From Ignavibacteriales bacterium (GTDB lineage: Bacteria > Bacteroidota > Ignavibacteria > Ignavibacteriales > Melioribacteraceae): a stretch of 35,225 nt of DNA. The notes below the pieces were generated by a model. The model had not been told where the DNA came from and did no database searches. It saw only the letters and a program-made list of their open reading frames with translations. The stretch covers positions 1-35,225 of the forward strand of contig JAFGPR010000020.1 in assembly GCA_016936095.1 (NCBI GenBank), written 5' to 3'. Below are positions 1-35,225 of this stretch, in pieces. A program made the position numbers and the translations under genes. Position 1 is the first letter of the stretch, and each line of letters starts with the position of its first letter.

Positions 1-332
1 CTAAATGGCAGAGTGGTTGGATGTTTCATCCTGATAATATCAATCTTCATGACTGGGGTGAAGTATATTTTGAAGGATACGGTTGGGTGCCTGTTGACCA
101 ATCGTTTGGAATTCAAAATTCGTCTGACGAGAATCTAAAATACTTTTTCCTTGGAGGACTTGACGCATATCGTTTGATTGTGAACGATGATTATTCAGTC
201 CCATTATATCCTTCAAAAATTTTTCCACGTAGTGAAACGGTAGATTTCCAGCGAGGTGAAGTTGAATGGCGATGTGGAAATCTGTATTTCGACAAATGGG
301 ATTATCATATGGATGTTGAGTATTTAAAATAA
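1..332 (+). CDS. Transglutaminase-like protein, C-terminal part (5' truncated by window edge)
   Basis: The open frame runs in from the left edge (codons from base 3, KWQSGWMFHP...), so the ATG at 21 is probably internal and only about the last 109 residues are present. The stretch LHDWGEVYFEGYGWVPVDQS is typical of the transglutaminase-like fold: the His and the later Asp fit the second and third members of the Cys-His-Asp triad. The Cys would lie upstream, outside the window. Such proteins are usually exported or membrane-bound cysteine peptidases or amide-bond enzymes, but the exact substrate cannot be told. The stop lies 21 bp before the next start, so it is probably cotranscribed with the Tat-exported propeller gene. 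Confidence 0.75.
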   Translation, partial: KWQSGWMFHPDNINLHDWGEVYFEGYGWVPVDQSFGIQNSSDENLKYFFLGGLDAYRLIVNDDYSVPLYPSKIFPRSETVDFQRGEVEWRCGNLYFDKWDYHMDVEYLK

Positions 333-353
333 AAAATAATTCGGAAAAATATT

Positions 354-1901
354 ATGACAACACGAAGAAAATTCTTAAAAAGTATAGGTGTAATCGGTAT
401 AAGTGCTACTGTACTTCCACAAGTATTAAAAGATACTCTTGGAAAAATGGATAGCACTATAACACTTAATCAACAAACTGACTATGAATTACTTGTTCCA
501 ACCTTTCTGGGCAACGATCAACGCCGTTTTTATGGAAGAGGTATACCCCAAAAGTTAAAACTTATAAATAAATTTAAATTAGGTTGTGGTCAAACCTACC
601 GAAAAGGTATGGAAACTTGGTGTGGTGCCGGTTGGACTGGTCAGCCTGCTGTTATTAAGGACAAGGGAAAAATCTATTTAATATGCCCATCTTATGATCA
701 TCATCTTAGAAAAATAGAAATTGATTCATTCAAAGAGATTTGGCGAAATAAATTTGATGATATTCAGAAAGGCAGTCCAACAGTATATGTTGATCCAACT
801 GCAGACGAAAACAATCGTCTTGTAATACTACAGGGAAGTCGTGGAACACTGCATAAAGAACCGTTACCTCATTTGAGAACAAGTCTTCGTGCAGTATCTT
901 TTCGAACAGGGAAAGAATTATGGAGAATACATCATAAAAAGACAGATAGTTACAGTCAGGATAATGATAGCAGTCCAATTGATCTGAAAAATGGAGAACT
1001 GTTCAATGGCTCCGAAAATGCAATCGGATATTTTTTAAGCAGTAAAGTGAGTGATGTACTCGAATTAGATAAAATAATACAGCCAAAAATTTTAGCAGAA
1101 GTCAAATTATATGACGATGCAGATATTTCGAAACATAAACGTAATTTAGTAACTGAATCTTCTCCTTCTCGGTTTGGTGATATTATTTATGTCGCTTCTG
1201 GTGCCGGGCATGTTTACGGAATAAATATCCTCTCAAGAGAAATTGTCTTTGATTACTATACCGGTTCCGATATTGATGGATCTGCTGTAATTTCCAAAGA
1301 TGGAAAGCTCTTCGCTGCAATCGAAAAAGAATATATACCTGGTAAAGGAGGGGTATTAAAACTTGATTTGCATAAGATGGACGTTGACTCTGTTGAGTGG
1401 TATTTACCAACCGGAGACAAAAATTTCTCAAGTTGGAAAGGTGGAATTATCGGTTCAGTGGCATTGAATGATGAATATAACGATGGTGAATTTCCATACT
1501 TATTTGCAACTAATACTATCGAAGGTAAATTATATATTGGTTCACAAGATCAAATAACAGGTGAAAAAGTTGATGATCCTTTGAAAAAAAATAAATGTGA
1601 TAAACCGGTTGTTGCTGTTGGTAATAATATTGGGACTTCCATCACCACACCGATTTTCACGGACGGAAATAAACTTGTTTCAGCAACTTATGATGGTGTA
1701 AATCTATTCGAAATTCATTATGAAAATGCAAAGTCTAGTGATAAAAATACAGTTCAAAATAAAAAAGGAGAATATTTCAAAATAACACTGGAAAAAATTG
1801 ATAAATTTATGCCAGGTGTTAGTTTCGAAGCAACACCAGTAGTGTGGGATGGGATTGTATATGTTAATTGCCGAGATGGATATTTATATGCTTTAGGATG
1901 A
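354..1901 (+). CDS. Tat-exported PQQ-like beta-propeller protein
   Basis: This 515-residue protein begins with a textbook twin-arginine signal (TTRRKFLK, residues 2-9) followed by a short hydrophobic stretch, so it should be exported folded through the Tat system. The rest looks like repeated propeller blades of the quinoprotein/PQQ-repeat or WD40-like type. Examples are AGHVYGINILSREIVFDYYT and the final blade ending WDGIVYVNCRDGYLYALG. No active-site set of a PQQ dehydrogenase could be recognised, so it may be a binding or scaffold protein rather than an enzyme. It follows the transglutaminase-like gene by 21 bp, suggesting one transcription unit. Its function is unknown. Confidence 0.7.
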   Translation: MTTRRKFLKSIGVIGISATVLPQVLKDTLGKMDSTITLNQQTDYELLVPTFLGNDQRRFYGRGIPQKLKLINKFKLGCGQTYRKGMETWCGAGWTGQPAVIKDKGKIYLICPSYDHHLRKIEIDSFKEIWRNKFDDIQKGSPTVYVDPTADENNRLVILQGSRGTLHKEPLPHLRTSLRAVSFRTGKELWRIHHKKTDSYSQDNDSSPIDLKNGELFNGSENAIGYFLSSKVSDVLELDKIIQPKILAEVKLYDDADISKHKRNLVTESSPSRFGDIIYVASGAGHVYGINILSREIVFDYYTGSDIDGSAVISKDGKLFAAIEKEYIPGKGGVLKLDLHKMDVDSVEWYLPTGDKNFSSWKGGIIGSVALNDEYNDGEFPYLFATNTIEGKLYIGSQDQITGEKVDDPLKKNKCDKPVVAVGNNIGTSITTPIFTDGNKLVSATYDGVNLFEIHYENAKSSDKNTVQNKKGEYFKITLEKIDKFMPGVSFEATPVVWDGIVYVNCRDGYLYALG

Positions 1902-1915
1902 AATTTTTATTATTA

Positions 1916-2046
1916 AGAAACCTTTGTAAAATCTGTTCAATTGACCAAATGTCATATTGAACGAAGAGAAATATCTATTTTTAATGTTTTCGAGAGACTC
2001 TTCACTTTCGTTCAGAGGAAAATTTTACAGGTTTTTCAAAGGCTTC
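1916..2046. repeat. Decayed inverted-repeat element in intergenic spacer
   Basis: Two nested imperfect inverted repeats fill this stretch. The outer arms are around 1918-1936 (AAACCTTTGTAAAATCTGT) and 2027-2045 (reverse complement AGCCTTTGAAAAACCTGT). The inner arms are around 1950-1975 and 1991-2018 and share TGAACGAA followed by a GAGAA/GTGAAGA-like tail. The inner unit resembles the short dispersed palindromes (TGTCATTCTGAACGAAG type) I recall from Ignavibacteria and related genomes. Many differences between the arms suggest an old, inactive copy. There is no coding capacity. Confidence 0.5.
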
Positions 2047-2100
2047 ATTAAGTGAAAAAATATAAAAAAGTGTTCACAATGAGTAAAAAGTAGTTAAAAT

Positions 2101-2148
2101 ATGCAATTTTTAGAATTAAATTATTTTAATCTAAGATTGAGGTTGCAT
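2101..2148. promoter_or_regulatory. Nested dyad upstream of the M23 peptidase gene
   Basis: ATGCAA (2101-2106) and TTGCAT (2143-2148) form outer arms. Inside, TAG-A-ATTAAA (2111-2120) faces TTTAAT-CTA (2125-2133) across a TTAT loop with one bulged A. It ends 46 bp before the start codon at 2195. It could be an operator or a leader hairpin. Chance is possible in such AT-rich DNA. Confidence 0.3.
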
Positions 2149-2194
2149 AATTATAAATAAAAATTTATTTTTAAAAGAAGTTATTTAGAGTTTT

Positions 2195-3145
2195 ATGATT
2201 TTTAAATCAAAAAGAAAGAAAGATTTAGAAATTCTCTTTGGAAAAACTACCAAGTTTACCAAAATGAATATTATTCCTATTGCAATCTTAACATTCCTTT
2301 TTACTTCATTATTATTTTTCTTTTTTAATTCATCTTTAAATTTATTTACTATTGGTGACGAAAAATACTATGAATTAAAAGAAAAAAATGCTTTAGTAAT
2401 TAGCAAGATAGAGATACTTAAAAACCGTTTTGCAAAATCAATTAATAAATTTAAAAATATAACTGAACAAGACAATTATCTACGTCTTGCAGCTAATTTA
2501 AGTCCTCAAACGAAAAAAGAAACAGCAGTTGGACATGGTGGTGGTAATTTCAACGAAGTATTTCTAACAAGATCTAAAGATGTTAACGAATTGGTTGAAG
2601 AGGTAGATATTATCACAGGTAATTTAAATGATTTGATGATATCTAAATTATTTTCATACAATGAAATTTCTAAAAAAGCCAAAGAGAACATAAAATTGTA
2701 TTCTTGTATACCCGCCATCAAACCAGCGATGGGTAGTATTAGTGGAAGACAATTTGGTGTTTACCGTCATCCAATTCTTAAGACTATGCGAATGCACGAG
2801 GGGATTGATATAGGTGGAAATCACGGAGACCCAATTTATGCTTCTGGTGATGGTGTTATTGCAGACGTTGGTTGGCATGGTGGTTATGGTCTATGCATTG
2901 ATATTGATCACGGCTTTGGATATAAATCAAGATATGCTCATCTTTCAAAATCTTATGTAACTGCTGGGCAAAAAGTTACACGTGGTCAATTGATTGCTGG
3001 TATGGGAAGCACAGGATTGTCTACCTCAAATCATTTGCATTACGAAGTCCACTATCAGGGTATAAAACGCGATCCGATGTTATACTTCTTTGACGGTATA
3101 AAACTTTCCGATATAAAAGTTAATGATACTACTGATGTAAATTAA
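2195..3145 (+). CDS. M23-family murein metallopeptidase, membrane-anchored
   Basis: This 316-residue protein probably cleaves peptide cross-links in peptidoglycan on the outer side of the inner membrane. A basic N-terminus is followed by one membrane segment (about residues 27-46) and a helical, coiled-coil-like linker (about 55-170). A LytM/peptidase_M23 domain spans about 180-300. The zinc site looks complete: H201 and D205 (HEGID), H249 (YAHLS) and H280/H282 (NHLHYEV). An intact site argues for an active endopeptidase rather than an EnvC/NlpD-like activator, although activators often keep a similar fold. It stands alone, with a 293-bp spacer before it and efp 107 bp downstream. Confidence 0.88.
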   Translation: MIFKSKRKKDLEILFGKTTKFTKMNIIPIAILTFLFTSLLFFFFNSSLNLFTIGDEKYYELKEKNALVISKIEILKNRFAKSINKFKNITEQDNYLRLAANLSPQTKKETAVGHGGGNFNEVFLTRSKDVNELVEEVDIITGNLNDLMISKLFSYNEISKKAKENIKLYSCIPAIKPAMGSISGRQFGVYRHPILKTMRMHEGIDIGGNHGDPIYASGDGVIADVGWHGGYGLCIDIDHGFGYKSRYAHLSKSYVTAGQKVTRGQLIAGMGSTGLSTSNHLHYEVHYQGIKRDPMLYFFDGIKLSDIKVNDTTDVN

Positions 3146-3252
3146 CTTACCAATTTTTTTTCTTTTTACTATTTACAAATAACAAAAATTTTCATTAACT
3201 TGCATTGTAAATTTAATCATTAATCATTCATAAAAATTAAAAAGAAAACACT

Positions 3253-3819
3253 ATGTCAGACACTTCAGATTTCAGAAATGGTTTAATTATCAAATTTAAA
3301 GGCTCCCTTTATACTATTACTGATTTTTTACATGTTAAACCCGGCAAAGGGGGAGCGTTCGTAAGATCTACATTAAAAAATTTGAGAACAGGTCGGGTAT
3401 TAGAAAATACTTTCCGTTCAGGAGAATCGATCGAAATAGTCCGTGTTGAAAGAAGAAAGTTTCAATATCTTTTTAAGGAAGCTGGTGGTTTAGTTCTCAT
3501 GGATAATGAAACATATGAACAGGTTACCGTTCCTGAAGATTTCTTTAGTGAAGGTGTGAAATTTTTGACAGAAGGAAGTGAAGTTGAGATTTTACTGGAC
3601 GATGATGACGAGATGATATCAGGTGAAATTCCGATTTTCATTCAATTAAAAGTCATTGAAACAGAACCAGGCTTTAGGGGAGATACAGCCACCAACGTAA
3701 TGAAGCCAGCGAAATTGGAAACAGGTGCGACAATTAACGTTCCTTTATTCGTGAATGAAGGAGATATACTTAGAGTTGATACTCGAACCAGCGAATATGT
3801 TGAAAGAATCAAAAACTAA
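3253..3819 (+). CDS. efp: Elongation factor P
   Basis: EF-P (188 residues) binds between the P and E sites of the ribosome and relieves stalling at polyproline stretches. The three beta-barrel domains are full length. The tip loop reads HVKPGKGGAF, with K32 at the place of the modified lysine 34 of E. coli EF-P. No epmA/epmB-type modification gene is in the window, so whether K32 is modified is unknown. The family signature region (GDTATNVMKPAKLETGA) is present near residues 137-153. It is the first gene of an efp-accB-accC-gcvH run, an order found in many bacteria, with accB starting 12 bp after its stop. The ribosome-binding site is weak. Confidence 0.97.
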   Translation: MSDTSDFRNGLIIKFKGSLYTITDFLHVKPGKGGAFVRSTLKNLRTGRVLENTFRSGESIEIVRVERRKFQYLFKEAGGLVLMDNETYEQVTVPEDFFSEGVKFLTEGSEVEILLDDDDEMISGEIPIFIQLKVIETEPGFRGDTATNVMKPAKLETGATINVPLFVNEGDILRVDTRTSEYVERIKN

Positions 3820-3831
3820 ATTTATTAAATT

Positions 3832-4305
3832 ATGGATTTAGAATTAATAAAAAAGATTATCAAAATTGTTGAAAAAAGCGAAGTCTCTGAATTATCAATT
3901 CAGGAAGGTGAATTAAAACTCAAAATAGTTAAAAATTTTTATACTCCTGGTAATATCCCTTTTCAAACAAAAGTAGAATATTCACCTGAAACTTCCCAGA
4001 CAATTTTAGAAAAATCTGACTCGCAGGCTATTAAAACAGAGGTAAAAGAACAAGCTACAAATGTGCATACGATCTGTTCACCTATTGTTGGGACTTTTTA
4101 TCGTGCACCAGCACCAGATGCAGAACCATACATTAAAATTGGTGATATAATTTCGCCTGGAACAGTTTTATGTATTGTCGAAGCTATGAAACTAATGAAT
4201 GAAATTGAATCTGATGTTAGTGGTAAGGTTGTAAAAATTCTTGTAGAAAATGAATCTCCTGTTGAATATAATCAACCTCTGTTCGAAATTGAACTAAACA
4301 AGTAA
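3832..4305 (+). CDS. accB: Biotin carboxyl carrier protein of acetyl-CoA carboxylase
   Basis: AccB (157 residues) carries biotin between the carboxylase and carboxyltransferase half-reactions of acetyl-CoA carboxylase, the first committed step of fatty acid synthesis. The N-terminal 75 residues are a helical/linker region. The biotinyl domain spans about 80-155. It has the thumb-type segment [19 protein letters not shown] that separates AccB from other biotinyl carriers, and the EAMKLMNEI motif with K120 as the biotinylated lysine. accC follows after 23 bp. The carboxyltransferase genes accA and accD are not in this window. Confidence 0.97.
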
Positions 4306-4328
4306 TATTATTATTTCCTGAGGAATAT

Positions 4329-5666
4329 TTGTTTAAGAAAATTCTAATAGCTAATCGTGGAGAAATTGCATTACGAATAATTCGCACCTGTAAGGAACTA
4401 GGAATTACAACAGTTGCAGTTTATTCAGAAGCCGATAAGGATTCACTGCATGTAATTTTAGCAGATGAAGCCGTTTGTATTGGACCTGCACAAAGTACCG
4501 AAAGCTATTTAAAAATTCCTGCAATTATCTCCGCTGCAGAAATTAGTAATGCTGATGCAATTCATCCTGGTTATGGTTTTATGGCTGAGAACGCAGAATT
4601 TTCTCAAATATGTAAAGATAGTGGAATAAAGTTTATCGGTCCTTCTGCGGAAATGATTCGTAAAATGGGTGATAAGGCTTTTGCTAAAACAACAATGCGT
4701 AAGTGTAGTGTTCCTGTTGTTCCTGGCAGTGATGGAATTCTAACTGATATTTCACAGGCAAAAATATTAGCGTCTGAAATTGGTTATCCGGTAATGCTCA
4801 AGGCGACTGCCGGTGGTGGTGGAAAAGGAATGAGAATAGTGTTCAACGAAAGTGAAATTGAAAACGCATTTAATACTGCTAGCCGTGAGGCAAAAGCAGC
4901 ATTCAATAATGATGGTTTGTATCTTGAAAAATTTATCGAAAAACCTCGTCATGTTGAAGTTCAGTTAATTGGTGACCAATTTGGTAATATTTACACATAT
5001 GGTGAACGCGATTGTTCAATTCAAAGACGTCATCAAAAACTAGTTGAAGAAACTCCATGCCCAATCATTACAGACGAAATCAGAGCCAGAATGTATGAAG
5101 CGGCTAAGTTAGGTGCTGAAGCAGTCAATTACGAAGGAGCAGGTACTATTGAATTTATTGTAGATAAAGATTTGAACTTTTATTTTATCGAGATGAATAC
5201 ACGAATTCAGGTTGAACATCCAATAACTGAAATGGTTTTTAATATTGATTTAATTAAGCAACAAATATTAGTTGCTGCTGGTGAAAAGGTGGCAGATCCA
5301 CCAAGAACACCTCGAGGTCATAGTTTTGAATTCAGAATCAATGCCGAAGATCCTGACTTTGGATTCAGACCATCACCCGGCAAAATTTCTTATCTCCATT
5401 TTCCAGGTGGTTTTGGTGTTAGGATAGATTCCCACGTTTATAGTGATTACACTATCCTACCACATTATGATTCACTAATTGCGAAAATGATCATTTGGGG
5501 TTCTGATAGAAAACATGCCATTTTAAGGGCTAAACGTGCATTCGAGGAATTTTTAGTCGAGGGAATTAAAACTACTATTCCATTCCATCAAAGAGTACTT
5601 GAAAATGAAAATTTTATTAATTCAAATTACGATACATCTTTTATCGATCAATTATTAAATAAATGA
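4329..5666 (+). CDS. accC: Biotin carboxylase subunit of acetyl-CoA carboxylase
   Basis: AccC (445 residues, normal length) uses ATP and bicarbonate to carboxylate the biotin on AccB. The order is an N-terminal preATP-grasp domain ([16 protein letters not shown]), an ATP-grasp domain with the glycine-rich loop [10 protein letters not shown], and the catalytic stretches [16 protein letters not shown] and [14 protein letters not shown]. The C-terminal biotin carboxylase domain follows. The start is TTG at 4329: GAGGA (4320-4324) lies 4 nt upstream and the protein then begins exactly where the family does. The stop overlaps an ATG of the next frame, but gcvH most likely begins at 5675. Confidence 0.97.
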
Positions 5667-5674
5667 GGTATAAA

Positions 5675-6055
5675 ATGAACGTTCCAACAAACCTTAAATA
5701 CACCAATGACCATGAATGGATAAAAATAGAAGGGAACACTGGAATCATTGGTATAACTGATTACGCTCAAAGTCAACTTGGCGATATTGTTTTTATTGAC
5801 CTACCAGCAGATTTGGAGAGTATTACTTTTAATTCAACTTTTGGTACAATCGAAGCTGTAAAAACAGTTAGTGATATTAAAGCTCCTTGTACTGGTAAAG
5901 TAATCGAAATAAATCAAAAAATTCTTGACGAACCACAAGTTGTGAATTCTGATCCTTATGGTCAAGGTTGGTTTATTAAAGTTGAAATTAATGATTTGAA
6001 AGAGGTAGAGGAGTTATTAACTCCAGATGCTTACATAGACTTAATTAAGGAATAG
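5675..6055 (+). CDS. gcvH: Glycine cleavage system H protein
   Basis: This 126-residue lipoyl carrier shuttles the aminomethyl group between the P and T proteins of glycine cleavage. The lipoyl lysine is K63, in the sequence IEAVKTVSD. I chose the ATG at 5675 over the in-frame ATG at 5663 because GAGG (5665-5668) is 6 nt before it and the family normally starts M-x-x-P-x-x-LKYT. gcvT and gcvP are not in the window. Instead it follows accC directly, placing a lipoyl carrier next to a biotinyl carrier. In some bacteria a lone GcvH also acts as the assembly point for lipoate transfer to other enzymes; that role here is only a possibility. Confidence 0.96.
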   Translation: MNVPTNLKYTNDHEWIKIEGNTGIIGITDYAQSQLGDIVFIDLPADLESITFNSTFGTIEAVKTVSDIKAPCTGKVIEINQKILDEPQVVNSDPYGQGWFIKVEINDLKEVEELLTPDAYIDLIKE

Positions 6056-6079
6056 CATATTAATTGTATTTTTAATAAG

Positions 6080-6100
6080 TGGGGGTAATTCCCCATTTTT
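6080..6100 (+). terminator. Short terminator-like hairpin after gcvH
   Basis: TGGGG (6080-6084) pairs with CCCCA (6091-6095) across a 6-nt loop and is followed by TTTTT. Flanking A/G and T bases can lengthen the stem by wobble and AT pairs. It lies 17 nt before the guaA start, leaving little room for a separate guaA promoter, so some read-through is likely. Confidence 0.55.
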
Positions 6101-6116
6101 AATTTGAAATAATTTT

Positions 6117-7658
6117 ATGGTACATAAAGAAATAGTTTTAATATTAGACTTTGGCTCGCAATATACTCAACTAATTGCTCGTAGAATTAGAGAACAGTAT
6201 GTATATTCTGAAATACATCCCCATAATTTATCTTTAGACAATATAAAAAAAATATCACCCAAAGGAATTATACTTTCTGGTGGACCAATGAGTATTTATG
6301 AAAACAATTCTCCTCAAATTGATCCCGAAATTTTTTCTTTAGGTATTCCGATTTTGGGAATATGTTATGGTTTACAATTAATATCAAAAACATTCAATGG
6401 CTCAATTGAACCAGCACCTTTCAGAGAGTATGGTAAAGCACATTTACATATTAAAAATAAATCATCATTATTAAAAGATATAAATGATAATTCGATAGTA
6501 TGGATGAGTCACGGAGATTATTTAACTAAATTGCCGGACAATTTTACAGTTGATGCGACTTCTGAAAATTCACCATATTGTGTGATATCTGATATCGAAA
6601 AAAAAATTTTTGGAGTTCAGTTTCATCCAGAAGTGGTTCACACAGAAGAAGGTAAGAAAATTGTATCTAATTTTATATTTGATATTTGTAAATGCAAAGG
6701 TGAATGGACTCCCAAAAATATTGTTGAGCAGGATATATCAAATATAAAAAACTTAGTTAATGATGATAATGTAATATGTGCTTTAAGTGGGGGAGTTGAT
6801 TCTTCAGTAGCCGCAGTGTTAGTTCACCAAGCAGTTGGCGATAAACTTATTTGTGTTCATGTAGATACAGGTTTAATGAGAAAGAATGAAAGTGAATATA
6901 TTGTTAATTTGTTTAATGAAAATTACAATATTAAACTTGTTAATATTAAAGCGAGCGATATGTTTATTAGCAGACTTAAAGGAATTACAGATCCGGAAAA
7001 GAAAAGAAAAATAATTGGTAATACATTCATTGAAATTTTTGAAGAAGAGGCAAAAAAATATAGGAATGTTAAATTCTTAGTCCAAGGTACTTTATATCCT
7101 GATGTTATTGAATCGGTATCTGTTAAAGGTAAATCCTCTACAATTAAAACTCATCATAATGTCGGTGGATTGCCTAAAAAGATGAATTTAAAGCTTATTG
7201 AACCCTTCCGAGAATTATTCAAAGACGAAGTGAGAGAAGTTGGAAAAATTTTGGAATTACCTGATAGTTTATTAATGCGTCATCCCTTTCCAGGTCCGGG
7301 ATTGGCTGTCAGAATTTTAGGTGATGTTACAAAAGAAAAATTAGATGTACTCAGGGAAGTAGACGAAATTTATATTAATGAAATTAAAGAAAATAATTTT
7401 TACGATCAAATCTGGCAAGCTTTTGCAGTTTTGCTACCTGTTAGAAGCGTTGGAGTTATGGGTGATTCTCGAACTTACGAAAATGTGATTGTACTAAGAG
7501 CAGTAACCTCTCTTGATGGTATGACAGCTGATTGGTTTAAATTTCCATCTGATTTTCTTGAGAAGATATCAAATAAAATTATAAGAACAGTACGAGGAGT
7601 TAACAGAGTTGTTTACGATATTAGTTCCAAACCACCAGCAACCATTGAGTGGGAATGA
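6117..7658 (+). CDS. guaA: GMP synthase (glutamine-hydrolysing)
   Basis: GuaA (513 residues) converts XMP to GMP using ATP and ammonia from glutamine, in the last step of guanine nucleotide synthesis. The N-terminal class I glutamine amidotransferase domain has its triad C83 (GICYG), H170 and E172 (FHPEV). The ATP-pyrophosphatase domain carries the PP-loop SGGVDSS at 224-230. The C-terminal dimerisation domain has [14 protein letters not shown] and ends in [10 protein letters not shown], as the family does. No obvious Shine-Dalgarno site precedes the ATG. radC starts 6 bp after the stop, so the two are probably cotranscribed. Confidence 0.98.
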
Positions 7659-7664
7659 CATCAT

Positions 7665-8348
7665 ATGAAATTGAAAGATTTGCCTTTAGATGAAAGACCA
7701 CGTGAGAAATTATTGATGAAAGGAATCGAGAGTCTTTCTGAAACTGATTTAATTGCAATATTGTTAAGAACTGGTTTCAAGGGTAAATCGGTATTAAAGG
7801 TTGCAAGGGAATTATTAGAAAAATATGGAAATTTAGCATTGTTAGCAACCAAATCAGTTGAAGAATTGTCAAAAAATAAGGGTATTGGAAAAAGCAAAGC
7901 TATTGGATTATCAGTGGCATTTGAACTTGGAAGAAGGATAGAATACCAAAATAAGTGGTTTTCTAATACAAAAATCACTTCTCCAAAGGATATAGCAGAG
8001 ATCTGTATCCCGATTTTGAGGGATGAAATAAAAGAAAAATTTTTGGTTGCTTGTTTGAATTCTAGTAATAAAATCATTAAATTTGCAAAGGTATCTGAGG
8101 GAAGTTTGAATTCAAACGTTGTTTACCCTCGGGAAGTATTTAAAATAGCAATTGAAAATGATTCTGCTAACATAATATTGATTCATAATCATCCGAGTGG
8201 GAATATAGAACCAAGTGAAGCCGATATTCAAATAACTAAAAAGTTAGTAGAAGCAGGAAAAATATTGGAAATTAAAGTATTTGATCATATAATTATTGCA
8301 GGAAATAAATATTTAAGCATGGTTGAAAAAAGTTTGGTTGTATTATAA
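7665..8348 (+). CDS. radC: RadC family (JAMM/MPN+) protein
   Basis: This 227-residue protein has the usual RadC layout. An N-terminal UPF0758/helix-hairpin-helix-like part (LPLDERPREKLL, GIGKSKAIGLS) precedes a C-terminal JAMM metalloprotease-like domain. The metal motif is intact: H174 and H176 in HNHPSG, and D187 in EPSEAD. Despite the name, a role in DNA repair is not established and the biochemical activity of the family is uncertain. It follows guaA by 6 bp with no clear ribosome-binding site, suggesting translational coupling. Confidence 0.95.
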   Translation: MKLKDLPLDERPREKLLMKGIESLSETDLIAILLRTGFKGKSVLKVARELLEKYGNLALLATKSVEELSKNKGIGKSKAIGLSVAFELGRRIEYQNKWFSNTKITSPKDIAEICIPILRDEIKEKFLVACLNSSNKIIKFAKVSEGSLNSNVVYPREVFKIAIENDSANIILIHNHPSGNIEPSEADIQITKKLVEAGKILEIKVFDHIIIAGNKYLSMVEKSLVVL

Positions 8349-8432
8349 TAAATTTTTTATTAAATTAACCAGTAACTTTTTATCAATTTTTCAATTTAAT
8401 TAACTAAATCACTTTTTAACAGGAGGATTCAA

Positions 8433-8702
8433 ATGACCAAAATCAAAAAATTGCTTAGCGTGACTGTAGCAATTCTGTTTTTTGCTGGTACTTTTGTAGC
8501 ATGCAATGGTCCAAGCGAAGAAGAAATGGCACAGCTAAATCAGCTTAGACAGGAAGTAAAATCCCTGGAGCAGCAATTAGCTGATTGCAAAAACCAAAAA
8601 TCTAAAATTGAGAGAGACATCGCTGACAGACAAGCTCAATTAGACAAAGTTGAGAAAGACAAAGCTGAAACTCTAAAGAATTTAAAAACTCTAGGTTATT
8701 AA
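8433..8702 (+). CDS. Small coiled-coil lipoprotein
   Basis: This 89-residue protein has a lysine-rich start, a hydrophobic segment (about residues 8-22) and TFVAC ending at C24. That resembles a lipoprotein signal with a suboptimal -3 Phe. The mature part is almost wholly a charged helix with heptad-like spacing of Leu and Ile (for example LRQEVKSLEQQLADCKNQ). It brings to mind Lpp-like or cell-envelope spacer proteins, but I cannot assign a family. The strong site AGGAGG (8421-8426), 6 nt from the ATG, suggests high expression. The gene lies 20 bp before a LysM protein, so the pair probably acts in the same envelope process. Confidence 0.75.
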   Translation: MTKIKKLLSVTVAILFFAGTFVACNGPSEEEMAQLNQLRQEVKSLEQQLADCKNQKSKIERDIADRQAQLDKVEKDKAETLKNLKTLGY

Positions 8703-8722
8703 TTAAAGAAAGGAGAAATTAA

Positions 8723-9418
8723 ATGAAATTCTATAAGATCTTAGCAGCCTTGTTTGCATTGTTAATGCTCTTCTCAATTAGTACATTCGCTCAGGATGAA
8801 GAGATGACAATGGAGCAATGGGAACAAGAAATGGCTGCACTGCAAACTAAAAAAGCTCAGTTAACAACTGAATTAACTGCATGCAACAATGATGTTAATA
8901 GTTTAAAAGCTCAGTATCAAGGAATGAAAACATATGACGAAGCTATGAATGATTTATATGCTCTCGTCGGTACCGATAAAGATGGTGTTGATGCTTTCAG
9001 AAATCAAGTAAATGCTCTTGAAAGTAAAATCAACAGAAAAGAAGGACCAAAAGCTGATAGACAAGCTGAATTGGATGCATTGAAGAGGAACAAAATTAGT
9101 GCACTTCCAGAATTCTTTGACAAAGTACACAATCAATTACAAAAGAAACTTGACGCTTGGACAGAAGAAGCTCCTAAAACAAACACATATACAGTTGTTA
9201 AAGGAGATTGTCTATGGAATATTGCCAAGAAGAGAGATATTTATGATAACGCTTTCGCTTGGCCTGTTATCTACAAAGCTAACAGAGATCAAATCAAGAA
9301 TCCTGACTTGATTTATCCAAAACAAGTTTTCAAGATTCCTGAATTGACAACAGATGAAAAAGCTAAATATGAAAAAATGAGAAAGAATTATAAACCAGCT
9401 CCACCTCCACAAAACTAA
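8723..9418 (+). CDS. Exported LysM-domain protein with coiled coil
   Basis: This 231-residue protein has a signal peptide (cleavage probably after STFA, residue 23) and a long helical, coiled-coil-rich region (about 26-145). A LysM domain at about 155-207 begins NTYTVVKGDCLWNIAKK and has the WPVIYKANRDQIKNPDLIYP segment typical of LysM. It ends in a proline-rich tail. LysM binds peptidoglycan glycan strands, so the protein probably tethers or organises something at the cell wall in the periplasm. AGGAG (8711-8715) gives a good ribosome-binding site. It forms an operon with the small lipoprotein before it and is closed by a strong terminator. Confidence 0.85.
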   Translation: MKFYKILAALFALLMLFSISTFAQDEEMTMEQWEQEMAALQTKKAQLTTELTACNNDVNSLKAQYQGMKTYDEAMNDLYALVGTDKDGVDAFRNQVNALESKINRKEGPKADRQAELDALKRNKISALPEFFDKVHNQLQKKLDAWTEEAPKTNTYTVVKGDCLWNIAKKRDIYDNAFAWPVIYKANRDQIKNPDLIYPKQVFKIPELTTDEKAKYEKMRKNYKPAPPPQN

Positions 9419-9445
9419 TTCTTTAAATTTATATTAACTTTCAAT

Positions 9446-9480
9446 AGCCCTTTTCAAATTATTGAAAAGGGCTTTATCTT
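9446..9480 (+). terminator. Rho-independent terminator, also the phoH leader
   Basis: AGCCCTTTTCAA (9446-9457) and TTGAAAAGGGCT (9462-9473) form a perfect 12-bp stem with an ATTA loop, followed by TTATCTT. It terminates the lipoprotein-LysM unit. It ends 9 nt before the phoH ATG at 9483, and the only Shine-Dalgarno-like bases for phoH (AAGGG, 9467-9471) lie in its 3' arm. Confidence 0.85.
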
Positions 9481-9482
9481 AT

Positions 9483-10457
9483 ATGGAAAATAATTTACAA
9501 GTCGAAAAAATCCTTAAACTTGATAACGTTGACCTGCTGTCTCTTGTTGGACTAAACGATTCTAATATTCAACCAATTGAAAATAAATTCAGTACTACAA
9601 TAACAGTTCGTGGCGAACAGGTGTTTATTAAAGGCATTAAAGAAGAAGTTGAGTTAGTAGAGAAAATTTTTAAAGAAATGATTTTTGTACTTAACACATC
9701 AGGAAAGCTAAGTCCTAAAGATGTCAAAACTATTATTCAATTAACCGTCGAAGGACAAGAAATTGTATCGGATAGCGAGTTTAATAATATTATATTATAT
9801 ACAAAGGATAATGTTATTAAATGTAAAACACCTAATCAGATACGCTATTATGAAAGTGTTAAGAAAAATGATATTTGTTTTGCAATAGGTCCAGCTGGAA
9901 CAGGTAAAACATATTTGGCAGTTGCTTTTGCAGTGGCCGAATTAAAAAAAGGAAATGTAAGAAGAATAATTCTGGCACGACCAGCTGTTGAGGCGGGTGA
10001 AAGCTTGGGCTTCTTACCAGGCGACTTAAAAGAAAAGGTTGATCCATATCTGAGGCCTTTATATGATGCTTTACAAGATTTCCTACCTTCCGACCAATTA
10101 AAAAATTATCTTGAAAAAAGAGTAATTGAGATTGTCCCATTGGCATATATGAGGGGAAGAACTTTGAATTATGCTTATGTGATTTTAGACGAAGCTCAGA
10201 ATGCAACAACTATGCAAATGAAGATGTTTCTTACCCGTCTTGGTCCAAATTCTAAAGCAATTATTACAGGTGATATAACACAGGTTGATTTACCTAAAAG
10301 TGTGACAAGCGGACTTATTCAGGTGCAGGAAATATTAAAAAATGTTGATGGAGTATCTTTCATATATTTTGACAAGGGAGATGTTGTACGCCATAAACTT
10401 GTGAAGCAAATCATTGATGCTTATGAACAATTTAAAAATGGCAATTCAAAGGATTAA
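9483..10457 (+). CDS. phoH: PhoH-family ATPase
   Basis: The YbeZ-type PhoH protein (324 residues) is a nucleoside triphosphatase linked in other bacteria to RNA metabolism and to the ribosome maturation endonuclease YbeY. A KH-like N-terminal region (about 1-110) precedes the PhoH ATPase domain. The Walker A motif is GPAGTGKT (136-143) and the Walker B motif is VILDEAQN (233-240). I rejected the in-frame TTG at 9462 because it lies inside the terminator stem. ATG at 9483 gives the family's usual start. No ybeY is in the window. The stop overlaps the mazG stop on the other strand by 4 bp. Confidence 0.95.
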   Translation: MENNLQVEKILKLDNVDLLSLVGLNDSNIQPIENKFSTTITVRGEQVFIKGIKEEVELVEKIFKEMIFVLNTSGKLSPKDVKTIIQLTVEGQEIVSDSEFNNIILYTKDNVIKCKTPNQIRYYESVKKNDICFAIGPAGTGKTYLAVAFAVAELKKGNVRRIILARPAVEAGESLGFLPGDLKEKVDPYLRPLYDALQDFLPSDQLKNYLEKRVIEIVPLAYMRGRTLNYAYVILDEAQNATTMQMKMFLTRLGPNSKAIITGDITQVDLPKSVTSGLIQVQEILKNVDGVSFIYFDKGDVVRHKLVKQIIDAYEQFKNGNSKD

Positions 10458-11215
10458 AATAACGATTTACTCTCATTCCAATGTTTATCCATTTCGTTAA
10501 GGGTTACCTCATATATTTTCTTCCCTTGTTTCTTAACTTGTTTTTCTATATACTGAAATCTTCTAATAAATTTTTCATTTGTTTTTCTTAATGCTTCTTC
10601 GGGATTAATATTTAAATATCTTGCAAAATTGGTTAATGCGAAAAACACATCTCCCATTTCTTGTTCGAATGCTATCGCGTCATTTTCTCTTTCTGCAGTT
10701 TTCATCTCTTCAATCTCTTCAACAACTTTATTCCATACATCTTCTTTCTTTTCCCAATCAAAACCAACCTTAGATGCTTTTTCCTGCAATCTTACTGCTC
10801 TTTGTAAATTTGGTAAACTTCGTGGAACTCCTTCAAGAATCGATTCTCTTCCCTCATTCAATTTTATCTGTTCCCAATTGGTTTTCACAGTTTCCTTATC
10901 TTCTGCAATTGTATCTCCAAACACATGGGGATGTCTTCTGATTAATTTTTCTTTTACAGAATCAATTACATTATCGATATTAAAATTATTTTCTTCTTCT
11001 GCAATTGACGAGTAAAACAGAACGTGAAGTAACAGATCGCCTAACTCTTTTTTAAGCTCCTCGTAGTTTTTGTCTTCTATTGCTTCAATTACTTCATAAG
11101 CTTCTTCTAATGTTTGAGGTTTAAGTGATTCCATAGTTTGGGCTCTATCCCAAGGACATTCTTTTCTTAATCTGTGAACAATTTCTAATAAATCTTCAAA
11201 TTTTTTGGATTTCAT
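10454..11215 (-). CDS. mazG: Nucleoside triphosphate pyrophosphohydrolase MazG
   Basis: MazG (253 residues) hydrolyses NTPs or dNTPs to the monophosphate and pyrophosphate and clears non-canonical nucleotides. The CPWDRAQT signature is at residues 20-27. Two MazG repeats each have the acidic metal-binding pattern: E38, E39 and E42 with ELGD (57-60), and the second with EMGD. I set the start at 11215 (MKSKKFEDLL) rather than eight residues upstream because AAGAGGT precedes it closely. The gene ends tail-to-tail with phoH on overlapping stops (TTAA at 10454-10457) and is divergent from the RidA gene. Confidence 0.95.
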   Translation of the reverse strand: MKSKKFEDLLEIVHRLRKECPWDRAQTMESLKPQTLEEAYEVIEAIEDKNYEELKKELGDLLLHVLFYSSIAEEENNFNIDNVIDSVKEKLIRRHPHVFGDTIAEDKETVKTNWEQIKLNEGRESILEGVPRSLPNLQRAVRLQEKASKVGFDWEKKEDVWNKVVEEIEEMKTAERENDAIAFEQEMGDVFFALTNFARYLNINPEEALRKTNEKFIRRFQYIEKQVKKQGKKIYEVTLNEMDKHWNESKSLF

Positions 11216-11329
11216 AATACCTCTTATGTGAAAAATCATTTTTTATGAAAAATAGAATTTTATAATTGTTAAAAATAAGGTATATTTATAACATAAAAAA
11301 AATTTTTCTAAAAAAAATGGATAAAAAAA

Positions 11330-11785
11330 ATGATTGAAGCAAAGTTAAAAGAATATGGATATGAATTTAAAGAATCTCCCAAACCTTTGGCAAATTATAT
11401 CCCGGCAATTCAGATAAATAATTTATTACTTACATCTGGACAAGTTCCATTAGTTGACGGTGAAATTAAATTTAAAGGAAAAGTTGGAAAAGATTTAACT
11501 GAAGCGGAAGGTATTAAAGCTGCAGAAATTTGTGCTTTCAATTGTTTAAGTGCAATTAGAAATCTTGTTGGTGATGTCAATAAAATTGAAAGAATCGTTA
11601 AATTAACTGTGTTTGTAAACAGTGCAGATGATTTCACTAATCAACCGAAAGTGGCTAATGGTGCATCTGATTTTATCGTTAATTTATTTGGTGAAAATGG
11701 GAAGCATACAAGAAGTGCTGTTGGTGTGAATGGTTTACCTCTTAATGCAGCAGTTGAAATTGAAATGATTGCAAAATTGAAATAA
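11330..11785 (+). CDS. RidA (YjgF/YER057c/UK114) family protein
   Basis: This 151-residue protein belongs to the RidA superfamily, whose best known members hydrolyse reactive enamine/imine intermediates made by PLP enzymes. The late motif HTRSAVGVNGLPLNAAVEIE holds the arginine and glutamate (R128, E143) that correspond to R105 and E120 of E. coli RidA. The family Cys after the Arg-Ser pair is Ala here, and the protein is about 20 residues longer than archetypal RidA, so it may belong to the longer YjgF-like subgroup. It stands alone, divergent from mazG. Confidence 0.92.
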   Translation: MIEAKLKEYGYEFKESPKPLANYIPAIQINNLLLTSGQVPLVDGEIKFKGKVGKDLTEAEGIKAAEICAFNCLSAIRNLVGDVNKIERIVKLTVFVNSADDFTNQPKVANGASDFIVNLFGENGKHTRSAVGVNGLPLNAAVEIEMIAKLK

Positions 11786-11810
11786 GTTTGTGAGAAACTT
11801 TTTATACTTT
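11784..11810 (+). terminator. Weak terminator-like hairpin after the RidA gene
   Basis: AAGTTT (11784-11789) pairs with AAACTT (11795-11800) across a GTGAG loop and is followed by the T-rich TTTATACTTTT. The stem is short and AT-rich and overlaps the RidA stop codon. Confidence 0.4.
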
Positions 11811-11846
11811 TATAAGTAAAACAACTAAAATTTATTTAGGTTGGAA

Positions 11847-12347
11847 ATGAAAAAAATAATTTTAAGCTTCATCATATTAACTGGAGTTGTATTTTCTCAG
11901 TATAAAGAAGACGCAAACAAACCAGTAGACTTTTCAAGTAATATTTCAGAGAACAGTGGTTCAAGTCTTTTGTTAGGATTTATTAATCCAAATAATTTTT
12001 CAATGAAACATTCATTTTCAATGTCTTATTCTATGTTTGGAAATAATGGTGTTGCTCTCGGAGTCTATACAAATCGTATGCAGTATAATTTTACGGATGA
12101 CTTAAGTATTCAAGCAGATATAAGTTTTGTAAATTCACCATATAGTTCATTTGGCGACGAATTTGCTAATCAAATCAACGGTATATATTTAACTCAAGCA
12201 AAATTAAAATACAAAATATCAGAAAATTCAAAATTAACCTTGCAATTCAATCAAATACCACCTGGTTTCTATAATCCATATAATAATTCATATTATTTCA
12301 GATCTAATTTTCTATACGATAGTTTTCATAATGACTTTGATAATTAA
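11847..12347 (+). CDS. Exported protein of unknown function
   Basis: I do not recognise this 166-residue protein. It begins with a clear signal peptide (MKKIILSFIILTGVVFSQ). The mature part is rich in Asn, Ser, Phe and Tyr, with alternating hydrophobic patterns such as MSYSMFG, RMQYNFTDD and KLKYKISENSKLTLQF. That looks like beta strands of a small outer-membrane or periplasmic beta protein. The start is the ATG at 11847: AGG (11838-11840) precedes it at suitable spacing, and an in-frame TTG two codons upstream is less likely. It ends 28 bp before the LytR_C gene. Confidence 0.7.
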   Translation: MKKIILSFIILTGVVFSQYKEDANKPVDFSSNISENSGSSLLLGFINPNNFSMKHSFSMSYSMFGNNGVALGVYTNRMQYNFTDDLSIQADISFVNSPYSSFGDEFANQINGIYLTQAKLKYKISENSKLTLQFNQIPPGFYNPYNNSYYFRSNFLYDSFHNDFDN

Positions 12348-12375
12348 TTATTATCTCTTGATTTTTTGATTTAGT

Positions 12376-12855
12376 ATGAAAAAAGATAATAAAGGAAATA
12401 ACAACAATATTGATTTTAAGACTTCTTCGGTAAACACTTTTCTGAATATCATTGTCTTTTTATTAGGTGCAACAATTTTATATCTTTTATATTCTATCTT
12501 TGTGAAAATCATGGATAAAAACATTGATGAACCTGTGAATCAAAAAGATGATATTGAAGATATAATTCAGGTTGAAGTATTGAATGGTTGTGGTGTATCT
12601 GGATTAGCCGATAGATTTACCGATTATCTTAGAAATAATAATTTTGATGTGGTTAACTATGGCAATTATAAAGTATTTGATGTTAAGGAATCAATGGTTA
12701 TAGATAGGACAGGAAATATTGCAAATGCACATTATACCGCAAAAGTTTTAGGAATAGATAAAAGTAATGTTATTACTCAAATTAATATCGATTATTTTAC
12801 TGATGTTACACTAATTATTGGAAAAGATTATAATAAATTAAAACCGTTTCAATGA
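12376..12855 (+). CDS. LytR C-terminal domain protein, membrane-anchored
   Basis: This 159-residue protein has a cytoplasmic N-terminus, one membrane segment (about residues 20-42) and a LytR_C-type domain (about 65-155). The domain starts IQVEVLNGCGVSGLADRFTD and continues with VIDRTGNIANAHYTAKVLG. LytR_C domains accompany LytR-CpsA-Psr cell-wall enzymes or stand alone; here the catalytic LCP domain is absent. Its role at the envelope is inferred only. It lies directly upstream of rsfS (9 bp), and this grouping with rsfS is probably one operon with argS. Confidence 0.82.
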   Translation: MKKDNKGNNNNIDFKTSSVNTFLNIIVFLLGATILYLLYSIFVKIMDKNIDEPVNQKDDIEDIIQVEVLNGCGVSGLADRFTDYLRNNNFDVVNYGNYKVFDVKESMVIDRTGNIANAHYTAKVLGIDKSNVITQINIDYFTDVTLIIGKDYNKLKPFQ

Positions 12856-12864
12856 GGAATTAAA

Positions 12865-13218
12865 TTGACTTCAAAAGATTTAGCTAAAAAAATTTCCAAT
12901 CTTATTTTATCAAAAAAGGGTTATGATATAAAAATAATGGATATAAAAAAAATATCCAGTATTGCAGATTACTTTGTAATTTGTTCTGCGGATTCTGATA
13001 TTCAGGTAAAAGCCATTGCTGATGAAATAGATGACAAGTTGCGAGATGAAGGAATTAAAAATTATCATATTGAAGGATACGATTCTTTGAATTGGGTCTT
13101 GATTGATTATTTCGATGTTGTAGTTAACATATTTAAAATAGGAACTCGTAATTATTATAACTTGGAGAAACTTTGGAGTGATGCTCCAACTGTTACTGTT
13201 GAAGATAAACCTGCTTAA
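12865..13218 (+). CDS. rsfS: Ribosomal silencing factor RsfS
   Basis: RsfS (YbeB/Iojap family, 117 residues) binds ribosomal protein uL14 on the 50S subunit and blocks subunit joining when nutrients are short. The family core is plain: KKISSIADYFVICSADSDIQ, KNYHIEGYDSLNWVLIDYFD and the terminal FYNLEKLW-like end (NYYNLEKLW). The start is TTG at 12865, with GAGGA (12854-12858) upstream and the preceding stop 9 bp away. It sits between the LytR_C protein and argS. Confidence 0.95.
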   Translation: MTSKDLAKKISNLILSKKGYDIKIMDIKKISSIADYFVICSADSDIQVKAIADEIDDKLRDEGIKNYHIEGYDSLNWVLIDYFDVVVNIFKIGTRNYYNLEKLWSDAPTVTVEDKPA

Positions 13219-13245
13219 TTTCATTTCTGCTAATTGGAGTAAAAA

Positions 13246-14874
13246 GTGAAAGAGTATTTAGTCGAGATTTTCAATAGATTATCTGAAAAAATAGATTACT
13301 TGAGAAACATTGAGATATTGTTTTCTGTCCCTACACAATTAGGACATGGGGATTATTCAACTAATATCGCGATGATACTTTCAAAACAATTGAAGAGAAG
13401 CCCCACGTCTATAGCAAATGAGATTGTTCAAAAATTGCAATATGATTCTAAGATAATTGACAAAGTTGAAATTGCTCCACCGGGTTTCCTAAATTTTTAT
13501 TTCAAATCTGATTTTATCAATAATATTATTAAAACCATCCTCAACGAAAATTCAAATTACGGAAAATCCGAAAAATATAAAAATAAAAAAGCATTAGTCG
13601 AATTTGTTTCAGCAAATCCCACGGGACCGCTCACCGTTGGTCACGGCAGAAATGCCGTTGTTGGAGATACTGTAGCTAATATGCTTGAAACAGTTGGGTA
13701 CAATGTTGATCGTGAATATTATTTTAATAATGCTGGCCGGCAGATGAGAATTTTAGCGGATTCAGTTAAGTTAAGATATCTTGAAATTTGCGGTGAGAAA
13801 ATTGATTTTCCTGAAGATTATTATCAAGGAGAATATATAAAAGATATTGCACAAAAAATCTATGATGAAAAGGGAAAAGGTTTGTCAACAGATAAAAATT
13901 TAGAGTATTTTCAAAATATTGCTGAAACAGAAATATTTACTGATATAAAAAACACTCTGAAGAATATCGGTATTGAAATGGATTCGTTTTATAATGAATA
14001 TTGTTTATATGAGAACAAAGCTATTGAAAATCTTTTAAATACATTCAAAGAAAAAGAATTATCTTATGAAAAAGATGGAGCGTTATGGTTTAAGTTATCG
14101 CAACTTGGACAGGAAGCAGATAAAGTAATTATTAAGTCTACAGGTGAACCGACATACCGTCTACCAGATATTGCTTATCACGTTACAAAATACCAACGAG
14201 GTTATGAATTGCTTGTTGATTTATTCGGTTCAGATCATAATGCTACTTATCCTGATGTTGTTGCAGGAGTTAAAGCACTTGGTTATGATACAACAAAGTT
14301 AAAAGTCTTGATTCATCAATTCGTAACGATTATGGAAAAAGGAAGTGTCGTTAAGATGTCAACACGAAAAGCAAATTTTATAACACTTGACGAGTTGATT
14401 AATGAAGTAGGTGCGGATGTTGTTCGTTATTTTTTCATTATGAGAAGTATTCACAGTCATTTGAATTTCGATTTAGAACTTGCAAAAAAACATTCTGATG
14501 AAAATCCTGTTTTCTATATTCAATATGCACATGCAAGAATATGTTCAATCCTTCAGATGACAAAAGAACAGGAATTAAATTCTTCGATAGAACATCTTGA
14601 TTTATTAACGACGGAATCTGAGCAAGTCTTAATTAAAAAATTATATAAATTTAGTTATGAGGTTTTATATTCAACAGAAAACTACGAACCGCATCGCATT
14701 GCTCTGTATTTAGAAGAACTCGCAGAGTCATTCCATAAATTCTATACTGAATGCCGAGTAATTGGAGTTGAAAAAGATTTATCTGAAGCAAGAATTTCAT
14801 TGTGCATAGCGACAAGAATAGTATTTAGGAATGGATTTAAGATATTAGGAATAAATGCACCGGAACGAATGTAA
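13246..14874 (+). CDS. argS: Arginyl-tRNA synthetase
   Basis: ArgS (542 residues) charges tRNA-Arg. The N-terminal additional domain (about 1-105, including LGHGDYSTNIAM) is followed by the class I Rossmann fold with the HIGH-type motif VGHG at 131-134, after FVSANPTGPL. The KMSKS equivalent is KMSTR at 370-374. A DALR-type all-helical anticodon-binding domain forms the C-terminus (about 420-542). The start is GTG at 13246, with GGAG 6 nt upstream. The stop is one base from the comF stop on the opposite strand. Confidence 0.98.
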   Translation: MKEYLVEIFNRLSEKIDYLRNIEILFSVPTQLGHGDYSTNIAMILSKQLKRSPTSIANEIVQKLQYDSKIIDKVEIAPPGFLNFYFKSDFINNIIKTILNENSNYGKSEKYKNKKALVEFVSANPTGPLTVGHGRNAVVGDTVANMLETVGYNVDREYYFNNAGRQMRILADSVKLRYLEICGEKIDFPEDYYQGEYIKDIAQKIYDEKGKGLSTDKNLEYFQNIAETEIFTDIKNTLKNIGIEMDSFYNEYCLYENKAIENLLNTFKEKELSYEKDGALWFKLSQLGQEADKVIIKSTGEPTYRLPDIAYHVTKYQRGYELLVDLFGSDHNATYPDVVAGVKALGYDTTKLKVLIHQFVTIMEKGSVVKMSTRKANFITLDELINEVGADVVRYFFIMRSIHSHLNFDLELAKKHSDENPVFYIQYAHARICSILQMTKEQELNSSIEHLDLLTTESEQVLIKKLYKFSYEVLYSTENYEPHRIALYLEELAESFHKFYTECRVIGVEKDLSEARISLCIATRIVFRNGFKILGINAPERM

Positions 14875-14875
14875 A

Positions 14876-15568
14876 TTATTTGTCCTTTACCATTGCAAAA
14901 GAAACCGCATAAACATTTTTAGAATTATTTCTTTGAAATTCACGGGCACATTCCGAAATTGTTGCGCCTGTTGTTATTACATCATCAACTAATAAAACGT
15001 TCTTCCCAAATACTTTTTCTGGATGCTTTACTTTAAATGCATTCTTCACGTTTAACTGTCTATCCATATAACCTAATTTTGTCTGTGTCTCAGTAAAACG
15101 GGTTCTTTTGATCAATTTATTTTCAAAGGGTACTTTAAATTTTTTCGATAATTCCTTTGATATGTAAATTGATTGATTGAAACCTCGGTTGGCTTTTTTA
15201 AGAAAGTGCAATGGCACAGGTACTATGTAATCAATTTGCCAACCGGAAATTATTTCACCTAAATTTGTTGCTATTAAATCACCGATATATTTTCCAAGTC
15301 CGATTTTTTGGTGGTATTTATATTCGTGTAGTATTGATTGAACGGGTTTGTCCACTTCGAAAAAAAACAAAGAGGCAAAGTTTGAAATTACTTTGTCAGC
15401 GCTGAATTTATGGTTGTATGCATTTTCTATTTCCTTTTCGTCAACTCTTAATAAACAATCGGAACAATCTGAGCATATTATATTTTCTTTACTGCTTAGT
15501 TTCGATTTGCATGAAACACAGATTCTTGGCAGGAAAAAATCAAGTAGTTTATTTGCAAACTTTTTCAT
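14876..15568 (-). CDS. comF: ComF family phosphoribosyltransferase-like protein
   Basis: This 230-residue protein has the ComF layout. The N-terminal zinc ribbon has cysteines C17, C20, C32, C35 and C38 (CVSC...CSDC). The type I phosphoribosyltransferase fold has the PRPP-binding loop VLLVDDVITTGAT at 191-203. ComF proteins are needed for uptake of single-stranded DNA in naturally competent bacteria and interact with the DNA-processing machinery. Many non-competent species also keep them. No other competence gene is in the window. It is last in a minus-strand run after surE and the VWA gene, with 15 bp to the latter. Confidence 0.93.
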   Translation of the reverse strand: MKKFANKLLDFFLPRICVSCKSKLSSKENIICSDCSDCLLRVDEKEIENAYNHKFSADKVISNFASLFFFEVDKPVQSILHEYKYHQKIGLGKYIGDLIATNLGEIISGWQIDYIVPVPLHFLKKANRGFNQSIYISKELSKKFKVPFENKLIKRTRFTETQTKLGYMDRQLNVKNAFKVKHPEKVFGKNVLLVDDVITTGATISECAREFQRNNSKNVYAVSFAMVKDK

Positions 15569-15583
15569 TATTCACAAAAATAT

Positions 15584-17716
15584 TTATAGCATTCCAAATT
15601 TTTTTCTAAAAAACCATTCGAGTGAAAAAAGTGTAATTATCAAAATTAGCAACAATTCATCTGACCAGAGATTAATTTCACTAGTCTTGATTTTCTCTTT
15701 TGTGCTGTTTTCAATCTTTTGATTTATTTCTTTTAATAAATTATCTAAATTGCTTATGTCATAATACTTCCCATTTGTTGAATACGACAAACTTGATAGA
15801 AAATATTTATCCAAACGAGGATTTATCGTTTCTATGTTAATATCTCCAATTGTAAATCGTCCTTGACTTTTCCCGACTGTTTTTCCGTTTATAGTTCCGA
15901 CTGCACTGAATTGATAATCACCTTCTTTGTTTGTTTCGTAAGTTGATTCGTAAATTCCATTTCCTATTGAATTAAGTTTTATATCCGAGATATTTACATC
16001 TTTTTTAATTATTACTTTTATATAAACATCATCTAATGGATTAAACGATTCGTCGTAGACTTCACCAACGAACTCAACCAATTCTCCTTTTACATATAAT
16101 TTTTTCTGTGTTTTAATCTTGAATCTATCTCGCTTTGTATCAACAGTCATCCAACGAACACAACTATAAATAAAATTGTCAAAAAGATTTAATTCTTTAT
16201 TAGCCACTTGTAGTTTCCATTTCCAAATATCCTGCCCTAGCACGGCAATTACTCGATTGTATCCAATTGATTTTGAAACTATCAAAGGGGTATTCATCGG
16301 AACATTACGAATTTTGCTTGTAGCAATCACATTGCTTTCTGGCTTAGCATTCAGTTTCGAGTTTGTCTGAAAGATTGGTGGAAGATTACTCCAAGCCGCC
16401 ACAGGATCAGGAGCATTATTAGTGAGTAAGGAATTTTTCTTATCCTCAATATTTGGTTGAACAGGAGACAAACCTGTCGTTATTTGTGTTATAGTAAAAG
16501 GTAAATATTGCTCCAATTGTTTTAATCTATTTAAATCAGTTCCAGTTGATAATGTTAGGAAAAATGGTTTTTCTTTCAATGCTTGTTGAACTACATTCAA
16601 TAATTCGCTGGTGGTAGTATTTCCTGGAAATCCAACTAAAAATATTGCATCTGCACTGTCAATACTTGTGCTAATTGATTTATTGTTTAAGAATTCATTC
16701 TTCGAAATTTGAATAAGTGAAATAACTTCGAGATTTTCATCTGCTTTGAGTGAATTCGTGATAAATGATACATCAGCAGAGGGACTACTTGATAAAACTA
16801 AAATTTTAACTTTATCATCAAGAACATTAATGAAAAATATATTTTTATTATTTGCATACGTAAGTTCACCTTGTTGGTTTGAAACAATTATGCTGATTTT
16901 CTTTTCACCGGCTGATTTAGGTACATAATCAAATTCAATGTTATTTATTCCATCCTTGCTTAAAATTATTTCTTTTTTTATAATTTGCGTTTTATCCTCC
17001 CAAAATGACACCTGTACTTTTGCATCGTCAAAACCATTTTGAATAATTGTCGTACTTATTTTTGTTGATTTTTCAAGAAAAACATTTTCATTGTAAAGTA
17101 CTTTTGAAATTTCGACGTCTTTTCGTTTGGTGGTATCTCCGATTCCTATTGTGAAAATCGGGATATTTAATTTCTCAGCATTATGAATCGGATTAGATCC
17201 ATCTGTTATTGTTCCATCACTGATAATGACAACAGAAGCAATATTTCTTAAATCATTTTGAAGAGAATTTATTATATCAGTAAAATTGGTGCTATTATCT
17301 TTAAACGTAATTAAATCTAAACTGTCAGTAGCATTTTTTATTTTACTTCCGAAAATATAAGTATTGCTTTTACAATTAATAGAATTGTTAATTCTTTCAA
17401 GAGCATTTAAAATATTTTTGTATTTATTGAGACTGTCCTCGAAAGTGATTGATTGAGAATTATCAATATACACAAGGTTAATTGGCTCAATTTTTTCAGT
17501 TCTAGTAATATTTACAACAGGTTCGAAGATAACTGTGACCAATAATAATAGAACAATAATTCGTAAAGTTATTAGAAATATTTTTTTCGGTTTTGAAATT
17601 TGGGGAATAGTATATTTATAGATAAAAAGAGTATAAATAAAAGAAACTAAAAGAAGACCGATTACTAATAAATAATCTGCTGATAAATTTATTTCAATAT
17701 TGCTTATATCAAACAT
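15584..17716 (-). CDS. Large membrane protein with von Willebrand A domain
   Basis: This 710-residue protein has two N-terminal membrane helices (about 16-34 and 45-66) and a VWA domain with a complete DxSxS metal site (D85, S87, S89 in YIDNSQS) and IISDG later. A long beta-rich periplasmic part (immunoglobulin-like and class I amidotransferase-like stretches) follows, and a last membrane helix lies near the C-terminus (about 684-702). The layout matches the BatA-like/CARF-less VWA membrane proteins common in Bacteroidota, Planctomycetes and relatives, usually annotated only as VWA-domain proteins. The usual MoxR ATPase and DUF58 partners are not next to it. It follows surE by 27 bp. Confidence 0.8.
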   Translation of the reverse strand: MFDISNIEINLSADYLLVIGLLLVSFIYTLFIYKYTIPQISKPKKIFLITLRIIVLLLLVTVIFEPVVNITRTEKIEPINLVYIDNSQSITFEDSLNKYKNILNALERINNSINCKSNTYIFGSKIKNATDSLDLITFKDNSTNFTDIINSLQNDLRNIASVVIISDGTITDGSNPIHNAEKLNIPIFTIGIGDTTKRKDVEISKVLYNENVFLEKSTKISTTIIQNGFDDAKVQVSFWEDKTQIIKKEIILSKDGINNIEFDYVPKSAGEKKISIIVSNQQGELTYANNKNIFFINVLDDKVKILVLSSSPSADVSFITNSLKADENLEVISLIQISKNEFLNNKSISTSIDSADAIFLVGFPGNTTTSELLNVVQQALKEKPFFLTLSTGTDLNRLKQLEQYLPFTITQITTGLSPVQPNIEDKKNSLLTNNAPDPVAAWSNLPPIFQTNSKLNAKPESNVIATSKIRNVPMNTPLIVSKSIGYNRVIAVLGQDIWKWKLQVANKELNLFDNFIYSCVRWMTVDTKRDRFKIKTQKKLYVKGELVEFVGEVYDESFNPLDDVYIKVIIKKDVNISDIKLNSIGNGIYESTYETNKEGDYQFSAVGTINGKTVGKSQGRFTIGDINIETINPRLDKYFLSSLSYSTNGKYYDISNLDNLLKEINQKIENSTKEKIKTSEINLWSDELLLILIITLFSLEWFFRKKFGML

Positions 17717-17743
17717 TTTGTTGAAGGTAAAAAGATTAGTGAA

Positions 17744-18508
17744 TTAAAAATGCTTTTCAATATCCCACGATTTAATTAAATCGAGAGTTTTATAATCAGT
17801 TAAATCGAAATGAATTGGTGTAATTGAAACGTAATTATTTTTAGTTGCAAATTGATCTATATCCAATGCATTATCAACTTCCATTAAATTTCCTGTAAGC
17901 CAAAAATAATTTTTCCCATAAGGATCAATTCTTTCTTCGTATGTATCATCCCATTTTGATTTTCCCTGACGCGTTATTACTATGCCTTTTATTCTTTCCT
18001 CAGGTAAATCGGGTACATTAACATTAAGTACAGTATCCTGAGGCAACCCATTTTCATAAACTTTTTTTGCGAGCATTTGGGCTATCTTTCCTGCATAATC
18101 ATAATTTATAGCATTATGATCCGTAACAGAAATTGAAATTGCAGGAACGTTCATAATTGCTGCTTCTCTTGCTGCTGATACAGTTCCCGAATAAATAATA
18201 TTAATTGCGGTATTAGAACCATTATTAATTCCCGATATTACTAAATCAGGTTTTTGCTTAATTATTTTGGTAATACCAATTTTAATACAATCTGCTGGAG
18301 TTCCGTCTATTGCGTAACCGAATTTTTCTCCGTCTCTAAAATACTCATGAATACGTAGTGGGATTTTCATCGTAATAGCATGTCCTATTGCACTTTGTTC
18401 ACTAATCGGAGCAACTACTGTCACATCACCAATTTCTTTCATGTATTTTGTAAGATACTGAATTCCTTTTGAACTGATTCCATCGTCATTGCTAATTAAA
18501 ATTCTCAA
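17744..18508 (-). CDS. surE: 5'/3'-nucleotidase SurE
   Basis: SurE (254 residues) is a metal-dependent nucleoside 5'/3'-monophosphate phosphatase linked to stationary-phase survival. The metal ligands D8, D9, S39 and N95 are at the same numbers as in E. coli SurE (NDDG, APISEQSA, SGINNGSN). The start is TTG at 18508. AGGAG lies 5 nt upstream and the protein then begins MRILISNDDG as the family does. A promoter-like TATATTTG is about 25 nt upstream. It leads a minus-strand run with the VWA gene and comF and is divergent from the 18661 gene. Confidence 0.97.
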   Translation of the reverse strand: MRILISNDDGISSKGIQYLTKYMKEIGDVTVVAPISEQSAIGHAITMKIPLRIHEYFRDGEKFGYAIDGTPADCIKIGITKIIKQKPDLVISGINNGSNTAINIIYSGTVSAAREAAIMNVPAISISVTDHNAINYDYAGKIAQMLAKKVYENGLPQDTVLNVNVPDLPEERIKGIVITRQGKSKWDDTYEERIDPYGKNYFWLTGNLMEVDNALDIDQFATKNNYVSITPIHFDLTDYKTLDLIKSWDIEKHF

Positions 18509-18528
18509 TTATTCTCCTAGAAAATTAA

Positions 18529-18540
18529 TGTGCAAATATA
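18529..18540 (-). promoter_or_regulatory. Bacteroidota-type -7 box for surE
   Basis: On the minus strand the sequence reads TATATTTGCACA, matching TAnnTTTG. It lies about 20 nt before the surE TTG start. A -33 TTTG at the proper distance is not seen, so this is a half-match. The same 12-mer with one difference flanks the opposite gene. Confidence 0.45.
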
Positions 18541-18622
18541 CAAAATAAATAAATATTTTCTGTGGACAATCCAATAGGAAGAAGTTATAAAAATTAGACT
18601 CAATTATTTTTGATTAATTAAC

Positions 18623-18634
18623 TAAATTTGCACA
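18623..18634 (+). promoter_or_regulatory. Bacteroidota-type -7 box for the 18661 gene
   Basis: TAAATTTGCACA matches TAnnTTTG and is 11/12 identical to the minus-strand motif at 18529-18540. It lies 26 nt before the GTG start at 18661. No TTTG is found at -33 spacing. Confidence 0.45.
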
Positions 18635-18660
18635 ATAAAAAAATAATTTATAGGTTATAA

Positions 18661-19506
18661 GTGAAAAATGTTTTAATGCTATTTTTATATATTATTTGCT
18701 TAAATAATATTCATATAATAGGTCAGGACTCAGCTTTAGTAAATGAACCAATTGAAGTATATCTAATAGATTCTTATGTTACAACAGAGGAACCATATAA
18801 ATTTATTCTATCTTTTTTTACAAATGATAGTTGTTTATCTAGCGCTTATCTTGATGAGAAGTATGATATTCCAGTTTCGAAAGAATTGTCAGATTTTCAT
18901 AAGATCGAAATTGAATTGAGCAATTATAAATTTGATTCAACTTACATAACTTATTATGTTTCAACTATTGATAGAAACGGAAAGAAGTTTTATAGCGACA
19001 GATATGATGTAGTTATTCCACATAAACTTGTAATTGATGTTCAAGCTTCACAAAGTTTTTTAGAAATATGTTGCTTTGGAGGAACATTCTTCGGTATGCC
19101 TTCGCCTGGTGTTATGTTTTATCAAGGTAAGAATTATTTTAATTTATCTAAGGAATTACCGATAGCATCAATTTATTCTTCTGGTTTCAATTATCCAATG
19201 GGTTATTTTGGAGTTGAGTACACCTACATTTTTAATTCATCAATTAAGCATATTCTAAGATTAGGTTATAAGCATATCTTTCAAATACCTGCGTTCGAGT
19301 ATATCTCAGTTGGTTTGAATTATTTTTCTAACCTTAAAGGAATAAATGGTTATTCTCCTGAATTATCAATTGGATTATTCAAAGTTTATGGTGTTTTTAC
19401 ATTTAATATCAAATATAGGTTTAACCATGAACCTTTTGCTGGGAACGAAAAATTTCATGAATTGTTAATAGGACTCTATTCTAACTTTTTTTCAATAAAT
19501 TTGTAA
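18661..19506 (+). CDS. Exported protein of unknown function, probable outer-membrane beta protein
   Basis: I do not recognise this 281-residue protein. It has a short signal peptide (about residues 1-22, ending IIGQ). An N-terminal half of roughly 110 residues may form an Ig-like domain. The C-terminal half has repeated aromatic beta-strand patterns (GVEYTYIFN, LRLGYKHIFQI, ISVGLNYFSN, TFNIKYRFN) and ends in a strand-like LLIGLYSNFFSINL. That favours a small outer-membrane barrel. The start is GTG at 18661, with AGG 6 nt upstream. It has its own promoter-like motif and is followed 25 bp later by xseA. Confidence 0.65.
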   Translation: MKNVLMLFLYIICLNNIHIIGQDSALVNEPIEVYLIDSYVTTEEPYKFILSFFTNDSCLSSAYLDEKYDIPVSKELSDFHKIEIELSNYKFDSTYITYYVSTIDRNGKKFYSDRYDVVIPHKLVIDVQASQSFLEICCFGGTFFGMPSPGVMFYQGKNYFNLSKELPIASIYSSGFNYPMGYFGVEYTYIFNSSIKHILRLGYKHIFQIPAFEYISVGLNYFSNLKGINGYSPELSIGLFKVYGVFTFNIKYRFNHEPFAGNEKFHELLIGLYSNFFSINL

Positions 19507-19531
19507 TAAAATTTTTAGCATCTCAAAGTTT

Positions 19532-20716
19532 ATGGATAAAAAAGTCTTAAGTGTAAGCGAAATATCAAATTTAATTAAAACAGTTGTCGAGGAAAATTTC
19601 TCGAGTGTTGTTGTTGAAGGTGAGATCTCAAATTTCAAAGCACATATTTCGGGACATTGGTATTTCACACTTAAAGATAGCAAAGCACAAATAAATTGCG
19701 CAATGTGGAAGGGTTATAATAATTATGTATTCTTTACTCCACAAGATGGAATTAAAGTAGTTGTAACTGGTCGGGTTTCTGTTTATACTCCTAGAGGGAA
19801 TTATCAGATTGACGTTCAATCTATGAAACCCGCCGGTGAAGGAGAGTTGCAAGCCGCATTTGAAAAACTAAAAAGAAAACTTTCTGAAGAAGGATTATTT
19901 GATGAAGTACATAAAAAACCTATCCCACGGTTCTCAAAACGAATTGGAATTGTTACTGCTATTGATGGTGCAGCATTTAAAGATATGATTAGTGTTGCAA
20001 AAAGACGATTTCCATTAGTTGAATTAGTGATAATTTCTACTAAGGTTCAAGGTGATGGTGCTGCAGAGCAAGTTGCTGAGAATATAAAATTATTAAACAA
20101 AAGAGATGATATTGATTTGATTATTATTGGCAGGGGAGGAGGATCCATTGAAGATCTTTGGGCATTTAACGAGGAGGTTGTAGCCCGTGCAATTTTCAAA
20201 TCTAGAATTCCAGTTATAAGTGCAGTTGGGCATGAAATTGATTATACTATTTCAGATTTTGTCGCGGATCTTCGAGCACCTACTCCAACTGCTGCAATGG
20301 AATTGGCGACTCCAGACAAAGAAGATATTCTTTATAACTTAGAAAATTATTTCATTAATTCAACGGAAATAGTCTCAAATGAAGTTGATGAAAGGAAAGA
20401 TAAAATCCACCAACTTATTTCCTCTTATGCTTTTAGAATGCCGGAATCTTTAATGACGACTAAAGCTCAAATATTAGATAATTTATTTTATAGGATCGAA
20501 CAAAACTTTGGTAATTATTTTCTTCAAAGAAAAAATAGAACTGACTTGTTATCTGCTCAACTTAATGCACATAATGCAGATAAAATTCTAAGAAAAGGAT
20601 TTTCAATTGTCCATCAGTTTGATAAAATTGTTGAAAGGGCAAAATCATTTAATAAAGAAAAAAAATTTTCACTGCAATTTTTTGACAAAAAAATTCAAGT
20701 AGGTAAAAATGACTAA
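19532..20716 (+). CDS. xseA: Exodeoxyribonuclease VII large subunit
   Basis: XseA (394 residues, shorter than the 456 of E. coli) forms exonuclease VII with XseB and degrades single-stranded DNA to oligonucleotides. The N-terminal OB-fold runs to about residue 100 (SVVVEGEISNFKAHISGHWY). The conserved catalytic core contains RIGIVTAIDGAAFKDM, IIIGRGGGSIEDLWAFNEE and ISAVGHEIDYTISDFVADLR. A coiled-coil region and a short C-terminus (KILRKGFSIV) follow. xseB starts 8 bp before its stop, so the two subunits are translationally coupled. Confidence 0.97.
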   Translation: MDKKVLSVSEISNLIKTVVEENFSSVVVEGEISNFKAHISGHWYFTLKDSKAQINCAMWKGYNNYVFFTPQDGIKVVVTGRVSVYTPRGNYQIDVQSMKPAGEGELQAAFEKLKRKLSEEGLFDEVHKKPIPRFSKRIGIVTAIDGAAFKDMISVAKRRFPLVELVIISTKVQGDGAAEQVAENIKLLNKRDDIDLIIIGRGGGSIEDLWAFNEEVVARAIFKSRIPVISAVGHEIDYTISDFVADLRAPTPTAAMELATPDKEDILYNLENYFINSTEIVSNEVDERKDKIHQLISSYAFRMPESLMTTKAQILDNLFYRIEQNFGNYFLQRKNRTDLLSAQLNAHNADKILRKGFSIVHQFDKIVERAKSFNKEKKFSLQFFDKKIQVGKND

Positions 20717-20936
20717 GAAAAAAAATATTTCGTTTGAGGAACTTCTAATTAAATTAGAAGAGATAACAAATAAACTTGAAAAAAGTGACATAGGACTGGA
20801 AGAATCTATTAAACTTTATGAAGAGGGGATAATTATATCAAAAGAATGTTACGAAATGCTCGATAAAGCAAAATTAAAAATTACGGAATTAAAAAAAGAA
20901 TTTGAAAAACAATTAGACAAAGACGTCGAGGAGTAA
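20709..20936 (+). CDS. xseB: Exodeoxyribonuclease VII small subunit
   Basis: XseB (75 residues, standard length) is the small helical subunit, several copies of which wrap the coiled coil of XseA. The family signature is plain: SFEELLIKLEEITNKLE and the later LEESIKLYEEGIIISKECYEML. Its ATG overlaps the end of xseA, and AGG (20700-20702) provides the ribosome-binding site. dxs follows after 10 bp. The xseB-ispA-dxs order known elsewhere is shortened here because ispA is missing. Confidence 0.97.
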   Translation: MTKKKNISFEELLIKLEEITNKLEKSDIGLEESIKLYEEGIIISKECYEMLDKAKLKITELKKEFEKQLDKDVEE

Positions 20937-20946
20937 AAGGGTTACT

Positions 20947-22842
20947 ATGACAAATGAAAAAGAATATAAACTATTATATAAAGTAAATAGTCCACTTGAT
21001 TTACGTTCACTTGATTTACCCGATTTAAAAGTTTATTCCAGCGAGTTACGTGAATATTTAATTGATGTTGTATCGCAAACAGGTGGGCATTTTGGTAGCG
21101 GACTTGGGGCTGTTGAATTGACAGTTGCTTTACACAAAGTATTTGACACTCCAAATGATAAAATTATCTGGGATGTCGGGCATCAAGCTTATCCTCATAA
21201 GATTATTACCGGGCGTCGAGAAAAATTAAATACTATTCGACAATTGGGAGGCATCAGTGGATTCTTAAAAAGAAACGAAAGCGAATATGATGTTTTTGGT
21301 GCTGGACATGCTTCGACTTCTATCTCTGCAGCACTTGGTATTGCGGAAGGATTAAAATTGAAAAATATCAATAACAAAGTTGTAGCCGTAATTGGTGATG
21401 GTTCCATGACAGGTGGAATGGTTTATGAAGCAATGAATAATTGTGGTGTGCTTAAGAGTAATTTGATTGTTGTACTTAATGATAATCTAATGTCAATCTC
21501 GAAAAACGTCTGGCAATTTTCTAAATACTTCACGGAAATGATCTCCCAACCAGAGTACAATAAAATTAAATCTGCAATCTGGAATTTTACAGGTAAATTT
21601 GAAAACTTTGGTGATAGAATTAGAAGGATGGCTGCACGGCTTGAATCGGGTATAAAGTCAATTATTACACCGGGTATGATGTTCGAAGCATTAGGTTTTA
21701 GATATTTTGGACCGTTGAATGGTCATTACATGGGAAAATTGATAAAAATATTTTCATATGTTAAGAATCTGAGTGGTCCTATTTTAATACACATCTTTAC
21801 ACAAAAAGGTAAAGGATATAAACCAGCAGAAGAAGATTCTCAAAAACTACACGGTATTACTCCATTTGATAAAATTACGGGAAAAATTTACGCTGAACCT
21901 ATAAAAAAAGAATCATATACTTCTTTCTTTGGAAAAACACTTGTGCAAATCGCAAAAGAAAATACAAAGGTTGTGGCAATTACTGCAGCAATGAGCGAGG
22001 GAACAGGACTTAATATCTTTCAAAAGGAATTTCCCGAAAGATTTTATGATGTCGGGATTGCCGAACCACACGGCGTAACATTTGCTGGTGGATTGGCAAC
22101 GGAGGGCATCATACCGGTAGTTGCAATCTATTCTACTTTCTTGCAACGAGCATTCGACCAGATAATTCATGATATATGTCTTCAAAATTTGCATATTGTT
22201 TTTGTCCTTGATAGGGGAGGATTAGTTGGAGCAGATGGTCCGACACATCATGGAACATTTGATTTATCGTATTTGCGGTTAATACCAAATATGGTAATAA
22301 TGCTGCCGAAAGACGAGAACGAATTAAAGGATATGTTATTTACTGCGGTTAATTCTAACGGACCCATTGCAATTCGTTATCCCCGTGCTTCTGTACTTGG
22401 TGTAACAGCTTCAGAAGAATTTAATAAAATAGAAATAGGTAAAGCGGAAATAATATCTGAAGGTAAAGATGTTGCATTATTAGCGGTTGGAACGATGGTT
22501 AATTACTCACTCAAAGCAAAGGAAATTCTTGGTAAGCAAAATATTGATTGTGAAATTATTAATATGCGTTTTGTTAAACCTCTTGATACCGAAATGTTGG
22601 ATTATATTGCAACAAAATTCGATAAAGTAGTGACACTCGAAGAAAATTCAATTATAGGTGGATTTGGTTCTGGAGTCGTAGAGTATTTTAGTGAAAAAGG
22701 GTATTCGAATAAAATATTGAGAGTTGGGCTTCCCGATAAGTTTATTGAGCACGGAACAATTAATGAACTACATAAATTATTAAAAATTGATACTGAAGGA
22801 ATTGTGGAAAGAGTACAGAATTTCTTAAAGAATAAAAATTAA
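20947..22842 (+). CDS. dxs: 1-deoxy-D-xylulose-5-phosphate synthase
   Basis: Dxs (631 residues) joins pyruvate and glyceraldehyde 3-phosphate in the first step of the MEP isoprenoid pathway. It needs thiamine diphosphate, for which the GDGSMTGG motif (150-157) is seen. H48 in QTGGHFGSGLG, DVGHQAYPHKI and GAGHAS (118-123) are the usual active-site stretches. The transketolase-type pyrimidine domain (IAEPHGVTFAGGLA) and C-terminal domain are complete. It is third in xseA-xseB-dxs. The stop overlaps the tsaD stop on the other strand by 4 bp. Confidence 0.98.
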   Translation: MTNEKEYKLLYKVNSPLDLRSLDLPDLKVYSSELREYLIDVVSQTGGHFGSGLGAVELTVALHKVFDTPNDKIIWDVGHQAYPHKIITGRREKLNTIRQLGGISGFLKRNESEYDVFGAGHASTSISAALGIAEGLKLKNINNKVVAVIGDGSMTGGMVYEAMNNCGVLKSNLIVVLNDNLMSISKNVWQFSKYFTEMISQPEYNKIKSAIWNFTGKFENFGDRIRRMAARLESGIKSIITPGMMFEALGFRYFGPLNGHYMGKLIKIFSYVKNLSGPILIHIFTQKGKGYKPAEEDSQKLHGITPFDKITGKIYAEPIKKESYTSFFGKTLVQIAKENTKVVAITAAMSEGTGLNIFQKEFPERFYDVGIAEPHGVTFAGGLATEGIIPVVAIYSTFLQRAFDQIIHDICLQNLHIVFVLDRGGLVGADGPTHHGTFDLSYLRLIPNMVIMLPKDENELKDMLFTAVNSNGPIAIRYPRASVLGVTASEEFNKIEIGKAEIISEGKDVALLAVGTMVNYSLKAKEILGKQNIDCEIINMRFVKPLDTEMLDYIATKFDKVVTLEENSIIGGFGSGVVEYFSEKGYSNKILRVGLPDKFIEHGTINELHKLLKIDTEGIVERVQNFLKNKN

Positions 22843-23858
22843 AATTTTGTAAACATCTCACCTCTCAAACTTGGATAGCATGAATATTCCATTGGATAAG
22901 TTTTCCCATTTGTAAATAACTTATATCCTCTGTAAGCAATCATTGCTGCATTATCTGAGCATAACTTAAAATCAGGAATTACAATCTTTTTCTCATACTT
23001 ACAGGCAATTTCTTCTAAACTTTTACGCAGAGTTAAATTTGAGGCTACTCCACCCACAAGAGATATTGATTTTATATTATGTTCATTTGTAGCAAGGATT
23101 ACTTTTTCAGTTAGTGCAGATACAATACTTTTCTGCACGGATGCTGAAATATCGGAAAGTTCATTTTGAGAAAGAGTTTGTAAATCAGAATAATTTTGAC
23201 TTAAAAATCGATAGACTGCTGTCTTTAATCCACTAAATGAAAAATCAAATTTATTTTTTAACCGAGCTATTGGAAATTTAAATCTATCGGGATTTCCTTT
23301 CTTTGAATATTCTTGTATTCTTGGTCCACCAGGGTAACCAAGACCAATCATTTTAGCAATTTTATCGAATGCTTCACCAGCGGCATCATCCTGTGTAGAT
23401 CCGAGTTTAATTATTTCTAAATCATTTTTTACTATAAGAAGTAAAGTGTGTCCACCAGAAACAACTAACGATAGAAAAGGGAACTCAGGTTTATCATTCA
23501 TTAGAAAACCCGAAAAAATATGTCCTTCAATATGGTCAACAGGAATGAAAGGAATTTGTCTTGAATATGCTAATGCTTTTCCAAAATTGAAACCAACCAT
23601 TAAAGCACCAATCAAGCCTGGACCTGCTGAAGCACAAATTAGATTGATATCATCTAATTTCAATTTCGATTTCTTAATTGCGTCACGAACTAATTTTGTA
23701 ATAATTTGAATGTGAGCTCGGCTTGATAATTCAGGTACAACACCTCCATATTCAACATGAAAATCTTGTGAAGAAATCAAATTTGCTCTAATTTCATCTT
23801 TCGTTAATATTGCAACAGAGGTTTCGTCGCATGAACTTTCTATTCCAAGTGTATTCAT
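22839..23858 (-). CDS. tsaD: tRNA N6-adenosine threonylcarbamoyltransferase TsaD
   Basis: TsaD (339 residues) transfers threonylcarbamoyl to A37 of tRNAs reading ANN codons, working with TsaB and TsaE. It has the ASKHA ATPase fold starting LGIESSCDETSVA, metal ligands H109 and H113 (VDHIEGH), VSGGHTLL and the late CSDNAAMIAYRG. The frame stays open 28 codons further upstream, but that part lies inside the preceding gene and has no family counterpart. The ATG at 23858 overlaps the proline dehydrogenase stop (ATGA), so the two are translationally coupled. Confidence 0.97.
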   Translation of the reverse strand: MNTLGIESSCDETSVAILTKDEIRANLISSQDFHVEYGGVVPELSSRAHIQIITKLVRDAIKKSKLKLDDINLICASAGPGLIGALMVGFNFGKALAYSRQIPFIPVDHIEGHIFSGFLMNDKPEFPFLSLVVSGGHTLLLIVKNDLEIIKLGSTQDDAAGEAFDKIAKMIGLGYPGGPRIQEYSKKGNPDRFKFPIARLKNKFDFSFSGLKTAVYRFLSQNYSDLQTLSQNELSDISASVQKSIVSALTEKVILATNEHNIKSISLVGGVASNLTLRKSLEEIACKYEKKIVIPDFKLCSDNAAMIAYRGYKLFTNGKTYPMEYSCYPSLRGEMFTKF

Positions 23859-24757
23859 CGTCCAAAAGTGAAAATGCTTTTTGTAATATGCCAAGCCATT
23901 ACTGGATTTTCTTGTAAACGTCTCATTGAATAAGCATACCACTGTTCCCCGAAAGGGACATAAATTCTGATTTTGTATCCATCAGCATTTATTTTATCTC
24001 TTAAATTTTCTTTTACACCATAAAGCATTTGGAATTCAAATTTATTATTAGGTATGTTTTTTTCTTTTATCATTTTATAAGATTTTTCAATGAGATATTT
24101 GTCATGTGTACCAATTCCAACATAATTACCGTTATCTAGCATAAGCTCTATATCTTTCATAAATATATCTCTTATTTCTTGCTTCTTTTTATAAGCAATA
24201 TCAGCTGGTTCAATATAAATGCCTTTACACAAACGATAATGACTGCCTTCTTTATTCAATTGTTTTACATCCTCAATTGTCCGTTTTAAATAGGCTTGTA
24301 AAACGATTCCAACATTTTCGAATTCATTTTTAATTCGACGATACAATTCAATTATTAAATCTGTTGTTGGGGAGTCCTCCATATCAATACGAATAAAATT
24401 ATTTAATTCTTTTGCTTTTCTAACAATCTCTTTTACATTACTATAACAAAATTCTTTATCAATCAATAAACCTAATTGTGTGGGTTTTATTGAAACATTG
24501 GAATCTAATTTGTTATCGTAAATCGCTTGTAACACTTCTAGAATTTCATTTTTTGCTGTTATTGCCTCCTTTTTAGTAGTAACTGATTCACCTAATACAT
24601 CAATAGTTGCAAGAATGCCTTTTGAGTTTAGTGCTTTTGTTGTTTTTAGTGCCGCTGGTAAGGTCTTGCCAGCAATATATTTTTTCGCGAAAAGATAAAC
24701 AACAGATTTAGGTAAAATTTTTACAAATTGAACGATAGTATTGTTAATTAAGTTCAT
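23855..24757 (-). CDS. Proline dehydrogenase (monofunctional)
   Basis: This 300-residue protein is a FAD-dependent proline dehydrogenase that oxidises proline to pyrroline-5-carboxylate. Its length fits the single-function form rather than the large PutA. The TIM-barrel motifs fit the family: ATIDVLGESV near residues 50-60, SIKPTQLGL, IRIDMEDSPTTD, HYRLCKGIYIEP, GIGTHD, FEFQMLYGVKENLR and the C-terminal RLQENPVMAWH with arginines that bind proline carboxylate. The P5C dehydrogenase partner is not in the window. It overlaps tsaD by 4 bp and lies 57 bp after coaE. Confidence 0.92.
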   Translation of the reverse strand: MNLINNTIVQFVKILPKSVVYLFAKKYIAGKTLPAALKTTKALNSKGILATIDVLGESVTTKKEAITAKNEILEVLQAIYDNKLDSNVSIKPTQLGLLIDKEFCYSNVKEIVRKAKELNNFIRIDMEDSPTTDLIIELYRRIKNEFENVGIVLQAYLKRTIEDVKQLNKEGSHYRLCKGIYIEPADIAYKKKQEIRDIFMKDIELMLDNGNYVGIGTHDKYLIEKSYKMIKEKNIPNNKFEFQMLYGVKENLRDKINADGYKIRIYVPFGEQWYAYSMRRLQENPVMAWHITKSIFTFGR

Positions 24758-24814
24758 TTTAATGCCTTAAAATTTTCAAATTTTGTATTTATGTTTAAGT
24801 AAAAATAATCAATT

Positions 24815-25408
24815 TCAGATTGTTTTAAAAATATTTAGGAAAAAATCTGCTTTTTTATATAAATTTTCTATTGAAGAATCATTCTCAATAATAAAATCCG
24901 CTTTTTGACGTAATATTTCGTCAGATAATTGGTTTTTAATACGGGCAAGTATTTTTTCTTTGCTTGATTTATCTCTCTGTATAATTCGGTTAATTCTTAT
25001 GTCGATATCTGAAGTGACTAATAAAACATAATCAAATAAATGATCAAATTTTGCCTCATAGATTAGAGCCGCTTCGACAAAAACAATATCTGATTTTTTT
25101 AATTCATACTCCATCATTTTTTGAAGAGCTTTTTTCAATATGGGATGAATAATTGAGTTTAGTTTCTTTACGTTTTCTGGAGAAGAAAATACAATCTCGG
25201 CTAAATACTTTGTATTTAGCTTATTGCTTGCAAAAGAATCAATTCCGAATTCTTTTATAATATTTTTTTTTACTTGGTTCTTACTTGAAGATATTTCTTT
25301 TGCAATTTCATCTGCGTTTATTACGGGGTACCCTTTCTCTTTATAATAATTTGCTATGAGAGATTTACCTGTTCCTATACCACCAGTAATTCCAATTTTC
25401 TTTTTCAT
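24815..25408 (-). CDS. coaE: Dephospho-CoA kinase
   Basis: CoaE (197 residues) adds the 3' phosphate to dephospho-CoA, the last step of coenzyme A synthesis. It is a P-loop kinase with GGIGTGKS at 9-16, the NADEIAKE acceptor region, SIIHPILKK and the LID-type stretch INRIIQRDKSS. The ATG at 25408 follows a terminator hairpin after only 8 nt. The only GGAG before it lies in the hairpin's 3' arm, about 10 nt from the start. Proline dehydrogenase and tsaD follow in the same direction. Confidence 0.96.
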   Translation of the reverse strand: MKKKIGITGGIGTGKSLIANYYKEKGYPVINADEIAKEISSSKNQVKKNIIKEFGIDSFASNKLNTKYLAEIVFSSPENVKKLNSIIHPILKKALQKMMEYELKKSDIVFVEAALIYEAKFDHLFDYVLLVTSDIDIRINRIIQRDKSSKEKILARIKNQLSDEILRQKADFIIENDSSIENLYKKADFFLNIFKTI

Positions 25409-25410
25409 AA

Positions 25411-25442
25411 AATAAAAACTCCCGCAGAATACAGCAGGAGTT
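25411..25442 (-). terminator. Rho-independent terminator between rny and coaE
   Basis: On the minus strand AACTCCTGC pairs with GCGGGAGTT (one T-G wobble, 9 bp) around an 8-nt loop, and a T-rich tail (TTTTTATTTT) follows. It starts 6 nt after the rny stop and closes the long thrS-to-rny block. Its 3' arm carries GGGAG, the only Shine-Dalgarno-like sequence for coaE. Confidence 0.8.
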
Positions 25443-25448
25443 AAAAAT

Positions 25449-27014
25449 TTATTTAGCGAATTTAATTTTTCTAACTTCTCTTATTACGGTTATTTTTATC
25501 TGACCAGGAAATTCAACTTCTTCTTGAATTTTTTGAGCAATGTCAACTGCTAATTGGTCAGCTACATCATCGTTTATTTTATCTGGTTCAACAACTACAC
25601 GAACTTCTCGACCAGCTTGGATTGCATAAGTTTTTGCAACACCTTCAAATGTCTTTGCAATATTTTCAAGATTTTCTAATCTTTTTACATAACTTTCAAG
25701 AGGTTCTCTTCTAGCACCTGGTCTCGCACCACTGATAGCATCTGCTGCTTGAACCAAAACAGAAATAGGATGTGTCATTTCCATGTCTTCATGATGACTT
25801 CCAATAGCATTCAGAACGATTGGATGTTCCTTGAACTTTTTTGCTAATTCATATCCTAAAATAGCATGAGGTCCATCAGCATCTCTGTCAATTACTTTAC
25901 CAAGATCGTGCAACAATCCTGCTCTTTTTGCAATATGAGGATCTAAATTAAGTTCCGCAGCCATTATTCCAGTCAAGTAAGCTACTTCAATACTATGTTG
26001 AAGAAGATTTTGTCCATAACTTGACCGATATTTCATTTTGCCGATATATCTAATTAGATTGGGATCTATATTACCAAAACCGAATTGAATAATTACATTC
26101 TCACCCTCACGCATGATTTCTTCTTCGAGTTCAGATTCGACTTTTTTAACGATTTCTTCAATTCGAGCCGGATGGATTCTTCCATCAAGAATTAATCTTT
26201 CCAAAGAAATCCTTGCAATTTCTCGTCTGAACTGGTCAAATGCCGAAAGGATTACAGCTTCGGGGGTATCATCAACAATAACATCTACACCAGTAGCAGC
26301 TTCGAAAGCACGAATATTTCTACCTTCCCTTCCGATAATTCTTCCTTTCATTTCTTCGTTTTGAATTTGAACTACCGAAACAGTTGATTCGACTGAGTGA
26401 TCAACCGCTGTTCTTTGGATGGCTTGGACAACAATTTTTTGCGCTTCCTTTCGTGCTTCAACTGTTGCTTTATCCCTGACTTCTTTTATCATTTGTGCAG
26501 CATTTGTCTTAGCTTGATCAATTAAATTATCTACTAGCATTTTTTTTGCTTCGTCGTAAGTCATACCAGTAATTTTTTCAAGCCGGGTTTTTTCCTCTTC
26601 AAGAAGTGTCTTATATTCTTCATCCTTTTTTGAAATAAGTTCTTTATCAGTTAATATTTTCTTCTCTGCATCCTTAATTGCAGTTTCCTTTTGAACAACC
26701 AATTCATATTTTTTTTCAACGTTTAATTCTTTTTTTTCTAAAGTTTTTTCAAGGAGTTGTAACTTTTGTTTTTTTTGGTTTGTTTCGTTATCAAAGTCTT
26801 GTTTTTTCTTAAACCATTCATCTTTTACTTCAAGTAGTTTCTCTCTTTTAATGTTCTTTGCTTCTTTTTCTGCATCTTCTAGTATTTGTTTAGCTTTTTC
26901 ACTTGCATTTGCAATTTTATTTTTACCAGCTTTTTGGCTAAGTGTATAGCCAATATAATACATAATAAATCCCACTACAATTGCAATCAGGATTAATACC
27001 CAAGTTTCTACCAT
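25449..27014 (-). CDS. rny: Ribonuclease Y
   Basis: RNase Y (521 residues, the usual size) is a membrane-anchored endoribonuclease that starts mRNA decay. It has an N-terminal membrane helix (about 4-24), a long charged coiled coil (about 35-165), a KH domain with GRIIGREGRNIRAFE, and an HD domain with the metal motif LLHDLGKVIDRDADG. A C-terminal Y-type domain follows. A strong GGAGG lies 5 nt before the ATG. It is downstream of zapA and the probable 6S RNA and is closed by the terminator at 25411-25442. Confidence 0.98.
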   Translation of the reverse strand: MVETWVLILIAIVVGFIMYYIGYTLSQKAGKNKIANASEKAKQILEDAEKEAKNIKREKLLEVKDEWFKKKQDFDNETNQKKQKLQLLEKTLEKKELNVEKKYELVVQKETAIKDAEKKILTDKELISKKDEEYKTLLEEEKTRLEKITGMTYDEAKKMLVDNLIDQAKTNAAQMIKEVRDKATVEARKEAQKIVVQAIQRTAVDHSVESTVSVVQIQNEEMKGRIIGREGRNIRAFEAATGVDVIVDDTPEAVILSAFDQFRREIARISLERLILDGRIHPARIEEIVKKVESELEEEIMREGENVIIQFGFGNIDPNLIRYIGKMKYRSSYGQNLLQHSIEVAYLTGIMAAELNLDPHIAKRAGLLHDLGKVIDRDADGPHAILGYELAKKFKEHPIVLNAIGSHHEDMEMTHPISVLVQAADAISGARPGARREPLESYVKRLENLENIAKTFEGVAKTYAIQAGREVRVVVEPDKINDDVADQLAVDIAQKIQEEVEFPGQIKITVIREVRKIKFAK

Positions 27015-27047
27015 AATTCCTCCATAGAAATCTATTAAATTAATTCA

Positions 27048-27225
27048 ACGCTGTCGGCCTACTGATGAAGAACCCTGCTTCACCAATGTGGGAAATTGCC
27101 CGACGTTTCTTACTTCCACCGTTACCTAAGTAATCCCAAAGGGATGAGGCCTGTATTACGCGTCGTGAGTCCATAACCCTAAAGAAGATATAATTGTTAG
27201 TTCTTCTTTTTCGAACCGACAGCGT
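27048..27225 (-). ncRNA. ssrS: Probable 6S RNA between zapA and rny
   Basis: The 223-bp gap between zapA and rny holds a structured region. The ends pair perfectly over 10 bp (ACGCTGTCGG on the minus strand, 27225-27216, with CCGACAGCGT, 27057-27048). A second 7-bp helix follows inside (GAAGAAC/GTTCTTC, 27206-27200 with 27073-27067), then a large open region and an apical arm closed by CGACG/CGTCG with an ATCCC-TTT-GGGAT hairpin. A rod of about 178 nt with a central bubble is the 6S RNA shape, and 6S RNA lies next to zapA in many bacteria. Strand is chosen from the neighbours, since the stems work both ways. I see no terminator of its own. Confidence 0.7.
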
Positions 27226-27237
27226 GAAAGATAAAAA

Positions 27238-27537
27238 TTATGATTGGTCAGTCATTGTCTGAGAGTTATCTAGAAGAAGCCTTAATTTTTTTATTCTATC
27301 AGTTGATTGAATTAATATTTCTTTATGTTTATTCTTTACCATAAATAAATCATATGCTATATTTAATGCTGCAATAATCGCTATTGTTTCTGTTGGTTGT
27401 GTTGATAAATCTTTTTTAATTTCTGTTATTACATCGTTTACATATTTTGCTAACTCAGTTGCTATTTCTTCATTCTCTACTAACAGCGAATATTCTTTAT
27501 CAAATATTTTTAATTTTAGCTTCTTTTTTTCTGCCAT
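27238..27537 (-). CDS. zapA: Cell division protein ZapA
   Basis: ZapA (99 residues) binds FtsZ and bundles its filaments at the division ring. The N-terminal part (KKLKLKIFDKEYSLLVENEE) and the helical second half (ETIAIIAALNIAYDLFMVKN), which forms the tetramer coiled coil, fit the family. It lies 32 bp after a coiled-coil gene of similar size and just before the probable 6S RNA and rny. Confidence 0.92.
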   Translation of the reverse strand: MAEKKKLKLKIFDKEYSLLVENEEIATELAKYVNDVITEIKKDLSTQPTETIAIIAALNIAYDLFMVKNKHKEILIQSTDRIKKLRLLLDNSQTMTDQS

Positions 27538-27569
27538 TGAATGACTAACCTACCATACTTCCAAATTAA

Positions 27570-27884
27570 TTAAGAACCAAGATGATAATCTATTCTCTCG
27601 ATAAGATCATCAATTTTTCTTTTAAAGTTTTGTTTGTCTTCTATATTTATAAATTCTGAACTATTTTTTTCTTTCAAATTGTAATGTAATTCAGCAAGCT
27701 TTCTTTCCAATTCTTTTATCTTGGCCTTGAGGATTACATTCTCTTCCTCAATTCGTGAAAATTCCTTTGCTATAACTGAATTAGCTTCTTCAAGTTTTTC
27801 GTTTTTCTGGATAAATGCATGTAGTTGTTTTTCTAATTCATTTAATTCTTTATTTAAATATTCATATTGAATTAGCTCAGGCAA
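27570..27884 (-). CDS. Coiled-coil protein, ZapB-like in position
   Basis: This 104-residue protein is nearly all charged helix with heptad spacing (LNKELNELEKQLHAFIQKNE, LKAKIKELERKLAELHYNL) and no membrane segment. I cannot assign a family by sequence. Its size, coiled coil and place directly before zapA make a divisome partner of the ZapB kind a reasonable guess. The start is TTG at 27884, immediately after the pheT stop; GAGGTG in the last codons of pheT is its ribosome-binding site, so it is coupled to pheT. Confidence 0.75.
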   Translation of the reverse strand: MPELIQYEYLNKELNELEKQLHAFIQKNEKLEEANSVIAKEFSRIEEENVILKAKIKELERKLAELHYNLKEKNSSEFINIEDKQNFKRKIDDLIERIDYHLGS

Positions 27885-30290
27885 CTATTCACCTCTTAAT
27901 TTTGCATTAAATTTATTTTTTGTCTTTTCAATCATATCCCAAAAATATTTATCAACTTCTTCTTCTGTTAAAGTTTTTTCGCTATTCCAAAATTCTAATT
28001 GAAAAGCTAAACTTTTTACATCTTTACCTAAACTTTCACTTTCAAAAATATCAAATAACTTTATATTTTTCAATACATTTAGTGAATTTTTTAAAATAAA
28101 TTTCATTACATCAGAATTATCTGTTTTCTTATCAATAATAATAGCAAAATCTCTAATAACTTTCGGATATTTCAATAATTCCTGATATTTTTTAATAGGA
28201 AGTTCAATTTGCTTTAAAATATCAAGATTGAAGTCAAAAACATATACATCTTGTGTTATATCAAAATAATCTAAAATTTCCTTCTTGATTTTTCCACCTA
28301 TTCCAATTTTTTTGCCATTAAATTCTTTTTCAAAATAATATTCAAATAAATCATTCCCGTCTTTATAAAATTTTTCAATGCATTTAATATTGGTAAAAAA
28401 GAATTCCAAAGTTTGTTCTACAGATTCTTTCAGATCGTAGAAATCAAATTGTCTATCTTTCTCATACCATTCTGATTCTACTGCTTTTCCTGTTATTCCA
28501 ATCAATAATTTACTCTCTTCGATAAAATCAGAAAAATCTATTAATTTTCCATCTTTTATTCGATTGAAAATTTGACCGATTTCAAAAAACCTTAAATTCT
28601 TCTCCTGAACATTTAAATTCTTTTTAATTGTTATGAGCATACCAGGAATAAGAGAGGTCCGAACGGAAGCCATTTCATAACTTTTTGGATTTAATACATT
28701 TATCGCTGTTCCAAACTTATTTGCTGTTTCTTCTTTTTGCAATGAATTACTAACAATTTCAAAAAATCCAAGAGAAACCATAATATCGCGTAATTTATCA
28801 TCAAAAGTGTTCTGATATACTCTTTCTTCTAATGTAATTGAAATTTTGTTAACAGGTGGAATCTTGTCATATCCGTAAATACGTGCCACCTCTTCTATTA
28901 AATCTATCTCTCTTTCAATGTCAGGACGAAATGTAGGGACTTCAACTTCAATTTGCGAATTAACGTTTTTAAAAATATTGAATTGGAGATTTTTTAGAAT
29001 TTGTTGAATACTTTCTTTTGGAATTTCAAATCCTAAAATGCGAGTAATTCTATTAAATCTTAAAGATACTTTTCTGGGAATAATCTTTTTTGGATAAATA
29101 TCAATTGAATCTTTAGCTATCGTACCACCGGTTAATTCTCTCATTAGTTGTGCAGCCCGGTTGGCAGCATATGGTGCTATGCTCGGATCAACACCTCTTT
29201 CAAATCTATATGATGCATCTGTTGATAATCCCAATCTTTTAGAAGTCTTTCTTATCGCACTTGGATTAAAATATGCACTTTCAATAAGAATATTTTTTGT
29301 GTTGATTGTTACCTCAGAATTTTTACCACCCATAACACCAGCAACTGCAACAGAACACTTTCCATCACATATCATTAAATCGGTTGAGGTAATCTCACGT
29401 TCTTTATCATCAAGAGTGGTAAATTTTACTTTTTCTTTTTCATTTCTAACAATGATTTTTTTATTTGCTAAAAGATCTAAATCAAATGCATGTAATGGCT
29501 GTCCTGTTTCGTATAAAACAAAATTGGTGATATCAACAATATTGTTAATCGGTCTTAAGCCGACATTTAGCAATTTTTTCTTTAACCATTCAGGTGATTC
29601 ATTTATCCGAACATCTGTAACAACTTTTGCAAAATATCTGGGGCAGTCAATATAATTTAGAATTTCAACCGAAGCTAATTTATTTATATTGTTGTCTGAT
29701 TCAGTAAATTTAATTTCAGGTATTTTTAATTGCTTGTTGAATATTGCCGATAGATCTCTTGCTACACCTATATGGCTGAGTGCATCGGAACGATTAGGGG
29801 TTACGTTAATATCTAAAATCACATCATTTAAGCCAAGTTCATCTGACAAATTTTTTCCGACTTCTGCTCTTTCACTTAACACCATTATTCCATCGTGATT
29901 GTCACTTATTCCTAATTCTCTTTCAGAACAAATCATCCCTTCAGAAACTTCGCCACGAATTTTAACCTTCGCAATTTTGAAATTATTTTCAGGAATTGTA
30001 GCACCGATTTTTGCAAATGGAATTTTTTGGCCGGTATCAACATTTGGAGCACCACAAATAACATTGAAGACATTCTGTCCATCAGATACTTTGCATAAAG
30101 TCAATTTATCAGCATTTGGATGCATCTGCTTTTCTTTAACATATCCAACTACAATATTATTAAAAATTTTTCTTTGGTCAATTATTTCTTCTATTTCAAG
30201 ACCTGCAGAAGTTAATTTATCTGAAATTTCTGCAATTGTTGTACCAGATAAATCAATATAATCATTTAACCAGTTAAGAGAAATTTTCAA
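27885..30290 (-). CDS. pheT: Phenylalanyl-tRNA synthetase beta subunit
   Basis: PheT (801 residues, full length) forms the alpha2-beta2 synthetase with PheS. Domains in order are an N-terminal segment (MKISLNWLNDYIDL), the tRNA-binding OB-fold (about 40-150, VGYVKEKQMHPNADKLTLC), the B3/B4 editing region (about 210-390), B5 (about 405-475) and the catalytic-like core. The C-terminal FDX-ACB anticodon-binding domain (about 705-800) ends in KNKFNAKLRGE. The start is TTG at 30290 with GGAG 7 nt upstream, 32 bp after pheS. The coiled-coil gene follows without a gap. Confidence 0.98.
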   Translation of the reverse strand: MKISLNWLNDYIDLSGTTIAEISDKLTSAGLEIEEIIDQRKIFNNIVVGYVKEKQMHPNADKLTLCKVSDGQNVFNVICGAPNVDTGQKIPFAKIGATIPENNFKIAKVKIRGEVSEGMICSERELGISDNHDGIMVLSERAEVGKNLSDELGLNDVILDINVTPNRSDALSHIGVARDLSAIFNKQLKIPEIKFTESDNNINKLASVEILNYIDCPRYFAKVVTDVRINESPEWLKKKLLNVGLRPINNIVDITNFVLYETGQPLHAFDLDLLANKKIIVRNEKEKVKFTTLDDKEREITSTDLMICDGKCSVAVAGVMGGKNSEVTINTKNILIESAYFNPSAIRKTSKRLGLSTDASYRFERGVDPSIAPYAANRAAQLMRELTGGTIAKDSIDIYPKKIIPRKVSLRFNRITRILGFEIPKESIQQILKNLQFNIFKNVNSQIEVEVPTFRPDIEREIDLIEEVARIYGYDKIPPVNKISITLEERVYQNTFDDKLRDIMVSLGFFEIVSNSLQKEETANKFGTAINVLNPKSYEMASVRTSLIPGMLITIKKNLNVQEKNLRFFEIGQIFNRIKDGKLIDFSDFIEESKLLIGITGKAVESEWYEKDRQFDFYDLKESVEQTLEFFFTNIKCIEKFYKDGNDLFEYYFEKEFNGKKIGIGGKIKKEILDYFDITQDVYVFDFNLDILKQIELPIKKYQELLKYPKVIRDFAIIIDKKTDNSDVMKFILKNSLNVLKNIKLFDIFESESLGKDVKSLAFQLEFWNSEKTLTEEEVDKYFWDMIEKTKNKFNAKLRGE

Positions 30291-30322
30291 TTTATCACTC
30301 CAATAAATAAATTATACTTGAA

Positions 30323-31321
30323 TTAAACTGAAATAAATTGTTTTAGAAATCTTAAATCATTATCAAAAAGTAGTCTAATATCATCAATTCCATATTTCAG
30401 TAAAGCCATTCTTTCCACGCCCATGCCAAATGCATAACCGACATATTTTTCTGGATCAATACCGACATTCATAAGTACATTCGGATCAACCATACCGCAA
30501 CCAAGAATTTCCAACCAACGACCTTCCTTACCTTGCTGTTGCCACCATATATCAACTTCAGCACTAGGTTCAGTAAAAGGGAAAAAACTCGCACGAAATC
30601 TGTATTTCACGTCCTTGCCATATAATTGTTGAGCAAAGGAGACAAGTGTTCCTTTTAATTCAGCAAAAGTAACATCAGTATCAACAAGCAATCCTTCAAC
30701 TTGGTGAAACAAGCAATAACTTTTTGCACTAAGTGATTCATTGCGGTAAACTTTACCAGGCATTATTGCTCGCAAGGGTGGTTTCTTTTCTTGCATTACT
30801 CTTATCTGAACAGGTGAAGTATGTGTCCTAAGTAAAAATTTTTCTGATACGAAAAATGTATCTTGCATATCTCGAGCGGGATGGTCATCAGGGAAATTAA
30901 GCGCTCCGAAATTATTGTAATCTGATTCTAGTTCAGGACCTTCGTAAATAGAAAAACCCAATCCTTTGAATATAGCTCTTACTTCATCAAGTGTCTGTGT
31001 GATGATATGTTTTGAACCGACAAAAGACTTTCTTCCGGGTAGTGAAAGATCAATATAAGAATCAGTAGAGTTAGAATTACTTAGAATCATTTCTTGCAGT
31101 TGATTGAATTTACCTGTTATCTCAATTTTAGCTTGATTTAGAGTTTTTCCTATAATTGGTTTATCGTTGCTTGTGATTTTTTTGAAATCATCAAATAATT
31201 GAGACAGAACACCTCTTCTTCCGAGGTATTTGATTCTGACATTTTCTAATTCAGCAGAAGAGTTAACTTTTTTAATCTCAGCGTTAAATTCGTTTAATGT
31301 TTTTTTAATTTCTTCTAGCAT
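30323..31321 (-). CDS. pheS: Phenylalanyl-tRNA synthetase alpha subunit
   Basis: PheS (332 residues) is the catalytic subunit. An N-terminal coiled-coil arm (about 1-90) precedes the class II core with FHQVEGLLVDTDVTF (motif 2 region) and GMGVERMALLKYGIDDIR (motif 3). I chose the ATG at 31321 over an in-frame TTG three codons earlier. No clear Shine-Dalgarno site precedes either. A long hairpin lies between it and rplT, so expression may be partly uncoupled from the ribosomal protein genes. Confidence 0.98.
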   Translation of the reverse strand: MLEEIKKTLNEFNAEIKKVNSSAELENVRIKYLGRRGVLSQLFDDFKKITSNDKPIIGKTLNQAKIEITGKFNQLQEMILSNSNSTDSYIDLSLPGRKSFVGSKHIITQTLDEVRAIFKGLGFSIYEGPELESDYNNFGALNFPDDHPARDMQDTFFVSEKFLLRTHTSPVQIRVMQEKKPPLRAIMPGKVYRNESLSAKSYCLFHQVEGLLVDTDVTFAELKGTLVSFAQQLYGKDVKYRFRASFFPFTEPSAEVDIWWQQQGKEGRWLEILGCGMVDPNVLMNVGIDPEKYVGYAFGMGVERMALLKYGIDDIRLLFDNDLRFLKQFISV

Positions 31322-31344
31322 AGTAAGCAAAAATATTTAAAATA

Positions 31345-31389
31345 ATACCCTCAGAGTTTTCTAATAAAAAAAATGAAAACAGAGGGTAT
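31345..31389 (-). terminator. Strong hairpin between rplT and pheS (terminator or attenuator)
   Basis: On the minus strand ATACCCTC (31389-31382) pairs with GAGGGTAT (31352-31345). A second helix GTTTTC/GAAAAC stacks inside after a small bulge, and T-rich sequence (TATTTTAAATATTTTT) follows. It begins 5 nt after the rplT stop. It could be a partial terminator or an attenuator for pheST. No pheM-like leader peptide was seen. Confidence 0.65.
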
Positions 31390-31393
31390 AAAA

Positions 31394-31741
31394 TTAGTTA
31401 AAAGAGAATTTTACAATTTCTGCAAATGTATTTGGATTCTCAACCGCAAGACTAGCAAGAATTTTTCTGTTTATGTCAACACCTTTTTTAGTCATTGCAT
31501 CAACAAGTTTTGAATAAGTTGTACCATTCATTCTTGCTGCAGCATTTATTCTAACAATCCAAAGCCGTCTGAAATTTCTCTTATTTACTTTTCTGTCGCG
31601 ATAAGCGTGTTGCAAACCTTTTTCGACATGGTGTTTTGCAACAGTATATACTTTACTTCTCGCACCCCAATAACCTTTTGCAAGTCCGAGGATTTTTTTT
31701 CTTTTTTGTCTTGAAGCAACGTTATTCTTTGTTCTTGGCAT
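31394..31741 (-). CDS. rplT: 50S ribosomal protein L20
   Basis: L20 (115 residues, bL20) is an early 23S rRNA-binding protein of the large subunit and in E. coli represses its own operon. The basic N-terminal tail ([20 protein letters not shown]) and the globular part ([20 protein letters not shown]) match the family. AAGGAGG lies 6 nt before the ATG, the strongest Shine-Dalgarno site in this block. The order infC-rpmI-rplT is conserved across bacteria. Confidence 0.98.
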
Positions 31742-31753
31742 AGTAAACCTCCT

Positions 31754-31945
31754 TTACTGAAGCATAATTTTTACTCTTTTAATATCGGCATCTGATACAA
31801 GAGTTGATTTTCTTAAACTTCTAATTCTTTTTGATGATTTTTTTGTTAAAATGTGTAGCTTGTAAGCTTTACTCCTTTTAATTTTTCCAGAGCTAGTCTT
31901 CCTAAAAGTTTTTGCAGCTCCTCGATTACTTTTCATCTTTGGCAT
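31754..31945 (-). CDS. rpmI: 50S ribosomal protein L35
   Basis: L35 (63 residues, bL35) is a small basic large-subunit protein with the usual start [20 protein letters not shown] and [20 protein letters not shown] near the end. AAGGA lies 8 nt before the ATG. It sits 12 bp before rplT and 22 bp after infC, in the standard operon. Confidence 0.97.
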
Positions 31946-31967
31946 TATATATCCTTTTTATAATTAA

Positions 31968-32489
31968 TTATTTTTTTATTTTTACTGGTGCAATTATTGC
32001 ACTCATTGCTCTTCCTTCAAATTTTATATCTTGTTCAATTTTTCCATTCTCACCAATTCCTTCAATAAACTTTTTGAGCAAATTTTCACCAACTTCTTTA
32101 TATGCAAGTTCCCGTCCTTTGAAAATTACTGCAACCTTTACTTTATTCCCTTCATCTAAAAAATTCAATGCATGCCTTAACTTAAACTCAAAATCATGAG
32201 TATCAGTATTTGGATGCAATCTAATTTCCTTAAGAACTATAACATGTTGTTTTTTCTTTTGTAATTTTTCTTTCTTCTGCAATTCATAAGCATATTTTCC
32301 AAAATTCATAATCTTACACACAGGCGGGTCAGCTTGTGGTGCAATTTCAATTAAATCTAAATTTTGTTCCTCTGCTTTTTTAATAGCTTCTTTTACCGAT
32401 AAAATTCCTAGCTGCTGGCCATCATGATTTATTACTCTTACTTGTGGAGCAGTTATCTCATAATTGATTCTTAATTCTTTCTTTGTAAT
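31968..32489 (-). CDS. infC: Translation initiation factor IF-3 (ATT start)
   Basis: IF-3 (173 residues) binds the 30S subunit, prevents early subunit joining and checks start codons. Reading from ATT at 32489 gives TKKELRINYEITAPQVRVIN, then LGILSVKEAIKKAEEQNLDL and IEIAPQADPPVCKIMNFGKY, which is the complete family N-terminal domain. AGAGG (32499-32495) lies 5 nt before the ATT, and an in-frame stop six codons further upstream excludes a longer form. No ATG, GTG or TTG gives a full protein: the first GTG (32321) is the Val of ADPPVCKI and would lose 56 residues. An ATT start allows IF-3 to repress its own synthesis, as known in E. coli. The ATT is 11 nt after the thrS stop. Confidence 0.96.
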   Translation of the reverse strand: MTKKELRINYEITAPQVRVINHDGQQLGILSVKEAIKKAEEQNLDLIEIAPQADPPVCKIMNFGKYAYELQKKEKLQKKKQHVIVLKEIRLHPNTDTHDFEFKLRHALNFLDEGNKVKVAVIFKGRELAYKEVGENLLKKFIEGIGENGKIEQDIKFEGRAMSAIIAPVKIKK

Positions 32490-32500
32490 AAATTCCTCTG

Positions 32501-34429
32501 CTAATTGTTAATGATTTTGTTGTTTATTTCATTTTTTAATTCTATTAAAAATTCATTTAACTTTTTACTGCCTAAATCACCGACTTTATGCTTCCTAACA
32601 GAAATCGCTTCATTTGATTTTTCCTTTTCACCGATAATTAACATATAAGGTATTTTTTGCATTTCCCAATCACGGATTTTATAACCAATTTTTTCATTTC
32701 TGTAATCAAGTTTGACTCTTATTTCCTCGTTATCCAATTTTTTCCTAATGGTTTCGCAATAATCAATTAAATTCTCTGACACAGGGATAATCACAACTTG
32801 TGTTGGTGCCATCCAAACAGGAAAATCACCAGCATAATGCTCAATAAGAACTCCCATAAATCTCTCAATTGAACCAAGTAAAGCTCGATGAACCATAAAT
32901 GGTCTATGCTCTTTACCATCTTCACCAGTATACTTCAAGTCAAATCTTTCGGGTAGATTGAAATCAAATTGGACAGTGCTCATTTGCCATTCACGATTCA
33001 AAGCGTCTTTAATTTTTATATCAATTTTAGGTCCGTAAAATGCACCACCGCCAGCATCAATTTTATATTTAATATTTTCTTTTCCTAAAGCATTTTTTAG
33101 TGATTCAATTGCTTTGTTCCATAAATCATCTTCCCCGACTGCATCCTCTGGTTTGGTCGCTAAATAAAATTCCATTTTTTCAAATCCTAACGAACGCCAT
33201 ATGTGTATACAAAATCGAATAACTTCAATTATCTCACTTTCAATTTGTTCCTTCGCACAGAAGATATGAGCATCGTCTTGAGTAAATCCTCTCACTCGTA
33301 ACAAACCATGAAGCACGCCGCTCTTTTCATATCTGTAGACTGTTCCTAACTCAGCCCAACGAATTGGTAAATCTTTGTATGAGTGCATACGTGATTTATA
33401 CATCATAATGTGAAATGGACAATTCATTGGTTTTATATAATAATCAATCTCATCAATTTTCATTGGTGAATACATATTCTCTTTATAGAATCCTAAATGT
33501 CCACTAATTTCCCAAAGATTTCCTTTACCGATATGTGGTGAATAAACTAAATCGTAACCATTCTTAAAATGCTCTTTTGTCCAAAAATCTTCTATAATGT
33601 GTCTTATCCTTGCACCATTAGGATGCCAATGAACTAAACCTGCTCCAACTTCGTCGTGAACTGTGAATAGATCTAATTGTTTCCCAAGTTTTCTATGGTC
33701 TCGTTTTTTTGCCTCTTCCAAAAAAGTAAGATAATCATCAAGCATTTTTTTCTTTGGAAAAGAGATGCCGTAAATTCTTTGCAAAGCTTTATTCTTTTCA
33801 TCGCCTCGCCAATAGGAACCTGATACAGTTAGAAGTTTTATGTTTTTTATTAACCCGGTATTAGGTAAATGAGGTCCAGTACATAAGTCAGTAAAATCAG
33901 CTTCTTCATAAATGCTAATCGTTGCATCTTCAGGAAGTTCGTTCAATATTTCAACTTTAAAATTATCATTCTTCGCTGTGAAAAAACTAATTGCTTCTGT
34001 CCGTGATAACTCTTTCCTTATAAACGGATGATTTGCTTCAGCAATTTCAGTCATTTTTTTTTCAATTTTTACTAAATCATCTTCAGATAATTTTGAATTT
34101 ATATCGAAGTCGTAGTAAAAACCATTTTCAATTGCTGGACCAACACCAAATTTTGCTTCAGGGTATAGAGATAAAAGTGCATGAGCCATTAAATGCGAAG
34201 TTGAATGCCAATAAACATCTTTTCCTTCTTTATCGTCGAAAGTCAATATCTTGACCTCCGAATTTTCAGAAATCGGTTTAGTTAAATCAAATACGATATT
34301 ATTCACTTTAACTGCAAGAGCATTTTTAGCTAAACCTTCGGAAATTGATTTGGCTATTTCTAAACCACTAACTCCTTGCGAAAATTCTTTTATTGTTCCG
34401 TCAGGTAATTTTATTTGTATTTTATCCAT
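32501..34429 (-). CDS. thrS: Threonyl-tRNA synthetase
   Basis: ThrS (642 residues, E. coli size) charges tRNA-Thr and edits Ser-tRNA-Thr. Order: TGS domain (1-62), editing domain (about 63-220, with HSTSHLMAHALL and CTGPHLP), class II catalytic core (about 240-535) and anticodon-binding domain (to 642). The core has the zinc ligand Cys in MNCPFHIMMYK, motif 2 RVRGFTQDDAHIFC and motif 3 HRALLGSIERF. No clear Shine-Dalgarno site precedes the ATG. A Bacteroidota-type promoter lies 60-91 bp upstream, making thrS the first gene of the block. I see no T-box. Confidence 0.98.
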   Translation of the reverse strand: MDKIQIKLPDGTIKEFSQGVSGLEIAKSISEGLAKNALAVKVNNIVFDLTKPISENSEVKILTFDDKEGKDVYWHSTSHLMAHALLSLYPEAKFGVGPAIENGFYYDFDINSKLSEDDLVKIEKKMTEIAEANHPFIRKELSRTEAISFFTAKNDNFKVEILNELPEDATISIYEEADFTDLCTGPHLPNTGLIKNIKLLTVSGSYWRGDEKNKALQRIYGISFPKKKMLDDYLTFLEEAKKRDHRKLGKQLDLFTVHDEVGAGLVHWHPNGARIRHIIEDFWTKEHFKNGYDLVYSPHIGKGNLWEISGHLGFYKENMYSPMKIDEIDYYIKPMNCPFHIMMYKSRMHSYKDLPIRWAELGTVYRYEKSGVLHGLLRVRGFTQDDAHIFCAKEQIESEIIEVIRFCIHIWRSLGFEKMEFYLATKPEDAVGEDDLWNKAIESLKNALGKENIKYKIDAGGGAFYGPKIDIKIKDALNREWQMSTVQFDFNLPERFDLKYTGEDGKEHRPFMVHRALLGSIERFMGVLIEHYAGDFPVWMAPTQVVIIPVSENLIDYCETIRKKLDNEEIRVKLDYRNEKIGYKIRDWEMQKIPYMLIIGEKEKSNEAISVRKHKVGDLGSKKLNEFLIELKNEINNKIINN

Positions 34430-34488
34430 ATTTCATCAGTGAAAAACTGAATTTACTCCAATTTCAAGTTAAATTTAAAAATTGACTA

Positions 34489-34520
34489 CAAAAATAAGAT
34501 TTATATTGTGTTTTTACAAA
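34489..34520 (-). promoter_or_regulatory. Bacteroidota-type promoter for the thrS block
   Basis: On the minus strand TTTG (34520-34517), a 20-nt spacer and TATTTTTG (34496-34489) match the Bacteroidetes primary-sigma consensus TTTG-N19-21-TAnnTTTG. Transcription would begin near 34482, leaving a leader of about 50 nt before the thrS ATG. Confidence 0.6.
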
Positions 34521-34604
34521 TTTTCTTTTAATTTTATTATAACTATTCAATTATATTTTTTTATTAAACTTATTTACATTAGTTAGAATTATAGGATAAA
34601 TTTT

Positions 34605-35225
34605 ATGTCAAAAATTCAAGTTACATTCGGTATTGATGTTGGCGGAACAAATACCGTGTTCGGATTGGTTGATAATAGCGGAAAATGCTATGTCAAGGAA
34701 AAAATATCAACAAATGCAACCGAACCAGCAGAGAAATTATTCGAAAATTTATTTACTCATTTCAATAAGACTATGACTCACTTGAGTGATTATGAAATTC
34801 TTGGTGTTGGTATAGGTGCACCAAACGCAAATTATTATACAGGAATGGTAGAACAAGCACCAAACTTGAATTGGGGAAATATAAATTTAGTCAAACTTGT
34901 AAAAAAATATCTCAATATTCCCGTTGCAATTACTAATGATGCCAATGCAGCTGCTCTTGGTGAAATGCTTTTTGGTAATGCAAAAGGAATGAAAAATTTT
35001 ATTGAAATAACTCTTGGAACAGGTCTGGGGAGTGGGATAGTAGTTGATGGTAAATTAGTTTATGGACACGATGGTTTTGCGGGGGAATTTGGACATACTA
35101 CAATCAAGAGAAAGGGAAGAATGTGCGGTTGTGGAAGGCAGGGATGTTTAGAAGCTTATGTATCGGCATCGGGAATTGTCCGTTCGGCATTTGAATTATT
35201 ATTGGAATCAAATGCTGAAAGTGTA
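34605..35225 (+). CDS. ROK-family sugar kinase (3' truncated by window edge)
   Basis: The first 207 residues of a ROK kinase are present; typical members have about 300-330. It has the phosphate-1 motif FGIDVGGTNTVFGLVD, the catalytic Asp in TNDANAAALGE, the GTGLGSGIV phosphate-2 loop, and GEFGHTTI. The zinc-binding ROK signature CGCGRQGCLEAYVS follows. The lack of an N-terminal DNA-binding domain makes it an enzyme, most likely glucokinase or an N-acetylhexosamine kinase, rather than a repressor. AGGAT lies 8 nt before the ATG. It is divergent from thrS across a 175-bp spacer. Confidence 0.93.
   Translation, partial: MSKIQVTFGIDVGGTNTVFGLVDNSGKCYVKEKISTNATEPAEKLFENLFTHFNKTMTHLSDYEILGVGIGAPNANYYTGMVEQAPNLNWGNINLVKLVKKYLNIPVAITNDANAAALGEMLFGNAKGMKNFIEITLGTGLGSGIVVDGKLVYGHDGFAGEFGHTTIKRKGRMCGCGRQGCLEAYVSASGIVRSAFELLLESNAESV

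Follow-up and report, generated by a model that had tools for sequence, protein, structure and literature searches.

A very probable ATT start codon on infC in an Ignavibacteriales bacterium, and turnover of infC start codons among its relatives

Introduction

At which codon does translation of infC, the gene for translation initiation factor IF-3, begin when its reading frame holds no ATG, GTG or TTG ahead of a GTG that lies well inside the sequence for the first domain? The question is raised by a stretch of 35,225 nucleotides from an Ignavibacteriales bacterium (family Melioribacteraceae; contig JAFGPR010000020.1 of assembly GCA_016936095.1), which we analysed as a whole and refer to as the window. 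A preprint by Gvozdjak and Samanta from 2020, on genes that prefer non-AUG starts in bacteria, reportedly lists infC. The available text of published work gives the infC start as ATT in E. coli and ATC in Streptomyces, with autoregulation by IF3 (PMC5472188), as AUU in E. coli and B. subtilis (PMC1805508), as AUA in S. aureus, seen by ribosome profiling (PMC13009471), and as ATT in Xanthomonas, identified by peptides (PMC5559785). Among the literature matches listed, none links infC, Ignavibacteria and the start codon.

Results

The infC frame in the window extends upstream to an ATT codon

The window has a GC content of 31.3%, and its minus strand carries genes in the order thrS, infC, rpmI, rplT, pheS, pheT (Table 1). 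A sequence-only reading of this DNA had placed the beginning of the infC frame at an ATT preceded by AGAGG and a stop codon, with no standard start, and the sequence bears this out: between the TAA at 32510-32508 and the GTG at 32321 (residue 57) the frame contains no ATG, GTG or TTG, the ATT lies 56 codons upstream of that GTG, and the thrS stop codon, TAG at 32503-32501, lies 11 nt ahead of the ATT. The product from ATT comprises 173 aa and ends at the TAA at 31970-31968. The window genome (77.7% complete) yields a single infC match.

Table 1. Features of the infC region in the window
Feature	Position	Strand	Evidence
infC (translation initiation factor IF-3)	31968..32489	(-)	Pfam IF3_N and IF3_C; TIGR00168 residues 3-170
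ATT start codon of infC (very probable)	32487..32489	(-)	Shine-Dalgarno distance; homologous codon in relatives
Shine-Dalgarno AGAGG of infC	32495..32499	(-)	sequence; 5 nt before ATT
In-frame TAA closing the infC frame upstream	32508..32510	(-)	sequence
GTG, first standard start in the infC frame, internal	32319..32321	(-)	sequence, domains
thrS (threonyl-tRNA synthetase)	32501..34429	(-)	Pfam TGS, tRNA_SAD, tRNA-synt_2b, HGTP_anticodon; ORF
rpmI (L35), ATG start	31754..31945	(-)	reading frame; named by sequence and place
rplT (L20), ATG start	31394..31741	(-)	Pfam Ribosomal_L20
pheS and pheT, after rplT	30323-31330 and 27885-30290	(-)	

The same reading held that the 56 codons upstream of the GTG encode the complete IF-3 N-terminal domain, and domain searches agree. 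Counted from ATT, the Pfam domain IF3_N is matched over residues 8-75 with 109 bits; counted from the GTG, 19 residues of the domain are left and score 22.1 bits, under the cut-off of 26.9. The TIGR00168 score rises from 132.7 bits with the GTG start to 214.7 bits with the ATT start (cut-off 60), and IF3_C scores 108.8 bits, so that the protein, with both domains found, belongs to the IF3 (infC) family. Solved IF3 chains align with the window protein from residue 4, and 54 of 55 matches in relatives begin at residues 1-7; the one later-starting match (L167, unscored) comes from an infC gene divided between two contigs and covers its 3' half. Although the GTG is the first standard start codon of the frame, it is extremely improbable that translation begins there and yields a short IF3 lacking most of its N-terminal domain.

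The AGAGG ahead of the ATT can pair with a CCTCC that closes the 16S rRNA of G044, from the window's family, at its 3' end; this 16S 3' end, searched for and not found in the window genome itself, reads CCTCCTTTCT in G044 and in two genomes of family f2. Elsewhere in the same run, rplT has AAGGAGGT 6 nt before its ATG, counted from the last G of GGAGG, and the first start of pheT is a TTG with GGAG ahead. Among 35 window ORFs picked from the ORF list, the first start is TTG in 8 and GTG in 3, with a Shine-Dalgarno match at 5 of the 8 and 2 of the 3; TTG and GTG starts do occur, as had been said of this genome, but at 11 of 35 ORFs they are a minority rather than freely used. Because 19 of the 35 ORFs have no Shine-Dalgarno at the first start, the Shine-Dalgarno test is weaker in the window than in E. 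coli. A known RNA motif at infC was considered and rejected, an Rfam scan of the window having given no match at gathering score.

Relatives in the window's order keep an infC start outside ATG, GTG and TTG

We read the infC start in 88 genomes from three families of the window's order: 56 from f1, the window's own family (54 matches from 57 genomes searched, plus 2 added later), 5 from f16 and 27 from f17. These relatives are samples, drawn evenly by searches from the larger groups, and because of their common ancestry the 88 do not count as independent observations. The start is ATC in 70 and ATT in 16, together 86 of 88 (ATC/ATT 43/13 in f1, 4/1 in f16 and 23/2 in f17), and ATG is the called start in none, although relatives with ATG at this position had been named in advance as the outcome that would speak against an ATT start. 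The check proposed at the outset, whether ATT is conserved, shows conservation of the weakness of the codon but not of ATT itself, which ATC outnumbers; G034, the only other genome of the window's genus in the family search, also has ATT. Since ATC is so much the more frequent, the conserved trait, by comparison of these relatives, is a codon outside ATG, GTG and TTG rather than ATT.

Two calling rules were used. The first gave ATC or ATT in 55/56 f1, 5/5 f16 and 25/27 f17 genomes. Two genomes were entered as ATC after reading: L155, left uncalled by the first rule and called ATC by the second, has ATC 3 nt behind GGAGGT, and L145, called ATA by the second rule at a tie of two Shine-Dalgarno words, has ATC 5 nt behind GGAGG. 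The two genomes with neither codon, L194 and L195, come from one genus and have TTG-ATA with a distant AAGG. The stretch from the upstream stop to the IF3 core contains no ATG, GTG or TTG in 78 of 88 genomes and no ATG in 87 of 88; in L164 an ATG that directly abuts AGG stands 2 codons upstream of the ATC. Overlap between the Shine-Dalgarno and the stop codon of thrS, considered for many of the relatives, was dropped, thrS ending before it. In L079 a tRNA-Val gene (2859-2935) ends shortly before infC, at the place that thrS has in the window.

The distance from the end of thrS to the called infC start falls between 8 and 21 nt in 52 of 56 f1 genomes (of the remainder, 3 overlap by reading and 1 has no thrS match), which, with the 11-nt gap in the window, is the spacing expected if the weak start reflected translational coupling to thrS, by re-initiation, rather than control by IF3. 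Coupling requires no non-AUG codon, however: rpmI and rplT belong to this run of genes as well, and they start with ATG at all scored loci (127/127 and 84/84, scored among ATG, GTG and TTG only and where the locus reaches the gene, 79 of 206 loci ending short of rpmI and 122 short of rplT). Coupling as the explanation in place of IF3 control is quite unlikely; the two are compatible and can act together.

The conserved codon is distinguished from an ordinary isoleucine codon

If the conserved codon were an ordinary isoleucine codon, its usage should follow that of the gene bodies. In f1, ATC makes up 42 of 56 starts (second rule) vs. 13.1% of the isoleucine codons in the bodies of the same genes; in f16 and f17 combined it makes up 27 of the 30 starts called ATC or ATT vs. 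19.2%. ATA, which accounts for 26.9% (f1) and 34.3% (f16 and f17) of isoleucine codons, is absent from the hand-checked starts (0/56 in f1). With ATC enriched and ATA missing, an ordinary isoleucine codon at this position is rejected. Residue 2 is A, S, T, V, G or P in 85 of 85 sequences of the order, the pattern expected if a methionine ahead of it is removable; at residues 3-8, small residues occur in 7 to 37 of 85. The residue-2 argument is limited to the order, because outside it residue 2 is often Lys (35/80). Since the sequences are related by descent, the p-values computed for these comparisons overstate their independence.

To the 206 genomes of the class we applied a test of reading frame, in which the in-frame codons accepted were ATG and seven near-cognates. 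In 195 genomes a usable Shine-Dalgarno match (4 or more bases) lies upstream of the IF3 core, and the best such match is followed in frame by an accepted codon in 159 of 195, vs. 16/160 and 6/106 in the shifted frames, whose denominators are smaller owing to stops before the core. Chance origin of the signal is rejected by these frame controls, and sequencing or assembly error at the start is rejected because 86 of the 88 genomes read in the order concur.

The infC start codon turns over across the class

Over the 206 class genomes the second rule called ATC in 98, ATT in 45, ATA in 17, ACG in 13, TTG in 7, ATG in 3 and CTG in 1, and made no call in 22. The three ATG calls are all in f10, inside an N-terminal extension; some calls in f7, f15 and f34 fall within the IF3 core; and one ACG call, L289, is wrong. 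Resolved by family, the start is ATC or ATT in f3, f5, f8, f9, f12, f13, f32 and f36, as it is in f33, apart from one ATA, and in f6, apart from one ATA by eye, with 6 of 12 f6 genomes having no Shine-Dalgarno call. It is ATA in 4 and ATT in 1 in f11, ATA in 4 and CTG in 1 in f4, and ATA in f31, where one call was overruled by eye. In f14 the start is likely a conserved TTG, followed by Arg-Arg-Pro codons in 9/9 genomes by eye (L126, L250, L256, L260, L266, L283, L291, L300 and L302), of which the rule called TTG in 4. The start is unsure in f7, f10, f15, f34, f37 and f38, which have long N-terminal extensions or poor calls.

Two families showed further features. At seven f10 loci (L138, L139, L276, L319, L321, L323 and L324) the first of the standard starts, a TTG, lies 90-108 codons upstream of the IF3 core, giving a long N-terminal extension in which the true infC start is unsure; in the remaining three f10 genomes the open stretch is shorter. 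In f11, G075 and G158 carry a second, divergent infC-like copy (L166 and L329, kept out of the infC counts), which may be a paralogue, a mobile copy or a contaminant.

On a protein tree built without the start codon, at least 12 exchanges between ATC and ATT occurred within the window's order. The tree comes from a single FastTree run on an alignment of 174 columns, and 69 of its 201 inner branches are weak; all f14 genomes were set by eye to TTG and L289 to ATA, L155 already stood as ATC, L145 stood as ATA and so outside the ATC/ATT count, f7, f10, f15 and f34 were given no state on account of their long N-terminal extensions or poor calls, and L368 and L369 are absent. Beyond the class the rule of no in-frame ATG before the core fails: among 24 genomes of the phylum outside the class, such an ATG is present in 8, five of which (f23) have a conserved ATG-AAR-AAR. 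Taken over the class, the comparison makes it probable that an infC start rejected by IF3 has been kept for a very long time while the codon itself changed, including an order-wide change to ACG.

In another order of the class the apparent infC start is ACG

Family f2 was singled out by having no conserved ATH codon behind its GGAGG. An infC match was obtained in 11 of 12 f2 genomes (5 genera), and in every one of the 11 GGAGG is followed after 4 or 5 nt by ACG, as in the GGAGGT-CCC-ACG of L246, and the next codon is GCT, GGT, AGT or AAC. The order that contains f2 is represented by 16 genomes, of which 14, from 3 families and 7 genera, have an infC match (11 f2, 2 f35 and 1 f39; L111-L113, L240-L248, L368 and L369). 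A targeted search for ACG behind GGAGG found it at 4-5 nt in all 14, two of which are ambiguous, L246 having an in-frame ATG 5 codons upstream and L368 an ATT 2 codons downstream. The second rule, with its eight codons, chose ACG in 11/11 f2 genomes and in the single f35 genome to which it applied; in the other f35 genome and the f39 genome, ACG was seen in the sequences shown in full. The end of thrS lies 15-16 nt from the ACG in 10 of 11 f2 genomes and 35 nt in one, and 12 nt in f35.

Three further comparisons bear on the role of the ACG. First, between 10 and 16 codons separate the ACG from the IF3 core and the spacer varies too, with GGAGG and ACG constant; the varying distance to the core ties the ACG to the Shine-Dalgarno and not to a protein residue. 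Second, differences between ACG and core number 52, 50 and 102 at the first, second and third codon positions in seven genomes of equal length, the third being highest, with less clear counts in smaller sets (10/14/16 in three genomes, 1/0/1 in two). Third, the third base of the ACG is fixed in 14/14 genomes, yet this alone is modest evidence, since ACG already makes up 54% of threonine codons in f2 infC. In the f2 genomes rpmI and rplT each start with ATG (11/11 for both). The ACG requires one change on the tree, in which f35 is a long branch and f39 is absent.

Other starts were considered for this order and rejected: one further upstream, as a 1-nt difference in spacer length from genus to genus makes the upstream frames differ, and ATC or GTC one nt behind GGAGG, which occurs in L240 and L241 only. 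A dedicated initiator tRNA with a CGU anticodon was likewise rejected, ARAGORN having returned CAU tRNA-Met and one tRNA-Leu over a partial set of tRNAs (25 of 30 tRNA loci, with three further pattern matches in G057 having no locus). A CAU tRNA-Met of initiator pattern is present in 4/4 f2 genomes searched (G057, G067, G076 and G146); the pattern search did not find one in the f35 genome G185.

The likeliest explanation of this arrangement would be that the ordinary initiator tRNA initiates at the ACG, with GGAGG helping and IF3 acting as a brake; C-to-U editing of the ACG in the infC mRNA is a possible alternative. Read as initiation at ACG, the arrangement would give the whole order a native start codon, ACG, whose central position forms a C.A mismatch, and this would be unusual for bacteria. 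Among the literature matches listed, none reports an ACG start on infC.

Discussion

Our results indicate that infC in the window is, with high probability, translated from the ATT at 32489 under self-limitation by IF3, in a clade that keeps its start "not AUG". Ribosomes would be placed by the AGAGG just past the thrS stop, at an ATT, which mispairs with the initiator tRNA's CAU anticodon; because of this mismatch the 30S complex at the ATT would be dismantled by IF3 itself. Plentiful IF3 would then mean poor infC initiation and scarce IF3 more, a translational homeostat of the kind known from E. coli. That IF3 represses the ATT start in the window's organism we infer by analogy with E. coli and other bacteria. 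Selection in the clade would hold "not AUG" rather than any one codon: ATC and ATT are freely exchanged, and ATA, TTG or ACG occupies the start position in further families of the class.

A non-AUG codon could also do no more than fix infC expression at a low level, without feedback. In the available text of the S. aureus study, output from reporters of other genes is lowered by non-standard starts (PMC13009471). For infC, however, the product is itself the discriminating factor, and the available text of PMC5472188, citing E. coli work, presents this arrangement in E. coli as a feedback. We regard a fixed level without feedback as unlikely, and self-limitation by IF3 as the preferred reading.

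For the window, the ATT corrects an infC start that a gene search limited to ATG, GTG and TTG misses. For the clade, the part worth following is the turnover of the codon, above all in the ACG order: the clade constitutes a natural experiment in which the same feedback gene carries ATC, ATT, ATA, TTG and apparently ACG, and these natural variants allow tests of the mismatches that IF3 will tolerate and of the way in which a stronger or weaker Shine-Dalgarno makes up for them. The ACG start, if true, would add to the codons at which gene finders should let infC begin.

The infC start of the window very probably belongs to the known self-limiting infC starts, alongside AUU in E. coli, AUC in Streptomyces and AUA in S. 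aureus: its codon lies outside ATG, GTG and TTG, a weak codon is kept in relatives, and the Shine-Dalgarno agrees in distance and, judged on the 16S of G044, in its anti-Shine-Dalgarno. The likeness to the AUU start of E. coli, drawn from the sequence at the outset, is close, since E. coli shares the order thrS-infC-rpmI-rplT-pheS-pheT, the position of infC directly behind thrS and the ATT itself; it differs in that the window's relatives mostly have ATC and in that the feedback, known from E. coli, is a prediction for the window. With the infC genes of Streptomyces (ATC), S. aureus (AUA), and B. subtilis and Xanthomonas (AUU/ATT), as given in the available text on each, the window shares a non-AUG start, whereas the window's class swaps the codon inside families and has one order with ACG. 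Two other genes, as described in the available text on them, are also limited through a non-standard start, Streptomyces sigR, whose GTC start is limited by IF3 (PMC5472188), and E. coli pcnB, which is cited as having AUU (PMC13009471); they differ from infC in that neither is a case of IF3 regulating itself.
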